From Brevibacillus laterosporus DSM 25 (lineage in GTDB: Bacteria > Bacillota > Bacilli > Brevibacillales > Brevibacillaceae), in the NCBI RefSeq assembly GCF_002706795.1, contig NZ_CP017705.1, positions 434,001 to 498,000 of the forward strand: a stretch of DNA of 64,000 nt, in the 5' to 3' direction. The notes beneath the pieces were generated by a model, which was not told the origin of the DNA, did no database searches, and saw only the letters and a program-made list of their open reading frames with translations. This document shows positions 1-64,000 of this stretch, in pieces. Both the position numbers and the translations under genes were made by a program. Position 1 is the stretch's first letter. Every line of letters begins with the position of its first letter.

Positions 1-1
1 T

Positions 2-376
2 ATTCATTTGGAGGTTCCTCGTGTTTCAGTGGAACAGTTAACAAAGCGAGAAGGGGAGGAAAATTCAGCTTCAATCCTCACACGTGTGGAGATGGCTCGT
101 AGTATCCAATGTCAGCGTTACCGTCAAAACAAACGTTTTTCATTTAATAGCTCGATGACTGGACAAGAATTACGAACATATTGCTCTCTTGATAAAGGCG
201 GACAAGAGTTAATGAGCATTGCTTTTAATAAACTAGGGCTGAGTGCTCGTGGATATGATCGTATTGTTAAAGTTGCTCGTACTATTGCTGATTTAGATGG
301 TTCTCTGGATATCAAAACTTCACATGTAGCAGAAGCAATTCAATATCGTTCATTGGATAAGGCTATTTTCGCGTGA
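2..376 (+). CDS. yifB: YifB/ComM family Mg-chelatase-like AAA+ ATPase, C-terminal part
   Basis: Partial gene: the reading frame is open from the window edge and begins IHLEVPRV, which is the conserved sequence after the ATPase core in YifB/ComM proteins (usually about 500 residues). Only the last 124 or so residues are here, covering the C-terminal Mg-chelatase domain with the LSARGYDRIVKVARTIADL and HVAEAIQYRSLD motifs. ComM is a branch-migration helicase in Gram-negative transformation; the role in Firmicutes is less clear. It ends in TGA. The nearby DNA has an ACCCA-A-run/T-run-TGGGT inverted repeat (376-386 with 416-425) but no clear terminator T-tract. Family assignment is firm. Confidence 0.9.
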   Translation: MHLEVPRVSVEQLTKREGEENSASILTRVEMARSIQCQRYRQNKRFSFNSSMTGQELRTYCSLDKGGQELMSIAFNKLGLSARGYDRIVKVARTIADLDGSLDIKTSHVAEAIQYRSLDKAIFA

Positions 377-735
377 CCCAAAAAATATTTCTTACAAACA
401 AGGTAACCATACGCCATTTTTGGGTAAATAACTGTTAGGTATGTTTCCTACCTATTATCGAAGTGAATTCATAAAACAAACAAAAAAATCTCTTCGATAA
501 GATAGCGACGTATTCACAATACACAGTGTAACAATTGAGTACTATTTTTATGGGCAGGAACCATAATAAGTAAATAGTCTCGTGAAAGCGGAATCAAAGT
601 TATAAATGTTAGTAGAATATTCACTTTTTTAAAAGAAGTAAAGATTGACTTATTTATTAAATATTGGTACGATAATAATCAGATAACCTGTCGAATTTTG
701 ACTAAATACATCTGACAGAGAGGGGATTTACACCT
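377..735. other. Intergenic region between yifB and the AbrB-type gene
   Basis: No convincing gene in about 360 bases. It holds an 8-bp perfect inverted repeat TATCGAAG/CTTCGATA (456-463 and 492-499), a smaller TAGGTA/TACCTA hairpin near 437-455, and the promoter of the downstream regulator. The rest is AT-rich and I recognise no known riboswitch in it. Confidence 0.5.
645..673 (+). promoter_or_regulatory. SigA-type promoter of the AbrB-type regulator
   Basis: TTGACT at 645-650 and TACGAT at 668-673 with a 17-bp spacer, about 62 bp upstream of the ATG at 736. The TTGACT box is a 5/6 match. A GAGAGGGG ribosome-binding site follows at about 718-725. Confidence 0.6.
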
Positions 736-987
736 ATGAAATCAACAGGTATTGTAAGAAAAGTGGATGAACTAGGACGTATCGTTCTTCCTATTGAATT
801 GAGACGTACATTAAACATTGAAATCAAAGATCCTATGGAGATCTATGTAGATGGAGAACGCGTAATCTTGAAAAAATACTTACCATCTTGTATCTTCTGT
901 GGAAACGCAGACCAAATTACTCACTTCAAAGGTAAAATCATTTGCCATGATTGTCTGAATGATATGCCTGTTGGCACGAAAGAATAA
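736..987 (+). CDS. AbrB-family transition-state regulator with C-terminal zinc ribbon
   Basis: 83 residues. The first 48 are a near-match to the AbrB/Abh swapped-hairpin DNA-binding domain (MKSTGIVRKVDELGRIVLP, then EIYVDGERVILKKY). AbrB proteins bind AT-rich promoters as dimers or tetramers and repress post-exponential genes. The B. subtilis AbrB C-terminal oligomerisation region is replaced here by C52-X2-C55-X14-C70-X2-C73, which looks like a small zinc knuckle or ribbon. It has its own promoter and a terminator directly after, so it is monocistronic. AbrB family membership is sure; zinc binding is inferred from the cysteine spacing. It could act alongside a canonical AbrB elsewhere in the genome. 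Confidence 0.9.
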   Translation: MKSTGIVRKVDELGRIVLPIELRRTLNIEIKDPMEIYVDGERVILKKYLPSCIFCGNADQITHFKGKIICHDCLNDMPVGTKE

Positions 988-1043
988 TTTTTTATTGTTA
1001 CATACGCACTATTTATGTTTTCCTTTATGTATTATCAAAAAAA

Positions 1044-1077
1044 CCGTTCTCTTCTTCGGAAGAAAACGGCTTTTTTA
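1044..1077 (+). terminator. Terminator after the AbrB-type gene
   Basis: Stem CCGTTCTCTTC / GAAGAAAACGG (one mismatch) around a TTCG tetraloop, followed by a T-run at 1071-1076. An A-run precedes the stem, so it could also work on the minus strand. Confidence 0.8.
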
Positions 1078-1104
1078 TTTCACCAGGAAAAATATAGTTC
1101 TTGC

Positions 1105-1150
1105 ACAAAAAAATGGCTGTCATTACGTCATTTCTGACTAAAGACAGCCA
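1105..1150 (-). terminator. Terminator of the yraN operon
   Basis: Perfect 8-bp stem TGGCTGTC (1114-1121) / GACAGCCA (1143-1150). Read on the minus strand it is followed by a T-run (the A-run at 1106-1113). It lies about 140 bp past the yraN stop. Confidence 0.7.
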
Positions 1151-1290
1151 AACCAGATGTATTACTTAATATGGAGGAGTTACAACTTGTCGAGTACATT
1201 GTATTTTACGCTCGAAGATTAACTATTGATGTAGATAAATCACTATGAACCGCCTATTTCTTACAAACTAGATAATTGTCGCATTATCAA

Positions 1291-1671
1291 CTAGATATAT
1301 TTGTAATGCTCAAGACCTTCTTCGGTCTGTGAAAGATCAGGGGAAATCCATACTGCAATAGCATCAATCCGAAATGTATCATAGGACTGATTATGATTTT
1401 GGAGGTAGGCTAGAGCTAGCTGTCGCAATTTTTGTTGTTTACGTGGAGTTATAGATTCAACAGGACTTCCATACTTTGGAATAACTCCTCTTTTGCCTAT
1501 TCGAGTCCGAACTTCAACAAATACAACTGTCCGCTGTTCCATCGCAACTATATCGATCTCACCTTGAGAGAGCCGAACATTACGACCAATAATACTATAG
1601 CCCAGGCTTTCAAGATAATCACTCGCTCTACCTTCCCCGATTTGACCAATCAGCCTTCTTCGATCTGTCAT
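1291..1671 (-). CDS. yraN: YraN/UPF0102 family nuclease-like protein
   Basis: About 126 residues. It shows the YraN restriction-endonuclease-like fold motifs: GEIDIVA and VFVEVRTR (the D-X(n)-E-X-K/R-type catalytic core), plus the N-terminal GEGRASDYLESLGY helix. The family is widespread, often near rnhB, and its exact substrate is unknown. The ATG at 1671 overlaps the upstream stop (TAATG), so translation is probably coupled. An in-frame GTG at 1680 would add three residues but has a poorer context. It is the last gene of the rnhB-FliK-like-ylqH-yraN run. Confidence 0.9.
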   Translation of the reverse strand: MTDRRRLIGQIGEGRASDYLESLGYSIIGRNVRLSQGEIDIVAMEQRTVVFVEVRTRIGKRGVIPKYGSPVESITPRKQQKLRQLALAYLQNHNQSYDTFRIDAIAVWISPDLSQTEEGLEHYKYI

Positions 1672-1979
1672 TACCCCCACTCTTTCTTATCTAATCGATA
1701 TACAAAAGCAAGAATTTCTGCTACCACCTGATATAATTCAGGGGGAATTTGCTGCTGTAAATCCAATTTAGACAGAACCTCTAATAACGAAGGGTCTTCC
1801 TGAACAGGAATGTTATGTTCTTTTGCCTTTTGTAGAATACTCTCGGCAATATAACCGCCCCCTTTAGCAACCAGGCGTGGAGCATCGTCTTGATCTTCTT
1901 TGTATCGCAACGCGACTGCTTTCTTTAATCGTGGTACCGGATTTTCTTGAAAGGCATTGTTGTTAAATGATCGTTCCAT
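1671..1979 (-). CDS. ylqH: FlhB C-terminal-domain homologue (YlqH type)
   Basis: 102 residues resembling only the cytoplasmic C-terminal domain of FlhB/YscU export-switch proteins (AVALRYKEDQDDAPRLVAKGGG, then AKEHNIPVQEDPSLLEVL). The membrane part of FlhB is missing. The NPTH autocleavage motif is not visible; the sequence before the domain reads NPVPRLKKAVAL. B. subtilis carries such an orphan as ylqH. It has a GGGGGAG ribosome-binding site and lies 21 bp after the FliK-like gene, which suggests a functional pair (hook-length/export switching), but the role is unproven. Confidence 0.88.
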   Translation of the reverse strand: MERSFNNNAFQENPVPRLKKAVALRYKEDQDDAPRLVAKGGGYIAESILQKAKEHNIPVQEDPSLLEVLSKLDLQQQIPPELYQVVAEILAFVYRLDKKEWG

Positions 1980-2000
1980 AACGTTCTCCCCCTTTCTTTA

Positions 2001-4070
2001 TTAGACACGAAAATCAACACCTGTGTAGTTACTTTTCATTTGCTCTGTTTCTCTTGTAAGTCCGCCATTTCCAGATTTGGCATCTGGTAGTGGCAGTACA
2101 CGTAAAATAGATAGCTGATAGCCCACTTCCTGGAGTTGCTGGGTAAACGTTTGCTTTTCTGACTGAATCAGTTGCTCCAACCATGCTTGATCATTATATA
2201 CCTGAATAGTTGTAATTCGATTGACAATGCCTACATCAACCATGGTCATACCCAGAGCATGTAAATCTAATTGAAAAAATAATCTACAATTTCCTGGGTC
2301 TAATTGCCCACCTTTTTGTTTACGAGCTTCTACTTGTACAAAAGCCGTATCTTCTCCTTGCTCAGTCTTAATTGGAATTTGCATCATCACATGCGTCAGT
2401 GGTTGCGTCTGCTGAGATGTCGACATCATTAATTGTTGTCCAGTAATATGTTGGAGCAATTGCTCTGCCGTTTCCTTTAATGCTAAAGATACGCCTTGTG
2501 AAGCCTGTGTAATTTGTAATAACAAACTTTTTATATTTTGTAATTGCTGTTGATCAATTGTTTCTGTGCCTGTCCGTCCAGCTTGAAAAATATTTCTTTC
2601 ATTAGTGACACCTAGCAATTCCAGCTTTTGTTGCAAAATTCCAGTACTCTTCCGTAAATGAGATTGATCCACTGATGATCCCTCATTTGATTGGGAGGAT
2701 ACTGCCTGATTATTTACGATAGATTGTTGGTTAGATGACTCTTCTGAGGCGAGCATGCCAGAAGACTGGATCGTCGTATTCACAGTAGAATTCTGCACAG
2801 GAGCTTGAACACTGGATTGTTGTTGACTATTTTGGTTAGAATCCCCTCTAGCATTGATTGTTTGGTTGCTATTCCCTGTGGTAATGACTGATTCTGTAAG
2901 AGTGCGTGTCGTTCCAGATGAAGGAAGTGAAGATGATTGACTTGTACCTTCTGTTTGTTGCAAAGCAGCCTGTCCTCTTCCCCCATTAATATTCCCATTC
3001 AATTGGGTTTGCGCATCTGCATCTGCTCCACTTATAACTCCAGCATTTACTCCTTTTTGCACATTTGACCCTTGAGTGGACAAAAAAGTAGTTGTGTCAT
3101 CGGCTAAGGATGATGACATAAGCTTCTGTTGGTTTGGTGATTGATTCGAAAGATTCTGCTGTTGCCCTGTTTGCTGACCTAATCCAACAGATGAAGCTCC
3201 ATTTTGTAATCCTACTCCTGTTTGTTGTCCTGTCCCAGCTTCTTGGTTGCTTATATTTTGTTGTAATGACGTTTGCGAAGGATTCCCCATCACTTGTTTT
3301 GGCACCATTCCTGAGTTCCCATTTAGCAATGGCGTCTCTTCATTTAGCTGTAGCGGTAATGATTGTAATAAGGTTGCAAGAGTTCGTAAAGATTGTTGCA
3401 ATTGTGGTGACGTAGAAGCTGAGGAAGCGCCTTGCGATGCTGTTTGAGTCTGCTCAGCAGCTCCTGCTGCCTCACTCTGTAATGGGAGTGTAGCTAGCGT
3501 ATCAGTAACCTGTTGTAAAAAAGCACGAATAGAGTCAGAAATATTATTTCCAAATAAAAAGCTGCGCAACGCCATGACTACATCCTGCGTGATTGGAATT
3601 TGTTTAGTAAGTGCTGTTTGCACGGATTGCATGACATCTGAACCTGATCCTTGTGTTTTTATAATTTGACCAAGCTCCATTAATGTTTGCTTGTTTACAG
3701 GCAAATTTTTATCGAGTAAAAATTGCAGGGCTTCTTTTAATTCCGGTTGATTAGGTAATCCAAAAGAGCGTAATAAGCCCTCCTGAGAGGCTTCTTTGGT
3801 GGTTTGACCTGCCTCCGTATGAACCACCTTCAAAGTAAGTGGCTCTGTATTCCCTTGAACCTGTAGCCATGCTTTTTGACCCGCTTCCAAATTCGTCTCC
3901 ATTTTAGCAACCATTTGCATTCCGCCAATTTGGACGATAGCCCCTTGTTCCGGAAGTACTTTTACTATGGTTCCCTTTACCACCTGATTAGGGCTTAGCT
4001 CGATCTGTTTGTTTCCACTTGTGCGGGTTTGTTGCAACATGTTAGATAGCAGTTGACCAGCTTGGATCAT
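2001..4070 (-). CDS. FliK-like hook-length-control-type protein (YlqG-like)
   Basis: 689 residues. The N-terminal 130 residues hold a compact beta-rich domain (VVKGTIVKVLPEQGAIVQIGG). Roughly residues 190-470 are low complexity, very rich in Q, S, N, T and G. The C-terminal part (from about residue 550) resembles the FliK/Flg_hook domain: CRLFFQLDLHALGMTMVDVG, then a YNDQAWLEQLIQSEKQTF-like stretch and a final LRVLPLP. FliK proteins are secreted molecular rulers that act with FlhB; the next gene downstream is an FlhB C-domain homologue. The start was set at 4070 because AAAGGAGG lies 8 bases upstream; an ATG at 4088 would contain that site. Confidence 0.75.
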   Translation of the reverse strand: MIQAGQLLSNMLQQTRTSGNKQIELSPNQVVKGTIVKVLPEQGAIVQIGGMQMVAKMETNLEAGQKAWLQVQGNTEPLTLKVVHTEAGQTTKEASQEGLLRSFGLPNQPELKEALQFLLDKNLPVNKQTLMELGQIIKTQGSGSDVMQSVQTALTKQIPITQDVVMALRSFLFGNNISDSIRAFLQQVTDTLATLPLQSEAAGAAEQTQTASQGASSASTSPQLQQSLRTLATLLQSLPLQLNEETPLLNGNSGMVPKQVMGNPSQTSLQQNISNQEAGTGQQTGVGLQNGASSVGLGQQTGQQQNLSNQSPNQQKLMSSSLADDTTTFLSTQGSNVQKGVNAGVISGADADAQTQLNGNINGGRGQAALQQTEGTSQSSSLPSSGTTRTLTESVITTGNSNQTINARGDSNQNSQQQSSVQAPVQNSTVNTTIQSSGMLASEESSNQQSIVNNQAVSSQSNEGSSVDQSHLRKSTGILQQKLELLGVTNERNIFQAGRTGTETIDQQQLQNIKSLLLQITQASQGVSLALKETAEQLLQHITGQQLMMSTSQQTQPLTHVMMQIPIKTEQGEDTAFVQVEARKQKGGQLDPGNCRLFFQLDLHALGMTMVDVGIVNRITTIQVYNDQAWLEQLIQSEKQTFTQQLQEVGYQLSILRVLPLPDAKSGNGGLTRETEQMKSNYTGVDFRV

Positions 4071-4215
4071 CGTTCGTCCTCCTTTCATGTAAAAACAAAT
4101 AAAAATTTATTCCAAAGAGATATTTATGTACGAAATAGGCTAGAAAGATCCTCATCAATGCTGGTTGTGATCAGTAAAGATTCTTGGCCTTGCTCGAACG
4201 TATCTGATTACTGCT

Positions 4216-4998
4216 CTATCCGGTAATAAGTTCCTTAACTCCCCCAAAGGTCTTGCGGTGCAATGCTGAAGGACCATACGTTCGTAAAGCCTGTAAGTGT
4301 TCCGCAGTACCATAACCAGCATTTTGTTCAAAGCCATATACCGGATACTCTGTAGCATATACTTCCATAAGACGGTCACGCGTCACTTTAGCTACGATTG
4401 ATGCAGCCGCGATGGAAACACTTTTGCCATCACCGCCAATAATAGAGATCTGTGGGGTTTCTAAACGTGGTAAATGTACAGCATCAATTAAGCACAGGTC
4501 TGGAGTGATTCCTGTCTCTTTTACTGCTATATACATTGCTTCGCGCGTCGCTTCCAGGATATTAATTTCATCAATGCGCTCAGCAGAAACGATCCCAATA
4601 CCCACAGCTGTTGCTTCTCGCATAATTACTTCATAATAAGCTTCTCGCATAGAGGCACTCACTTTTTTGGAATCATTTAAACCTGGAAGATAAAAATCAA
4701 CGGGCAAACAAACGGCTGAAGCAACAACTGGACCAGCTAGGGGGCCTCTTCCAACTTCATCGATACCTACTATGTATTCATTACCTTGTGACCAGTACAA
4801 TTTCTCTGTTTCGGTCATAGCTTCCCAAAGGGCTTGCTGCTTTTTCAAATGATTTTCCTGAGTAATAAATCTGCGCCATATTGCTTGAACACCTTTTCTT
4901 TGATCTGTAGAGAGTTTCAAGCGTTCCTCAGAAGACAGCTGATCTGCCCCTTCAACCCATTCTCTTATCTTTTGTATCGACATTTCCGCTATGTTCAT
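4216..4998 (-). CDS. rnhB: Ribonuclease HII
   Basis: 260 residues. RNase HII cleaves the RNA strand of RNA-DNA hybrids and nicks at misincorporated ribonucleotides. The catalytic signature GIDEVGRGPLAGP holds D80 and E81, D172 lies in LCLIDAVHLP, and NDSKKVS and AASIVAKVTRD are also conserved. It has the roughly 70-residue N-terminal extension typical of Bacillus RnhB. A GGGAGAG site precedes the ATG at 4998. A terminator separates it from rbgA upstream, so it probably has its own promoter in the 260-base gap. Confidence 0.97.
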   Translation of the reverse strand: MNIAEMSIQKIREWVEGADQLSSEERLKLSTDQRKGVQAIWRRFITQENHLKKQQALWEAMTETEKLYWSQGNEYIVGIDEVGRGPLAGPVVASAVCLPVDFYLPGLNDSKKVSASMREAYYEVIMREATAVGIGIVSAERIDEINILEATREAMYIAVKETGITPDLCLIDAVHLPRLETPQISIIGGDGKSVSIAAASIVAKVTRDRLMEVYATEYPVYGFEQNAGYGTAEHLQALRTYGPSALHRKTFGGVKELITG

Positions 4999-5216
4999 TA
5001 ATTTTCTCTCCCGACTTCCTTTACTTTCTCTCTTTATTTTATCGTAAGACTAGCCTTGCGACAAAAATTTTTCACGTCTACAGTCATTCAAATAATCTAC
5101 TACTATCAATCAATAAAACAGTAATGATTATTCGTTGCCAAAATCTTTTGCATCAGCTGAGTAAGCAATACGAATTGGATGATCCAAAACATTTCATCTC
5201 TTTGGATCAAACAAGC

Positions 5217-5243
5217 AAAAACCCCTGCCATTGCGGCAAGGGT
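5217..5243 (-). terminator. Terminator after rbgA
   Basis: On the minus strand CCCTTGCC / GGCAGGGG (one G-T wobble) around GCAAT, followed by TTTTTG. It lies 16 bp past the rbgA stop. Confidence 0.8.
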
Positions 5244-5258
5244 CCATACGTACTTTAT

Positions 5259-6155
5259 TTATTCATCATAGATAGAACGCGGTTCGCCAATCGCTACTTC
5301 CATTTCCCAATCAATCGGGCGCTCTAACGTAATTTGACCAATCTTTCCTGAGCGTAGTTCACGTAACAATAACTCGGAAGCTTTGTCATAGTCAATATGA
5401 CCACCTGATGCCATACAGCCACGTTTTTTCCCGATCATTTCAAGTAATTCTACGCCATCTTCAGGTAGATCAGTTAGCTTATAGCGGTCTTTTAATCGCT
5501 CTGGATAGTAATGCATCATATAACGAACTGCGTACAAGGCCACCTCTGAGAAATCAATTAGTTCATCCTTAATAGCACCACTTGCAGCTAAGCGTAGTCC
5601 TACCATTTGATCCTCAAACTTAGGCCAAAGAATACCTGGTGTATCCAGAAGCTCCAGTGTATCGCCCATTTTTACCCATTGTTGTGATTTTGTAACAGCA
5701 GGACGATCTCCTGTTTGTGCAACAGAGCGTTTGGCTAGACGATTAATCAGTGAAGATTTACCAACGTTTGGAATACCCAAGATCATGATTCGTACTGCTC
5801 TTGCCAGCATTCCACGATCTGCACGTTTTTGTAACATATCTGAAGCTAATTCTTGGCATAGCTCAGGGAGTCTATTAACTCCTCTTCCTGATAAAGCATC
5901 AATCGGTAGCGTACGGACGCCTTGTTCTTTAAAATATCTCGTCCACATTTCTGTTACAGCTGGATCAGCCAAATCTGCTTTGTTTAATAATATTAAACGT
6001 GGTTTTTCTGCCACGATCTCATCGATCATCGGGTTACGACTAGACAAAGGTAGCCTTGCATCCAGAAGCTCGATGACCACATCAATTTGCTTTAATTTTT
6101 CCGTTACTTGGCGACGAGCTTTGGCCATATGCCCTGGAAACCATTGGATTGTCAT
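5259..6155 (-). CDS. rbgA: Ribosome biogenesis GTPase RbgA (YlqF)
   Basis: 298 residues. It is a circularly permuted GTPase needed for late 50S assembly. The order is G4 NKAD (58-61), G5 SG region (about 89), G1 GIPNVGKSS (127-135), then G3 DTPG (171-174). The WFPGHMAKA N-terminus and the C-terminal ANTAR-like helical domain (KRGCMASGGHIDYDKA) are typical. It follows lepB by about 40 bp and ends in a terminator, so lepB-rbgA looks like one unit, as in related Bacilli. Confidence 0.97.
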   Translation of the reverse strand: MTIQWFPGHMAKARRQVTEKLKQIDVVIELLDARLPLSSRNPMIDEIVAEKPRLILLNKADLADPAVTEMWTRYFKEQGVRTLPIDALSGRGVNRLPELCQELASDMLQKRADRGMLARAVRIMILGIPNVGKSSLINRLAKRSVAQTGDRPAVTKSQQWVKMGDTLELLDTPGILWPKFEDQMVGLRLAASGAIKDELIDFSEVALYAVRYMMHYYPERLKDRYKLTDLPEDGVELLEMIGKKRGCMASGGHIDYDKASELLLRELRSGKIGQITLERPIDWEMEVAIGEPRSIYDE

Positions 6156-6194
6156 CGTACATTCACCTACTTTTTTACACAGCTGTTTACTTGA

Positions 6195-6755
6195 TTAGCG
6201 TGTCATGCGTATATCTTTTAAAGGCCAGAAGACGAACTCTGCCCGGCCTACCACTTTACTTACTTCAACTGGACCAAACTCTCGGCTATCTGAACTATTT
6301 TGGCGATTGTCCCCCATCACATAAATATGCCCAGGTGGAATCGTTAGTTTTTCGAAAGGAGTGGTTAGTGGTAGATCCTTCTCTTTTTCCGCAAGATCAC
6401 GTTTCTCTTTTAAGTATGGCTCTTCCACTACCTTATCATTAACATACAAAACATCGTCTTTTACTTCAACGGTGTCTCCCGCAACAGCGATGACCCGTTT
6501 AATATAATCACGTTTTTCAGACGCATGGAATACGATAATTTCCTCACGCTGTGGCTCTCTTAGATGATAGAGAGCTTTGTTAACCACGAGTTTTTCTTCG
6601 TTATGCAAAGTAAAATCCATGGAATGACCCTCGACGATAAACGGGGCAAATAAAAAAGTACGGATGAAGAATGCTAAAGCTATTGCTATGACAATCGCTT
6701 TAATCCATTCCCAAGCTTCATTTTTCTTCTTGGTAGTCGAGGCGTTTTCGCTCAT
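6195..6755 (-). CDS. lepB: Type I signal peptidase
   Basis: 186 residues. It removes signal peptides from secreted proteins at the outer face of the membrane. There is one N-terminal membrane segment (about residues 18-40), catalytic Ser45 in GHSMDFTL, catalytic Lys86 in RDYIKRVIA, and the YVMGDNRQNSSDSR box. Size and single anchor fit the Bacillus SipS/SipT group. AGGAGGAAAG precedes the start. It probably processes the secreted subtilisin encoded further right, among other exports. Confidence 0.97.
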   Translation of the reverse strand: MSENASTTKKKNEAWEWIKAIVIAIALAFFIRTFLFAPFIVEGHSMDFTLHNEEKLVVNKALYHLREPQREEIIVFHASEKRDYIKRVIAVAGDTVEVKDDVLYVNDKVVEEPYLKEKRDLAEKEKDLPLTTPFEKLTIPPGHIYVMGDNRQNSSDSREFGPVEVSKVVGRAEFVFWPLKDIRMTR

Positions 6756-6891
6756 AATCTTTCCTCCTGCTCTAGAGTCTCATTTATCTATTATATATGA
6801 CAGAAGATATCTTTACACTTTATAAGTGCATCTATCTGAGATGAACTGTATTTTCTAGAGAACTGAGGGCATTCAAAACCGAATGTAACTG

Positions 6892-6920
6892 AAAAAAGGG
6901 GGACTGGCAAGCAGCCCCCC
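6892..6920 (-). terminator. Terminator after rplS
   Basis: Minus strand GGGGGGCTG / CAGTCCCCC around CTTGC, then TTTTTT (the A-run at 6892-6897). It lies 9 bp past the rplS stop. Confidence 0.85.
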
Positions 6921-6928
6921 TCTTATTC

Positions 6929-7279
6929 TTATCGACGAATTTCTTTAATACGAGCAGCTTTACCTACGCGATCGCGAAGATAGTACAATTTCGCACGACG
7001 TACGCGACCATGGCGAACTACTTCAAGTTTGTCGATCTTCGGTGTGTGTAGTGGGAATGTACGCTCAACACCCACGTTGTAAGAAATCTTACGAACAGTG
7101 AAAGTTTCGCTTACACCAGTACCACGGCGGCGGATAACAACGCCTTCGAACACCTGAATACGCTCACGAGTACCCTCGATAACCTTAACGTGTACACGTA
7201 CAGTGTCACCAGGACGGAACGCAGGAAGATCCTGTTTCAGTTGTTCTTTTTCCAATTCACGAATAATTTGATTCATCAT
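6929..7279 (-). CDS. rplS: 50S ribosomal protein L19
   Basis: 116 residues. L19 sits at the 30S-50S interface. The core [23 protein letters not shown] and [17 protein letters not shown] is highly conserved. AAGGAG lies 6 bases before the first of two adjacent ATGs; the second (7276) is also possible. It has its own promoter, a structured leader of about 105 nt and a terminator, so it is a separate unit despite the trmD-rplS synteny. Confidence 0.98.
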
Positions 7280-7386
7280 GATTCACTCCTTCCACACAGA
7301 CGTTCTTACTCGCCTCTATTGCTAAACCTCTAGTTGGGTTAACGAACGAGTAGCGGACCGTCGAAGTCAGCGGCAAAATTGCCACA
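7280..7386 (-). promoter_or_regulatory. Probable L19 leader of rplS
   Basis: About 105 nt of untranslated leader between the rplS promoter and its start. It contains paired GCCGCTGA/GGTCCGCT-type elements and ACTCG/CGAGT (5 bp) enclosing an AACC/GGTT hairpin. Firmicutes rplS genes are known to carry a conserved L19 leader thought to mediate autoregulation. I assign it by position and general resemblance; a covariance search with the L19 leader model would decide. Confidence 0.5.
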
Positions 7387-7392
7387 AGTGAT

Positions 7393-7421
7393 ATTTTAGC
7401 ATAATTAAAGGCTATTAACAA
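7393..7421 (-). promoter_or_regulatory. SigA-type promoter of rplS
   Basis: On the minus strand TTGTTA (7416-7421), 17-bp spacer, TAAAAT (7393-7398). It puts the start of transcription near 7386. Confidence 0.6.
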
Positions 7422-7536
7422 GCATTATTGGAAAATAATCAAGGATAAAATTCCCTCAAACTACTGATATAACCGGACTATAAAAATCAGTGGCAATCAG
7501 GTTCAGGTATAATTCTGCTTTCCTTGCTTGTGAGCA

Positions 7537-8283
7537 TTAAGAGTCACTCTCTTCTTGCTGAATTTCTACTAGCAACTTTTCGATTTCTTTGGTTTTCTCG
7601 ATCTTCTCCAGTAACTCTGGCCGGCGTTGCCAGGTGCGCTTTAGAGATTCTTTCAATCTCCATCTTTCAATGTTCGCATGATGTCCAGATAATAGAATAT
7701 CAGGCACCTTCCAGCCTCTGAAGTCAGCAGGACGTGTGTAATGAGGATGCTCTAAAAGTCCCGTAGAAAAAGAGTCTGTTACAGCAGACATTTCATTACC
7801 TAGAGCTCCTGGCTGTAAGCGAACAACACTATCAATCACAACCATAGCACCTAATTCTCCACCTGTTAGCACATAATCACCTATAGAGATTTCATCCGTC
7901 ACCAGATGCTCACGAATCCGCTCATCATAGCCTTCATAGTGACCGCAAATGAACACGAGATGTTCTTCCCGAGCCAACTCTTCTGCCATTTTTTGATCAT
8001 ATCGTCTTCCCTGCGGACACATTAATATAACGCGCGGTTTGAAAGCACCCTCACGAACTGAGAGGGCTTCCACAGCATCAAAGATCGGGTCCGGCTTTAA
8101 GACCATGCCACCACCGCCTCCATAGGGAGTGTCATCTACGTTTCCATGTTTGCTTTTCGAATAATCGCGAAAGTTAATCACTCCAAAATCGACGATTCCT
8201 CTCTCTGCTGCTTTTCCTAAAATACTGGTAGAGAATACCCCTGTAAACATCTCTGGGAACAGTGTTAGTACATCAATACGCAT
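7537..8283 (-). CDS. trmD: tRNA (guanine-37-N1)-methyltransferase
   Basis: 248 residues. It methylates G37 of tRNAs with G36, which prevents +1 frameshifting, and uses S-adenosylmethionine bound in a trefoil knot. Visible are [37 protein letters not shown] and the knot sequence [19 protein letters not shown], then the linker [24 protein letters not shown] region. It follows rimM by 14 bp with a GGAGAG ribosome-binding site, in the usual ylqD-rimM-trmD operon. Confidence 0.98.
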
Positions 8284-8297
8284 GATCTAACTCTCCT

Positions 8298-8819
8298 CTA
8301 CAGCAATCCATCCATGATGTGGCAAATTACTTTTTTGTTCTGAACATCTACCTTTTTAATGCAATCATCAATGAAAGGTAGCATGATTTCTTTACCATTA
8401 TTTCCTTTTACCACCCAAACGTCATTGGCACCTGGTTGTAGAACCTCTGTAATTTTGCCTAATACTTCACCTGTGTCCGTAATCACTTCGCAACCAATGA
8501 GCTGATGGATATAAAACTCGTCTTCCTCCAGATCTAGTAGTTCCGTTTCAGGAACCTTTAATTCCCCACCCTTATACTTTTCTACGTCATCAATGGATGA
8601 GTACCCTTTAAAGGTTAAGATGGTAAAATCTTTATGTTCACGATACGAAGCTATTTCAACGATTACCGGTGTAGTCAAGCTTGGATGGAACAAATGCAAT
8701 TTATTACCTTTTTTAAAACGAACATCTGGGAAATCTGTTGTAGAAACAACACGCATTTCTCCACGTAATCCCTGTGTATTAACCAATTTCCCTACCGTAT
8801 AAAATTTTGGTTGTGTCAC
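8298..8819 (-). CDS. rimM: 16S rRNA processing / 30S maturation factor RimM
   Basis: 173 residues. It helps assemble the 30S head through S19. The N-terminal RimM barrel (FYTVGKLVNTQGLRGEMRV) and the C-terminal PRC-barrel (EFYIHQLIGCEVITDTGEVLG) are clear. The start codon is GTG and overlaps the ylqD stop (GTGA). AAGGAGG lies 9 bases upstream. Coupled translation with ylqD is likely. Confidence 0.97.
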   Translation of the reverse strand: MTQPKFYTVGKLVNTQGLRGEMRVVSTTDFPDVRFKKGNKLHLFHPSLTTPVIVEIASYREHKDFTILTFKGYSSIDDVEKYKGGELKVPETELLDLEEDEFYIHQLIGCEVITDTGEVLGKITEVLQPGANDVWVVKGNNGKEIMLPFIDDCIKKVDVQNKKVICHIMDGLL

Positions 8820-9235
8820 AAGCTTTTGCCTCCTTGACGTATTTCTATTACAATCCCATCACGAATAATAATTTCGGCATCCGCCATTTTTTCATTCCAA
8901 CGGTCCCCTACTTCCATTTCAACTTGACTTTTAAGGGTCTGCTGATGGAGTTCACTTTCTAAGGGAAGCCTTTCTACTTGTTCCAGTTGAATAGAAATAA
9001 GCTCCAATTTTTCACGTAAGGTTCCTTCTTCCTGATCCAACCGTTCCAAAGCTAAACGTACCCCTTCGCTTCCTCTTTTTTCTGCTTCAGCTAATATTTT
9101 TTTACGCTGGAATCGCCATTGCTCCAATTCCATATGCACATATTGTGCTTTTCTTTCGTATTCTTCCCGTAATAACGCCTTTGTTTTCTCCGTTAAAACA
9201 ACTTTTACATGCACCAATCTCTCAATGCTGATCAT
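8816..9235 (-). CDS. ylqD: YlqD family protein
   Basis: 139 residues from the ATG at 9235, which has GGGAGG 8 bases upstream; an upstream in-frame start at 9295 lacks such a site. It is a conserved Bacilli protein of unknown function: an N-terminal beta strand, a long charged coiled coil (about residues 20-95, KTKALLREEYERKAQYVHME and on), and a C-terminal beta-rich piece (WNEKMADAEIIIRDGIVIEI). It lies between khpA and rimM, the invariant position of ylqD, which suggests a link to ribosome assembly or RNA binding. No catalytic motif is seen. Confidence 0.88.
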   Translation of the reverse strand: MISIERLVHVKVVLTEKTKALLREEYERKAQYVHMELEQWRFQRKKILAEAEKRGSEGVRLALERLDQEEGTLREKLELISIQLEQVERLPLESELHQQTLKSQVEMEVGDRWNEKMADAEIIIRDGIVIEIRQGGKSL

Positions 9236-9344
9236 AGGCCCCGCCTCCCGACAGCTAAGAAAGTTATTTCGTTGCTTTCGTTTATATAAACACATTTAGT
9301 AACGTTATACCTTTGCATGTGGGATTAACACGTATGTAGATACG

Positions 9345-9376
9345 AAAAAAGACTGGAGAAACCCCCAGTCTTTTTT
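9345..9376 (-). terminator. Terminator after rpsP-khpA
   Basis: AAAAAAGACTGG (9345-9356) / CCAGTCTTTTTT (9365-9376): perfect 12-bp arms with U-tracts on both strands. It separates khpA from ylqD. Confidence 0.85.
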
Positions 9377-9602
9377 ATACGATTTCAACGGTAATCCGCT
9401 TATCAGTCTGCACTGCAGCAGCCGTTACAACCGTCCGCAGGGCTTTCGCAATGCGACCTTGTTTTCCAATAATCTTACCCATATCATCTGGATGAACGGA
9501 AAGCTCGAAAACCAAGATACGCTCCTTGTCCACTGCGTTCACTTTCACATGTTCCGGATGATCCACAAGAGCTTTCGCGATCGTTTCGATCAAAGCCTTC
9601 AT
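9375..9602 (-). CDS. khpA: KH-domain RNA-binding protein KhpA (YlqC)
   Basis: 75 residues, a single KH domain. The RNA-binding GxxG loop is GKQGR within DDMGKIIGKQGRIAKALRT. KhpA forms a complex with KhpB/EloR (Jag) that affects cell elongation and sRNA handling in Gram-positive bacteria. It starts 21 bp after rpsP and ends at the terminator, in the invariant rpsP-khpA pair. Confidence 0.96.
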   Translation of the reverse strand: MKALIETIAKALVDHPEHVKVNAVDKERILVFELSVHPDDMGKIIGKQGRIAKALRTVVTAAAVQTDKRITVEIV

Positions 9603-9623
9603 CTAAAGATCACCGTCCCAATC

Positions 9624-9899
9624 TTACTTCTTGCCGATTTTTGCTTCGTGTACTTTCGCAAGTACGCCTACTTGAGAAAGCAAGTTACGAGCTGTATCGG
9701 TAGGTTGCGCTCCGTTCATGATCCATTGAACAGCTTTCTCGCTGTCAATGTTAACCACTGCTGGTTGAGCAACTGGATTGTAATAGCCGATCTCTTCAAT
9801 GAAACGACCATCACGTGGGGAACGAGAATCCGCAACTACCACACGGTAGAAAGGAGCCTTTTTAGAACCCATGCGCTTTAGACGAATTTTAACTGCCAT
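9624..9899 (-). CDS. rpsP: 30S ribosomal protein S16
   Basis: 91 residues: [20 protein letters not shown], then [20 protein letters not shown], which is the S16 signature. The ATG at 9899 has AGGAGG 8 bases upstream; an in-frame GTG at 9908 sits on that site and is rejected. It lies 95 bp after ffh and is followed by khpA, the standard order in Bacilli. Confidence 0.98.
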
Positions 9900-9994
9900 G
9901 TTGTTCACCTCCTAAAAGAATCAACGATAAACGTTGTATGTGTCTATATATCTGAACTATCGCCTTTATAGAGCGAAGAGAGTTCAAGCCTACA

Positions 9995-11437
9995 TTATTT
10001 AAACGGATTAAATGGGAAGTTGAAGCCACCTTTTTTATCATCGGTATCTCCACCCATGCCACCAAACGGATCGATTGGTGAATTCCCTTTAAATGGAAGG
10101 AATCCGCCTTTTTTCTTGCTTTTCTTTTTCATTTTGTCCGTCATGCCTGTGAATTGCTTCATCATTTTCTTCATATCTTCGAACTGTTTGATAAAACGAT
10201 TCACTTCCTGGATCGTGGTTCCGCTACCAGCAGCAATACGCTTGCGACGGTTTGCATTCATGACATCAGGGTTAGCGCGCTCTTCCTTTGTCATCGATTT
10301 CACGATGGCTTCCGTACGAGCGATTTGCTTTTCATCCACCTTTAGATCTTTCATGCCCTTCATCTTATTCATGCCAGGCAACATTCCCAATAGGTCCTCA
10401 AGAGGTCCTAACTGGCGCATTTGCTGCATGGAATCCAAGAACATGTCAAAAGTGAATTCCCCTTGGCGCATTTGGCGCTCCATCTCTTTTGCTTTATCCA
10501 CATCGACGTTTTCCTGTGCTTTTTCTATCAAGCTCAGTACATCGCCCATACCCAGAATGCGTGATGCCATACGATCTGGATGGAATGGTTCCAAGGCATC
10601 AAGCTTTTCACCCATTGCTGCGAACTTGATCGGTTTACCAGTCACTGCTTTAACGGACAGGGCCGCACCACCACGTGTGTCTCCATCTAGCTTAGTAAGA
10701 ATCACACCTGTAAGCTCTAATTGATTGTTAAAGCTCTCTGCTACATTGACTGCATCCTGACCAGTCATAGCATCCACAACCAGCAAAATCTCATCTGGCT
10801 TTGCCACTTCACGCACTTGTTGAAGCTCTTCCATAAGAGTTTCATCAATGTGCAGACGACCTGCCGTATCAAGAATCACGTAATCGTAGTGATTTTCTTT
10901 AGCATGTTCAATCGCTTTCGTAGCGATTTCTACAGGACTGACTTGATCACCCATAGAAAATACAGGAGTACTCAGTTGTTCACCTAGTACTTGTAGCTGC
11001 TTAATTGCAGCAGGGCGATAAATATCGCAAGCAACTAGCATAGGCTTACGATTTTGTTTTTGTAATAGCTTAGCCAGTTTACCGGTTGTGGTTGTTTTCC
11101 CCGCACCTTGTAGACCAACCATCATAATAACAGTCGGTGGCCGGTTAGAGACAGCTAGCTTGGAGACGTTACCGCCCATAAGCTCAGTCAGCTCTTCATT
11201 TACCACTTTAATAACCATTTGTCCTGGCGTTAAGCTTTTCAAAACATCTTGTCCAACTGCACGTTCCTTGATGCGAGCGACAAATTGTTTCACGACTTTA
11301 AAGTTAACATCTGCTTCCAATAAAGCGAGACGTACTTCACGCATCGCTTCATTTACGATGGTCTCGTCGATTTTACCTCTGCCACGCAGCTTATCAAAGG
11401 CGCCCTGCAATCGGCTTGCCAAGCTTTCAAATGCCAT
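9995..11437 (-). CDS. ffh: Signal recognition particle protein Ffh
   Basis: 480 residues. It binds signal sequences on nascent chains and docks with FtsY at the membrane. The N domain comes first, then the G domain with G1 GLQGAGKTT (108-116), DTAGR and TKLDGD motifs, then the methionine-rich M domain (about 300-440; RQMRQGEFTFDMFLDSMQQM and on) that binds SRP RNA. The C-terminus is about 30 residues longer than in B. subtilis and rich in G, F, P and K. It starts 11 bp after ylxM. Confidence 0.98.
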   Translation of the reverse strand: MAFESLASRLQGAFDKLRGRGKIDETIVNEAMREVRLALLEADVNFKVVKQFVARIKERAVGQDVLKSLTPGQMVIKVVNEELTELMGGNVSKLAVSNRPPTVIMMVGLQGAGKTTTTGKLAKLLQKQNRKPMLVACDIYRPAAIKQLQVLGEQLSTPVFSMGDQVSPVEIATKAIEHAKENHYDYVILDTAGRLHIDETLMEELQQVREVAKPDEILLVVDAMTGQDAVNVAESFNNQLELTGVILTKLDGDTRGGAALSVKAVTGKPIKFAAMGEKLDALEPFHPDRMASRILGMGDVLSLIEKAQENVDVDKAKEMERQMRQGEFTFDMFLDSMQQMRQLGPLEDLLGMLPGMNKMKGMKDLKVDEKQIARTEAIVKSMTKEERANPDVMNANRRKRIAAGSGTTIQEVNRFIKQFEDMKKMMKQFTGMTDKMKKKSKKKGGFLPFKGNSPIDPFGGMGGDTDDKKGGFNFPFNPFK

Positions 11438-11448
11438 ATGTGCCCCTC

Positions 11449-11787
11449 CTAATCCATCTCTGACAGTTGGCGGAGCAAGATAAGCAATTCCTCTCTCGTA
11501 TCGTCCCCACCTGTGGCCTCTACCAGATTGATCATCATCCTCACAACCTCTTGACGCTGTTCGTATTTCGCTGTTAGCTTCAGCTTCTCGTCATATTCAT
11601 ACAGCTGCTTTTCAGCTCGCTTGATATGATCATAAACGGCTTGTCGGCTTACTTCATGCATTTCTGCAATCTCGCTTAACGATAGATCATCCAGGTAGTA
11701 AAGCTCAAGGTATTCACGTTGCTTTCCTTTTAAAAGAGAAGCATAGAAGTCAAATAAGAGATTCACTTGATTCGTTTTTTCCAGCAT
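11449..11787 (-). CDS. ylxM: YlxM/p13-like SRP-associated HTH protein
   Basis: 112 residues with a sigma-factor region 4-like helix-turn-helix ([20 protein letters not shown]). YlxM proteins sit in front of ffh and, in streptococci, bind SRP RNA and modulate the pathway. A strong promoter and a leader hairpin precede it, and ffh follows at 11 bp. Regulation by DNA or RNA binding is inferred from the fold. Confidence 0.93.
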
Positions 11788-11857
11788 GGAACCAATCCTT
11801 TACAGTTAGATCGGTTGCTACTGTGTAAAGTTCTTTTCCTTTACAGAGCCAAGTAAT

Positions 11858-11886
11858 ATACTATACAATCCTGCGCCTACTGTCAA
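11858..11886 (-). promoter_or_regulatory. SigA promoter of ylxM-ffh
   Basis: Minus strand TTGACA (11881-11886, perfect), 17-bp spacer, TAGTAT (11858-11863). The transcript begins with a hairpin formed by TGTAAAG / CTTTACA (about 11823-11845) before the ylxM ribosome-binding site. Confidence 0.75.
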
Positions 11887-11948
11887 GTCTTTTTGTTGAC
11901 ATTAATTTTTTCTATATAAATTCTACAAAAACAGCGTTCGTAAGCTCA

Positions 11949-12962
11949 CTATTCTTGCTTGGATTCAGCTTCCTGTTCTGCCTCTTTTTCAATCAAGCCA
12001 GCAAACAGTGCATGTACGAATTGCTCTGGATCAAAGGCTTGTAAATCATCCATTTTTTCACCCAAACCTACATATTTCACCGGTATATCCAGTTCATTGC
12101 GGATAGCAATAACGATACCACCCTTCGCTGTACCATCTAGTTTGGTCAATACAATGCCTGTGACACCTGCTGATTGCCCAAAAGCCTTAGCTTGATTCAT
12201 AGCATTCTGTCCAGTCGTAGCGTCTAGAACCAACAATACTTCGTGTGGAGCATCCGGGATTTCTCGTTGTAGGACACGGAAGATCTTATTTAGCTCCTCC
12301 ATTAGATTCACTTTGTTTTGCAAGCGCCCCGCCGTATCGCAGAGAAGAATATCTGCCTTACGTGACTTAGCCGCTTGCACCGCGTCATAGATGACAGCTG
12401 CCGGATCAGCGCCCTGTTGGTGTTTAATCACGTCTACACCAACACGATTCCCCCAAACCTCCAACTGCTCAATCGCTGCCGCACGAAACGTGTCCCCCGC
12501 AGCCAGAACTACTTTTTTGCCTTGTTGTTTAAACATATGGGCCATTTTACCAATGGTGGTGGTTTTCCCTACACCATTTACCCCTACGAATAACACAACA
12601 TTTAAACGTCCTTCTTCTATCTGTAATGCCGTATTGTGGGCTTCATCATTACGTAATAAGTTAACTAGCTTTTCCGATAGAATCGGTTGCAAGTCAAGAG
12701 CATTCTCAATCTTGTGCTTACGAACCTCACCTCGCAAATCATCAACGAGCTCCATCACTGTATTTACGCCTACATCAGCTGCTATTAGAATCTCTTCTAG
12801 CTCTTCAAAGAAATCCTCATCAATTTTTTTGTAACGACGGACTAAATCCTCTACTTTTTCTACTAAAAGATCTCTGGTTTTGGTTAACCCATCCGTAAAC
12901 TTCTGCGTTACCTCTTCTGATTTTTTAACGATGGAATCACGAAGTTTTTTAAAAAAGCTCAC
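11949..12962 (-). CDS. ftsY: SRP receptor FtsY
   Basis: 337 residues. This membrane-associated GTPase receives SRP-ribosome complexes. A short charged N-terminal region and NG domain are seen, with G1 [10 protein letters not shown] (127-136), DTAGRLQNK, and [10 protein letters not shown]. The N-terminal acidic A domain of E. coli is missing, as in Bacillus. It lies 68 bp after smc; smc-ftsY order is conserved in Bacilli. Confidence 0.98.
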
Positions 12963-13030
12963 AAATGACCCTCCTTGAATATTGTTTCTTTGTTTTTCAT
13001 GATGCGTTGAGTCTACAAGACTACAACTAT

Positions 13031-16000
13031 CTATGAAGCTGAATCAATCAGTTTTTTCGTTTCTTCAAGCTTAACAGACACCAGCTTGGAAACGCCGCCT
13101 TCCTGCATAGTAATACCGTACAAAACATCAGCACTTTCCATAGTACCTTTCCGATGTGTGACACAAATAAACTGGGTCTCACCGCTAAAGTGGTGCATGT
13201 ATTCTGCAAAGCGGCTGACATTGGCTTCATCCAGTGCGGCCTCGACCTCATCTAATACACAGAATGGCACTGGTTTTACACGCAGAATGGCAAATAATAG
13301 CGCCATAGCTGTTAATGCGCGTTCTCCTCCAGATAACAAAGCTAAATTCTGCAATTTCTTACCAGGCGGTTGAGCCACAATATCAATTCCTGTTTCCAGC
13401 AATCGATCCGGTTGTGACAATAAGAGATCAGCTCGACCTCCTCCAAACAACTGCACAAACACATCCTGGAATTGGACTCGAATCTCATCAAATGTCTGTT
13501 GGAAACGACGCGACATCTCTGTGTCCATTTCAGCAATCACCTGATAGAGCATCTCTTTTGCCTCTATTAGGTCTTCTTCTTGTTTACGCAAGAAATCTAA
13601 CCTCTCTGCTAGGCGATCAAACTCTTCAATTGCTCCTAAATGAACCGTACCGAGTGCAGCTATTTGCTTCTTCAATCCATTAACTACCACCTGTTGCTCA
13701 GCAATCTCTCCCAGCGGAGGATATTTCTGCTTGGCAAGGTCAAAGCTTAGCTCGTACTCTTCTGATAGCTTGTTTAGCAAATGATCTAATTCCACTTCAT
13801 ACCGGTTTCCTTTTACCTCTTCGGCATGTAGTTTCTCTTCAAGTGCTTTTACTTGTTTACGAATCTCTTTTACTTCAAGCTCCAATTGCTCCTGCTTAGC
13901 AAATAGACTAGCTCGATCTCCACGTCGTTCAGAAATTAAGTTGGCAACACGGTCCTTATCCTGGCGAAGCTCGGTGATTTTTTCATCCAGCTCTCCAAAA
14001 AATGAATCATTATTATCATCCAGACTATGTAGATCCATCAATGCCTGATTTGCTTCTTCCCATTCTTTCGTCAACAAGGTACGTTGTTCACGCAAACGCT
14101 CTACCTGTTCAATTCGAGAAGCATGCTCCTGCTTTACTTGAGCCACCAGCACCTTCAGACTGGTAATCTGCTCATTCATTTCTTCCTTGCTAAGCATATG
14201 CTCTTTTCGTCTTGTTTCTGCTGTAGCGATGGCGGTTGTGAGCAAATGCTCTTCTTCCTCTAGCCCTTTCAATTGCTGGGTAAGTTCCATCAGCTTATGC
14301 TCAGCATCGTTCATCTCTTTTTGATAGAGAGCCATATCCTGATCAAGTACAGCCATACGTTCACGTAATGACTTTCCAGATAACTCCGCCTGTTGTAACA
14401 ACCCTTTTAATTCCTGTTCACGTAAACGGAGAACTTCTCCCTGTTCACGCAACTTTTCCTGTTGTTCCTCTGCTTGTTTCGCAGTTTTTGTAACAGCATC
14501 AATGCTAGCCTTTTTCTGTATCATTTCATTATGCAAGGTGTCTAACATACCTTCTAGCTCTTCTACCTGACGGTTGCGCCCTAGAAGATTGGCATTGTTC
14601 TTCTTCACAGCTCCACCTGTCATAGAGCCGCCTGCATTAACGATATCACCATCTAGCGTAACCACCCGATACCGGTAATGACAACTTCTCGCTACACGGT
14701 TTGCTTGCTCCAATGTTTCAGTAATAATCACATTGCCAAGCATAGACTCGACAACAGCGCGATAAGCTTCATCAAAGGAAACAAGACGACTGGCAATACC
14801 TACCACTCCGCTTTCATGGCGCAATTGCCGTTCATCTTCACTGGTAAGTGAACGAGAGCGAATCACCGATAGTGGCAAAAAGGTAGCACGCCCCAGATTA
14901 TGCCGTTTCAAGTAGGTAATCGCTTCACGTCCCGCTGCTTCGTCGTTTACGACCACATTTTGTAGCGCTCCACCCAAAGCAACCTCGATAGCCGTTTCAA
15001 CCTTACGCGGTACCGTCATTAGCTCAGCAACCGCTCCGTGAATTCCTTTCATGCCTTTTTCACGAGCTCGTAAGATTTCTTTAACCCCCTGCTGGAAGCC
15101 TGCGAAATCATGCTGCATCTCTTTTAATAAGTCTAATCTAGAGCGTGTAGCTTCCCGTTGCTGTTCAAGGCGACGTACTTCCTTTTCAGCCTCTTCAATC
15201 TGTTGTTCTTGTCCGCGAGTTTCGGCCATGAGTTCACGGAAACGGGTTAAGGTTGTATTTAGCTTTTGCTCAATTGTTGCCAGTTCAGTGGCATGCCCTT
15301 CACCTGTATGCAGCTGAGTAGACTCTTCACTAACCAAGCGATCACGATCTACTTGCAGACGTTCTATTCGCGCCTTGCTGGTATCACGCGTCTGTTCTTG
15401 ATGACGAATATCATTACGAAGGCGAGCCATTTCATTAAGCTTATCGAAGTAATCGCTTTTCAGCTTTTCCAAGTCATCTGTCAATCCACGCACGACAACC
15501 TGGAATTCAGATTCCGCCTTCTTGAGCTTTCCTTCTGCTTCACGCATCTTTCCCTTGGCTTCTTCTCGACGTGCCTCTTCCGCTGTCAGCTCTTCCTCTA
15601 AGGCATGCTGCTTCTCGGTTAAGCGATGCATTTGCTCCATCGTTTGCTTACGATTCGCTTCAAGATTTCTTTTGCGCTCCCGCAATACCTCACGGCGACC
15701 CTCTACCTTCTCCGCCTCTTCACTAACCGTTAGCAATACCTGTTGAAGCTCTTCAATTGATTCGTCAATTTGGTTAACCTTGTAACGAGCTTGCTCCAGC
15801 TCAGCTTCTTGCTGGCCTGCTTGCGCGGTACGCTTGGCCAATTGGTTTTCAAAATCAGCTGACTGTCGTTTCGTTTCTTCCCATTTGGCATGCGTCTGTT
15901 CGATTTGCTGCACGTAGAGGGCTACCTCATGCTGGATCAGCTTTTCATGTAGCCCTTTATAGGTCTTTGCTTTTTCAGCTTGCTCCTGCAGTGGTCCTAC

Positions 16001-16603
16001 TTGCTCTTCTACCTCATTGCGAATATCATAAATGCGCACTAAATTTTGGGTAGTTTCATCCAGTTTCTTGCCTGCTTCTCGCTTACGAGTTTTATATTTT
16101 ACAATTCCGGCTGCTTCTTCAAAAATGCCCCGGCGATCTTCTGATTTTGTACTAAGTATTTCTTCGATTCGTCCTTGTCCAATGATGGAGTAGGCTTCTT
16201 TTCCCACACCGGTATCCATAAACAGTTCCATGATATCTTTTAATCGGCAGGAACGCTTGTTAATAGAATAGTCGCTGTCCCCTGAACGATAGACTCGACG
16301 TGTAACGGTCACTTCGGAGTATTCGGTATCCAAAGAGCCATCCGAGTTATCTAGGGTCAAAGATACTTCCGCGAAATTTACCGGTTTGCGCGTATCGCTA
16401 CCAGCAAAAATAATATCTTCCATCTTGGAGCCACGAAGCGACTTGGCGCTTTGTTCACCAAGCACCCAACGAATCGCATCCGATACATTGCTCTTGCCGC
16501 TACCGTTTGGACCAACTACCGCAGTCACTCCCGGTACAAACTCCAATTCGGTCCGGTCTGCAAACGACTTAAAGCCGATCAGTTCCAACCGTTTTAAATA
16601 CAT
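13031..16603 (-). CDS. smc: Chromosome segregation/condensation ATPase SMC
   Basis: 1,190 residues, the usual length. It forms a dimer that with ScpA and ScpB extrudes DNA loops and resolves sister origins. Walker A GPNGSGKS is near residues 32-39, followed by coiled coil, the hinge (about 520-640, with GDIVNAGGSMTGGAVKKN), a second coiled coil, signature LSGGE (1090-1094) and Walker B ending VLDE (D1118). It begins a unit with ftsY. Upstream are two terminator-like hairpins that separate it from rnc. Confidence 0.99.
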   Translation of the reverse strand: MYLKRLELIGFKSFADRTELEFVPGVTAVVGPNGSGKSNVSDAIRWVLGEQSAKSLRGSKMEDIIFAGSDTRKPVNFAEVSLTLDNSDGSLDTEYSEVTVTRRVYRSGDSDYSINKRSCRLKDIMELFMDTGVGKEAYSIIGQGRIEEILSTKSEDRRGIFEEAAGIVKYKTRKREAGKKLDETTQNLVRIYDIRNEVEEQVGPLQEQAEKAKTYKGLHEKLIQHEVALYVQQIEQTHAKWEETKRQSADFENQLAKRTAQAGQQEAELEQARYKVNQIDESIEELQQVLLTVSEEAEKVEGRREVLRERKRNLEANRKQTMEQMHRLTEKQHALEEELTAEEARREEAKGKMREAEGKLKKAESEFQVVVRGLTDDLEKLKSDYFDKLNEMARLRNDIRHQEQTRDTSKARIERLQVDRDRLVSEESTQLHTGEGHATELATIEQKLNTTLTRFRELMAETRGQEQQIEEAEKEVRRLEQQREATRSRLDLLKEMQHDFAGFQQGVKEILRAREKGMKGIHGAVAELMTVPRKVETAIEVALGGALQNVVVNDEAAGREAITYLKRHNLGRATFLPLSVIRSRSLTSEDERQLRHESGVVGIASRLVSFDEAYRAVVESMLGNVIITETLEQANRVARSCHYRYRVVTLDGDIVNAGGSMTGGAVKKNNANLLGRNRQVEELEGMLDTLHNEMIQKKASIDAVTKTAKQAEEQQEKLREQGEVLRLREQELKGLLQQAELSGKSLRERMAVLDQDMALYQKEMNDAEHKLMELTQQLKGLEEEEHLLTTAIATAETRRKEHMLSKEEMNEQITSLKVLVAQVKQEHASRIEQVERLREQRTLLTKEWEEANQALMDLHSLDDNNDSFFGELDEKITELRQDKDRVANLISERRGDRASLFAKQEQLELEVKEIRKQVKALEEKLHAEEVKGNRYEVELDHLLNKLSEEYELSFDLAKQKYPPLGEIAEQQVVVNGLKKQIAALGTVHLGAIEEFDRLAERLDFLRKQEEDLIEAKEMLYQVIAEMDTEMSRRFQQTFDEIRVQFQDVFVQLFGGGRADLLLSQPDRLLETGIDIVAQPPGKKLQNLALLSGGERALTAMALLFAILRVKPVPFCVLDEVEAALDEANVSRFAEYMHHFSGETQFICVTHRKGTMESADVLYGITMQEGGVSKLVSVKLEETKKLIDSAS

Positions 16604-16770
16604 GATAATCTCCCCTAAACATACTCAATCCTCTTTAACTCTCCTAGTTTATCACAGATGACCCATTTGGCGTAGGGTGACTTGGGAAATACCTGATTTT
16701 CTGGCGTGTTACCATTTTTTCCATATATCCTGCATTTATAGAAAAACTAAGCTTTATTTAGAATGAAAAC

Positions 16771-16810
16771 AAAAGAAGCCCTTACTTTGTTTTCAGCCAA
16801 AGTAAGGACT
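16771..16810 (-). terminator. Distal terminator-like hairpin after rnc
   Basis: CCTTACTTTG (16780-16789) / CAAAGTAAGG (16798-16807), a perfect 10-bp stem. On the minus strand it is followed by GCTTCTTTTGTTTTC, a moderately U-rich tail. Confidence 0.5.
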
Positions 16811-16962
16811 TACGATTCCTACTATTCAAACCATGTTTCTATTATTGGTTTGCTCTGCACTTCATCCTAATTAATTCGTCAGTGGTACTTTCCAATTAAT
16901 GTTGCGGTCTTCTACAAGCGTTTCATCTTATTTCAAAATAATTGTAAATAACTTTTCATCAA

Positions 16963-17022
16963 AAAAAAGACTAAGCCCCTACCTTGTAGATAAAACAAAG
17001 TAGAAGCCTAGTCTTTTTTATA
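16963..17022 (-). terminator. Proximal terminator of the fapR-fab-rnc unit
   Basis: AAAAAAGACTAAG.. / ..CCTAGTCTTTTTT with inner CTACCTTGT / ACAAAGTAG pairing. An imperfect long stem with U-tracts on both strands, about 15 bp past the rnc stop. Confidence 0.7.
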
Positions 17023-17037
17023 GGTTTACAGCTATTT

Positions 17038-17757
17038 TTATGCTTTCGTCTCAATTTTCATGAGAGCAAGTGCAGCAGCGCGTTGTTCTGCCTCTTTCTT
17101 GGAACGACCAGAGCCTACTCCCAACTGATTCCCATTCAATATCACTTCGGATACGAACTCACGATTGTGGGCAGGCCCTCTCTCTTGCAAAATTCGATAA
17201 ATAATTTCTCCCAAGCTGTCCTGTTGAACAAGCTCTTGCAATTGACTTTTAAAATCGGTCACTTGTGTAAATTCACCTTTATCAATGCGCGGATACACAT
17301 ATTTTTCTAGGAATTGAAAAACCGCATCCAAGCCTTGATCAAGGTACAAAGCGCCGACAAAGGCTTCAAAAACGTCAGCGAGGAGAGCTGGACGTTGTCG
17401 CCCTCCTGTAAGCTCCTCGCCTTTTCCCAATAGCACCAGTTCACCAAAATGAAGCAACTCCGCAAACTTAACGAGTGACGGTTCACATACGATCGCCGCA
17501 CGAAGCTTGGTCATTTCACCTTCGCTCATTTTCGGGAACATTTTGTAGAGAAATTGGGAGACCGTTAGCTCCAACACCGCATCACCTAAAAACTCCAAGC
17601 GTTCGTTGTCAGAAATCCGTTTGCCCCTTTGCTCGTTCACATAGGAAGAATGGGTGAATGCTTGCCGCAACAAGGACTCATCAGTAAATACGATTCCGAT
17701 TTTTTCTTGCAGCTGTTTAAAATTCATCCCTCTCACACCTTCCCTCACCGAATGCAT
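17038..17757 (-). CDS. rnc: Ribonuclease III
   Basis: 239 residues. It cuts double-stranded RNA, including 30S pre-rRNA. The catalytic motif [14 protein letters not shown] (about residue 46) is present, then [18 protein letters not shown], and a C-terminal dsRNA-binding domain ([12 protein letters not shown] to [18 protein letters not shown]). The start at 17757 has GGAG 6 bases upstream, inside the end of fabF, and lies 3 bp past the fabF stop. An internal ATG (MNFKQLQ) is less well placed. Confidence 0.98.
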
Positions 17758-17760
17758 ACC

Positions 17761-19002
17761 CTACTCCGCATAACGTTTTAAAAGAATGGTCGCATTATGC
17801 CCACCAAAGCCAAACGTGTTAGACAAGGCATATTCCACCTTTGCCCCTCTCGCTTTGTTTGGTACATAATCCAGATCGCATTCTGGGTCAGGGTTCTCTA
17901 AGTTGATGGTTGGAGGTAAAATCTGGTCACGCAGAGCATAAGCCGTCGCCATCGCTTCGATTGCGCCTGTTGCTCCCAACAGATGACCTGTCATCGATTT
18001 TGTAGAACTCACAGCTAACTTATAGGCATGCTCGCCAAACAGGTTCTTAATCGCTTTTGTTTCAGCCACATCCCCAGCTGGAGTAGATGTACCATGTGCA
18101 TTGATGTAGTCCACTTGCTCAGGAGATATGCCCGCATCTTTTAACGTATTTAACATACAGCGGCGTGCACCGTCTCCATTTTCATCCGGAGCAGTAATAT
18201 GGAACGCATCAGCGCTCATACCGTAGCCAATTACCTCGGCAATAATGGTTGCTCCACGTTGTTTAGCGTGCTCTAATTCTTCCAAAACCAATACCCCAGC
18301 ACCTTCACCCATAACAAAACCATCTCGACCTTGATCAAAAGGACGACTTGCCTTTTGTGGTTCATCATTACGAGTAGACATTGCTTTTAAGGAACAAAAA
18401 CCAGCCATCCCCATCGGACGAATCGTCGCTTCTGTTCCACCCGTAATCATAACATCAGCTTGACCGAACTGAATGAGACGGAAAGCGTCACCAATTGCAT
18501 TCGTACCTGTTGCACATGCAGTGATTGCACTCGAAGTTGGACCTTTAGCCCCCAACTCGATAGAAGCAATTCCAGAAGCCATATTAGCGATTAGCATAGG
18601 AATAAAGAACGGGCTAACACGACGTGGACCTTTCTCCACCAAAATCTGATGTTGTTCTTCCCATGTGCTAAGTCCACCTATTCCTGAACCAATATAGACA
18701 CCGATACGCTCAGCATTCTCATCAGTAATGGTCAAATCTGCGTTTTTCACTGCTTCCTTCGCTGCTGCCAGACCAAACTGCACGAAACGGTCCATCCGAC
18801 GTGCTTCTCGTTTATCCATATATTGTTCTGGATCAAAATCTTTAACTTCTGCTGCAATTTTTGTAGGATAATCGGTCGCGTCAAAATTCTCAATCGGACT
18901 GATCCCTGATTTACCTGCAAGCAGGTTCTTCCAAAGGGTTTCTGGGTCTTTTCCAAGTGCAGTAATGCATCCGAAACCCGTAATGACTACTCTACGTCTC
19001 AT
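17761..19002 (-). CDS. fabF: 3-oxoacyl-ACP synthase II
   Basis: 413 residues. It elongates acyl-ACP with malonyl-ACP in type II fatty acid synthesis. The catalytic triad is Cys163 ([14 protein letters not shown]), His in [11 protein letters not shown] and His in [12 protein letters not shown]. The start was set at 19002, where GAGGTG lies 7 bases upstream; an ATG at 19008 directly abuts that site. It follows acpP by about 130 bp. Confidence 0.98.
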
Positions 19003-19091
19003 GTTCATTCACCTCTATATAAATCAGCTTGCGCATCCTAGCTTTACATTATTAGTAACGTACGTCTGTTGAAAAAATCACTTATTTGCGT

Positions 19092-19130
19092 AAAGGGAGA
19101 AGCCCCGTCGAAACGGAGCCCCTCCTTAGC
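19092..19130 (-). terminator. Possible terminator after acpP
   Basis: Minus strand 12-bp stem GGAGGGGCTCCG / CGGGGCTTCTCC with several G-T pairs around TTTCGA, followed by only CTTT. It may be an attenuating hairpin that lowers fabF relative to acpP rather than a full terminator. Confidence 0.4.
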
Positions 19131-19132
19131 GA

Positions 19133-19366
19133 TTACTTGTGGGAAGATATGTAATTAACTACTTCACCCACAGTAGTAATTTTTTCTGCATCTTCATCAG
19201 ATATCTCTAGGTCGAACTCGTCTTCTAATTCCATAACAAGCTCAACTACGTCAAGAGAGTCTGCCCCTAGATCTTCTTTGAAAGAAGCTTCCAACGTTAC
19301 TTTATCTTCGTCTACACCTAAACGGTCAATGACGATTTTCTTTACACGATCAAGAATTTCTGCCAC
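19133..19366 (-). CDS. acpP: Acyl carrier protein
   Basis: 77 residues, acidic. Carries growing acyl chains on 4'-phosphopantetheine attached to Ser37 in the [13 protein letters not shown] motif. It lies between fabG and fabF as in most Firmicutes. A GGGGG-type ribosome-binding site precedes the ATG. High expression is expected; the following hairpin at 19,092-19,130 may separate its level from fabF. Confidence 0.98.
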
Positions 19367-19418
19367 TTACTTCACCCCCTCTCACGTATTATACGGGATG
19401 TCCCTAGTAAAAACCAGT

Positions 19419-20165
19419 TTACATATACATACCGCCGTCTACATGTAAAGTTTGCCCTGTCATGTAGCTAGATGCATCAGATGCTAGGAAAAGGGCTACA
19501 TTAGAAATTTCGTCAGCTGATCCCAGACGGTTAAATGGAATTTGTGCTAGAATTCCACTCTTGACATCTTCAGGTAGAACATCTGTCATATCAGTGTCAA
19601 CAAATCCTGGAGCAATAGCATTCACCTTAATGTTTCGTGAAGCTAGTTCACGAGCAGTGGTTTTGGTTAAGCCAATGACTCCTGCTTTGGCAGCCACATA
19701 GTTAGCCTGTCCTGCGTTACCTAATACACCTACAACCGATGTAATATTGATGATGCTTCCACCACGTTGTTTCATCATTGGACGAGTCAACGCTTTTGTC
19801 ATATTAAATACGCCTTTTAAATTGACGTTGATAACCTCATCCCATTCTGACTCTTTCATACGCATTAAGAGATTATCTCTAGTAATTCCTGCATTATTTA
19901 CGAGAATATCAATTTTTCCAAAGCGCTCCAACGCTTCTTTTACCATATTCTCCGCTTCTTCTGTATTTCCTACATTGGCGCGAATCATAATTGCTTCACG
20001 ACCCAGTTTTTCGATGTCGGCCACTGTTTCCTGAGCTTTCGCTTCGTTTCCTGAATAATTAACGATGATATTCGCTCCTGCTTCCGCATATTTTAGCGCG
20101 ATGGCACGACCGATACCACGAGAAGCTCCTGTAATCAAAGCTACTTTACCTTCTAACATTAACAT
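19419..20165 (-). CDS. fabG: 3-oxoacyl-ACP reductase
   Basis: 248 residues, short-chain dehydrogenase fold. It reduces beta-ketoacyl-ACP with NADPH. TGASRGIGRA binds the cofactor, and the catalytic set is Ser143, Tyr156 and Lys160 (NYVAAKAGVIG). The ATG at 20165 overlaps the fabD stop by 7 bases, with GGAGG 6 bases upstream, so translation is coupled. Confidence 0.98.
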   Translation of the reverse strand: MLMLEGKVALITGASRGIGRAIALKYAEAGANIIVNYSGNEAKAQETVADIEKLGREAIMIRANVGNTEEAENMVKEALERFGKIDILVNNAGITRDNLLMRMKESEWDEVINVNLKGVFNMTKALTRPMMKQRGGSIINITSVVGVLGNAGQANYVAAKAGVIGLTKTTARELASRNIKVNAIAPGFVDTDMTDVLPEDVKSGILAQIPFNRLGSADEISNVALFLASDASSYMTGQTLHVDGGMYM

Positions 20166-21121
20166 GCTTCTCCTCCTCCAACGAATTCAGTAAGTGAATC
20201 CATGTCTTGCAGGCTAAAGATTTTTATGTTGGCTTCTTTTGGTGCAATTTTTTTCACCAGACCAGCTAATACTTTTCCTGGACCGATCTCAACAAACGTA
20301 GTCACGCCTTGCTCGATCATCCAAGCAACCGAATCTTCCCAAAGAACAGGAGAAGATACCTGTTCAACCAAGCTCGTAGTGATTTCACTAGATTTCGTCA
20401 CAGGACGTGCCGTAACATTCGTCACTACTGATACGTTGGCATCGTTTATTTCGATATCAGCCAAAACAGCTTGTAAAAGCTCAGCAGCTGGTTGCATTAA
20501 AGAAGAATGGAAAGGTCCGCTAACATTTAGTGGCATGACGCGTTTAGCGCCCGCTTCTTTTGCCAGTACTCCTGCTTTTTCTACACCTTCAGCACTACCT
20601 GAAATTACAATTTGTCCTGGGCAGTTCATATTTGCAAGCTGAACAGGATATCCGGCTTCGGTAACTTGTTCACATATGCTTCGCAAATTTTGGCGGTCCA
20701 TATTAAGTACAGCTGCCATAGCCCCTTGGCCAGCAGGCACTGCTTGTTCCATAAATTGTCCACGAGCTCGTACGGTTTTCACAGCATCAGTAAAGCTGAT
20801 TGCTCCAGCAGCTGCCAGTGCAGAATACTCGCCCAAACTGTGTCCTGCCACGAAATCCGGCTTCAGATCAGGGCATTTTTCTTGTAAAACCCTGAGAACA
20901 GCAACGCTCATGGTCAAAATAGCTGGTTGCGTGTTTACTGTCAAACGCAACTCCTCTTCAGGTCCTTCAAAACAAAGATGTGAAAGCGAGAAGCCTAACG
21001 CTTCATCCGCCTGACTAAAAATCGCTTTTGCCGCTGATGATTCTTCACATAACTGTGCTCCCATTCCAACAAACTGAGAGCCTTGTCCTGGAAAAACAAA
21101 TGCTAGTTTATTCAAATCCAT
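20159..21121 (-). CDS. fabD: Malonyl-CoA:ACP transacylase
   Basis: 320 residues. It loads malonyl groups onto ACP. The nucleophile is Ser95 in GHSLGEYSAL, with the PGQGSQFVGMG N-terminal motif and GPFHSSLM holding the active histidine. It follows fabH by 27 bp and overlaps fabG, within the fapR-plsX-fabH-fabD-fabG-acpP-fabF-rnc run. Confidence 0.98.
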   Translation of the reverse strand: MDLNKLAFVFPGQGSQFVGMGAQLCEESSAAKAIFSQADEALGFSLSHLCFEGPEEELRLTVNTQPAILTMSVAVLRVLQEKCPDLKPDFVAGHSLGEYSALAAAGAISFTDAVKTVRARGQFMEQAVPAGQGAMAAVLNMDRQNLRSICEQVTEAGYPVQLANMNCPGQIVISGSAEGVEKAGVLAKEAGAKRVMPLNVSGPFHSSLMQPAAELLQAVLADIEINDANVSVVTNVTARPVTKSSEITTSLVEQVSSPVLWEDSVAWMIEQGVTTFVEIGPGKVLAGLVKKIAPKEANIKIFSLQDMDSLTEFVGGGEAC

Positions 21122-21148
21122 TCGACTCCAATCCCTGTGTACTTCGTA

Positions 21149-22162
21149 TTATTCGCCGTTTTGCTCACGTGTGCACCATGTAAGCAGCGCTGCTCCCCAA
21201 GTCAAGCCGCCACCAAAGCCAACGAGAATAACATTGTCTCCTTCTTTTACTCTTCCCGATTGGATTGCTTCATCCAATGCAACAGGAATAGAGGCAGACG
21301 ACATATTTCCATAGCGATCCAAGTTAATTACCACTTTATCTTCTGACAAGCCAAACCGTTTCACAGCTGAATCAATGATACGTAGATTCGCTTGATGTGG
21401 TACCAAGAGATCGATTGCTTCCTTTTCTAAACCTGCTTTTGTTAAAACCGTTTCAGTTGCACTGTTCATTACACGCACGGCAAATTTAAAGACTTCATTG
21501 CCTGTCATGCTCAAATAGTGCATTTTGTTCTCTACTGTCTCTTTCGAAACTGGGTAACGTGAACCGCCAGCTGGTAGACTTAATAACTTGGCGCCAGATC
21601 CATCCGCGCCTAGATCAAATGCTTTAAAGCCCATTCCCTCTGGAACAGGACCAAGAACAGCGGCTCCTGCACCGTCACCAAACAGTACGCATGTATTTCG
21701 ATCTTCATAGTTTGTAATTTTGGACAATGACTCTACCCCGATTACCAGCACATAACGATACATGCCATTCGCGATAAATTGTGTAGCAGTCGTTACCCCG
21801 TAAATGAAGCCAGTGCATGCTGCTGAAAGATCTATTGCTGACGCTTTCTTAGCACCCAATCTTTCTTGTAATATGCATGATGTAGATGGGAAAGAATGGT
21901 CTGGGGTTACTGTTGCCACAATGATCATGTCAATCTCTTCAGCACTAATATTTGCCTTGTTCAGCGCTCTCACAGCAGCTTCATAGGCTAGGTCTGAAGA
22001 AGCTTGGTCTTCCGCACAAATTCGGCGTTCACGAATTCCAGTACGAGAGGTAATCCATTCGTCAGAGGTTTCCACGATCTTTTCCAAATCGGCATTACTT
22101 AACACTTTATCAGGTGTATAGGAGCCTGTTGCCAGGATTCCTACAGGACGTAATCCATTCAT
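21149..22162 (-). CDS. fabH: 3-oxoacyl-ACP synthase III
   Basis: 337 residues. It starts fatty acid synthesis by condensing acyl-CoA (branched primers in Bacilli) with malonyl-ACP. Cys116 (AACTGF), His in PHQANLRI and Asn in YGNMSSAS form the triad. The start overlaps the plsX stop by 4 bases. It is the FabHA-type copy carried in the fapR operon; B. subtilis has the fabHA gene elsewhere. Confidence 0.97.
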   Translation of the reverse strand: MNGLRPVGILATGSYTPDKVLSNADLEKIVETSDEWITSRTGIRERRICAEDQASSDLAYEAAVRALNKANISAEEIDMIIVATVTPDHSFPSTSCILQERLGAKKASAIDLSAACTGFIYGVTTATQFIANGMYRYVLVIGVESLSKITNYEDRNTCVLFGDGAGAAVLGPVPEGMGFKAFDLGADGSGAKLLSLPAGGSRYPVSKETVENKMHYLSMTGNEVFKFAVRVMNSATETVLTKAGLEKEAIDLLVPHQANLRIIDSAVKRFGLSEDKVVINLDRYGNMSSASIPVALDEAIQSGRVKEGDNVILVGFGGGLTWGAALLTWCTREQNGE

Positions 22163-23178
22163 TCTTTTTCCCCTTTTCCGCTATGATCGATCTGTAGCTC
22201 CTTCAAGATGAGCTGATTGACATCAGACTTGCAAAAACGCGCCGCTGCAAGCAGGGCATTTTTAAAAGCTTTTGCATCGGATGAACCATGCGCCTTAAAG
22301 ACAGGTCGTTTCAATCCAAGCATCGGCGCACCACCATACTCTGCATAGTCCATGCGGTTAGCAAAACGCTTTAGACTTGGTTTTAAAATAGCAGCAGCCA
22401 GTTTATTCATGAGAGTTGAAGTAAGCTCACGTTTCAACTGGGAGAATATTGCTAATGCCGTTCCCTCTGTGTTTTTTAATAATATGTTGCCAGAGAAGCC
22501 TTCACATACCAGCACATCGCAAGCATCCTCTAATAAGTCTCGTGCTTCTACGTTTCCAATAAAATGTACCGGACTCTCTTTTAGCAAAGGAAAGGTGCTT
22601 TTTGCCAGCTCATTACCTTTTGCTTCTTCCGTACCGACATTTAGTAGTCCAACACGTGGTTGTTTAATTCCTAAGACTTTTTCTACATAAAGGCTACCCA
22701 TAATGGCATATTGCACAAGGTGTTGCGGTTTGGCATCCATATTGGCACCAACATCAAGCACCAAAGTAACCCCACCCTTAATCTTAGGAATCATCGCAGC
22801 AAGAGCTGGACGCTCAATTCCCTTCATACGTCCAGTCACAAGTAAGCCAGCTGTCATCAGCGCGCCGGTGTTACCAGCTGAAATGACCGCTTCTACTTCC
22901 TCTTGACGTGCTAGCTCAACAGCTTTCACTAAGGAAGAATCTTTTTTACGGCGTACTGCTTTGACCGGTTCTTCATCTGTTGCTATTTTTTCTGTTGTAT
23001 GTAAAATCTCAATATTAGATGGACGGGGTGTAGGCAGATAGTTGCCAATAGCTGATTCATCCCCAACTAAAACAATTTGTAAGGAGGGTTCAACAGCGAT
23101 AGCCTCCAGAGCTCCTTCTACAGCACTGCGGGGTGCATGATCGCCCCCCATGGCATCAAGTGAAATACGCAAATACAA
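22159..23178 (-). CDS. plsX: Phosphate acyltransferase PlsX
   Basis: 339 residues. It converts acyl-ACP to acyl-phosphate, the donor for PlsY in phospholipid synthesis. The N-terminal LDAMGGDHAP motif, GALMTAGLL and AEYGGAPMLGLKRP are conserved. It lies 26 bp after fapR, as in B. subtilis, and should be under FapR control. Confidence 0.98.
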   Translation of the reverse strand: MYLRISLDAMGGDHAPRSAVEGALEAIAVEPSLQIVLVGDESAIGNYLPTPRPSNIEILHTTEKIATDEEPVKAVRRKKDSSLVKAVELARQEEVEAVISAGNTGALMTAGLLVTGRMKGIERPALAAMIPKIKGGVTLVLDVGANMDAKPQHLVQYAIMGSLYVEKVLGIKQPRVGLLNVGTEEAKGNELAKSTFPLLKESPVHFIGNVEARDLLEDACDVLVCEGFSGNILLKNTEGTALAIFSQLKRELTSTLMNKLAAAILKPSLKRFANRMDYAEYGGAPMLGLKRPVFKAHGSSDAKAFKNALLAAARFCKSDVNQLILKELQIDHSGKGEKE

Positions 23179-23204
23179 TTCCCTCCTGTTTCTTTCTGCT
23201 CTTA

Positions 23205-23771
23205 CTACTCCCGGATACGAAACACCCTGAAGGTAGCAGTAAACACATTTTCTCCTTGGACCTTCGTTTCGACGCGCACCTTGCTTTCGTCCCCTTCCGT
23301 AGAACGAACCACAGCCTTGGCAACTAGCTTCTCACCTTGCTTCACAGGTCGGATAAAACGCATGCGGGCTGTAGCCGTTAAAGCAACATCCGCGTCGATG
23401 ACAGCAACGGCCAGGGAGTTGGCTTGAGCAAAAATGTAATGCCCACGAGCAATTTGTGTTCGATGAAACACATGCTCCTCTGTTATTTCTAAAACAGAAA
23501 TTCCATAATCATCCAACTGTAGATCTATTACTTCGCCAATCACTTCTTCAATTCCTAGTGATTTGACTGGATCCAAACTTTTTTCTGCAACAGTCTTAAT
23601 CCGTTCACGTAATTCCGGTATGCCTAGCTCTAAACGATCCAGCCTGATTGTTTGAATGCTAACATCAAACATCGTAGCCAAATCTTCATCCGTAGCGAAT
23701 GGATTTCGTTCCAGACTATCCACGAGCTGTCTTTGACGATCTCTCTTTGCTATGCGAGCGATTTTCGGCAC
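23205..23771 (-). CDS. fapR: Fatty acid biosynthesis transcription factor FapR
   Basis: 188 residues. It represses fatty acid and phospholipid genes and is released by malonyl-CoA. The N-terminal HTH includes [32 protein letters not shown]; the C-terminal hotdog domain ([19 protein letters not shown]) binds the effector. The start is unusual: the AAGGGGGG site directly abuts the GTG at 23771, while an ATC three codons on lies at normal spacing and gives a terminus like that of B. subtilis FapR. The operator is on its own promoter. Confidence 0.97.
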
Positions 23772-23809
23772 CCCCCTTAGCTTTTTCTATCTATGCTTAC
23801 GAGTTGTTT

Positions 23810-23826
23810 TTAATACCAGGTACTAA
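23810..23826 (-). promoter_or_regulatory. FapR operator
   Basis: TTAGTACCTGGTATTAA on the minus strand, a 17-bp near-perfect palindrome that matches the TTAGTACC-N-GGTA-TAA form of the known FapR box. It lies just downstream of the -10 element, about where transcription starts, so FapR would block initiation of its own operon. Confidence 0.85.
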
Positions 23827-23829
23827 ATT

Positions 23830-23858
23830 AGTATACGGGAGGGAGGGTGTTTTTACAA
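23830..23858 (-). promoter_or_regulatory. SigA promoter of the fapR-plsX-fab operon
   Basis: Minus strand TTGTAA (23853-23858), 17-bp spacer, TATACT (23830-23835). The FapR operator begins 3 bp beyond the -10 box. Confidence 0.75.
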
Positions 23859-23908
23859 CCCTATTCATAAAAAACAACTTAATCCGTTATAAATTCCCGT
23901 TTGAATAG

Positions 23909-23938
23909 AAAAAAAGCAAGGTGATTATCTCACCTTGC
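23909..23938 (-). terminator. Terminator after yceD-rpmF
   Basis: Minus strand GCAAGGTGA / TCACCTTGC, perfect 9-bp stem with loop GATAA, followed by TTTTTTT. Lies 8 bp past the rpmF stop. Confidence 0.9.
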
Positions 23939-23945
23939 CTCTTAC

Positions 23946-24116
23946 TTATTGAACCACTTTCTTACCTTTGTAAGTTCCGCAGCTTGCGCATACGCGGTGA
24001 GCTAGTTTGTGTTCGCCGCAGTTATCGCATTTAACCATACCTGGAATCTCTAATTTGAAGTGCGTACGACGCAATCTTTTACGAGTTTTGGAAGTTCTAC
24101 GTTGAGGTACTGCCAT
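23946..24116 (-). CDS. rpmF: 50S ribosomal protein L32
   Basis: 56 residues: [20 protein letters not shown] and a zinc ribbon with CDNC and CASC pairs (C30, C33, C43, C46). This is the zinc-binding form of L32. It is short, so it is easily missed by length-filtered gene finding. GGAGGTG precedes the ATG. It follows yceD by about 190 bp and is presumably co-transcribed from the promoter before yceD, as in most bacteria. Confidence 0.97.
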
Positions 24117-24309
24117 CTTCCTTACACCTCCTTCGAAGTCAAAATGTCTGAAGGTTCCCCATATAGAAACTCAAGGCATAAAGCCATAAGTGAAATGGTT
24201 ATCTGTGGAACCGATGTATGTGGGTTAGGACCAATTCACAGGAATCGACCAACCCGTTCAAAAATGAAGCAATTCATCCAAAGAGAAGCGCTTCATCTTG
24301 AAAACAAGC

Positions 24310-24828
24310 TTATTCTTCTGCTTGAATGAAGAATTTCTTTAGAGCTTCTAAACGCGGATCAATACGTTCTGTGGAACAATTGCATGACTGTTCATTGCGG
24401 TTGATTCCGCAATTCGAGCACAGTCCCTCACAATCCTTGGAGCACAATGGAAACGCTGAAATCGACAACAGGAAGTCTTCTTCCAGGAACGGGTCCAACT
24501 CGATCTCTTCGCCAGTCACCTGATGAATATCGCTATCCTCATCGAATTCGATATCGGATGTATTCGGCGCAAAGGTTTCAGAAAAAGGAATCGAAAGCTG
24601 TTCCGTGTACGGTGTCAAGCAACGCGCACAAACGAACTTAGCTTCTGCTTGTATTTCTCCCTTGATATAGATTAAGCCACCGAGCTCCACAGCCTCTCCC
24701 GTAACGCTTACGGGTGATAAGTCTCGAATCTCTTGATGACGCTTCTTTAAATCCTGGGAATCCAAGTTTGTTTGAAAAGGAAGTGGTTCTCCTTTTCTGT
24801 GGTGCAATTCTATTAGTTTAATATTCAT
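24310..24828 (-). CDS. yceD: YceD/DUF177 family protein
   Basis: 172 residues. YceD (B. subtilis YlbN) is found next to rpmF in nearly all bacteria and is linked to 23S rRNA or 50S maturation. It carries the central CARCLTPY motif and a cysteine-rich tail CSKDCEGLCSNCGINRNEQSC-like (broken into CSKDC, CSNCG and CNC), which probably binds zinc. AGGTGA precedes the ATG, and a consensus SigA promoter lies just upstream. Confidence 0.94.
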   Translation of the reverse strand: MNIKLIELHHRKGEPLPFQTNLDSQDLKKRHQEIRDLSPVSVTGEAVELGGLIYIKGEIQAEAKFVCARCLTPYTEQLSIPFSETFAPNTSDIEFDEDSDIHQVTGEEIELDPFLEEDFLLSISAFPLCSKDCEGLCSNCGINRNEQSCNCSTERIDPRLEALKKFFIQAEE

Positions 24829-24855
24829 GTTATCACCTCATGCACAACAAAGATG

Positions 24856-24884
24856 ATTATAGCTTTTGCCTACATCTTTGTCAA
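24856..24884 (-). promoter_or_regulatory. Consensus SigA promoter of yceD-rpmF
   Basis: Minus strand TTGACA (24879-24884), 17-bp spacer, TATAAT (24856-24861): perfect matches in both boxes, fitting a strongly expressed ribosomal protein unit. Confidence 0.85.
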
Positions 24885-24894
24885 CCTATTTTCC

Positions 24895-24922
24895 TTGACA
24901 CCTTATTAGCTGCAAATAGAAT
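24895..24922 (+). promoter_or_regulatory. SigA promoter of tmcAL
   Basis: TTGACA (24895-24900), 16-bp spacer, TAGAAT (24917-24922). It diverges from the yceD promoter only 10 bp away. Confidence 0.65.
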
Positions 24923-24995
24923 TTGCCAGAACAAATGAACTTGTCTACACTACCAGTACAGATAGGTTCTGGTAGAAAGGATGTAATTTTTACAA

Positions 24996-26231
24996 ATGAA
25001 AACAGTGGGCCTTATAGTAGAATACAACCCTTTGCATAATGGACACAAGCTTCATTTTTCGTTAGCGAAAAAAAAGACAGGGGCTGACGCCTGTGTCGCG
25101 GTCATGAGCGGTAACTTTTTACAACGGGGTGAACCTGCCATCGTTTCGAAATGGGCTCGAACCGAGATGGCTCTTCGTTTAGGTGTTGATCTGGTAATTG
25201 AACTTCCCACCCTCTTTGCCACCTCTAACGCTGAGTTGTTTGCCCATGGCGCAGTCTCGCTGTTAGATCGGATCGGTGTAGTAGATACGCTATGCTTTGG
25301 TAGTGAAAGTGGAGACATTAGTTGGATGAAACAAGCGGCACAGCTGCTAGCGCATGAAACACCTGAATTTTCTCATTTACTAAAAGCAGGTCTACGTGAT
25401 GGTCTCCCTTACCCTAAGGCGTACGCTGAAGCAGCTCACATGTACCTCGCTGATCGTGGCATTCACGGTACCACCCTCGATCAACCAAATAATATACTCG
25501 GTTTTAACTATCTCCTATCGCTGGCTAGGTTAAACAGCAAAATTGTACCTGTCACCATTCAACGCCAAAAAGCAGGCTACCATCAAGAAACGATCACAGA
25601 CGAGCAGATAGCCAGCGCTACTGCTTTGCGAAAAATATTGACAGATAAACAGCAAAGTGTAGCTACAGTCGCCTCTTACGTACCTAAAACTACCATAGAT
25701 GTGTTGCAACGTGAATGGAATTCGGGACTTTGTCCTATGAGTTGGGAGGATTTCGTTCATCCTGTATTCCATCGTCTCTTACAGCTCACTCCACAAAAAC
25801 TTGCCGCGTACCATGAAATTGAAGAAGGCATGGAATACCGGCTCCTTGAATCGGTACGGCGATCAAAAACAGTTGCAGAGGTGATCACTTCCGCCAAAAG
25901 TAAGCGATATACACAAAACCGCATTCAACGTATGTTACTTAACGTGTTACTCGATGTGACAAAAGAACAAATATCTACTTTCAACCTCCGACATGGGGCC
26001 TCATACGCCCGTGTGCTTGGGTTCAGCCAGAAAGGAAGAGAATTACTCCAGCAGGCTAAACAAAAAAGTGCAATCCCTCTCTACACGAATGTACGAGATG
26101 GATTGCACCCTATGCTTGATATTGATATTCGCTCAAATGCTTTGTACCGTTTGGCGCATCCTACTTGCATCGAGCAGCCCTTTTTGGAGGAATATCGACG
26201 AATTCCTTTACAAATCACACCTGAGCAATAG
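24996..26231 (+). CDS. tmcAL: tRNA(Met) cytidine acetate ligase
   Basis: 411 residues (B. subtilis YlbM). It makes N4-acetylcytidine at the wobble position of elongator tRNA-Met with acetate and ATP. The nucleotidyltransferase signature GLIVEYNPLHNGHKLH (an HxGH-type motif) and MSGNFLQRGEPAIVSKWART are clear. The ribosome-binding site AAAGGA is about 14 bases from the ATG, longer than usual. It converges with ylbL with only 6 bp between stops, and no terminator was seen. Confidence 0.96.
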   Translation: MKTVGLIVEYNPLHNGHKLHFSLAKKKTGADACVAVMSGNFLQRGEPAIVSKWARTEMALRLGVDLVIELPTLFATSNAELFAHGAVSLLDRIGVVDTLCFGSESGDISWMKQAAQLLAHETPEFSHLLKAGLRDGLPYPKAYAEAAHMYLADRGIHGTTLDQPNNILGFNYLLSLARLNSKIVPVTIQRQKAGYHQETITDEQIASATALRKILTDKQQSVATVASYVPKTTIDVLQREWNSGLCPMSWEDFVHPVFHRLLQLTPQKLAAYHEIEEGMEYRLLESVRRSKTVAEVITSAKSKRYTQNRIQRMLLNVLLDVTKEQISTFNLRHGASYARVLGFSQKGRELLQQAKQKSAIPLYTNVRDGLHPMLDIDIRSNALYRLAHPTCIEQPFLEEYRRIPLQITPEQ

Positions 26232-26237
26232 AGAAAC

Positions 26238-27326
26238 TTACTCTGTTCCCTTTGGCTTTAGGTGCTGTAGATACTGAAGTGCATCATCTACCGTCTTTAC
26301 TGGTACAATCCGCATAGAAGTGTGAATACGTTTCGCTGTTTCCACCGCTATTTCATAGTTTGATTTATCGCCGCTCGTATCGTTTGGTGCAAAAAATATT
26401 TCTGCTCCTGCGGCATCAGCGGCGATAACCTTATGATTGATACCCCCGATCCGCCCTATTGTACCATCCGAATTCATTTCACCCGTTCCAGCGATACGAT
26501 AGCCACGCGTTATATCGATTTCTGAGCGCAATTGATTATAAATTTCCAAGGTAAACATTAAGCCTGCGGATGGTCCCCCAATATTATTAGCGGCAATCGT
26601 TATTTTTTTATCAAATAGGATACGCTTTTGATCCTGTGGTGTAATACCGAATCCAGCTCGATGGGACGTAGCTCCGTTATTTTCTGGTAATTGAACCAAA
26701 ATTAATTCCGCTTGCTCTTCCTTACCATCCCGTTTAAATTGCAATTGGATGGCATCCCCCGCTTTCTTTCCTTCTAATAAGAGGAATAGGTCATTCTTAT
26801 TTTTCACAGGCTTGTCGTTTAGCGAGGTAATGACATCGCCTACCTTTAATACTTTTTTAGCTGGAAAGCCATCCATAACAGACAAAACTAGGACTCCTTG
26901 ATCTTCCATTTTGACTGGATAACCTGCTTTTTTAAGAGCAACCGCTTCTGCAACCTGTTGAGAGCGTTGCATGACCAATAGCTCTCGTTTTGCGTAATCT
27001 TCATCGCTTTCACCCTGAGCCGTAATAAATTTATCTGAAATAAGATCAGCATCCTTAGAAAATTGTGCGTATACATACCATAAAGGTGTTGCTCGGGACA
27101 TACGTACGGTGGTCAACATAAATGTGCCCTTCTCGTCCTTCACGCCACCCTCTACAGTAATCATGGGGGCAAGCTCTTTTGCCGTTCCAGCGCGCTGAAC
27201 ATAATAAGGCATAGGAATATAGGTACTCATAACCATCAGAATCATGATGATCATAGCTACAAGGACGGCTACATTACGTTTATTAGTTTGTCTTAAGCGC
27301 TCGTTCGATTGATGTTCGTTTTGCAT
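26238..27326 (-). CDS. ylbL: YlbL/SepM-type PDZ-Lon membrane serine protease
   Basis: 362 residues. One N-terminal membrane segment (about 18-38), a PDZ domain (about 140-205, ending VGDVITSLNDKPV and on), then a Lon-type S16 domain with Ser253 in GGPSAGLMF and Lys299 in GGINHKVIAA. Family members act outside the membrane; SepM processes a competence peptide and B. subtilis YlbL affects DNA-damage-checkpoint recovery (DdcA/YneA). The start, with GGGAGG 7 bases upstream, lies 44 bp inside ylbK. Confidence 0.95.
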   Translation of the reverse strand: MQNEHQSNERLRQTNKRNVAVLVAMIIMILMVMSTYIPMPYYVQRAGTAKELAPMITVEGGVKDEKGTFMLTTVRMSRATPLWYVYAQFSKDADLISDKFITAQGESDEDYAKRELLVMQRSQQVAEAVALKKAGYPVKMEDQGVLVLSVMDGFPAKKVLKVGDVITSLNDKPVKNKNDLFLLLEGKKAGDAIQLQFKRDGKEEQAELILVQLPENNGATSHRAGFGITPQDQKRILFDKKITIAANNIGGPSAGLMFTLEIYNQLRSEIDITRGYRIAGTGEMNSDGTIGRIGGINHKVIAADAAGAEIFFAPNDTSGDKSNYEIAVETAKRIHTSMRIVPVKTVDDALQYLQHLKPKGTE

Positions 27327-28116
27327 CTGTTTCCTCCCAATTCTTTATCATCTCTTTAATTTGATCAACATGCATACGAGCCGCTAGCTCTCCTAATTCC
27401 ACAATAGAATCTATTTGTGTAAACGACAAGCTACCAATGTGGCCTACATCTGGACGAATAACCAAATCTGCGGATAGCATCCGGTGGCGCAAAATCTCCC
27501 GTTCCATTACATCAATCGTCTGGGCAATCACATCAAAGATGGTTGACACTTTCATTTTAGTATCAAAATTGGCTACATCAATTGCCAAGACTAGATCAGC
27601 ACCCATTTCTTTCGTAACTGTTATCGGTACCCGATCAATAACACCACCATCCACCAGCATCCTGCCGTTTACCTGTTCTGGTACAAAAATTCCTGGCATA
27701 GCAATGCTGGAACGAACAGCGATATCCACCGGTCCCTCTGTAAAAACAACTCGCTCTCCCGTTTCTATATCTGTTGCTACGATTGCCAAGGGGATTTGTA
27801 GTTCTTCAATATTTTTGCCATGAGTCAATAAGCGAATGATTTCTTTTATCTTTTGACCGGCTACTAATCCCATATGAGGGACAACCAAATCTAGCCAGTG
27901 CTTGCGTTTTAGATTTATCGCCAATTTTTCCATCATGTCTGGTTTCATCCCATTGGCATAAAAGGCCCCTACCAAGCTCCCCATACTACTCCCTGCTATA
28001 TAATCAACAGGAATATCATGTTCTTCAAGTACTTTTAGGATGCCGATATGAGCAAAACCACGTGCACCACCAGCACCAAGTGCTAAACCAATGGTTGGTC
28101 GTTTCTTGTCTGTCAT
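27283..28116 (-). CDS. ylbK: Patatin-like phospholipase family protein (YlbK)
   Basis: 277 residues. A patatin-type acyl hydrolase: oxyanion loop GAGGARGFAHIGIL, nucleophile motif GSSMGS, and DGG within VDGGVIDRVPI. It has no signal peptide, so it is probably cytoplasmic. It overlaps ylbL by 44 bp out of frame, so their synthesis is likely linked. The substrate is unknown. Confidence 0.93.
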   Translation of the reverse strand: MTDKKRPTIGLALGAGGARGFAHIGILKVLEEHDIPVDYIAGSSMGSLVGAFYANGMKPDMMEKLAINLKRKHWLDLVVPHMGLVAGQKIKEIIRLLTHGKNIEELQIPLAIVATDIETGERVVFTEGPVDIAVRSSIAMPGIFVPEQVNGRMLVDGGVIDRVPITVTKEMGADLVLAIDVANFDTKMKVSTIFDVIAQTIDVMEREILRHRMLSADLVIRPDVGHIGSLSFTQIDSIVELGELAARMHVDQIKEMIKNWEETDAKRTSIERALKTN

Positions 28117-28249
28117 GAAAAAACGCCTCCTCCCCTCATCATATGAAAACAGCCCACTTCTCCATTCATTTTTTAGCTATAAGAGAAGATGAATAGTTTG
28201 TACCTTTCCAACGTAGACATGTACTAACGCTTACATCCGGGAGGGTTAT

Positions 28250-29467
28250 ATGTCGCATCGTTCTCCTTATCTCACAATTAGCTTGGCGATTTTGTCGCTC
28301 CTTTTGGTTTTCGTGCTTATTATTAATCCGGAGCCTTCCTTTCAAGCTGCTGTTCGCGGATTAAACATCTGGTGGGAAGTTGTCTTTCCTGCTCTTCTCC
28401 CTTTTATATTTGTATCGGAGGTTCTGATGGGAGTTGGTGTTGTTCATTTTATCGGGGTATTGCTGGAGCCACTGATGCGTCCTCTATTTAATGTACCTGG
28501 TACAGGAGGGTTCGTACTGACAATGGGGTTCTCTTCTGGCTATCCAGTCGCTGCCAATTTAACCACTCGATTACGGGAGAGAGGCCACATTACAAAAGTA
28601 GAAGGAGAGAGGCTCGTTACCTTTGCTACCACAGGAGATCCGCTATTTGTTATCGGAGCAGTAGCTGTTGGTTTTTTTAACAGCGAACAGCTTGGATATG
28701 TAATCGCCTTTACCCATTATAGTGCTGCTATCCTGCTTGGCATTCTCTATCGTATGTACTCCCCTGCTTCCTCCATTACAGCTACTTATGAAAAATCACA
28801 GCATCCCTTACTTTACCGGGCCTTACAAGCTATGCATCGCGCCCGAATCAGTGACAATCGTCCCTTTGGCAAGCTAATGGGAGATGCAGTGCAATCCGCT
28901 CTACAAACCTTGATGGTCGTCGGGGGGTTTATCATCATGTTCTCAGTCTTACTTCAAATGATGCAGACAGTTGGCATCACCAATTTATTAAACCGGATTC
29001 TCTTTTTACTATTGGGTCCCGTTGGATTTACGGATGCGATGGGTAAAGCTGGTTTGGCTGGGTTGTTTGAAGTAACAATGGGTGCCCAAAACACTAGTGA
29101 AATTCAGGATATCTCTATGATGACGAAAGCAGCTATTACGGCTGCCATCATATCTTGGGGTGGTCTAAGCGTCCATGCCCAAGTTGCAAGCATATTGAGC
29201 AAAACGGATATTAGTGTAAAGCCTTATCTCATCGGTCGAGCTATACACGCTACTTTAGCAGCTTTTTTAACTATCGTTTTCTGGAAGCCACTTACTATCA
29301 TTACTCAAAATGTAAATACGAGCATCCCAGCATTTTTACCTAGTGAACACTTACTACAAGCTAAGTCGTGGTGGTTAATCTTTTCACAAATGAGCACCAT
29401 TGCAGCTTGTATCGCAATCGTCTTATTTCTAATATGTTTCTTACTACACAAGCTATGGAAGCAATAA
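28250..29467 (+). CDS. ylbJ: Sporulation integral membrane protein YlbJ
   Basis: 405 residues, about nine hydrophobic segments, with the nucleoside-transporter-gate-like core GFSSGYPVAANLTTRLRERG. In B. subtilis ylbJ is expressed in the mother cell under SigE and is needed for spore cortex formation. GGGAGGG precedes the ATG. It is divergent from ylbK. Its presence supports a spore-forming host. Confidence 0.93.
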   Translation: MSHRSPYLTISLAILSLLLVFVLIINPEPSFQAAVRGLNIWWEVVFPALLPFIFVSEVLMGVGVVHFIGVLLEPLMRPLFNVPGTGGFVLTMGFSSGYPVAANLTTRLRERGHITKVEGERLVTFATTGDPLFVIGAVAVGFFNSEQLGYVIAFTHYSAAILLGILYRMYSPASSITATYEKSQHPLLYRALQAMHRARISDNRPFGKLMGDAVQSALQTLMVVGGFIIMFSVLLQMMQTVGITNLLNRILFLLLGPVGFTDAMGKAGLAGLFEVTMGAQNTSEIQDISMMTKAAITAAIISWGGLSVHAQVASILSKTDISVKPYLIGRAIHATLAAFLTIVFWKPLTIITQNVNTSIPAFLPSEHLLQAKSWWLIFSQMSTIAACIAIVLFLICFLLHKLWKQ

Positions 29468-29487
29468 TGTAACCTATCTTTAGGCAA

Positions 29488-29535
29488 ACACAAGGAAGGG
29501 TAAGAAACTCATGTTCCTTACCCATTTGTTTGTGC
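29488..29535. terminator. Bidirectional terminator between ylbJ and coaD
   Basis: GGGTAAG (29498-29504) / CTTACCC (29517-29523), extended by imperfect CACAAGGAA / TTTGTTTGTG pairing; the outer arms are A- and T-rich on both strands. It lies between the stops of the two convergent genes. Confidence 0.65.
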
Positions 29536-29559
29536 TTACCTTACTGGTTAGCAAAGTTT

Positions 29560-30622
<1,063 letters not shown>

Positions 30623-30748
30623 TTTCTCTTCACCTAACTTGTATACATATCCGTTGTCACACTTTTTTGTGAGACAGTAGTTTTCATACTACCATATAGG
30701 TAGGAAAAACGTAAAATTTCGCTACCGATAAAAAATATAAATCAGAAT

Positions 30749-30778
30749 GTATAAGTTACCAGTTTGCTGGTAAAAATG
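30749..30778 (+). promoter_or_regulatory. Possible SigF/SigG-type forespore promoter
   Basis: GTATA (30749-30753), 15-bp spacer, then GGTAAAAATG (30769-30778). This is close to the SigF pattern (GYWTA / GGNNANTNTR, one mismatch). It would start transcription near 30785, which gives a transcript of about 205 nt to the terminator at 30,990. The call rests on pattern reading only. Confidence 0.4.
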
Positions 30779-30784
30779 TGTTAC

Positions 30785-30990
30785 AAGCGATGCTATGGTG
30801 TCGCTGACAACCGCGGAGAAGACTTACGTTTCCCCATAAGCTCTTCCTCCGGTTTCTCCTCTCCCATAATTGAAGTCAGTTCAGTTGGCACCTCATGTAG
30901 ATAGGAGCATGATGGTGACAGGTTTCCCCGTGTGGAAACAGCTTGAATGACTGCCTCACTCTTCTTAAGAAGAAGTGGGGTATTTTTTTG
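30785..30990 (+). ncRNA. Putative CsfG-like forespore small RNA
   Basis: A region of about 205 nt with four hairpins and no convincing coding frame. Hairpin 1 is 30811-30852 (GGAGAAGACTTA pairs with TAAGCTCTTCCTCC with two bulges). Hairpin 2 is CACCTCATG / CATGATGGTG (30889-30917). Hairpin 3 is GTTTCC / GGAAAC (30922-30939). Hairpin 4 is the terminator. The motif GTTTCCCC occurs twice, in the loop of hairpin 1 and in hairpin 3. B. subtilis CsfG, a sporulation RNA of similar size conserved in spore formers, lies in the gap next to ylbH (rsmD), the same neighbour as here. Identity is inferred from position, size, structure and possible promoter. Confidence 0.55.
30953..30990 (+). terminator. 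Terminator of the putative CsfG RNA
   Basis: GCCTCACTCTTCTT / AAGAAGAAGTGGGG (one mismatch, one bulge) followed by TATTTTTTT. There is no gene upstream on this strand, which is what marks it as the end of a non-coding transcript. Confidence 0.8.
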
Positions 30991-31047
30991 TTCAAAACAG
31001 GGATATTAGTAAACGTCCCCATTCATAAAGAATATAAGGAGGCCAAC

Positions 31048-31191
31048 ATGGCTGCTAAAAATCCATCAGAACGTAAAATTAAAGCTTCTAAAGCTCAATC
31101 GCAAGCAGATCGCACTGGTGTTGGAATTGAACGTGCCCGTGATATGCAATCGCAAGCAGATCTTGCTGACGTCAAAAAGCATAACCAATAA
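31048..31191 (+). CDS. Small hydrophilic protein with SQAD repeats, unknown function
   Basis: 47 residues (MAAKNPSERKIKASKAQSQA and on). Two similar segments carry a SQAD motif (SQADRTGVGIERA and QSQADLADVKKHNQ). It is charged, with no cysteine, tryptophan or membrane segment. AAGGAGG lies 6 bases upstream of the ATG, so it is very likely translated. Size and composition recall minor small acid-soluble spore proteins, but I do not recognise a named family. It lies between the putative CsfG RNA and ku, and its downstream hairpin overlaps the ku ribosome-binding site. Confidence 0.75.
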   Translation: MAAKNPSERKIKASKAQSQADRTGVGIERARDMQSQADLADVKKHNQ

Positions 31192-31231
31192 TTATTATAG
31201 GCGTCCCAAAAGTTACATGCCAATACATCAT

Positions 31232-31271
31232 GCCTCCTTGTGGATACTATTTTTATAAGGAGGCGTTTTTT
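31232..31271 (+). promoter_or_regulatory. Terminator-like hairpin that contains the ku ribosome-binding site
   Basis: GCCTCCTT (31232-31239) / AAGGAGGC (31257-31264), perfect 8-bp stem, 17-nt loop, then GTTTTTT up to the ku ATG at 31272. The right arm is the AAGGAGG site of ku itself. The element looks like an intrinsic terminator for the upstream small gene and at the same time would hide the ku start from ribosomes. Confidence 0.8.
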
Positions 31272-32249
31272 ATGCACACCGTTTGGAAAGGTTCCATTAG
31301 TTTTGGTTTGGTCAACATCCCTGTGCGTATGTTTACAGCAACGGAAGATCGAGATATTCGGTTTCGTCAATTGCATAAGGAGTGCCACACGCCGATTCGG
31401 TACTCCAAGGTTTGCCCGACATGTGATCGTGAAGTAACTTCCGATGAAATCATAAAAGGATACGAATATGAAAAAGGTAATTTTGCTATGATTCAAGAGG
31501 AAGATTTAGACAAGATTGCCCCAGAAACAAAACGGGCTATTGAAATTGTCGATTTTGTTCAGTTGTCCGAAATCGACCCAATTTACTTTGATAAAAGCTA
31601 CTATCTCTCCCCACAGGAAACGGGAGAAAAAGCTTATTCCCTACTAAGAGTCGCTCTACAACAGACAGGTAAAATTGCAATCGCTAGAATCACTTTACGT
31701 AATAAAGAAAGCTTGGCCGTATTACGTATATACGAAAACGGTATGGTGTTAGAAACGATCTTTTATCCAGATGAGGTACGCTCTTTAGCTCAAGTACCAG
31801 CTCTCCCTCAAGCTGATGCCCCCTTAGTCGAGAGTGAGCTAGCTATGGCCATTCAATTAGTCGAAAGCATGTCTCGTCCCTTCCATCCTGAACATTACCA
31901 AGATACGTACCGACAACATTTACAAGAACTCATTCAGAAAAAGCTGGAAGGTAAAGAAGTGGCAACGGCTCCTTCCGCACCACGAGCCAATGTCATTGAT
32001 CTCATGCAGGCGTTAAAAGAAAGCTTGGCACAAGCTGAAACACCACCAGACTTGGCTACGAAAGAAACAAAAGAGAACCGTGACATAGTGGAACGTTATC
32101 CTGAACCACGCCCTATAGCTCAGAACCCCAAAAAGAAAGGTAGAGCATCTGCGACTACGGCTACAACAGAGCTGTCTCCTGATACCAGCTCAACTACCGT
32201 AACAAAAGCCCTACGACGCAAAAAAACACAAACACCGACTTCTAATTAA
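31272..32249 (+). CDS. ku: Ku protein for non-homologous end joining
   Basis: 325 residues from MHTVWKGSISFGLVNIPVRM. Bacterial Ku is a homodimer that encircles DNA ends and recruits LigD. The core beta-barrel carries the CPTCDREV zinc-like pair (C-X2-C), IEIVDFV and FDKSYYLSP motifs. The C-terminal tail (from about residue 240) is long, with many K, P, T and S, which in other Ku proteins helps bind DNA. The start was set by AAGGAGG 8 bases upstream. In B. subtilis ku and ligD are expressed in the forespore. Confidence 0.96.
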   Translation: MHTVWKGSISFGLVNIPVRMFTATEDRDIRFRQLHKECHTPIRYSKVCPTCDREVTSDEIIKGYEYEKGNFAMIQEEDLDKIAPETKRAIEIVDFVQLSEIDPIYFDKSYYLSPQETGEKAYSLLRVALQQTGKIAIARITLRNKESLAVLRIYENGMVLETIFYPDEVRSLAQVPALPQADAPLVESELAMAIQLVESMSRPFHPEHYQDTYRQHLQELIQKKLEGKEVATAPSAPRANVIDLMQALKESLAQAETPPDLATKETKENRDIVERYPEPRPIAQNPKKKGRASATTATTELSPDTSSTTVTKALRRKKTQTPTSN

Positions 32250-32252
32250 TAA

Positions 32253-32297
32253 CGAAAAAGCTGAGGGCTCAGCTGGTTGCTCTCAGCTTTTTCGTTT
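32253..32297. terminator. Bidirectional terminator between ku and gpx
   Basis: CGAAAAAGCTGAG (32253-32265) / CTCAGCTTTTTCG (32282-32294), perfect 13-bp arms, with U-rich ends for both strands. Confidence 0.85.
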
Positions 32298-32320
32298 TTA
32301 CTTTCTATTGACTATTATTT

Positions 32321-32878
32321 CTATAATAAATTCTTAATTGGGGTTTCCAAATCCATTGGCTCAATTGGCGACTCAAAACGGTCCACTACATTCCCTTCAC
32401 GATCCACTAAAAATTTTGTGAAATTCCATTTTATGGAGTCATCCATCAATGTCTCAGGAAACTTTTCTTGCAAAAACATATGTAAAAGCCGACCAGATGC
32501 CTGTGACTCATCAAAACCAGCAAACGGAATTTCCTGACATAGGTAGCGGAATAGTGGGCTCGCATTCGTTCCCTTTACATCCGTTTTTGCAAATACAGGG
32601 AATTTCACTCCATAATTTAACTCGCAAAACTGAGCAATTTCCTTGTTATTTCCTGGTTCTTGTTGCTCAAATTGATTGCAAGGAAATCCTAAAATTTCTA
32701 AGCCTTGGTCCTGGTAACGATCGTACAGCTTTTGTAAATCTGTATATTGAGGTGTAAAGCCACATTTGCTAGCTGTATTAACAATGAGTAAAACCTTACC
32801 TTTATAACGTTCTAATGACACTGTTTCCTCATTCATCGTTTGTACGGAAAAGTTAAATATGCTCAAACTCTTCACCAT
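32321..32878 (-). CDS. Glutathione-peroxidase-like thiol peroxidase
   Basis: 185 residues. It reduces peroxides; bacterial cysteine-type GPx proteins mostly use thioredoxin. The active cysteine lies in NTASKCGFTPQY, Gln and Trp are in FPCNQF and WNFTKF. Similar to B. subtilis BsaA but with a longer middle part. The start is unsure: GGAGAGG lies very close to the ATG at 32878 and at better distance from a GTG at 32875. It is convergent with ku. Confidence 0.93.
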   Translation of the reverse strand: MVKSLSIFNFSVQTMNEETVSLERYKGKVLLIVNTASKCGFTPQYTDLQKLYDRYQDQGLEILGFPCNQFEQQEPGNNKEIAQFCELNYGVKFPVFAKTDVKGTNASPLFRYLCQEIPFAGFDESQASGRLLHMFLQEKFPETLMDDSIKWNFTKFLVDREGNVVDRFESPIEPMDLETPIKNLL

Positions 32879-33028
32879 CCTCTCCATTACATTATAATCA
32901 TTCTAAATAAAATCTCGCAATTACTTTTGCACTTTGATACAGTTTTTTTGCATTTACAACGTAACATTGTTATGTTACGATCATTTACACAAAATAAAAT
33001 ATCATCCTTATATAAGGAGGTCACCCCG

Positions 33029-33670
33029 ATTAATCAGGAATTGCTTTCAAAAAAAGAATTGTTAGAGCAAACCGGAATCTCCTATGGTCAGCTTTACCGC
33101 TGGAAACGAAAAAATTTAATTCCCGAGGACTGGTTTATTCGTAAATCAACCTTTACAGGGCAAGAGACTTTTTTTCCTAAACAAGAAATCCTTCATCGAG
33201 TGAACAAAATTCTAAGCATGAAAGATGATCTGTCACTGGATGAATTGGCAGATATGTTCTCACCCATTCCCTTAAATCATTCAATCAGCCGGCAAAGCAT
33301 CCTTTCACGAAACATTGTTACACCAATTTCACTTCAGCTATATGAAGAATCTTTTGATCAACAGCAGGAATATCCTTTTGAAATAGTCCTATCCTTGTAC
33401 ACTGTTGATCAATTACTTCTCAGTGGTGAGTGTAGTCAGGAAGAAGCCAAAACCGTTCTACGTACCTATGCAGCTAACTATGCTTCCTTACAGGGAAAAG
33501 CTACTGAACTCATTCTCGTTAGAAAAATGGGCATGTCAATCTGTTTATTCACAATGTCCCCTGACGAAATATATTGGGAAGAGCATGCTCGAATTGTTGC
33601 ACGTCTTTCGCTTCCCGTTTTACTCGAAAATTTAAAACAAAAATGGGACATACTCAAGGAGGAGTTGTAA
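33029..33670 (+). CDS. YhbD-like HTH/MerR-type protein (DUF4004), apparent ATT start
   Basis: 213 residues. The N-terminus KKELLEQTGISYGQLYRWKRK and then NLIPEDWFIRKSTFTGQET matches B. subtilis YhbD, which sits before the bactofilins yhbE-yhbF. It reads as a winged HTH. The body shows no other known motif. The only good ribosome-binding site, AAGGAGG (33015-33020 region), lies 8 bases before ATT at 33029; the nearest in-frame ATG (about 32972) has no such site and would add residues absent in relatives. It abuts the bactofilin gene, so both are one operon. Confidence 0.82.
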   Translation: MNQELLSKKELLEQTGISYGQLYRWKRKNLIPEDWFIRKSTFTGQETFFPKQEILHRVNKILSMKDDLSLDELADMFSPIPLNHSISRQSILSRNIVTPISLQLYEESFDQQQEYPFEIVLSLYTVDQLLLSGECSQEEAKTVLRTYAANYASLQGKATELILVRKMGMSICLFTMSPDEIYWEEHARIVARLSLPVLLENLKQKWDILKEEL

Positions 33671-34393
33671 ATGGTAAAAAGAGAACCAGATGATCTCGTA
33701 ATCAATGGATCTATGAAAGTGCCTGGAGGAACATTTCATTCCGTCAAAATAGCAGGTAGTGCAAAAATAACGACTGATCTTGTATGTAGGGAATTTTCTT
33801 GCGCAGGGCACGCCACTGTGGATGGAGATGTAGAGTCCGAAACCTTCGTCGTACGAGGTAACTCCTCTATTCATGGAAACGTTGAAAGCCAAATCATGAA
33901 AATTAGTGGAAATACAAAAGTAAATGGTCAGATTAAAGGTCAAGAAATTAACATTGATGGTAGCATTCTCGTGGAAGGCTCTTGCCATGGGGAAGAGATG
34001 AGAGTACGTGGTTATACTAAAATTGCTGGTGATTGTGAAGCGGAGTCTTTTCAGACATATGGTTGCTTTCAAATCGACGGATTACTGAACGCTGGACGAA
34101 TTTATATTCAACCAAGTGGTGAATGCAGAGCAAAGGAAATAGGTGGAGAGCATATTGAAGTAAGACGAAAAGGCTCCTTCCTCCCTTCCCTACTTCGCCC
34201 GTTTTTTACCAACTGCCTAACTACGCATATTATTGAAGGTGACGATATTTATCTTGAAGATACCAAAGCAACCATTGTCCGAGGCAATCATATCACCTTG
34301 GGTCCTGGATGCGAAATTCAGCTAGTAGAATATAAAACTAGCCTTATTTGCGACGATAAAGCAACCGTGAAGGAAAAGGTACAACAACAATAA
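33671..34393 (+). CDS. Bactofilin-family polymer-forming protein
   Basis: 240 residues. A right-handed beta-helix with repeated short strands (VINGSMKVPGG, VKIAGSAKI, FVVRGNSSIHG, MKISGNTKVNG). Bactofilins polymerise without nucleotides into cytoskeletal filaments. B. subtilis BacE/BacF (YhbE/YhbF) are of this length and are needed for flagellar assembly. Here one copy is seen instead of two. The ATG follows the YhbD-like stop directly, with GGAGG 8 bases upstream. Confidence 0.88.
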   Translation: MVKREPDDLVINGSMKVPGGTFHSVKIAGSAKITTDLVCREFSCAGHATVDGDVESETFVVRGNSSIHGNVESQIMKISGNTKVNGQIKGQEINIDGSILVEGSCHGEEMRVRGYTKIAGDCEAESFQTYGCFQIDGLLNAGRIYIQPSGECRAKEIGGEHIEVRRKGSFLPSLLRPFFTNCLTTHIIEGDDIYLEDTKATIVRGNHITLGPGCEIQLVEYKTSLICDDKATVKEKVQQQ

Positions 34394-34449
34394 TATCTAT
34401 TAGAAAAGCGATCTGTATATCCAATCATCCCATTGTTACGAGGTGGCAT

Positions 34450-35388
34450 ATGAACCCAATCATTCCGTTTGAACCAACCATTTGTGAAAGCATTCCTCAA
34501 GGCTCTGAATGGATAGCCCAGATTAAATGGGACGGTGTTCGCATCTTAACTTATTTTGACGGTCAACAGGTGCAGCTTTTTAACAGAAGAAATAATGAAA
34601 GAACCTGGCACTATCCTGAAATCACAAATATCGCTACGTATTGTTCAGCCAGTTCCATTATTCTAGACGGTGAAGTAATTTCCCTTGGTTCTACAGGAAA
34701 GCCATCCTTTCATGAAGTAATGCGTAGAGACGGAATTCGTCGTCTTGAAAAAGTACCTCATGTACAATCCCAGGTGCCCATTACTTATATGATCTTTGAT
34801 ATCCTATTTGTTAATGGGGACTGGGTCAATCACCTCCCCCTCCGCGATCGGCTAGAACTGTTACAACAGTGGATCGAGCCTACCGAACATATTCAACTCG
34901 TAACCAGCCATCCCGACGGACAGGCGCTGTATAAGGTCGTGCAACAGCATCAACTAGAAGGGGTTGTATTAAAAGATCTAACGAGTAGCTACCTCATCAA
35001 TGGAAAAGATAAGCGTTGGCAAAAGAAAAAATATTACCGTGACCTACTTGCAGTTGTCGGCGGTGTTACGTTTCGCGATCAAGTAGTCAACTCCCTTCTT
35101 CTAGGTCTCTACACACCTGATGGTCACTTGAACTATATTGGTCATGCTGGTACAGGAAAACTGACAAACGCTGATTGGCTAGCATTAACACAATTTATCA
35201 AGCCACTCATTCAAAAACAAATGCCTTTCATAAATCGCCCTGTTCGCTATAAAGATGCTAGTTGGATTGCACCTGAACTAACTGTAAAAGTTCATTTTGC
35301 TGAGTGGACAGACGGTTTAACATTACGACAACCAAGTATTCAAGCCTTTGTCGAAGTACCTCCCCAGTCATGTCAGTTTGATTTATGA
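34450..35388 (+). CDS. ATP-dependent DNA ligase (LigD ligase domain, stand-alone)
   Basis: 312 residues. The adenylation motif KWDGVR gives the AMP-accepting Lys26. Motifs LDGEVI, FDILF, EGVVLKD and the OB-fold (WQKKKYYRDLLAVVGG then GHAGTGKL) follow. It corresponds to only the ligase part of LigD; the polymerase part is a separate gene at 37598. ATG with GAGGTGG upstream. It ends 6 bp inside the convergent MocR gene. Role: sealing Ku-bound breaks in NHEJ, inferred from the local Ku and polymerase genes. Confidence 0.92.
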   Translation: MNPIIPFEPTICESIPQGSEWIAQIKWDGVRILTYFDGQQVQLFNRRNNERTWHYPEITNIATYCSASSIILDGEVISLGSTGKPSFHEVMRRDGIRRLEKVPHVQSQVPITYMIFDILFVNGDWVNHLPLRDRLELLQQWIEPTEHIQLVTSHPDGQALYKVVQQHQLEGVVLKDLTSSYLINGKDKRWQKKKYYRDLLAVVGGVTFRDQVVNSLLLGLYTPDGHLNYIGHAGTGKLTNADWLALTQFIKPLIQKQMPFINRPVRYKDASWIAPELTVKVHFAEWTDGLTLRQPSIQAFVEVPPQSCQFDL

Positions 35389-36846
35389 TGGCTCGCTGGT
35401 GTATGATTCACTTCCCCACCAAGCTTTATATAGTGCTTCTATTCCTGGTGTTATCTCTTCGATTGGAATGGCACCAAAGCCTAACAGAAGTACAGGGTAC
35501 TCAGATGTTTCTGAGTTTTTTCGTTGTCCCCCATGTTGATAATACTGCTTGATGGAATAGACCTGACAGTCCTGTTTCCTAGCCCGTTGAATCAATTCAT
35601 CCTCTGTATAAGTTGTATGGATGCGAATCAAGATATGTAAACCAGCTTCACTCCCGATAATTTCGATATGCTCCCCCATTGTTTTCGTTAGCGTTTGAAG
35701 CAAAATGCGATGCTTTTTTGCATACAGATTTCGCATACGTCTGATGTGCCGAGTCCACTCCCCTTTTTGTAGGAACAAGGCAAGTGCATATTGAATCACT
35801 CTTGGAGCAGTCTGTAGATACTTTTTCCATATCTCCTGGTACTGGGTAACCAAGCTTTGAGGTAAGATCATGTAACTAATTCGCAGGGATGGCAATAACA
35901 CCTTAGAGGCTGTGCCAAAATAAATGATCCGCTCATTGTTATCTAACGCTTTCAAGGCTGGGATAGGCTTCGTGCCATAACGAAATTCTCCGTCGTAATC
36001 ATCTTCAATCAGATAAGCCCCCGTTTCGTTTGCCCAAGCAATTAATTGCAGTCGTCGCACAATAGACATGACCATCCCATAGGGGTATTGATGAGATGGA
36101 GTGACGTAGGCAATATCAGCCTTACTTGCCATCAATTGATCTAAGCGAATACCATCCTCATCCAACTGAATCGGTAGTACTGACATTTCATGTGAATGAA
36201 ATACATGACGCACCCGATCATACCCTGGATCTTCCATCGCTACGACAGATTTATCACGAAAGACAGTCTGGCATAATAAGCTTAATAGCTGTTGCGTTCC
36301 TGATCCGATAAAAATTTGCTCTGCTCCACATCTAATACCTCTGGCCTGATATACATACGTAACTAATGCCTCCCGCAACGGAGATTCGCCTTGATATTCA
36401 CCATATGCATCCGTTCGATCTAATTCGAATTGCATCGCTTCCTGCATGCAGGCTCTCCATTGTTTTAATGGAAATACATTTCCATCCACCTTACCATATA
36501 CAAAATCATATCGAGCAGGGGCTACTACATCATCTGGCTCATCCACCAACCTTGCGGAATGATCCACTACTTCCAGTGTCACATCCTTGGCCCACCCATC
36601 AGCCAATAAATCTTCCACATAATAGCCGCTTTTCTCTTTGCTTTTCACGTAGCCTTCGTCAAGTAATTGATGATAAGCTGCCTCTACTGTATTTCGACTC
36701 ACCTGCCACTCTTGGGCCATCTGTCTAATTGATAAAAGTTTACTCCCGGACACTAACCTATTATTTTCAATCTCAGTTTTAATGGCTTCATATAACCGCT
36801 GATACATTGGCTTTTTTTGTTGCATCTTTTTCTTGGTAGGAAACAC
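35383..36846 (-). CDS. MocR/PdxR-type GntR regulator with aminotransferase domain
   Basis: 487 residues. N-terminal GntR winged HTH (about 14-80: LLSIRQMAQEWQVSRNTVEA) joined to a fold-type I aminotransferase domain that binds PLP, with the Schiff-base lysine K315 in GTASKVLLPSLR and EDDYDGEFRY. MocR proteins usually regulate a divergent neighbour; here that is a PNPOx-like flavoprotein gene (36991). The start is GTG with GGGGGTG upstream. It could be PdxR (vitamin B6 control) or a specific local regulator; no pdxST is seen nearby. Confidence 0.9.
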   Translation of the reverse strand: MFPTKKKMQQKKPMYQRLYEAIKTEIENNRLVSGSKLLSIRQMAQEWQVSRNTVEAAYHQLLDEGYVKSKEKSGYYVEDLLADGWAKDVTLEVVDHSARLVDEPDDVVAPARYDFVYGKVDGNVFPLKQWRACMQEAMQFELDRTDAYGEYQGESPLREALVTYVYQARGIRCGAEQIFIGSGTQQLLSLLCQTVFRDKSVVAMEDPGYDRVRHVFHSHEMSVLPIQLDEDGIRLDQLMASKADIAYVTPSHQYPYGMVMSIVRRLQLIAWANETGAYLIEDDYDGEFRYGTKPIPALKALDNNERIIYFGTASKVLLPSLRISYMILPQSLVTQYQEIWKKYLQTAPRVIQYALALFLQKGEWTRHIRRMRNLYAKKHRILLQTLTKTMGEHIEIIGSEAGLHILIRIHTTYTEDELIQRARKQDCQVYSIKQYYQHGGQRKNSETSEYPVLLLGFGAIPIEEITPGIEALYKAWWGSESYTSEPS

Positions 36847-36990
36847 ATGGACACCCCCGAATACCAGCTAAATCTGTACCTATAATTAATTCTCATTTTG
36901 GCTCTATGAAAAGGGTCAGATTTTCACGACAATTATGAAGTAATCCAAATTGGTATGTCAAGAATTCTTTACTCAGTAGGAGGAAAAACC

Positions 36991-37566
36991 ATGTCCTATC
37001 CATTAAGAAGATCGCTACAAGAAGTTCATGATCAGCAAACAATTACGCATTTTTTAGAAACCACTCCTATCGGTCACGTAGGCTTTTCCCTTCATGACGA
37101 ACCATACGTAATTCCTGTCAATTTTGTCTGGACAAATGGTTGTATTTATTTTCATGGATCAATGGAAGGGCGAAAAAATACGTTGATGGCTAAGAATCCC
37201 CGGGTTTGTTTTACCGTCAGCCATGAGAGGGGCACTCTATCAGATCCGATCCCCGCTCACGTGGATACCGCTTATTTTAGTGTTCTTGTTTTTGGACAAA
37301 TCGAACTCATTACCGATCCGAAAGAAGCTACAGGAGTTTTACAAGTTATGCTAGACAAATATGTACCTGGTTATTTTGACCGTTCCCTATCTGAGGCTCA
37401 CGTCACCCAATATCGCTCTCCTTTGGGCAGTGCGGTTGGCGTGTTTAAAATTGTTCCGACACATATTAGTGCCAAAGAAAACCCACTAAAAGAACATAAA
37501 CTCTTTTATCCCGGCAAAAAAGTAACGGATGATGTGAAGAAATCACAGAAAAATCGGGAAGAATAA
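36991..37566 (+). CDS. Pyridoxamine 5'-phosphate oxidase-like flavin-binding protein
   Basis: 191 residues from MSYPLRRSLQEV; GGAGG lies 7 bases upstream. It is an FMN-binding split-barrel protein of the PNPOx-like/NimA-related group (IGHVGFSLHDEPYVIPVNF, then YFHGSMEGRKNTLMAKNPRV). True PdxH substrate residues cannot be confirmed by eye, so the substrate is open. It is divergent from a MocR regulator and 31 bp upstream of the LigD polymerase gene, so probably co-transcribed with it. Confidence 0.85.
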   Translation: MSYPLRRSLQEVHDQQTITHFLETTPIGHVGFSLHDEPYVIPVNFVWTNGCIYFHGSMEGRKNTLMAKNPRVCFTVSHERGTLSDPIPAHVDTAYFSVLVFGQIELITDPKEATGVLQVMLDKYVPGYFDRSLSEAHVTQYRSPLGSAVGVFKIVPTHISAKENPLKEHKLFYPGKKVTDDVKKSQKNREE

Positions 37567-37597
37567 GGCACATCCGAATAGCAGGAGGGGTTTATTC

Positions 37598-38494
37598 TTG
37601 GCGATTGCTACAACAGAGTATCGTATAGACATCGAAGGAAAAGAGCTAGTTATCACAAATCCAAATAAGCCTCTATGGCCTAAAGCCGGTGTAACCAAAC
37701 TCATTTATTTACAATATCTCATACAAATGGCGCCTTATTTGCTTCCTTATACAACTGATCGGTTTTTAACTGTGATCCGCTACCCACATGGGGTCGAGGA
37801 TAAATCCTTTTATCAAAAAAATCTTCCAGACTATGCACCAGATTGGATTTTACGTGCTGTGGATGGCTCCATCACCTATGCATTGTTAAATGATACAGCC
37901 ACCCTAATCTGGATGGCCAATCAAGCTGTGTTAGAATGGCATATTGCATTTCATACCTACCAACAGGAGTGGCCTACCGAGTTAGTTTTTGATCTCGACC
38001 CATCCACTCCCGATTTTACAGATGCAATAGAGGCTAGCCTGTATGTAAAAGAAATACTTGATGAGTTACAGCTCAACAGCTATCCCAAAACATCGGGGGC
38101 AAGTGGTATTCAAATCTACATTCCTATTCAGCCAGGCTATGCTTTTGAACAGACTCGAAAGGTAGGAGAATTTATTTGTAACTATCTAACGCAAAAGTAT
38201 CCTCAAAAACTAACAATTGAACGTCTCACGAAGAATCGAGGAACGAAGTTATATCTCGATTACTTACAGCATTGGCGTGGAAAAACATTACCCGCTCCCT
38301 ACACGACTAGAGCCAAGGAGCTAGCAACGGTCTCTGCCCCTTTAAGCTGGTCAGAAATAGAGAGTGTACACCCCAGTGATTTTACCATCCATACAATGCC
38401 TAAACGTGTCAAGCAAAAAGGAGATTTATTCCTTCCTCTGCAACAGCAAGAAAATCGATCCTCTCTAGCACATATTTTAGATATTTTAAAGTAA
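37598..38494 (+). CDS. LigD-type polymerase/primase domain protein (stand-alone)
   Basis: 298 residues. This is the archaeo-eukaryotic-primase-like polymerase module of LigD: NPNKPLWPKAGVTKLIYLQY, TVIRYPHG, the metal-binding DLDPS motif, and KTSGASGIQIYIPI. It fills gaps with ribonucleotides at Ku-bound ends. It has no ligase or nuclease part, unlike B. subtilis LigD. The start is TTG with GGAGG 9 bases upstream. About 2.2 kb separates it from the ligase gene, with the MocR/PNPOx pair between. Confidence 0.92.
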   Translation: MAIATTEYRIDIEGKELVITNPNKPLWPKAGVTKLIYLQYLIQMAPYLLPYTTDRFLTVIRYPHGVEDKSFYQKNLPDYAPDWILRAVDGSITYALLNDTATLIWMANQAVLEWHIAFHTYQQEWPTELVFDLDPSTPDFTDAIEASLYVKEILDELQLNSYPKTSGASGIQIYIPIQPGYAFEQTRKVGEFICNYLTQKYPQKLTIERLTKNRGTKLYLDYLQHWRGKTLPAPYTTRAKELATVSAPLSWSEIESVHPSDFTIHTMPKRVKQKGDLFLPLQQQENRSSLAHILDILK

Positions 38495-38626
38495 GATATT
38501 GAAAGGCATTTTTTGTTTTAATCCTTATCTTTACAGAAAAACAACTTTCATGAGAATGCATGAGGAAATACGTGCGTATTCTATGTTATACTTTCCCCAT
38601 GAGTAAACATGAGGAGGAGATTCACT

Positions 38627-39421
38627 TTGTATGATCCGATTGCCTTTTCCATCGGAAGCTTAGATGTCCATTGGTATGGACTTATTATGGGAACTGCTTT
38701 TTTACTAGGAACATATCTCGCGCGTTATAATGCCAAGCGCTCTGGTATAGATCCCGATCACATTTTAAACATGGTGGTCTGGATTATTCCTGCCGCTATC
38801 ATCTGTGCTCGTCTTTATTATGTAGCCTTTGAGTGGAATACGTATAAAGATAACTTGCTCGATATCTTTAAGGTATGGAATGGTGGTCTGGCAATCCACG
38901 GAGGATTAATTGGCGGATTTATCGCCGGTGCTCTGTATATAAGAAAATACAATCTGCCTTTCCTTACATTAGCAGATGCTATGATGCCAAGTGTTATCTT
39001 GGGTCAAGCCATCGGTCGTTGGGGTAACTTTATGAATCAGGAAGCTCATGGCGATGTCGCTTCTGCCGCATTCATGTCTAACTTCCCGGCCTTTATTCGC
39101 GAACAAATGTTCATTGAAGGTCAATACTACCACCCTACTTTCTTGTATGAATCCTTGTGGAATCTGCTTGTGCTAGCTCTACTGTTATTGATGCTGTATC
39201 AGTTCAAAAAATTTGATGGTCAAATTTTAGGTAGCTACCTCATTTTATATTCATTTGGCCGTTTCTTTATTGAAGGAATGCGTACAGACTCTTTGTATCT
39301 CGGACCTTTGCGTATTGCTCAAATAATGAGCCTAGCCCTGATGGTTGTAGGTCTAATTGTACTGGTTTACTGCTATCGTAGACAAAAAAAGATTGGCTCC
39401 AAGCAAAAAGATAGTATGTAG
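38627..39421 (+). CDS. lgt: Prolipoprotein diacylglyceryl transferase
   Basis: 264 residues, seven or so membrane segments. It attaches diacylglycerol to the lipobox cysteine of prelipoproteins. GRWGNFMNQEAHG is the Lgt signature, with HWYGLIMG near the start and FGRFFIEGMRTDS near the end. The start is TTG: the only suitably spaced site is AGGAGGAG, 7 bases before TTG at 38627; the ATG at 38609 lies on that site. A terminator follows. It would modify the lipoprotein encoded at 46147, among others. Confidence 0.95.
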   Translation: MYDPIAFSIGSLDVHWYGLIMGTAFLLGTYLARYNAKRSGIDPDHILNMVVWIIPAAIICARLYYVAFEWNTYKDNLLDIFKVWNGGLAIHGGLIGGFIAGALYIRKYNLPFLTLADAMMPSVILGQAIGRWGNFMNQEAHGDVASAAFMSNFPAFIREQMFIEGQYYHPTFLYESLWNLLVLALLLLMLYQFKKFDGQILGSYLILYSFGRFFIEGMRTDSLYLGPLRIAQIMSLALMVVGLIVLVYCYRRQKKIGSKQKDSM

Positions 39422-39441
39422 CAAGACCCATGACTAAATAA

Positions 39442-39488
39442 AGCATCCTTGTCTCTTCGTAAGAGGGACAGGATGCTTTTGTTTTTTA
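39442..39488 (+). terminator. Terminator of lgt
   Basis: AGCATCCTTGTCTCTT / AAGAGGGACAGGATGCT around CGT, followed by TTTTGTTTTTT. Long stem with two mismatches or wobbles. Confidence 0.85.
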
Positions 39489-39583
39489 AAGGGTTTTTTG
39501 CTCGTTTAAAAAAAATATGAAAAGGTCATACTGGATATACAGTCATAATCGACAGGCATTTCTGATAAGGGAGGGCTGAAAGA

Positions 39584-39823
39584 ATGACCAGTGAACTTTT
39601 AGAGGAATATCTGGATCACTTTGTTATTGTGTATTATCAACAAACCAACACTTCGAATCCTCTTACTTCCCATCATACGGAAGAAGGAGTGTTTTATGAT
39701 TTTGACAGTGCTGGAATCCTGCTCCGTCAAAATAACTTGTGTTATATTCCTTTTCATTCTATCCAAAAAATCGAAATAAAAGCTAGGCCCACTCTCTGGC
39801 AACGCTTAACAGGAGTGTCCTAG
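39584..39823 (+). CDS. Small protein of unknown function
   Basis: 79 residues, acidic N-terminal half (MTSELLEEYLDHFVIVYY), no membrane segment or known motif. GGGAGGG lies about 8 bases before the ATG. It stands alone between the lgt terminator and a hairpin that overlaps its own end. The C-terminal YIPFHSIQKIEIKARPT stretch resembles short PRC or PH-like folds seen in hypothetical Bacilli proteins, but I cannot name a family. Confidence 0.65.
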   Translation: MTSELLEEYLDHFVIVYYQQTNTSNPLTSHHTEEGVFYDFDSAGILLRQNNLCYIPFHSIQKIEIKARPTLWQRLTGVS

Positions 39824-39832
39824 CTTTTAGCT
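39777..39832. terminator. Bidirectional terminator overlapping the end of the small gene
   Basis: AAAAGCTAGGCCCACTC / GAGTGTCCTAGCTTTT (one mismatch/bulge), loop about 18 nt. The left arm lies inside the coding end of the gene at 39584. It can also stop pit transcription arriving from the right. Confidence 0.65.
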
Positions 39833-39856
39833 TTATAACCTAACTATTGTAAAATC

Positions 39857-40861
39857 TTATAGAAATACATCAAGAACACGATAGCTGATGGCAGCTAATA
39901 GAGCTACTATTGGAAGTGTAATCACCCACGTGAAGACGATACGTCCCGCAACCCCCCACTTAACAGCAGAGAATTTCTGCGAGGCACCCACCCCCATAAT
40001 AGCGGAGGAAATAACATGAGTGGTACTAACCGGCAATTTCAGGATCGTAAATAGAGTAATGATAAACGCAGAGGAAATATCAGCAGAAAAACCGGAAATC
40101 GGCTTGATCTTCATAATCTTTCCACCTAGCGTTTTGATAATTCTCCATCCACCAACAGAAGTACCAAATGCCATTGCAAGAGCGGCGGATACCTTAACCC
40201 ATAGAGGAATATCTGTTGTTGTAGCAAATCCACCAGAAACCATTGCAAAAGTGATGATCCCCATCGTCTTCTGTGCATCATTCGCACCATGGCTAAATGC
40301 TTGCCAAGAAGCAGACAGCACCTGTAAATAACGGAAGCCTCTATTAGTCTTGTGATAAGGCATGTTAGCAACGATTTTGGAAACGAGCTTAATAACAATA
40401 AATCCAATCACAAAGGCAATAAGCGGGGAAAAAATCAAGCCCTGAATGATTTTTATAAAGCCACCATAATTAACCGCACTAAAGCCTTCAGCTCCTACAA
40501 CCGCACCCGCAATTCCGCCGATTAACGCATGCGATGAAGAGCTCGGAATCCCAAACCAAGTAATCAGGTTCCAAAGAATCGCAGCGACCAATGCAGCAAG
40601 TACTACGACTAAACCATTTTGCAATTCAAATGGATTAGCAATATCGCTACCAATCGTTTTGGCAACACCTGTATAAGTAAGTGCACCGACCAAGTTAAAG
40701 ATAGCAGCCATAAGAATGGCCGTACGCGGGCTTAGTGCACGAGTTGACACCGAGGTAGCAATTGCATTGGCTGTATCGTGAAATCCATTGATAAAGTCAA
40801 AGCTTAAAGCCATAATCACCACAAGAATCAGGATGATTAATTCTGGCGACAGATTAAGCAT
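39857..40861 (-). CDS. pit: Low-affinity inorganic phosphate transporter (PiT family)
   Basis: 334 residues, about ten membrane segments. The two PiT signature repeats are FDFINGFHDTANAIATSVSTR near the N-terminus and FSHGANDAQKTMG in the second half. It imports metal-phosphate with protons. It overlaps the upstream DUF47 gene by 8 bp, the usual pit accessory pair. Confidence 0.95.
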   Translation of the reverse strand: MLNLSPELIILILVVIMALSFDFINGFHDTANAIATSVSTRALSPRTAILMAAIFNLVGALTYTGVAKTIGSDIANPFELQNGLVVVLAALVAAILWNLITWFGIPSSSSHALIGGIAGAVVGAEGFSAVNYGGFIKIIQGLIFSPLIAFVIGFIVIKLVSKIVANMPYHKTNRGFRYLQVLSASWQAFSHGANDAQKTMGIITFAMVSGGFATTTDIPLWVKVSAALAMAFGTSVGGWRIIKTLGGKIMKIKPISGFSADISSAFIITLFTILKLPVSTTHVISSAIMGVGASQKFSAVKWGVAGRIVFTWVITLPIVALLAAISYRVLDVFL

Positions 40862-41471
40862 TCTTCAGCACAATCCCTTCAACCAGATTAGAAACATCCT
40901 CAGCAAAATCAGCACAGTCTTCCAGTTTCTCATAAATCTCTTTCAACTTAATCGCTTCAATTGGGTCTTGCCCTGGTGTATTTAACAGCTCAGATACCAT
41001 TTTGCGATAATTCGCGTCTGATTCATGTTCAAGAGCTTTAATATCTTTTGCGATACCCTCTACCACTTTATGATCCAGCTTACGTAGAGTGCGAATCAAT
41101 TCAATTAGTTTAGAGGTTAGTTGGTGTAAGATGTTAGCTTGAGCTAGAACACGCTTGTCTACTTGTTTCACTTGGTAGAGATACATGCATTCTGCAGTAC
41201 TATCAATCAAGTCAATAACGGAATCCAGTGTATGAGCCAACGCGTGAATATCCTCACGTTCCAACGGTGTGATAAATGTTGAGTTTAACTGGTTCATTAT
41301 TTGACGAACAACAGCATCGCCTTCTTTTTCAACTGCTTTAATTTCAGCTACTCTCTCCTGTAAATTTTGGTAGTTGCTAACCATTTCAAAAAAGAGATGG
41401 GAACCTTTATGTACAGTCGCAGCTTGCTGTTCAAAAAGATCGAAGAATGTTGTTTTGTTAGATTTGATCAT
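40854..41471 (-). CDS. DUF47 PhoU-like phosphate transport accessory protein
   Basis: 205 residues, all helical (MIKSNKTTFFDLFEQQAATV and on), PhoU-like fold of the DUF47/YkaA family. These proteins are encoded before pit and regulate its activity. AAGGAG lies 13 bases from the ATG, rather far. A promoter and a PhoP-box-like direct repeat lie upstream. Confidence 0.92.
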   Translation of the reverse strand: MIKSNKTTFFDLFEQQAATVHKGSHLFFEMVSNYQNLQERVAEIKAVEKEGDAVVRQIMNQLNSTFITPLEREDIHALAHTLDSVIDLIDSTAECMYLYQVKQVDKRVLAQANILHQLTSKLIELIRTLRKLDHKVVEGIAKDIKALEHESDANYRKMVSELLNTPGQDPIEAIKLKEIYEKLEDCADFAEDVSNLVEGIVLKNA

Positions 41472-41509
41472 GGAAGAAATCTCACTCCTTCAGAATTATC
41501 ACCTCTACG

Positions 41510-41538
41510 ATTATATAAAACATGTATTTCTACGTAAA
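41510..41538 (-). promoter_or_regulatory. Possible SigA promoter of DUF47-pit
   Basis: Minus strand TTTACG (41533-41538), 17-bp spacer, TATAAT (41510-41515). The -10 box is perfect, the -35 box is a 4/6 match. Confidence 0.5.
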
Positions 41539-41568
41539 TTGATTTATAGTCAAAATTCGACAAAACTA

Positions 41569-41585
41569 TGTTAAGTTTTTGTAAA
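41569..41585 (-). promoter_or_regulatory. PhoP-box-like direct repeat
   Basis: Minus strand TTTACA-AAAAC-TTAACA: two TT(A/C/T)ACA hexamers 5 bp apart, the spacing of Bacillus PhoP sites; a weaker third (TTGTCG) follows after another 5 bp. About 31 bp upstream of the -35 box of the phosphate transport operon. Inferred from pattern and context. Confidence 0.4.
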
Positions 41586-41847
41586 GATATTAATAAGATT
41601 TCATAAACCGCTAGATGACAGGGTTTTCAGCGATTTCATTTCCTGTTTTTTTGTAAAAAAATCCTTTCTTTCCTTCATGAAAAATAAATAAAAAATACCT
41701 TCATTTACATTTATTTATAATTTATACATAGATTAACTGGTATCATTTAGATATTTCTTGGTATTAGATAACAGATTGTTAACAAAATGTTTGCTTGCCA
41801 AATCAATAGGTCATTCGTATCAGATGATCTCCATTCTTTTATGTCAT

Positions 41848-41875
41848 TAAAAAAACCAGAGAGTATCCTGGTTTC
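41848..41875 (-). terminator. Terminator of the GGDEF gene
   Basis: Minus strand AAACCAG / CTGGTTT with an 8-nt loop, followed by TTTT. It lies about 28 bp past the stop. Confidence 0.75.
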
Positions 41876-41902
41876 ATCCTCTCATTTCTATTGTGTACGT
41901 TG

Positions 41903-42622
41903 TTACATACATTCATGTATATGTTCATGTAATGGAACGGGGTTGGTATCTCGATGCCAAAATTTTATCTCGCCACCCACTGGACCACAATATAAGCAAT
42001 CACGTTGTTTTTTTGCTTGATACATAATTTGGTCTGCATAGGCAGTAAGTTCGGCAGCTGTAGTAGCATGATCTGGATAGGAAGCCACTCCTATACTAAC
42101 CGTCACTTCACCTATTTGTTGTCTAATTTTGTTTTGCAAACGTAGACCTACATCCACTCCTGCCTCTAGGCAAGTATGCGGAAGTAGAACCACAAATTCC
42201 TCTCCTCCCCAACGTCCAACCAGATCGTTTCCCCTTACATTTTCACGTAAAAACCTTGCGAATCGCTTCAAGATTTTATCGCCTTCCAAGTGACCATGTT
42301 CATCATTGTATTTTTTAAAATGATCCAGATCAATAACCAGCAATGTGACTGAATATTCGTAGATTTTCGCTTTCTGAATTTCCCTGTCCATCATCTTAAA
42401 AAACTGTCGATTAACCAGAACCTCTGTTAGAGAATCATGATGAGCCTGTTTTTTGTAATCCTCAAGTATTTTTCCAAAATAAAAGCCCCCTGCCCCCTGA
42501 AGAACTGCTAAAAAAAATGGAACATAGACAGCTTGAAAAGAGACCTGAGAAACGGCGCCAAGCCACCACCACAAGCAACCGAGCAGAAATCCAAGACCTG
42601 CTCCTCCATATCGATATCTCAA
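41903..42622 (-). CDS. Membrane diguanylate cyclase (GGDEF)
   Basis: 239 residues. Two short hydrophobic segments (about 8-25 and 30-48) lead directly into a GGDEF domain. The active-site loop is GGEEF, within GRWGGEEFVVLLP, and the product-binding I-site RxxD (RGND) lies five residues before it. It should make cyclic di-GMP from two GTP, with feedback inhibition. The start is TTG with GGAGG 7 bases upstream. No sensor domain is present, so membrane placement may be its only input. Confidence 0.92.
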   Translation of the reverse strand: MRYRYGGAGLGFLLGCLWWWLGAVSQVSFQAVYVPFFLAVLQGAGGFYFGKILEDYKKQAHHDSLTEVLVNRQFFKMMDREIQKAKIYEYSVTLLVIDLDHFKKYNDEHGHLEGDKILKRFARFLRENVRGNDLVGRWGGEEFVVLLPHTCLEAGVDVGLRLQNKIRQQIGEVTVSIGVASYPDHATTAAELTAYADQIMYQAKKQRDCLYCGPVGGEIKFWHRDTNPVPLHEHIHECM

Positions 42623-42801
42623 TTTGATACCTCCCCCAAGCTGGACGCTGTTTCATATCAATCAGGAGTAAATCTTTAGAACCATATTCTTTAGTTCATT
42701 TTACCCACTGATACTACTCATTTCAAGTTGAAACATTCCCTATAGCATCCCAGAAAAAGGATATTCTGTTCCTTTCCCAAAATAAGGCACAAAATAACGA
42801 A

Positions 42802-43224
42802 TTAGGTCCAATTGCTCATCCTTTGATGTAAAGTGCTTGTATGTAGTTCTAGCATAATCTTATCGGGATCATGAAAATATATACTTTTGCCGCCTCCACG
42901 AAGGATAGGACCTTTTACTATCGTGATTTCCTTCATACGTAGCAACTCCACTGCTCTGTCAAAATCCTCCTCGTTCATATAGAAAGCACAATGATGAAAA
43001 TACTGCCGTTCTAATTCGATCGGAAATATTTCCGTCCTTTCCAATAGACATATCCAAGCACTCCCCCATTCCAAGTAAGCATCTGCTCTGCCTTGATGCA
43101 CCAGTTTCATTTGCAATTTCTCACAATAAAAACGTAGAGATTGTTCCAGATTTGAGACCTGTAAAGTGATATGACTAAAGCCTGTGACTCTCATATTTAC
43201 ATGTAAATTTGCATTTTCATTCAT
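42802..43224 (-). CDS. FosB/FosX-like VOC metalloenzyme (possible fosfomycin resistance)
   Basis: 140 residues, a vicinal-oxygen-chelate fold. Likely metal ligands are His18 (FSHITLQVSNL), His78 (FHHCAF) and Glu127 (LELHT). GGGKSIYFHDPD and the end LHTSTLHQRM match the SIYF-DPD and H-GTL--RL signatures of FosB and FosX. FosB adds bacillithiol and FosX adds water to fosfomycin. The match is by eye, and a general glyoxalase role is not excluded. It stands alone with a GGGGGAG ribosome-binding site. Confidence 0.65.
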   Translation of the reverse strand: MNENANLHVNMRVTGFSHITLQVSNLEQSLRFYCEKLQMKLVHQGRADAYLEWGSAWICLLERTEIFPIELERQYFHHCAFYMNEEDFDRAVELLRMKEITIVKGPILRGGGKSIYFHDPDKIMLELHTSTLHQRMSNWT

Positions 43225-43512
43225 GCTTTACTCGCTCCCCCATCATCATTTCTTTTCCCTATGATAATGTTCTACAAGCTTAAAATCCCTAGCATCAATC
43301 TCATAAATCCCTTCTAAAATGCAACGATTTTTAAACAAGCATTTGTTCATGGATGAAGGAAATGTACTTATAAATCATACGATCTTATCCGCTTTTTCTT
43401 TTTCTGTTTTCTTATACTATACACAAAGTCGTTATGTGTCTCGCTTTGACGAAGTTTTCTATCTGTGGTTATATAAAAAGAAAATGCTTTTTGAATGGAA
43501 AGGACCCTGTTT

Positions 43513-43962
43513 ATGAATCCTAGCTCGTACTTAGCTGATGTATGTAATAGTTTAGGTCATAATCTTCACCGAATTGGTCAGCTTACCCGTGAGGAAACCA
43601 ATAAGGTATTAAAGCCTTACGATCTAACCCCTGAACAGTGGCAAATGCTTGCTGTATTATATAAAACAAATGGTGTTACCCCAACGGAACTAGGGGAGAT
43701 TACCTTACGTGACAAAACGACTATCTCCCGCATTTTGCCAGGTTTATTTAAAAAGGGATTTATTTATAAGGAAGCACATCCCCAAGATTCCCGTAGTTAT
43801 GTGGTTAAACTAGTAGATAAGTATCAGAGCATGGTAGAAGAATCATTAATTAAAATCCGTGAGCACTATCAAAATAGTTTTTTTGCTCCTCTATCAAAAG
43901 ATGAACAACAACAATTATTACATTTGTTAGTTAAATTACGTAAAGGTGCCGGCGACTTATAA
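43513..43962 (+). CDS. MarR-family transcriptional regulator
   Basis: 149 residues from MNPSSYLADVCNS; AAAGGA lies 8 bases upstream. The winged HTH comprises NGVTPTELGEITLRDKTTISRILPGLFKKGFI and the wing HPQDSRSYVVKL. MarR proteins repress neighbouring efflux or stress genes and release DNA on binding phenolic ligands. Neighbours on both sides are on the opposite strand, so its target is not evident; autoregulation is possible. A terminator follows. Confidence 0.93.
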   Translation: MNPSSYLADVCNSLGHNLHRIGQLTREETNKVLKPYDLTPEQWQMLAVLYKTNGVTPTELGEITLRDKTTISRILPGLFKKGFIYKEAHPQDSRSYVVKLVDKYQSMVEESLIKIREHYQNSFFAPLSKDEQQQLLHLLVKLRKGAGDL

Positions 43963-43992
43963 ACGTTAGGTTTCATGCTACTTTTTGTCGAT

Positions 43993-44033
43993 TAAAGGTA
44001 TTATTTCCAAGGAAATGATGCCTTTACTTTTTT
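43993..44033 (+). terminator. Terminator of the MarR gene
   Basis: TAAAGGTAT / ATGCCTTTA (one G-T pair), followed by CTTTTTT. Confidence 0.75.
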
Positions 44034-44053
44034 ATGATGCTTTTTTATTACAG

Positions 44054-44099
44054 AAAAAAGAGTAAGAATCTCTTGATAGTAAGCCTCTTACTCTTTTTT
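44054..44099 (-). terminator. Terminator of the Hpt-REC-GGDEF-REC gene
   Basis: AAAAAAGAGTAAG (44054-44066) / CTTACTCTTTTTT (44087-44099), perfect 13-bp arms with U-tracts on both strands; 20 bp past the stop. Confidence 0.85.
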
Positions 44100-44119
44100 A
44101 TACACATATATGTTTGTTA

Positions 44120-45796
44120 TTACTCGACATACAACAATCTCTTTACACGTAATTCCAATTCAAGCATTGAAAACGGTTTCGACATATAATCGTCTGCCCC
44201 TAACGACAATCCTTGTACGATATCTTTCTCCGTATTTCGTGCTGAAAGCATCATAATTCTCATCTTGCGTAAATTCTGATCTTGTCGAATTATCTTCAAC
44301 AATGAAAATCCATCTATTTTAGGCATAATTCCGTCCAAAATACAAAGCTGTGGTCGCTTATTTCTCATAGCTTCCAGCGCCTCTTCCCCATCTGTTGCTT
44401 CTATGATATCTACTCCTAGATGAGCAAGCTTTGTTCTTATTATGGAACGAATCATTTGATCATCGTCAGCTATCAGCAAACATTTTTTCTGATTTGCTTC
44501 CAAATCATTCTCAGGTTCATCCATATCGAGCTTAACCCTAACAATTTGGTTACGTCCTTGACGCTTTGCCTCATACATAGCTTGATCAGCCTGCTCCAAC
44601 CATTTTTGGTTTGGCATCATTTTGTCCCAATCTGCAACACCTGCCGAGAAAGTAATATGAAAATCTTGCCCATCTATTTGTACAACAGGAGCTTGTTGTA
44701 ACTGATCTCGGATTCGCTCTAACACCATTGTAGCCTGTTCAGCAGATGTACCAGGGAAGGCGATTACAAATTCTTCTCCGCCATATCGCGCTAATAAATC
44801 TGTTGCACGTAAATTTTGCTGTATGATACGACCTAAACCTTGTAATACTAAGTCACCAATATGATGTCCGTATATATCATTAATCTTTTTAAAATAATCG
44901 ATATCAATAAAAGCAATAGAAATGGGTTCCTGTTTCCTGCGGGTTTGAGCCAATTCAACCTGCAACTGATGATCGAAATAACGTCGATTGTTCACTCCTG
45001 TTAACGGGTCACGGAAAGCCATGTGTTCATAGTGCTGGGTTCTGGTAAGCAAGCGATAAATACAGGCCTCCAGTTCTTCAAAATGAAAGGGTTTGGTTAC
45101 GTAATGGTCCGCCCCCATCCGATAACACCTAATCTTATCCTTGCTATCTTTCTTTCCAGATAATACGACGAGTGGAATCCACTTTAAAACGAGATCATTT
45201 CTCACATAATCAAAAATCTCATATCCAGATTGAGGATGCATCATTAGATCTAACATGATGAGATCAAAGGCCCGCTCCCATAATAAATGCTTCGCCTCTT
45301 CCACATTGGCTGCCGCTTCCACTAGATATCCCTCTTGAGAGAGACGTTTGACCAGATAGGTTCGCAAAACATCATCGTCATCAATTAGAAGTAATCGATA
45401 TGCTTGTTTATTTACTAGCTGATCCTCTTCATTCCATTGTTTCTCTTCTTGTAACATTTCTTCCTTACTAAAGCTCTGTTCCATTTTTAATTGACTAATT
45501 AGCATGTGAGCCATACCAAACTGTTCCGGAGCTAATCTTATTCTACAATCTAATTGTGTCCATTCAAATTCCTTCACCAATAAATCAGCTACTTTCCCAA
45601 TTGCCACTAATCCAAAGATAGGTGCACTCCCCTTCAAGGTATGGGCAATGCGGTAGATTTCTTGGGCCGACTGCCAATTTTGTTCATACACATAATGCCC
45701 CAGGTGCTCCTCTATGCTCTTTAGTTGATTTGTTAATTCATGCAAAAACAGCCTACGGGCCTCATGTAACTGTTTTTGATTTTTATTCGTAGTCAT
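44120..45796 (-). CDS. Hpt-REC-GGDEF-REC hybrid signalling protein
   Basis: 558 residues with four modules: an Hpt domain (about 10-110; phospho-acceptor His52 in AHTLKGSAP), a receiver (about 134-250; LLLIDDDD and Asp183), a GGDEF domain (about 255-420; I-site RATD at 330-333 and active-site GGEEF at 339-343), and a second receiver (about 438-556; Asp488). It has no membrane segment. The layout allows phosphotransfer from Hpt to both receivers and control of cyclic di-GMP synthesis. The kinase partner is not in the window. No strong ribosome-binding site was seen before the ATG. Confidence 0.95.
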   Translation of the reverse strand: MTTNKNQKQLHEARRLFLHELTNQLKSIEEHLGHYVYEQNWQSAQEIYRIAHTLKGSAPIFGLVAIGKVADLLVKEFEWTQLDCRIRLAPEQFGMAHMLISQLKMEQSFSKEEMLQEEKQWNEEDQLVNKQAYRLLLIDDDDVLRTYLVKRLSQEGYLVEAAANVEEAKHLLWERAFDLIMLDLMMHPQSGYEIFDYVRNDLVLKWIPLVVLSGKKDSKDKIRCYRMGADHYVTKPFHFEELEACIYRLLTRTQHYEHMAFRDPLTGVNNRRYFDHQLQVELAQTRRKQEPISIAFIDIDYFKKINDIYGHHIGDLVLQGLGRIIQQNLRATDLLARYGGEEFVIAFPGTSAEQATMVLERIRDQLQQAPVVQIDGQDFHITFSAGVADWDKMMPNQKWLEQADQAMYEAKRQGRNQIVRVKLDMDEPENDLEANQKKCLLIADDDQMIRSIIRTKLAHLGVDIIEATDGEEALEAMRNKRPQLCILDGIMPKIDGFSLLKIIRQDQNLRKMRIMMLSARNTEKDIVQGLSLGADDYMSKPFSMLELELRVKRLLYVE

Positions 45797-46146
45797 GGCA
45801 ACATGTCACATCCACTTCCATCCGCTCCCGCTCCCCCTTCAGTTCAAGGAGACTTTCATTGTGTAAAACTGGTTACCGATTGTGAGACTCAATGAACGGT
45901 ACCATTACAATAAAAGTGTTACTTGTTTTTAAGTGGGAACTGTCGTAATTGTTTTATCTGCTGGGTATTGGCTGTCAAATATATGACGAGTTGATTGTTA
46001 TTTTTGTTACTTGTAATACATATCCAATCGCACAATCAATCCCTCTATGTTCTTATCACTTTTGTGAAGTGTGATATCATTCTGTATCTTTCCCTTAAAA
46101 GCAAGGTAGCAGGTACTTTACCAAGTACCCGCATGCCTATCAATCT
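45797..46146. other. Intergenic region between the signalling and lipoprotein genes
   Basis: 350 bases with no gene seen. It should contain the promoter of the Hpt-REC-GGDEF-REC gene (not clearly resolved) and, at 46,109-46,132, a hairpin that may end the lipoprotein transcript. Confidence 0.4.
46109..46132 (-). terminator. Possible terminator of the lipoprotein gene
   Basis: Minus strand GCGGGTACTT / AAGTACCTGC around GGTA (one G-T pair). The tail TACCTTGCTTTT is only weakly U-rich. Confidence 0.45.
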
Positions 46147-46758
46147 CTAGTAAGCACTGAACCCTTCTGTATATGCGCCTACATCGTTGATTAAACGTCT
46201 GAATTCACTATCGTCAACATACTGGCCTGCCAACAATCTGTCATGGATAGATAGAATTCGCTTGTACATTTTATAATCAGGAGTAATAAAGACGAGACGT
46301 GCCTTATCCTGACGAATTAATGTGTCTCGTATTCCACGAATAATGCGATTGTCGTGTCCATCAACATTTAATTTTAAACTTAGCTTTGGTCGAAGTTCAC
46401 TCGTTGGATCACGTTGGATCGGTTTTCGTTCATACTTTCCGTTAGGAGTTCCATCCGTGATCACACCGATTACCATGGTATCTCCATAAATAATCGCTTT
46501 TGCATCAAGAACTCCAGGTACTTTTTTTGCGCGTTCTTCCACGGCGGTTAACTGATAGCTATTTGTATTTTTTCCTTGGTACATCATCTTCACTGGTCCA
46601 GGTTCTACAAACTCATGGTTATTGCGACGATCACTTTTGTAATCCTGAATGCCAATTTGCGTATTCGTGCCACCTGGAGAATGAGTAGAACATCCCAATA
46701 AAGATAGGGTCAGTACCATTGCTGAGCTCCATATAATGCCTGTATAGATTTGTTTCAT
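46147..46758 (-). CDS. YhcN/YlaJ-family sporulation lipoprotein
   Basis: 203 residues. N-terminal signal peptide with lipobox LSLLGC, giving lipid-modified Cys23. The YhcN/YlaJ domain follows (AVEERAKKVPGVLDAKAIIYGDTMVIGV). Family members are found in spores, often at the inner membrane or in the coat and cortex. Lgt (38627) is the enzyme that would modify it. GGGGGTG precedes the ATG. The IS3 element ends about 100 bp upstream of its start, so its promoter may be changed. Confidence 0.9.
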   Translation of the reverse strand: MKQIYTGIIWSSAMVLTLSLLGCSTHSPGGTNTQIGIQDYKSDRRNNHEFVEPGPVKMMYQGKNTNSYQLTAVEERAKKVPGVLDAKAIIYGDTMVIGVITDGTPNGKYERKPIQRDPTSELRPKLSLKLNVDGHDNRIIRGIRDTLIRQDKARLVFITPDYKMYKRILSIHDRLLAGQYVDDSEFRRLINDVGAYTEGFSAY

Positions 46759-46921
46759 GCTAACACCCCCAGTAGTTATAGCATGCTTGTTTTAAGGGGG
46801 TTTTACTCGATTCACAGGAATGGTAAAAGTTCTATGAAACCAGTATGTAACAAGTAGACCTCCCTAATTATGCTACTATGATCTTGCCCCTGTCAAGTAG
46901 ACAACTTTAAACAAGCCCCAT

Positions 46922-47821
46922 CTAGGCTACCTGAGTTCGGTATTCTATCGGACTCAGGTTTTTTAATCGAGATTGAAACCGTTGCTGATTATAGAAATTA
47001 ATGTAACCGTGAAGAGCTTCTTCCACTTCTTTATCTGTTTGAAACGAATGAAGGTACAAACACTCTGTTTTTAAATGCCCAAAGAACCCCTCAATACAGG
47101 CGTTATCTAAACAGTTACCTTTTCTAGACATACTTGCTACGATTTTATATTGCTGAAGGAACTGGTTATACTGCTTTGAGGTGTACTGGTATCCTTGATC
47201 ACTGTGTAGGAGGACTCCGCTTACATCCCGCTTTTTAATCGCTAATTTTACGGTATCCATTACGAGTCGTAAATCATTACGTTTGCTTGTTTTGTAGGCA
47301 ACAACTTCGTTGTTATACATGTCGTATATGACAGACAGATAAAGACGGCGACCATTAAATAGTATGTAGGTAATATCTGTAGCCCATTTCTCATTTGGCC
47401 GTGAGGCGCAAAAATTTCGATTCAGCTTGTTTTCGGAGATGACAACCTTCTCTTTGCGCCCAAAGAATTTTCGTTTTTTACGGATTAGCGCTTGTATCCC
47501 AAGTTCCTTCATAATGCGATACACACGTTTATGATTGACTTTTAGCCCGTACCTTCTAAATAACCACACTTTTATTCGGGGATACCCGTAAATACCTTTG
47601 ACCTCTTGATGACACTCCATGATCATTTCTCTTAATTTTTCATTTACCAATTGTTTTGAGGTGGGGTGTTTCTCACGAGAAAGCCACTTGTAAAAACCAC
47701 TACGAGATACTTTCGTAATTTTACACAATAAAGTAATAGAATACTTTTTAGACAATTCTTTAATAAGCTCGAAAAAACAGCATTTATCTTTCGGTTTCAC
47801 CTCTTTTCTAGACCTAGCCAC
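46922..47821 (-). CDS. IS3-family transposase OrfB (DDE integrase domain)
   Basis: 299 residues in the OrfB frame. The DDE set is Asp149 (KWATDITYI), Asp208 (LHSDQGYQYTS) and Glu244 (NACIEGFFGHLKTE), with 35 residues between the last two as in IS3/retroviral integrases. An HTH_21-like region lies at about 55-110. It starts with GTG only formally; the natural product is probably the OrfAB fusion made by -1 frameshifting at the A-AAA-AAG site just at its beginning. Confidence 0.93.
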   Translation of the reverse strand: MARSRKEVKPKDKCCFFELIKELSKKYSITLLCKITKVSRSGFYKWLSREKHPTSKQLVNEKLREMIMECHQEVKGIYGYPRIKVWLFRRYGLKVNHKRVYRIMKELGIQALIRKKRKFFGRKEKVVISENKLNRNFCASRPNEKWATDITYILFNGRRLYLSVIYDMYNNEVVAYKTSKRNDLRLVMDTVKLAIKKRDVSGVLLHSDQGYQYTSKQYNQFLQQYKIVASMSRKGNCLDNACIEGFFGHLKTECLYLHSFQTDKEVEEALHGYINFYNQQRFQSRLKNLSPIEYRTQVA

Positions 47822-48105
47822 TTTTTTAAGAATTCGTTCTCTGCACGTAATCGAACTATCTCTTCCTCCGTACTCTCTGGCCTTATTCGTGGTCTTCCTC
47901 TAAGAGGATTTTTTGTTCTCCCGCGTTTTTCATCTAGTCCCTGTATACCTTCCTTTCTATAATGATCAACCCATCTTCTTAAAATAGAAGGGTCACTAAT
48001 GCCGAGATCCCTTGTAAGTGTTTTGTACCCTTGTTCACCGCTCAAATAAAGCCGTACGGCTTTTAACTTAAAATCCTTTGAATATGTTTTTCTAATTTCC
48101 CCCAT
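47797..48105 (-). CDS. IS3-family transposase OrfA (HTH protein)
   Basis: 102 residues. An HTH_28/LZIS-type protein (KTYSKDFKLKAVRLYLSGEQ, then LGISDPSILRRWVDHYRKEG) with a C-terminal leucine-zipper-like end (EEIVRLRAENEFLKKWLG) that allows pairing with OrfAB. It overlaps orfB by 25 bp in the -1 frame. GGAGG precedes the ATG by about 10 bases. Confidence 0.92.
   Translation of the reverse strand: MGEIRKTYSKDFKLKAVRLYLSGEQGYKTLTRDLGISDPSILRRWVDHYRKEGIQGLDEKRGRTKNPLRGRPRIRPESTEEEIVRLRAENEFLKKWLGLEKR
47821..47827 (-). other. Programmed -1 frameshift heptamer of the IS3 element
   Basis: A-AAA-AAG on the minus strand in the correct orfA phase (TTA AAA AAG TGG). Slipping back one base continues as GTG GCT AGG, exactly the start of the OrfB frame, so a full OrfAB transposase results. 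Confidence 0.8.
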
Positions 48106-48191
48106 AGAAAATTCCCCTCCTAGTTAATACAGTAAGGGGTCTTGCTTCTTACTGTCTACTAAAAGGGGATAATATCACTAAAGGAGGTCTA

Positions 48192-48632
48192 TCTTCATTT
48201 CGATTCTCTTTGTTTACACGATACTAACATTCACGTATTACCCTATTCTCTAAGCTTTTTTAGTTATATTTATACAGGCATCATTTTGCAAGAAATATAA
48301 TGTTTACGGATAAATGAAGTCACGAAGAGATTTCGTTATAATGAAGCTGTCACTTTCTCTTACCCACACACCATCTCAATACGCAGCTCCGACGCCTGGT
48401 AGATATATCCCTGGCTCGATCGTTACAACCTTGTTAGGTTACATCAGGATGTTTTCCGCTTTTTGCGAGAAAAATAGTTCATAAATATTAAGACCAAGCA
48501 CCTCCATTGATGCTCGAATTTTCCTAGTTTATCCATGATTTGCTCCTCCTTTGTGTACATTACATCCCGAGCTTTTCTGGTACTATTAGGTACAAGTTAA
48601 CTTCCTTTCCTTTTCGCGATTACACATGTTGT
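48192..48632. other. Intergenic region right of the IS element
   Basis: About 440 bases, no gene seen. A TAAAGGAGGTCT sequence at 48179-48190 looks like a ribosome-binding site, but it is part of the IS inverted repeat and no frame with a normal start follows. The rest is AT-rich. Confidence 0.4.
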
Positions 48633-49625
48633 CTACACAAGCTCAATTTCTTGACCTACGCCCGCCTGTTTCGCTTTCTTATACATTGCCTGAGCCAAAA
48701 CCACGTCCATTACAGCTAGGCCTACTGATTTAAATAATGTAATCTCATCCGCTTTTTCTCTCCCAGGTTTTTGACCGGCTGCAATCTCACCTAACTCTGC
48801 ATGCACATGTTGGCTAGAAAAAACTCCCTCCTGTATAGGAAGTAACAAGTCTCCCGTTTCCTCTAAAGCGGCTTCCCTAGCTTCTACAATCACTTTACTT
48901 GCCTTCGTAACTACTTCTGTAGGAATCTCTTGCATATTAGGTTGAAAAGATCCTACTGCATTGATGTGAATCCCTGCCGATATTGCGTCTGCCGAAAAAA
49001 CTGGCTTCATTGCATTGGTTGCTGTAATTACAATATCTGCGCCCACAACAGCTTGATTTGCCTCTGGTACCACTTGTATCAGCAAATCTCTTCCTTGTGG
49101 GGACTGCTGTAGCTCTGCTTTACATTGTTCTGCCTTTTGCTGTGTGCGATTATATAACCGAATCTCCTTAAGCGGGCGAACCGCTAGCATAGCAGAGATC
49201 AATCCCTGCGATTGTGCCCCAGTTCCAATCACACCAAGAATGCTGGCATCCTGACGCGCTAGATACTGGGTAGCTAGACCGGATGCCGCACCCGTACGTA
49301 CAATTGTCAAATAAGAAGCATCTAACAACATAAGTGGTTCACCCGTCTTCACATCAGAGAGGATCATGAGCCCTGTAATGGTAGACTTCCCCTTTGTCTT
49401 ATTATCAGGAAAAACCGAAACATACTTCATTCCAAGACTCTCCATAGCTGGTACAAGAGCAGGCATGAACAAGGCCGTACCGTTTCCCTGTTTCACAGGT
49501 ACAGACAATCGAATTGGATTAACGGTTCTGTTATTAGAAAATTCAATCAGAGAATTTTTTACGGCTTCAATGGCTTCTTTCATGCTAAGTAACTGCTTCA
49601 CTTCCTGTTGCCTTAAAATCAGCAT
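48633..49625 (-). CDS. Ornithine cyclodeaminase/mu-crystallin family protein
   Basis: 330 residues. NAD-dependent Rossmann enzyme family that includes ornithine cyclodeaminase, alanine dehydrogenase and delta1-pyrroline-2-carboxylate reductase. Visible are MKYVSVFPDN (substrate lysine region), RTGAASGLATQYLAR and the nucleotide loop GVIGTGAQSQGL, plus DIVITATNAMKPVF. The substrate cannot be told by eye. It stands alone between the IS right flank and a long non-coding gap. Confidence 0.88.
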   Translation of the reverse strand: MLILRQQEVKQLLSMKEAIEAVKNSLIEFSNNRTVNPIRLSVPVKQGNGTALFMPALVPAMESLGMKYVSVFPDNKTKGKSTITGLMILSDVKTGEPLMLLDASYLTIVRTGAASGLATQYLARQDASILGVIGTGAQSQGLISAMLAVRPLKEIRLYNRTQQKAEQCKAELQQSPQGRDLLIQVVPEANQAVVGADIVITATNAMKPVFSADAISAGIHINAVGSFQPNMQEIPTEVVTKASKVIVEAREAALEETGDLLLPIQEGVFSSQHVHAELGEIAAGQKPGREKADEITLFKSVGLAVMDVVLAQAMYKKAKQAGVGQEIELV

Positions 49626-50849
49626 TCTATCCTCTCCTTGATTGTAAAATTTCCACCCATTCGTCTCTTTTTTACTATTTGTGCAAAAGCAATGACTTTT
49701 CCTGCTGGATATTCAATCATAATTCGTTTTGTTCGGTAGAAGAATTCCAATTTCAAGCACAGTCGTCCCACCATAATCCCAGGCTCTCAAATGGTACCAA
49801 TCCACTCATGTTGCCTAACAAAACGCCATTTCAGTCGATTCATTACCATTTTTTACACGTAACAAACTTGGCACTTCGATAAGTATTTATAACGAATAAA
49901 AAATGGATATTATTAACCTTTTCCTCTTCGTATCTTGCTATGCAATTATCAGTGTGAATGCTGTGAGTGTTTGCTCACGATTTTTTACTTTCCGTATTTT
50001 TTCATCATTGCTTTTTTATTCTTTTTTCAGTCTATTAGCCTTAAAGCTCCTCACTTGACCACAGAGGCTCTTTCCTCTCACAAACAAAGTGAGAAAAGTG
50101 CGAGCTATAGCCTCCAGAACGGCAAACAAGATGAGGTACTAATCATGTTTTTTTACCGTTTCTTACCTATGATAGTCTACTAAGAAAAACACCGGCTGAA
50201 TATATATAGATTCGTTAAACGAAGAACCTCACAGATTTTACATGGAAGTCTCTGACAATGGAACAGGAAAAATCCTATCGTTGTCCGAAGCTGATCCATC
50301 TCCCACTTTCATCAGGCGTCAGCATGACATATATTGATTTGTTGGATAATCATGCACCATACAATCTGAATCGTTACAGCAATTCAGGACATCCTTTATT
50401 TGATACTAGCCATCGTGAATGGAAAGTAAATAATAACCTGATTTTTCTAAAATTTACAATTTATGTTTTTTAGATCCACTGACGCACTGCTCGCTCTAAT
50501 ATTTTTTGATTATTCCATAAATTTATTTCAACGAATTCAGTCCATTTTTTCTTTATTTCCCTAACATGTTACTAAATTGTTTCTACAGTCCGAGGTTGCT
50601 TACGAATATAGCTTGTCCTAATATAAACGGATATATCAAACTTTTATATGTGTTTATTTATTTTTTTACAGAAAAGCAAGGCCTACCTTAAAATAATAAT
50701 GAATTTGATTGTTATTTTAAAATTAACATTCTGACATAAAATGATATTTTTAGACATTTTTTGTCGATAAGTTATATATTGTGTTTTTTCGTAATTTTCG
50801 TATAATTTAGACTAGTAACAAAATATTTTAAAAGGAGATGTTGTTAAAA
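49626..50849. other. Long AT-rich gap upstream of the subtilisin gene
   Basis: 1.2 kb with no gene I can support. Open frames here (about 49935-50183 and 50258-50473) lack ribosome-binding sites and protein-like composition. It contains a terminator-like hairpin at 49,963-49,986 (GTGAG / CTCAC then TTTTTT) with no gene before it, and a hairpin-rich stretch at about 50,061-50,115 (AGAGGCT / AGCCTC enclosing CTCAC / GTGAG). The protease promoter is at its right end. Confidence 0.5.
50779..50806 (+). promoter_or_regulatory. Possible SigA promoter of the subtilisin gene
   Basis: TTGTGT (50779-50784), 16-bp spacer, TATAAT (50801-50806). The region before it is more than 75 percent A+T, a usual target of AbrB-type regulators. 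Confidence 0.5.
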
Positions 50850-52055
50850 ATGAAGAAATCACTAAAAGTCCTATCTCTTTGCACCGCGTTAGCCACTATC
50901 TTACCTATCAATGTTTTCGCTTCAATGACTGAAAAAGTTGAGCATCAAGTACAAACCGCTGATGCTCCCGCAACAGGTGAATTTAAAGATGACGAAATAT
51001 TGGTAAAATTTAAACACACACTAGAACCTATTAACACAGAACAAATTCATTCTACTTTAGGTGCTGAAGAAGTAGAGGAGTTGGGCAATGGAAAGTCAGA
51101 GTGGCAACTAGTAAAAGTTCCAGATGGACAAGCTGAGGATTTCAAACAAAAGTATTTAGCTGATCCAAACGTAGAATCCGTTGAATACAACATGCTGTAT
51201 CATGTAGATTACACACCAAACGATCCTCTAATCAGTAGCCAATGGCACCACAACAAAATTAACTCATATGGTGCATGGGATATTATTAAAGGGTCCCAAA
51301 AGAAAATAGCTATCTTAGATACTGGTGTTCAATTAGACCATCCTGATCTAAAAAATAGCCTATTATCTGGTAAGAGCTTTGTCCCTGGTGTAACTTCTCC
51401 TAATGATGACCATGGTCATGGTACGCACTGCGCAGGTCTAGCTGCAGCTATCGGTGACAATGGTATTGGGGTTAGCGGTGTTGATGGTTCAGCTAAAATT
51501 ATTCCGGTAAAGGTTCTAAATGCTCAAGGTTCAGGCTACACGGCTGACATCATCAATGGTGTAACATGGGCTACTGATAATGGAGCTGACATCATCTCTA
51601 TGTCACTTGGTGGGGGTTCTTTCCAACAATCTTTCCAAGATGCCATTAACTATGCTTGGGGCAAAAACAAAATCATCGTAGCTGCCGCAGGTAACAACGG
51701 ATCCTCCTCTCTTACCTACCCAGCTGCCTACAACAACGTACTTGCTGTAGCAGCTACTGATTCTAATGATGGACTTGCTTATTTCTCCAACTACGGAAAA
51801 TGGGTTGACATTGCTGCTCCTGGTGTATCTGTATACTCCACTTACAAAAACAGTGGCTACACCAATATGTCTGGTACGTCCATGGCTACTCCAGTTGCGG
51901 TATCTGTTCTAGCATTAACTTGGGGTAAACAACCTGGTGCTACAAACCAACAAATCGTTGATCGTGTACTATCTACAGCTGATCAAACACCTGTTACAGG
52001 CTCTAGCTACCTAAATGGTCGCGTAAATGCATACAAAGCAGTTAACGGATTTTAA
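50850..52055 (+). CDS. Secreted subtilisin-family serine protease
   Basis: 401 residues. Signal peptide about 1-25 (MKKSLKVLSLCTALATILP and on), an inhibitor_I9-type propeptide to about 120 (DDEILVKFKHTLEP), then the S8 catalytic domain: Asp157 (ILDTGVQLDHPDL), His190 (DDHGHGTHCAG), oxyanion Asn282 (AAAGNNGSS) and Ser344 (SGTSMATPVA). It resembles thermitase-like and Brevibacillus extracellular alkaline proteases. The start at 50850 is 12 bases from AAGGAG; an ATG at 50838 overlaps that site. The long AT-rich upstream region suggests growth-phase control. Confidence 0.95.
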   Translation: MKKSLKVLSLCTALATILPINVFASMTEKVEHQVQTADAPATGEFKDDEILVKFKHTLEPINTEQIHSTLGAEEVEELGNGKSEWQLVKVPDGQAEDFKQKYLADPNVESVEYNMLYHVDYTPNDPLISSQWHHNKINSYGAWDIIKGSQKKIAILDTGVQLDHPDLKNSLLSGKSFVPGVTSPNDDHGHGTHCAGLAAAIGDNGIGVSGVDGSAKIIPVKVLNAQGSGYTADIINGVTWATDNGADIISMSLGGGSFQQSFQDAINYAWGKNKIIVAAAGNNGSSSLTYPAAYNNVLAVAATDSNDGLAYFSNYGKWVDIAAPGVSVYSTYKNSGYTNMSGTSMATPVAVSVLALTWGKQPGATNQQIVDRVLSTADQTPVTGSSYLNGRVNAYKAVNGF

Positions 52056-52186
52056 TTAACTGCACAACGTGATCTACTAATGGAAGCTAATCCTCTGTCT
52101 TTGAACAATCTGTTACTTCCAAAACACAGCTAGATGGGAGCGAACCAACAGCATGGCGACAAGCAATCAAGCTGAATGTTTGATCT

Positions 52187-52243
52187 AAAACAGCCCTATT
52201 ACTGGATGGTATTACGCCATTCCAAGAAAGGGCTGTTTTCATT
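52187..52243 (+). terminator. Probable terminator of the subtilisin gene
   Basis: AAAACAGCCCT (52187-52197) / AGGGCTGTTTT (52229-52239), with a second internal stem TGGATGG / CCATTCCA. Short T-tract (TTTTC). About 130 bp past the stop. Confidence 0.6.
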
Positions 52244-52322
52244 ATGAATAAATTACATACATCGTATTGCAATACAAGATACATCGTTATACAATGTAAA
52301 AAAATAAAAGGGGCTGAGCTTA

Positions 52323-52649
52323 TTGGATAAGGAACTAATGAAAGGAAGCATCGACATTTTGTTACTCTCTTTAATTTCTGAACGTGATATGTACGGTTAT
52401 GAAATCACAAAAGAATTAAAGGAAAAAAGTGATAATTTGTATCACATGAGTGAGGGTACTCTTTATCCGGCCTTAAATCGACTACATAAAAAAGGATGGG
52501 TCACCTCGTATTGGGGAGACAATGAGGCTCAAGGAAGACGCAAATATTATCAAATTACAGATGCTGGCATAGAGGAATTACAGCGGAAAGTATCGGAGTG
52601 GAACACGATTCACTCACTGGTGAGTAAGGTATCCAAGGGTTTTGTATGA
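52323..52649 (+). CDS. PadR-family transcriptional regulator
   Basis: 108 residues. Winged HTH of the PadR-s1 type (KGSIDILLLSLISERDMYGY, then GTLYPALNRLHKKGWVTSYW and GRRKYYQITDAG). The start is TTG with AAGGGG upstream; the ATG five codons on is an alternative. It overlaps the next gene by ATGA. PadR regulators paired with a HAAS-domain membrane protein usually repress their own operon and respond to envelope stress. Confidence 0.94.
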   Translation: MDKELMKGSIDILLLSLISERDMYGYEITKELKEKSDNLYHMSEGTLYPALNRLHKKGWVTSYWGDNEAQGRRKYYQITDAGIEELQRKVSEWNTIHSLVSKVSKGFV

Positions 52650-53482
52650 ATCGAATGGAAGAGTATGTCTCCTCTATTTTATCACATGGAGAATTTAGTG
52701 AGCAGGATCGAATTGAGCTAGCAGAAGAGTTTCTGGACCATCTGCACCAATTACAACGTGATTATCTGCAAGCTGGTTATTCACCTGAGGAGGCTGAACA
52801 GTTAGCCATTCGTGATTTTGGTGGTGAGCAGGAGATTGGTGAAGAATTACAAGAATCCCAAGCTCCGCATTATCGTCTATTGTTATTGCTTGTGGGAGCA
52901 GGCTCCATTTTATTCACCATTCTTCATTACTTATACGCCCTGTTTATTTTACAGGCATATATTCCTCTCCCTATGGTAATTGGAATGCTACTTGGTAGTT
53001 CATTACTTTGGTTCTATTGGAATCCAGAGCATATTTTCCTGCGCAAACTTTTGATCAGCACGATTCTCATTTTACTCACTCTACTCTTTTTGTATTGGTC
53101 ATATGTCGCTTTTTTAGGAACAAAATGGATGCGTAATCTATTGTTGGCTAACACTGCTTTATTACTTCTTCTCTCTTGGCTTACACTCCTGATGACGGCT
53201 TGGAAAAAACCTTTACACTTAGCCCTCTCGGAGCGTAAACAAAGAAACGTAATTCATACAGCAAATGTAACCTTACTGTTAGTATTGCTATATCCGATTA
53301 TAAAATGGTCAAGTGGTATTCTATTTTTCGGCTGGATTTTCACTATTTTTCCTATATGTTTTCTCCTCGGATGGGCCTGTCTCTATTGGCTTCAGTACAA
53401 GTTAATTGGTAGAATGCCATTTCTAGGATTGCTCTTCGGGGTTTTCTCTGCTGTTTTTGTCGGCTTTCTTTGTTCTTTCTAA
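52646..53482 (+). CDS. HAAS/permease-prefix domain membrane protein
   Basis: 278 residues. The N-terminal 75 residues form a small helical HAAS-like (permease prefix/DUF1700-type) domain (YSPEEAEQLAIRDFGGEQEIGEEL). About seven hydrophobic segments follow, from LLLLLVGAGSILFTILHYLY onward. It is co-translated with PadR. The function is unknown; by context it is a membrane partner or target of the PadR regulator. Confidence 0.85.
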   Translation: MNRMEEYVSSILSHGEFSEQDRIELAEEFLDHLHQLQRDYLQAGYSPEEAEQLAIRDFGGEQEIGEELQESQAPHYRLLLLLVGAGSILFTILHYLYALFILQAYIPLPMVIGMLLGSSLLWFYWNPEHIFLRKLLISTILILLTLLFLYWSYVAFLGTKWMRNLLLANTALLLLLSWLTLLMTAWKKPLHLALSERKQRNVIHTANVTLLLVLLYPIIKWSSGILFFGWIFTIFPICFLLGWACLYWLQYKLIGRMPFLGLLFGVFSAVFVGFLCSF

Positions 53483-53507
53483 CGAAAAAATACAAGAGGT
53501 GATATAA

Positions 53508-54557
53508 ATGAACAAAAAAACGCGCAATTGGTTATTTTTAGGGATTGCATTTTGTCTAACAATCGGTCTTTGGGCGACAGGTTCTCTGTATGCATCTACC
53601 ACTGGAATGGATGCGGGAAAAACAGGTTTGGAAGCAGGGGTTGATATTGCTCCCGATGACTCTCGGTTGCTATTTTCCTACTCCGTGAATGGGGTAGCTA
53701 GTCTTTATACAGCAAATCCAGATGGAACAGACGTCAAAAAGCTAGCAAGTCTTTCTGGTCATTCTTTGTTTCAGCCCGTCTACTCAAGCGATGGGAAAAA
53801 GATCCTTACTCTGGCTCGACGTACAGAAGCAGAAAAAAAGACCACTGAACAAGCACTTTACGTTATGAATGCAGATGGCTCTGAACTACATCTTTTATCT
53901 GAGCCTGATGAGCTGATCACGGACGCCGTTTTTACTCCTGATAATCAAACAATCTATTATTTAAAAGCTGGAGTATTTAAAAACTACTCTCCAATCGCTT
54001 CTAAACGCCCTCATGAATATGATCTTTTTTCTATTAATGTACAGGGGAAGAACAAACGACAAATTACACATGATAAAGAATATCAGATGACAGACTTGTC
54101 AGTATCATCAGACGGACAAAAGTTATTCTTCACCAAATTTACAAATTCATCTGACAAGCGCGACTTTAGTCAAGATAAACTGTCACTATTTGCTACCGAT
54201 CCTCAAGGAAAGACACTGGCTAGCTATTTACCAGTAAACGATGCACTTGGAACACCTGAGATGTATGACGTTCATTTTTCACCAGATGAGAAGCAGATTT
54301 CCTTTGTGGCTGTTTCACTTGCTTCATCAAACAAAACGTATGAATACGAATTGTTCACCATGGATCTAGAAACCAAACAAGCCAAGCAAATCACCACTTT
54401 ACAAAAACATGCTAATTCACCTGTCTATTTTCATAAACAGAACAAGCTACTTTTCTTAGAGGATATTGGCTGGCCTGCTGAACCCTCTTATCAGCTTAGA
54501 ACAGTGAACACAGACGGCTCTAATTTGCAAACGTTACAGATCGTTCTGCCAAAATAA
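53508..54557 (+). CDS. Exported TolB-like beta-propeller protein
   Basis: 349 residues. A signal peptide or anchor (about 1-30, NWLFLGIAFCLTIGLWATG) precedes WD40/TolB-like PD40 repeats, each with a SPDG/SSDGKK-type turn (IAPDDSRLLFSYS, YSSDGKKILTLAR, FTPDNQTIYYLK, SSDGQKLFFTKF, FSPDEKQISFVA). It probably sits outside the membrane as a binding or sensor scaffold. GAGGTGAT precedes the ATG. It is the third gene of the PadR operon and ends 8 bp from a convergent gene. Confidence 0.85.
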   Translation: MNKKTRNWLFLGIAFCLTIGLWATGSLYASTTGMDAGKTGLEAGVDIAPDDSRLLFSYSVNGVASLYTANPDGTDVKKLASLSGHSLFQPVYSSDGKKILTLARRTEAEKKTTEQALYVMNADGSELHLLSEPDELITDAVFTPDNQTIYYLKAGVFKNYSPIASKRPHEYDLFSINVQGKNKRQITHDKEYQMTDLSVSSDGQKLFFTKFTNSSDKRDFSQDKLSLFATDPQGKTLASYLPVNDALGTPEMYDVHFSPDEKQISFVAVSLASSNKTYEYELFTMDLETKQAKQITTLQKHANSPVYFHKQNKLLFLEDIGWPAEPSYQLRTVNTDGSNLQTLQIVLPK

Positions 54558-54565
54558 AAACTCTT

Positions 54566-55192
54566 TCACCAAAGGACTGGACTTGAAATGCTGCCTCCCC
54601 CTATTCTTTCCGGTTCATCGGTTGGAATTGTTTGAGCTAGACGGATTTGAAACGGCATTTCAAAAATCTCTTCTGCACGTGGTTGAATCACATACTCTGC
54701 TCGCAACGGTTCCGACTGAATATAGTTATCATCGAATAGACGAAACGGCATATCTATTGAGAAATGGACTTCTTTACCACCATAATTTTTGATACGAAAT
54801 TGGCAGCTTCCTTTAACCAATCCATCTGATTCCTTTTGGTAGTGACAGGAGCTTCTTTTCTTCTCATAATCGAGAGCGTAGACACCAGTGGCAATAAAAT
54901 ATTGAAAACCACCTACAAGAAGGTATGTTGCTACTGGTACAGCAATCCATAGTGTCAAAATTGTTTTACCTGTCCCGTATTCTTTCAGGAAAAGAGCAAG
55001 TACGAAGAAAAATAATAATAAAAGCAATATACCATCTACATGAAATGTCTCTATTCTGGTAGGAATTCCTATCTGCTGTAAAAGGCGGTATAGGAGCGTG
55101 GTGTTATGTGGAAAGGAGGCTTTCAGAAGAAGAAACAAAGATAAACTAATCCAAGCCGCCCAGCGTAGTTTTTGATTTTTTTGATTGATCAA
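54566..55192 (-). CDS. Membrane protein of unknown function
   Basis: 208 residues. Three hydrophobic segments (about 10-25, 52-70, 78-100), then a soluble domain of about 105 residues with two cysteines (CHYQKESDGLVKGSC) that could form a disulphide outside the cell, and beta-rich sequence (FRIKNYGGKEVHFSIDMPF). I do not recognise the family. AAGGAG precedes the ATG, and a perfect 12-bp palindrome lies about 30 bp upstream. Confidence 0.7.
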   Translation of the reverse strand: MINQKNQKLRWAAWISLSLFLLLKASFPHNTTLLYRLLQQIGIPTRIETFHVDGILLLLLFFFVLALFLKEYGTGKTILTLWIAVPVATYLLVGGFQYFIATGVYALDYEKKRSSCHYQKESDGLVKGSCQFRIKNYGGKEVHFSIDMPFRLFDDNYIQSEPLRAEYVIQPRAEEIFEMPFQIRLAQTIPTDEPERIGGGSISSPVLW

Positions 55193-55639
55193 AGAAACAC
55201 TCCTTTCTCTTGGCTTGGACTGTAAGCTTAAAATTGTGACGTTTTAAGCTTACATTCTAGGTGGAGAAGGCTTTGTTCCTTTCATTTTACCATTGTTTTC
55301 CCAATCATGACATCATCTTCTGCCTTTCTTTTTCATAGAAAAATATTTTTTAGGTGCTTTGCCTAGCTTTACATCCTTATAAAACCAGAACGATATTTCG
55401 TACCATAGGAATTCATGCTCGACGTGTTCTTAAATTTACTTGGATGGTAATATAAATAATATCGTTATAAATCTTTAGGAAAGGAAAATAAGATCCACAC
55501 CCACGAATCATGTAGAGCTTTACAGAACTGAGGTGAGCATTGACCATGCTATTTACCTATTATTGTTTCGTTCATGATTGTAGGTGTACATAACCAAGTA
55601 GACAAACCATTATTCTTAACTGATAAGGGGAGAAGTGCT
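55193..55639. other. Divergent intergenic region with a strong palindrome
   Basis: 447 bases between a minus-strand membrane protein and the SpoIIM-family gene. It holds the 55,222-55,253 palindrome. Promoter elements for the plus-strand gene were not resolved. No coding frame was supported. Confidence 0.45.
55222..55253. repeat. Perfect 12-bp inverted repeat, candidate operator
   Basis: GTAAGCTTAAAA / TTTTAAGCTTAC separated by TTGTGACG. Perfect dyad, 30 bp upstream of the ATG at 55192 and close to its ribosome-binding site. There is no T-run typical of a terminator in front of a gene, so an operator or leader hairpin is more likely. Confidence 0.7.
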
Positions 55640-56266
55640 ATGCTACGTGATTTGTATGCCCAAGAATGGGAACATTTCCGTCAAGATTACAAGAAAAGTT
55701 TTTGGACTATTATGCTGGTATCCTTAGTCATCGCTGTTGTTTTTTATATGCTCATTGTAAAAAATCCGCAAACGGTCAAAGAGCTGTTGGCAACACTCGC
55801 TCAAGCCTTTGAAGCAAAAGGGATCAAGTCAGGCGGTACATCCACATATTTTTTCTGGACTATTTTTAAAAATAATGTTCAAGCGACCTTCCTATCTGTC
55901 TTAGTCGGAATTATTCCGCTGATTATTTTACCTGCTTTCTCAGCGATCATCACAATTAGCACGATTAGTATTTTACTTGCTTCCGTTGCTATTCAGAATC
56001 AACCTTGGATAAATATCTTAGTTTACGGAATCCTCCCCCACGGTATTATTGAGATGATTGCTATCTTTTTAAGTGGGAGTGTTGGTATTTTTCTTAGTCT
56101 TACTGTATTTCGCCGTTTATTTTCACGCAATCGCCATCATTATTCCGTTAAAAAAGCCATCATCCAGTCACTTAAAACCTATATTTTGGTCATTTTACCG
56201 CTTGTGTTACTTGCAGCACTTATTGAAGGCTATGTGACACCTATTCTAATTCACAAGGTGGTATAA
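55640..56266 (+). CDS. SpoIIM/DUF95-family membrane protein
   Basis: 208 residues from MLRDLYAQEWEHFRQDYKKS; AGGGGAG lies 7 bases upstream, while the longer frame from 55574 has none. About five membrane segments and the DUF95 core (NNVQATFLSVLVGIIPLIIL, then GILPHGIIEMIAIFLSGSVG). SpoIIM of B. subtilis belongs to the DMP peptidoglycan machine, but the family has many other members; this one lacks spoIIM's usual neighbours, so true SpoIIM identity is not claimed. Confidence 0.85.
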   Translation: MLRDLYAQEWEHFRQDYKKSFWTIMLVSLVIAVVFYMLIVKNPQTVKELLATLAQAFEAKGIKSGGTSTYFFWTIFKNNVQATFLSVLVGIIPLIILPAFSAIITISTISILLASVAIQNQPWINILVYGILPHGIIEMIAIFLSGSVGIFLSLTVFRRLFSRNRHHYSVKKAIIQSLKTYILVILPLVLLAALIEGYVTPILIHKVV

Positions 56267-56339
56267 ACTGTAAAAAACTGATACTTATGCTATAATACAA
56301 GTGAATATTCTCTATTTTTGTAATTAGGAGGATTCCACT

Positions 56340-56726
56340 TTGTTCTTTTCTAATCCGCTCGAGCCTGGATCACCCATGTTTGGTTTCATGTTCTCTTTTA
56401 TGTCTAACGTTATTCCTGTTATTGTGATTGGTGGCTTTATTTTCGTTTTTGGTCGTGCCCTATTTATTTGGACGAAAAATAATAATTCTCCTGTCGAAAA
56501 TAAACAAGCTCATATTATTTCAAAGCGTCTTCAAGTGTCTGGTCGCTCTGAAAATCATGCTTCTCACACCTCATATTATGTCACATTTGAATTGGAGAAT
56601 GGCGAGCGCAAAGAATTTCAATTGACTGGACCGCAATATGGGCTGTTAGTCGAAGGAGACCATGGTATTATTTCTTATCAAGGAACACGATTTAAAGGCT
56701 TTCAGCGTCAAACTACTTCGGCTTAA
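56340..56726 (+). CDS. DUF2500-family protein
   Basis: 128 residues: an N-terminal membrane anchor (about 14-45), then a small beta domain (ISKRLQVSGRSENHASHTSYYVTFELENGERKEF in two parts) matching DUF2500. The function is unknown. The start is TTG with GGAGG 8 bases upstream. It follows the SpoIIM-family gene by 73 bp and ends in a terminator. Confidence 0.85.
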   Translation: MFFSNPLEPGSPMFGFMFSFMSNVIPVIVIGGFIFVFGRALFIWTKNNNSPVENKQAHIISKRLQVSGRSENHASHTSYYVTFELENGERKEFQLTGPQYGLLVEGDHGIISYQGTRFKGFQRQTTSA

Positions 56727-56859
56727 TCATTCATCTTACATTGATAACACATGAAGTTGTTATTGCTTCTACGTAAAAATATTGTTTAAATGATGGAGAC
56801 CGTTGTTTACCAAGGGCCGAGAGCCGTTTCGTTTGAAATGATGTCATATATCCTTTTCT

Positions 56860-56893
56860 GACGTTGCTGTTTTCGATCAGCAACGTCCTTTTT
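56860..56893 (+). terminator. Terminator of the DUF2500 gene
   Basis: GACGTTGCTG / CAGCAACGTC, perfect 10-bp stem, loop TTTTCGAT, then CTTTTT. About 130 bp past the stop. Confidence 0.8.
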
Positions 56894-57015
56894 CGCCGCT
56901 TACATATTTCTCCCACAACCATCAGGTACAATAAAGTTAATATTGCTCACCATGCCATGCCTTGAACTGCATTCAGGCTTAGCGTCAAAGTCACAGAAAT
57001 ACAAGGAGCGTACCT

Positions 57016-57657
57016 ATGCTAGAAAATATGGATGTTTGGAAAAACATGGCCTTTCATTATCAATTCGCTTTACGTGAATTGGAAACGAAGATCATGATTG
57101 TGAATACAGAATGGAAATTGCAAGATGGATACTCCCCTATTGAACATATCAAAACACGTTTAAAAGAGCCGGCTAGTATCATGAAAAAGCTGGAGCGTAA
57201 ACGATTGCCAAAGACTTTAGAAAGCGTGCGAGACAAGCTGTTTGATGTAGCTGGTGTTCGGATCGTTTGTGCCTTTGTTGAAGACATCTATCGCATTGCG
57301 GACCATTTTAAACAACGAGAAGATTTGCGTCTTGTAGAGATCAAAGATTACATAGCCTCTCCAAAACCAAATGGCTATCAAAGCTTGCATCTCATCGTTC
57401 AGGTCCCTCTCGTCTTAAATGAAGGAATACAATGGGTAAACGCAGAAATTCAACTACGGACCTTAGCCATGGATTTCTGGGCCAGCCTAGAGCATATTTT
57501 GTTTTATAAGTACGATAAACAAGTACCACCTTATGTCTTGCATGAATTGACTGAAGCAGCTGAAGCAGCCAATAGCCTAGACCAGAAAATGTTGAGATTA
57601 CGCAAAGAAATCTTAAATGGGAAAGAATTTAAAGTAGTTGCGGGAGCCAAAGCATAG
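57016..57657 (+). CDS. sasA: Small alarmone synthetase SasA (YwaC/RelP type)
   Basis: 213 residues. It makes (p)ppGpp from ATP and GTP/GDP and has no hydrolase or regulatory domain. Synthetase motifs DVAGVRIVCAFV, DYIASPKPNGYQSLHLIV and AEIQLRTLAMDFWASLEH are complete. The sequence is closer to B. subtilis YwaC than to YjbM (ASPKPNGYQSLHL, EAAEAANSLDQKML). YwaC is induced by cell-wall stress under SigM and SigW. AAGGAG precedes the ATG. Monocistronic, with a strong terminator. Confidence 0.95.
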   Translation: MLENMDVWKNMAFHYQFALRELETKIMIVNTEWKLQDGYSPIEHIKTRLKEPASIMKKLERKRLPKTLESVRDKLFDVAGVRIVCAFVEDIYRIADHFKQREDLRLVEIKDYIASPKPNGYQSLHLIVQVPLVLNEGIQWVNAEIQLRTLAMDFWASLEHILFYKYDKQVPPYVLHELTEAAEAANSLDQKMLRLRKEILNGKEFKVVAGAKA

Positions 57658-57682
57658 CTGTTTCTCCCCATACAAAAAGAAA

Positions 57683-57728
57683 AAGGATAATTGGATGCGT
57701 CCCGTACGCTTGCAATTATCCTTTTTTT
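57683..57728 (+). terminator. Terminator of sasA
   Basis: AAGGATAATTG (57683-57693) / CAATTATCCTT (57713-57723), perfect 11-bp stem followed by TTTTTT. Confidence 0.85.
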
Positions 57729-57778
57729 TCTTAGATACGATCACAATATAAAATTATGAAGGATATTTCTTTGGAATA

Positions 57779-57792
57779 CGAACAAATATTCT
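57779..57792 (+). promoter_or_regulatory. Weak LexA-box-like site before the ImmA/IrrE gene
   Basis: CGAACAAATATTCT, 8 of 10 matches to CGAAC-N4-GTTCG, located 12-25 bp upstream of TATAAT (57804-57809), where the -35 box would be. Matches of this quality are common by chance in 64 kb, so this is only a lead. Confidence 0.25.
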
Positions 57793-57828
57793 TATTTTTG
57801 AGTTATAATTTAGGAGGAGGAGGTTTTC

Positions 57829-58446
57829 ATGAATCTCGAATTATATCAAATGACACCCTTAGAGGAATGGATTACAGCTAGGTATCAACGACATGGATTT
57901 CTAGCTCCTGAGGAATTACACCTAGAAGAGATTGCAGAGTTATTTGGAGGCGAAATTGCTTTTACAAGATTACCATCCCACGTAAGATGGTGCGAGAATA
58001 GTGGAGACTTTCTGATTTTTTTACATCAGCATTTGTCAGAAGTAGAACGACGAGCCGAATTTTTTCATGAATTATGTCATCCATTGCGCCATTCTGGCAA
58101 TCAATTGTCATTGCCACCCGCTCTACGTGACTTACAGGAAATGCAAGCAGGGCACTTTCAATTGTACGCAGCTATGCCCTTTTATTTACTTCAAACATTA
58201 CCTATGCCTACATACGAAAGGGATTGGTTAAACCAGCTAGCTCAAGCTTTTCGCGTACCGATCTCATTGGCGTCCCGACGATGGGAGCAGATCAAACGTC
58301 GAATCTGGCTAGCACAAGAACAAGAATGGAGTATGATTATGTATCGGCAAAAACGAAGGCTAGCTCCTGAACTACCTTCTCTGACTCCCGAAACGAAACG
58401 CTTGCTTAGCCAATTGCAGCAACAGCTATCGAGGAAACAAAACTAG
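57829..58446 (+). CDS. ImmA/IrrE-family metallopeptidase-like protein
   Basis: 205 residues. Zinc motif HELCH (H80, E81, H84) in FFHELCHPLRHSG, preceded by the ImmA-type beta sheet (FTRLPSHVRWCENSGDFLIF). ImmA/IrrE enzymes cut HTH repressors to trigger ICE transfer or DNA-damage responses. There is no repressor, integrase or phage gene beside it, so it is an orphan. GGAGGAGGAGG precedes the ATG. A TATAAT at 57804-57809 and a LexA-box-like site lie upstream. Confidence 0.9.
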   Translation: MNLELYQMTPLEEWITARYQRHGFLAPEELHLEEIAELFGGEIAFTRLPSHVRWCENSGDFLIFLHQHLSEVERRAEFFHELCHPLRHSGNQLSLPPALRDLQEMQAGHFQLYAAMPFYLLQTLPMPTYERDWLNQLAQAFRVPISLASRRWEQIKRRIWLAQEQEWSMIMYRQKRRLAPELPSLTPETKRLLSQLQQQLSRKQN

Positions 58447-58545
58447 GCTACTTTGTCATTCATATTTTTTATTCATATTTTTTATTTATATGTAACTAAC
58501 TTAGTATTTTATTTGGATGTATACATTTTATCAAAAACACGCATG

Positions 58546-58582
58546 CAGGCTGGCCCATCTGAGTCAGTCTGTTTTCCTTTTT
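58546..58582 (+). terminator. Probable terminator of the ImmA/IrrE gene
   Basis: CAGGCTG / CAGTCTG (one G-T pair), loop of 12 nt, followed by TTTTCCTTTTT. About 100 bp past the stop. Confidence 0.55.
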
Positions 58583-58655
58583 AGGAGTATGTCAACAATC
58601 TACAACTCGCTTATGACTAATGTCGGCAGGAGGAAAAGGCGGTCAATAGAGCAGG

Positions 58656-58686
58656 AATAAAAAGCTCTCTTCCTAAGAAAGAGAGC
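58656..58686 (-). terminator. Terminator of the small gene at 58787
   Basis: Minus strand GCTCTCTT / AAGAGAGC, perfect 8-bp stem, followed by TTTTTATT. Confidence 0.75.
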
Positions 58687-58720
58687 CCTATGGCAGCTGC
58701 ATTGGTGTCATTAGTTTCAT

Positions 58721-58766
58721 TTTGTGGGTTTGTGGGTTTCATTGTTTGTGGGTTTCATTGTTTGTT
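58721..58766. repeat. Short tandem repeat, 16-bp unit
   Basis: Two full copies of TTTGTGGGTTTCATTG (58729-58744 and 58745-58760), preceded by a half copy TTTGTGGG and followed by TTTGTTG. It lies just past the stop of the minus-strand gene at 58787, in its transcript. Confidence 0.85.
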
Positions 58767-58786
58767 GTTTTTTCGTTTGATCCTTT

Positions 58787-59068
58787 TTATGATCCGCTAG
58801 CGACATCTACTTGCTTTTTTACAATATGATGGCCAATATCTAGGCCTTTTGCTAGCAATTCTTCTTCTGTCAAAACCGTCAGCTGTTGATTTTTTGAAGG
58901 CATCGGCATCAATCCACCTAGTGGACTGAGCATGCGGCAGTTGGTATCTGTCTCGATCACGACGTACAAACCTTTCTTTTCCATCTGTTCAATCAGATTC
59001 GCCCAGCGCTTCGCATCCATTACTTCCGCGTGCTTGGTTAAAACCATGCCCATCTCTTGTGCTAACAT
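58787..59068 (-). CDS. Small protein of unknown function
   Basis: 93 residues, no signal peptide or membrane segment; methionine-rich start (MLAQEMGMVLTKHAEVMDAK), a YVVIETDTNCRMLSPLGG centre and an acidic end. AAGGGG lies 8 bases before the ATG, and it has its own terminator, so it is likely expressed. I do not recognise the family. Confidence 0.65.
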   Translation of the reverse strand: MLAQEMGMVLTKHAEVMDAKRWANLIEQMEKKGLYVVIETDTNCRMLSPLGGLMPMPSKNQQLTVLTEEELLAKGLDIGHHIVKKQVDVASGS

Positions 59069-59334
59069 TTGTAATCCCCTTTTGTGCTCACGTGTTTTCG
59101 TAAAAATCTCACGTTACATACAATACAGCCAAAACGCTTTCCAATGCAAAATGCATTTTCACGCAAAATTCCAGCGAAAAATCTATAAATTCAGTTGGAA
59201 ACGTAAAATAGATCGTTCAATCTTGGCGGATCATGATTTTTTGCGTTACTACTCATTTTCTCTCTATTTCCATGATATTTACTCACATTTATTTTATTTT
59301 TTTCCTCGATTTATTTTCCGATCCTCACAAATTT

Positions 59335-59685
59335 TCACCAGATATCCTCCACTTCAGCAGCCAAAATAGTCTGGTAGCTAATCCAAGACACCCCGTTCTG
59401 TGTCTGTAGCTTAAGTCGTTGTGACACAGGATCAACATGCAGAGCATGCCCGATAATACGTTGTTCTCCCTTATCATCGTAATAACGCAGTGTCAGCAAA
59501 CGCTTTTGTTGTAAACCTTGAAATAATATGGCACTAATAGTGGCACGCTCCTCCTCGTCTAAGTCAGGTGGACAGTATCTTTCTTGCTCTGCTTTCATTC
59601 GTAAATATAGGTCTCGATGCTCTGGCAAGATAAATCGGCTAGACGCAAAAAGATTTTCTTTCCTGGAAACAGGCTTGTTTTTCAT
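59335..59685 (-). CDS. YolD-like protein
   Basis: 116 residues from the ATG at 59685 (a GTG at 59694 is also in frame). It matches the YolD-like family: FASSRFILPEHRDLYLRMKA, then LTLRYYDDKGEQRIIGHALHVDP and SWISYQTILAAEVEDI (an SH3-like WYL-related fold). YolD proteins are usually encoded beside UvrX-type Y-family polymerases and may be their accessory factors; here the polymerase is 2.3 kb away, with a MarR-MFS operon between. Confidence 0.88.
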   Translation of the reverse strand: MKNKPVSRKENLFASSRFILPEHRDLYLRMKAEQERYCPPDLDEEERATISAILFQGLQQKRLLTLRYYDDKGEQRIIGHALHVDPVSQRLKLQTQNGVSWISYQTILAAEVEDIW

Positions 59686-59748
59686 GATTGTCACTGCTTT
59701 CTTTTTTCATTTTTCAATGATACTAAAAATTTGTTTCAACTACATATA

Positions 59749-59777
59749 TTTACAAGAATAATTGTCTTACATATAAT
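59749..59777 (+). promoter_or_regulatory. SigA promoter of the MarR-MFS operon with a direct repeat
   Basis: TTTACA (59749-59754), 17-bp spacer, TATAAT (59772-59777). ATAATTGT occurs twice (about 59757-59764 and 59773-59780), once in the spacer and once on the -10 box, a fair candidate for a MarR site. Confidence 0.6.
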
Positions 59778-59817
59778 TGTTGTAGCAAGTATTTTTCCTA
59801 AGAAAGGAGGAGCCCCT

Positions 59818-60264
59818 TTGAGTAAACAAATTGTTTCTGAGGACTCTATCGGCTTTATGCTGGGTCAGACCTACCGCAAGATCGTTTATCTGCTCTCTTC
59901 ACGCTTAAAGGAATTTGACATTACTACCGAGCAATTTTCACTTTTGTATCAATTGGATAAACAAGACGGTATTAATCAAAAAGAACTAGCACACCGTACA
60001 TCCAAAGATCAGCCAACAACAACCCGAATTTTAGATGCACTATATAAAAAAGGCTTGATTCACAAAAAAACGTCTGAAAATGATCGTCGTGCTTTTTTGC
60101 TTTTCTTAACCGATGCTGGCAAGGAAATGGTCAAACAGACACTCCCCATCGAGCAACAAACGATTCAGGAAGCACTCCACAACATCTCGGATGCTGATCT
60201 AGCGTTTATGAAACAGCTTTTACAACAAATGAGTGAGAATGCTCAAAAACAGATAGAGTCTTAG
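59818..60264 (+). CDS. MarR-family regulator of the adjacent MFS transporter
   Basis: 148 residues from the TTG at 59818, which has AAAGGAGG at proper spacing; longer in-frame readings into the yolD region are rejected. Winged HTH: GINQKELAHRTSKDQPTTTR, then KKGLIHKKTSENDRRAFLL. It is followed after 12 bp by an MFS transporter gene, the classic self-repressing efflux layout. Confidence 0.94.
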   Translation: MSKQIVSEDSIGFMLGQTYRKIVYLLSSRLKEFDITTEQFSLLYQLDKQDGINQKELAHRTSKDQPTTTRILDALYKKGLIHKKTSENDRRAFLLFLTDAGKEMVKQTLPIEQQTIQEALHNISDADLAFMKQLLQQMSENAQKQIES

Positions 60265-60276
60265 GAGTGGTACGTT

Positions 60277-61545
60277 TTGATAGGAGAACAAGAGAAACTT
60301 TGGTCCAAAAAATTTATACTGTTAACAGTCTGTAATCTGTTGTTATTTCTTAACTTACAAATGATCCTTCCCGCTTTCCCGGCCTATGTCAAAGAGACCT
60401 TCTATGCTACTGATTTTACGATCAGTCTAGTAACAAGTCTCTTTGCCTTGTCTGCCATTGTGACGCGGTTATTCGCAGGGGAACTCTTGAAGCGGGGGAA
60501 GATCTCTTTCCTACTATTCACAGGATTAGTAATTGCTGCCCTCTCTACAGCCGGATACTATTGGTGTGGAACTATTGCCGTCTTGCTTGTTATGCGCGTT
60601 TGTTATGGAATTGGCTTTGGGATGTCTAGTACCACCTTTCCCACAATGGTTTCTCATGTCATACCAATTCGCCGTATGGGAGAAGGTATGGGTTACTTCG
60701 GTCTATCTACCAGCCTAGCTATGTCTATTGCGCCGATGATTGGATTATGGGTGTTAGCAACGTATGGCTTTGGTGCATTGACCGCCTCTTCTACCCTGTT
60801 GATTTTATTGATTTTTCCTTTGCTGTACCTTGTTTTACCTAAGCAAGAATCAGTTGCAGCTGGAAATGCTGAGCCTACTATGCCAACAGATGCTAAGGCG
60901 TCCATTACGCAATCGGTGCGAGAATCCGTGCCATCCAATAGTCGCTCTCCCTTTCTGGATAAGAACGTCTTGCTTCCCTGTTTGCTAAATCTTTTGCTAT
61001 CAGTTACTTATGGAGGTTTACTTAGCTTTTTGGCCTTATTTGGAAAGGAAATACAAATTGACAATGTAGGTAACTTCTTTTTGTTTAATGCCTTAGCTAT
61101 TCTGTGTATTCGTCCTCTATCCGGCAAGATTTTTGACCAAAAAGGGCATGTATCCGTTCTGATTCCTGGTGCTTTGTTCGTAATCGCTGGTCTACTTGCT
61201 CTCTCCTTCACGACTGGTATGATAGGTTTGATTTGTTCGGCTGTGTTGTATGGATTAGGCTACGGAACCTTGCAACCCTCCATGCAGGCTTGGATCATTA
61301 AGGAAGTAAGCCCAGATAAGCGAGGAATGGCTAATGCTGCTTTTCTCAACTCCATTGACTTAGGAGTTGCCATCGGTTCTATGTTGCTCGGCGTAGTAGC
61401 ATCGAGTGCCAATTATGCAATCATGTATCGCATCTCTGCTTTAGCTATGGTTACCTATTTGCTCGTTTATTTGTTCTTTTTAATGACACGTGGAAAGCGC
61501 ATGAAAAGAGAGCTAGCTAAGCATGCTGAGAACGTAAAGATTTAA
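60277..61545 (+). CDS. MFS transporter (drug-efflux type)
   Basis: 422 residues, twelve membrane segments with a hydrophilic loop after the sixth (about 190-225). The MFS motif between segments 2 and 3 reads GELLKRGKISFL, and the antiporter motif C-like stretch appears in segment 5. It is related to the YwoG/YfmO-type drug exporters, but the substrate is unknown. The TTG start has TAGGAG 9 bases upstream. It is probably induced through the upstream MarR regulator. Confidence 0.92.
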   Translation: MIGEQEKLWSKKFILLTVCNLLLFLNLQMILPAFPAYVKETFYATDFTISLVTSLFALSAIVTRLFAGELLKRGKISFLLFTGLVIAALSTAGYYWCGTIAVLLVMRVCYGIGFGMSSTTFPTMVSHVIPIRRMGEGMGYFGLSTSLAMSIAPMIGLWVLATYGFGALTASSTLLILLIFPLLYLVLPKQESVAAGNAEPTMPTDAKASITQSVRESVPSNSRSPFLDKNVLLPCLLNLLLSVTYGGLLSFLALFGKEIQIDNVGNFFLFNALAILCIRPLSGKIFDQKGHVSVLIPGALFVIAGLLALSFTTGMIGLICSAVLYGLGYGTLQPSMQAWIIKEVSPDKRGMANAAFLNSIDLGVAIGSMLLGVVASSANYAIMYRISALAMVTYLLVYLFFLMTRGKRMKRELAKHAENVKI

Positions 61546-61591
61546 CCGTAGAGAGTAAGAGCATGCAGGTAGATGGTAGTAGCATACAGGT

Positions 61592-62011
61592 TCATATCAA
61601 TCTTTGGTTTTTAACCAAGCCCCTGCTTGTGCTACCTTTTCCTACATCATCTGGTTGCTTCTCTCCCGTCAGCCATTGTTGGACACGTGCCTGACATTCT
61701 GCCCGTAATAATTCGGGGGAATAGCGTAGCTCGTGTACATAGCCGTTGAGCCTAACCTGTACTCGATATAAGCCCCCTTTGGTCTGTGTGCCAATCACTT
61801 CGCATCCTCTGTCTAGTAGGGCTCTGCGCAGATAATGATGTCTACGCTCTGCCCAACGAGACAGGTGATCCAATAAATGAACATAGGAGAGAGACAATGG
61901 AATCTGTCGCAAAGTCTGCTGGTCCACCATCGCTACTTTAAACAACAAACCAAATAAAATAGATTCGCGCACATGCTCCTGCCACTCAAGTGGAACGGCT
62001 GGCTGACTCAT
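61592..62011 (-). CDS. Protein of unknown function co-translated with UvrX
   Basis: 139 residues. Its ATG overlaps the uvrX stop (ATGA), so the two are coupled. It is rich in W, R and H (LSRWAERRHHYLRRALLDRGCE), with a beta segment VIGTQTKGGLYRVQVRLNGY and a helical end. I recognise no named domain. By place, it may be an accessory to translesion synthesis, the position often filled by small proteins of this kind in Bacilli. Confidence 0.75.
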   Translation of the reverse strand: MSQPAVPLEWQEHVRESILFGLLFKVAMVDQQTLRQIPLSLSYVHLLDHLSRWAERRHHYLRRALLDRGCEVIGTQTKGGLYRVQVRLNGYVHELRYSPELLRAECQARVQQWLTGEKQPDDVGKGSTSRGLVKNQRLI

Positions 62012-63243
62012 TTATAGTGCCCCCCAATCTTGTGTGCCCTCTCCTTCACTTGACCAGCCGAGAGTATCGATACTGCGCGTATAATCGCATCATTGCCAAA
62101 GCGAGATCGAATGCCATCCATGGTGTAGGCAAGAGATCGCTTTTTCATTTTGTCTTCAAATAAACTAAGCTGGCAAACATCATCTGGTGTCAATTGTCCA
62201 ATGTGAACGCCCACGCTACGTACCGGGGAATGCTCCCAATGACGCTCAAACAATTCTAAGACAACTGCATAAATCGTCATCACATCGTTGGTTGGCTCTG
62301 GCATTTTCATCTGTCGAAAAAAACCTGTCGGCACGTCAAAATCCGCTCCTCGGCATCCTACAGCTACGACCCCGCCCATTAGTTGCTTGCTTCTAGCTCT
62401 TCTACACACTTCTTCACATAACTCCAACAAAACCACCTTAATCTCTTCTGCTGTATGATAGTCACGTGGTAATGTCATATGATGACCAACCCCCTTCTGA
62501 ACATCATGCGCCTTAACCGATACAGGTGACTCATCAATGCCATGTGCAGTCCGCCAGAGCACTTCTCCATTTACTCCAAAACGTTTAATCATGACATCAA
62601 GCGATGTTTCTGCTAACTGGCCAATCTTGTACATACCCATCCGATGAAGATGACGTTTCATCCGTGAACCTACGCCAAACAGCTTTTCGATGGGTAACTG
62701 CCACAGCGTATCAGATAGCCTCTCTTTTTTGAGCCAAAAAATCCCATCCCCTTGCTTTTTAGCCATATCGCAAGCCATTTTAGCCAAAACCTTATTTTCG
62801 CCAATTCCTACTCGGCAGACTACTCCTGTCTCCATGAGAACACGCTGTCTAATCTTAGTCGCAATCGCCTCTGGATCATTCCCAAATAATCGCAAGCTAC
62901 CCGTAATATCGAGAAACTGTTCGTCAATCGAGAAAGGCTCCACTAAGTCGGTAAAGGATTCAAAGATAGTCGTAATTTGCGCTGCTACCTCCAAATAACG
63001 TTGCATGCGGGGGCGTACTACCACAAGATGTCGGCATTTTTGTTCAGCTTTCCACAAGGGTTCTGCTGTGGTCACACCATATGCTTTCGCTAACGAACAA
63101 GCAGCTAGTACCACACCGCTCCGCCTCTTTGGATCACCAGCCACCACGACAGCTTGATCACGAAGTTCTGGATTAGCCGCTTTCTCAACGCTTGCGTAAA
63201 AGCTTTGCATATCAATTAGAAAAATCACCCGCTTCTTGTGCAC
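62008..63243 (-). CDS. uvrX: Y-family DNA polymerase, UvrX/YqjW type
   Basis: 411 residues. Translesion polymerase: FLIDMQSFYASVEKA holds the first metal aspartate, FSIDEQFLDITGS the catalytic D-E pair (the SIDEQF form is typical of UvrX/YqjW rather than DinB). FGVGSRMKRHLHRMGMYKIG is the HhH thumb, and a little-finger domain follows. A C-terminal QLSLFED motif at about 365 fits the QLxLF beta-clamp-binding site. The GTG at 63243 has GGAG 8 bases upstream. LexA-box-like sites lie in front. Confidence 0.94.
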   Translation of the reverse strand: MHKKRVIFLIDMQSFYASVEKAANPELRDQAVVVAGDPKRRSGVVLAACSLAKAYGVTTAEPLWKAEQKCRHLVVVRPRMQRYLEVAAQITTIFESFTDLVEPFSIDEQFLDITGSLRLFGNDPEAIATKIRQRVLMETGVVCRVGIGENKVLAKMACDMAKKQGDGIFWLKKERLSDTLWQLPIEKLFGVGSRMKRHLHRMGMYKIGQLAETSLDVMIKRFGVNGEVLWRTAHGIDESPVSVKAHDVQKGVGHHMTLPRDYHTAEEIKVVLLELCEEVCRRARSKQLMGGVVAVGCRGADFDVPTGFFRQMKMPEPTNDVMTIYAVVLELFERHWEHSPVRSVGVHIGQLTPDDVCQLSLFEDKMKKRSLAYTMDGIRSRFGNDAIIRAVSILSAGQVKERAHKIGGHYK

Positions 63244-63258
63244 CTCAAACACTCCTAT

Positions 63259-63301
63259 CGAACGTATATTCTCGTCGAATAGTATACCAAACACTTGTTC
63301 T
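63259..63301 (-). promoter_or_regulatory. LexA (SOS) box candidates before uvrX
   Basis: Two sites: CGAACGTATATTCT (63259-63272) and CAAACACTTGTTCT (63288-63301), each 8 of 10 to the Bacillus box CGAAC-N4-GTTCG. They flank TATACT, a possible -10 box, at about 63,279-63,285. UvrX genes in Bacillus are SOS-controlled, which makes this more credible than the sequence match alone. Confidence 0.5.
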
Positions 63302-63379
63302 TATTTATACTATGAACCAGAAGGTAATTTTATACAGTGATCAAGTGCATCGGGATAAAAAATATCATTTACCATATAA

Positions 63380-63408
63380 TTGCATTTATTTGAAATTAAT
63401 GCTATGAT
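63380..63408 (+). promoter_or_regulatory. SigA promoter of the last MarR gene
   Basis: TTGCAT (63380-63385), 17-bp spacer, TATGAT (63403-63408), 62 bp upstream of the ATG at 63470. Confidence 0.6.
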
Positions 63409-63469
63409 AGCAACATTCTAATTAGCCTACCTAACTATATGGATATGTAGTCTCAAAAGGAGCACGCTC

Positions 63470-64000
63470 ATGAAAAAAGACCACTCAGAAGCAATGATAT
63501 CGAATAATGAATCCCTGTCCATGCAAATAGGAGCATACGAAGAGCTAATAAAGCAGACGATATCGAAGGACACGGACCCTATGCTAGCTAAGCTTGGATT
63601 AATCACACTATGGGTATCCGATAATGTATTAGATGCCATAGATATAGACTTGGCCCCTCTGGGAATCTCGGAAAGTAAATTAGGCTTCTTGTTGTTATTT
63701 ATTTTAGATCAAAAAAACGAGAAAGAAGCTAGTATGAGTCCATCAGCTATAGCTGATCGGTTGGGGATCGAACGAGCTTCCGTCACAAGCATACTCGATT
63801 GGATGGAAAAACGAGGATTGATAATACGCGATCACCACCCACAAGATCGCAGACGATTAATCATTAAGATCACGGAAAAAGGAAGAGAGATTACGTTTCG
63901 CTCGTTACCGATTTTCTGGTCCTCTTGTGCCTCTTTAGTGGAGGAATTTACCAAAGAAGAATGTCGAGTTTTAGAGAAAGTCCTAACGAAAATGCATGAA
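63470..64000 (+). CDS. MarR-family regulator, cut by the window end
   Basis: Partial, 177 codons without a stop. AAAAGGAGC lies 8 bases before the ATG. A long N-terminal part of about 75 residues precedes the winged HTH: SPSAIADRLGIERASVTSIL, then WMEKRGLIIRDHHPQDRRRL. MarR proteins are usually 140-160 residues, so this one is longer than usual, mostly at its N-terminus. The target is presumably beyond the window. Confidence 0.9.
   Translation, partial: MKKDHSEAMISNNESLSMQIGAYEELIKQTISKDTDPMLAKLGLITLWVSDNVLDAIDIDLAPLGISESKLGFLLLFILDQKNEKEASMSPSAIADRLGIERASVTSILDWMEKRGLIIRDHHPQDRRRLIIKITEKGREITFRSLPIFWSSCASLVEEFTKEECRVLEKVLTKMHE

Follow-up and report, generated by a model that had tools for sequence, protein, structure and literature searches.

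The conserved, gene-free element beside rsmD in our window, by which we mean the whole 64,000-nucleotide stretch of Brevibacillus laterosporus DSM 25 DNA that was analysed, is almost certainly, judging from its sequence, an orthologue of CsfG. Taken as a whole, the data are probably best explained by a csfG gene that would encode a forespore RNA with a CU-rich strand for base-pairing in trans and with an added 3' domain. This domain of the Brevibacillaceae and a minimal form of the element outside the class Bacilli are the parts worth following beyond the known CsfG.

The CsfG sRNA of Bacillus subtilis reportedly goes back to Marchais et al. 2011. For our comparison, a covariance model (R1) was built from 69 csfG loci outside the Brevibacillaceae, and it was built on the sense strand because published Northern blots of B. 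subtilis detect only the csfG strand, opposite to the one on which Rfam RF00516 ("ylbH leader") is drawn (PMC3574147). R1 matches the plus strand of the window at 30780-30870 (97.4 bits, E=2.8e-21), and RF00516, which models the same conserved element as a cis-regulatory leader of rsmD, matches there on the other strand, the 5' A-run of its match being the antisense of the csfG terminator T-run. The first-pass annotation had proposed a CsfG-like RNA and a search with such a model; the R1 match, the promoter type, the synteny with rsmD and the restriction to spore formers all support that proposal. The positions of the features are compiled in Table 1.

Table 1. Features of the csfG locus, in positions of the window.
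Feature	Position	Strand	Basis
rsmD (ylbH), 16S rRNA m2G966 methyltransferase	30056..30622	-	TIGR00095
rsmD promoter-like site TTTAC-N-TAGTAT	30687..30716	-	38/38 family loci vs 1.3 expected
Sigma-F-type promoter, GTATA-N15-GGTAAAAAT	30749..30777	+	Full consensus fit; position kept in 37/38 loci
Predicted csfG RNA, ~205 nt	30785..30990	+	R1 97.4 bits; RF00516 63.6 bits on opposite strand; start inferred from promoter, end from terminator
5' hairpin	~30786..30805	+	Fold; present with altered sequence in other loci
Core hairpin, ~45-50 nt, apical loop CGTTTCCCCA	~30806..30856	+	Fold; within 72 invariant columns
Rfam RF00516 match, antisense of csfG	30811..30991	-	63.6 bits, gathering hit
34-nt conserved CU-rich strand CCCCATAAGCTCTTCCTCCGGTTTCTCCTCTCCC	30832..30865	+	Recurs beside rsmD, also outside the class
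Three-way-junction domain (P1, P2, P3), ~85 nt	30871..30955	+	R2 matches; covariation
Invariant GATAGGA loop of P2	30900..30906	+	Invariant in 30/30 distinct domain sequences
P3 hairpin with second GTTTCCCC (paired, not conserved)	30922..30939	+	Fold; covariation in relatives
Intrinsic terminator, G+C-rich stem then TA and T7	~30953..30989	+	Sequence, fold, family-conserved form
Small gene, 47 aa, without family, conserved 3' neighbour	31048..31191	+	35/38 family loci
ku (NHEJ)	31272..32249	+	TIGR02772; 36/38 family loci

Like CsfG of B. subtilis, the element has the conserved core on the sense strand (core hairpin and CU-rich linker), C-rich unpaired stretches, rsmD (ylbH) as neighbour, an intrinsic terminator, a promoter of the sigma-F/sigma-G type (of sigma-F type here, by sequence) and an occurrence in spore formers. 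In two respects it departs from the B. subtilis RNA. The size had been given as the same, which is inexact, since about 205 nt here compare with a published peak of 136 nt (PMC3574147), and the difference is accounted for by the extra three-way-junction domain of 85 nt, which has GAUAGGA in one of its loops. The promoter of the Brevibacillaceae resembles the sigma-F type, and just 1 of the 38 family loci has a sigma-G-type match.

No gene lies between 30749 and 30990, and the setting is as first described, with the RNA divergent from rsmD and a small gene and ku on its 3' side, rsmD and ku being recognized by their TIGRFAM models. At all 121 Bacilli loci rsmD adjoins csfG; it is divergent except in five loci (L045, L046, L047, L079 and L080), where it lies downstream on the same strand, so that csfG stays beside rsmD whatever the orientation of the latter. 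The 47-aa protein, conserved between csfG and ku, gave no Pfam or NCBIfam family above cut-off. A sigma-G-like -10 site of the CATACTA type follows the csfG terminator, and thus precedes the small gene and ku, in 22 of the 38 family loci (1.6 expected); at this place, between 30990 and 31048, the window has only GATATTA. It is possible that the small gene and ku constitute a forespore DNA-repair unit.

The SigF-like promoter and the strong terminator that had been called on either side of the element are both present. Full fits to the sigma-F consensus number 2 in the 64-kb window, against 0.6 expected from shuffling, and a promoter of this type is found at the same position in 37 of the 38 Brevibacillaceae loci (0.4 expected). 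The second full fit of the window, GTTTA-N15-GGTCATACT, is located at 39504 on the plus strand. Of the 83 csfG loci outside the family, 65 carry a promoter of sigma-F or sigma-G type, against 1.8 expected.

The link to sporulation, claimed at the outset as conservation among spore formers, holds across the class. RF00516 was detected in 38 of the 39 genomes of Brevibacillaceae and in 230 of 399 sampled genomes of Bacilli; the sporulation gene spoIVA is found in 267 of the same 399, including 229 of the 230 csfG-positive genomes (Fisher p 5e-69). Among the 38 genomes with spoIVA and no csfG hit, 25 belong to a single family (f3), in which the spoIVA scores are more distant and csfG is not detectable in the class search, an absence that reflects either loss or strong divergence.

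The predicted fold of the RNA has a minimum free energy of -66.7 kcal/mol (z = -2.4 against shuffles) and contains the three hairpins that had been described, in the form of a 5' hairpin, the core hairpin and further stems. The core comprises 72 columns that are invariant across 33 distinct family sequences; the loop of its hairpin reads CGUUUCCCCA, and the CU-rich linker (30853-30865) overlaps the final pairs of the predicted core stem. In the predicted structures of the 121 Bacilli RNAs, the apical loop is little paired, with a mean probability of 0.16, compared with 0.36 for the linker. The motif GTTTCCCC was initially thought to be exposed twice, which is true of its first copy (30828-30835), conserved and located in the apical loop of the core hairpin. 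The second copy (30922-30929) forms the 5' arm of the P3 hairpin GTTTCC-CCGTGT-GGAAAC, whose arms covary in relatives (GCTCCC/GGGAG, GTTCCC/GGGAAC) while the sequence itself varies; it is therefore not an exposed repeat, and we rejected it as a functional one.

Outside the class, R1 gave matches of 36-48 bits in 7 of the 249 genomes of the phylum that were searched, and all 7 adjoin rsmD. The exact 34-nt pattern was found in at least 117 stretches of genome contigs, with an rsmD hit for 76 of the 80 listed; the records that carry it also include some named Thermoanaerobacterales, Syntrophomonadaceae and Dethiobacter, among others, and such names, where given to MAGs, may mislead. The out-of-class elements lack the 5' arm of the core hairpin and their 34-nt strand is predicted to be mostly unpaired, which reduces the minimal unit to this strand and a terminator. 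A sigma-G-type promoter precedes the strand by 38-51 nt in L190, L191, L192, L218, L248 and L258, and also in L260; other out-of-class loci show relaxed fits, and none was seen upstream of the strand in L188, L197, L240 and L268. Judged by eye, lookalikes of the alpha/beta-type small acid-soluble spore proteins are encoded near the short element in L188 and L191-L194. These forms allow a tentative history, to which we give somewhat less than even chances, in which CsfG predates the Bacilli as a 34-nt single-stranded element with a forespore promoter, located next to rsmD among spore formers of several classes and acting on one conserved partner; the Bacilli would then have added the hairpin, and the Brevibacillaceae the GAUAGGA-loop domain for a second partner.

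As for the mode of action, csfG would yield a non-coding RNA of about 205 nt that, as we infer from the promoter, is transcribed in the forespore from the sigma-F site, divergently from rsmD, and ends at the intrinsic terminator. The CU-rich strand CCCCAUAAGCUCUUCCUCCGGUUUCUCCUCUCCC, half of it in the hairpin and half in the single-stranded linker, is most likely its functional part; this strand may base-pair in trans with purine-rich ribosome-binding sites in the forespore and lower their translation after the manner of the C-rich sRNAs RoxS and FsrA. The C-rich regions of CsfG have been likened to those of RoxS and FsrA (PMC8216469, PMC4409812), and according to the literature no target of CsfG is known (PMC8216469, PMC9147052). 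RoxS/RsaE and FsrA likewise possess C-rich single-stranded stretches (PMC4409812, PMC8216469), but they are other genes under other control (redox, iron). The most parsimonious proposal is that the exposed C-rich stretches pair with ribosome-binding sites, and a base-pairing mechanism has, in our analysis, about an even chance of being correct.

For the pairing of the C-rich motif with ribosome-binding sites that the first-pass annotation suggested, complementary sites show no clear enrichment in the genome. Searching genome-wide with 14-mers and allowing up to 2 mismatches, we found 61 near-complements of the loop against 39 control sites, an excess that is partly due to one repeated element, and 45 of the linker against 46 control sites, which is no enrichment. 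A perfect 14-nt complement lies inside a coding frame (locus L129), and candidate matches at ribosome-binding sites are those of L175, L183, L134, L159 and L164; the search gave no convincing target. Tandem copies of GCAACCGGAGGAACAG were observed at G000:C1:2495512-2495806, in a repetitive gene or array.

The conservation of the 34-nt strand exceeds what pairing with a changing set of mRNAs would require, and one conserved partner fits it as well or better. Accordingly, the CU-rich strand may act on a single invariant partner, either an Hfq-like or spore-specific protein or one conserved RNA, which it would titrate or steer in the forespore. The 34 nt are nearly unchanged in the Bacilli and in other classes where the surroundings vary, the out-of-class RNA is little more than this strand and a terminator, and in B. 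subtilis CsfG is recovered together with Hfq (PMC3574147). Against this, no partner is known, a 13-nt complement in 16S rRNA was tested and found not to be kept, and two adjacent positions within the strand vary freely; we consider this reading rather unlikely.

In the Brevibacillaceae, this RNA has acquired a further structured 3' domain with a GAUAGGA loop ahead of its terminator. The domain, of about 85 nt between linker and terminator, was found in all Brevibacillaceae examined; P1 closes the junction, P2 ends in the GAUAGGA loop, and in the short P3 hairpin the 5' arm is rich in pyrimidines. Searched in the class sample, a model built for the domain (R2) matched strongly once per genome in all 36 genomes of the family, gave four weak matches elsewhere (28-31 bits) and had none at the 83 csfG loci outside the Brevibacillaceae; the domain is therefore a family-specific addition. 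On an alignment fitted to the structure, and hence biased towards it by construction, 18 of 23 pairs have changes on both sides, and the covariation score is 0.357, compared with 0.07-0.15 for slid controls and 0.19 for shuffles. RNAalifold predicted no pairs on the raw, unfitted MAFFT alignment of the domain; single-sequence folds agree for most members. The base pairs include 77 G-U and 26 A-C cells, which fits the plus strand as the RNA strand. No description of the domain was found in the literature compared, to which the original CsfG paper (Marchais et al. 2011) does not belong.

The likely role of the domain is either to bind another partner or to pair with the CU-rich strand of its own RNA. 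In the latter case it might be an intramolecular lid that, by pairing of the AGGAG of the loop with the CUCCU of the linker, keeps the RNA inactive until it is released by a signal or partner. The hairpin loop keeps GAUAGGA without exception, and the invariant linker contains a complement of AGGAG; however, only 5-6 pairs would form, little above chance for purine- and pyrimidine-rich strands, and three loops read AGGAA with the linker unchanged. We regard such a lid as improbable.

Regulation of 16S rRNA by CsfG as an antisense RNA, through pairing of CUUCCUCCGGUUU with AAACCGGAGGAAG, is highly improbable. The complement is exact over 13 nt in the rRNA operon used for the comparison, a plasmid-borne one of Bacillus and not the host's own, and none of 1000 shuffles reaches 13 nt. 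The match was, however, found by post hoc looking, its duplex energy is ordinary (22 of 100 shuffles are as good), and the variant CUUCGUCC, present in 28 of the 80 loci listed, shortens it to 9 nt, with the 16S rRNA of Paenibacillus keeping GGAGGAAG and offering no compensating change. Since the complementarity is not kept across lineages, 16S pairing is not supported, and this candidate was rejected.

Still less credible is the reading of RF00516, in which the element is a riboswitch-like leader in the 5' UTR of the rsmD mRNA. The Rfam gathering hit does fall on the rsmD strand, but a promoter of the form TTTAC-N-TAnnnT, conserved on that strand at every family locus, lies between csfG and rsmD, and a message starting there would not contain the element. 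Promoter and terminator suit the opposite strand, as does the Northern evidence already cited (PMC3574147), rsmD is downstream on the csfG strand in the five loci mentioned above, and no such leader was found by dRNA-seq of FZB42 (PMC4634765); the conserved promoter and the published Northern led us to reject it. A short peptide has almost no probability and was likewise rejected: short open reading frames exist (by eye, ...AEKTYVSP* across the core in some families), but by eye no ribosome-binding site is seen, the frame or start is lost or a TAG stop intervenes in several families, and the nucleotides of the core do not vary, even in its loops.

CsfG ranks with the best-conserved RNAs known from spore formers, and its element is still classed by Rfam, in RF00516, as a leader and on the wrong strand. 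From the minimal form found outside the class, the functional unit can be confined to about 34 nt, the variants show which positions matter, and the domain of the Brevibacillaceae represents a natural fusion to the CsfG RNA that can be removed for comparison.
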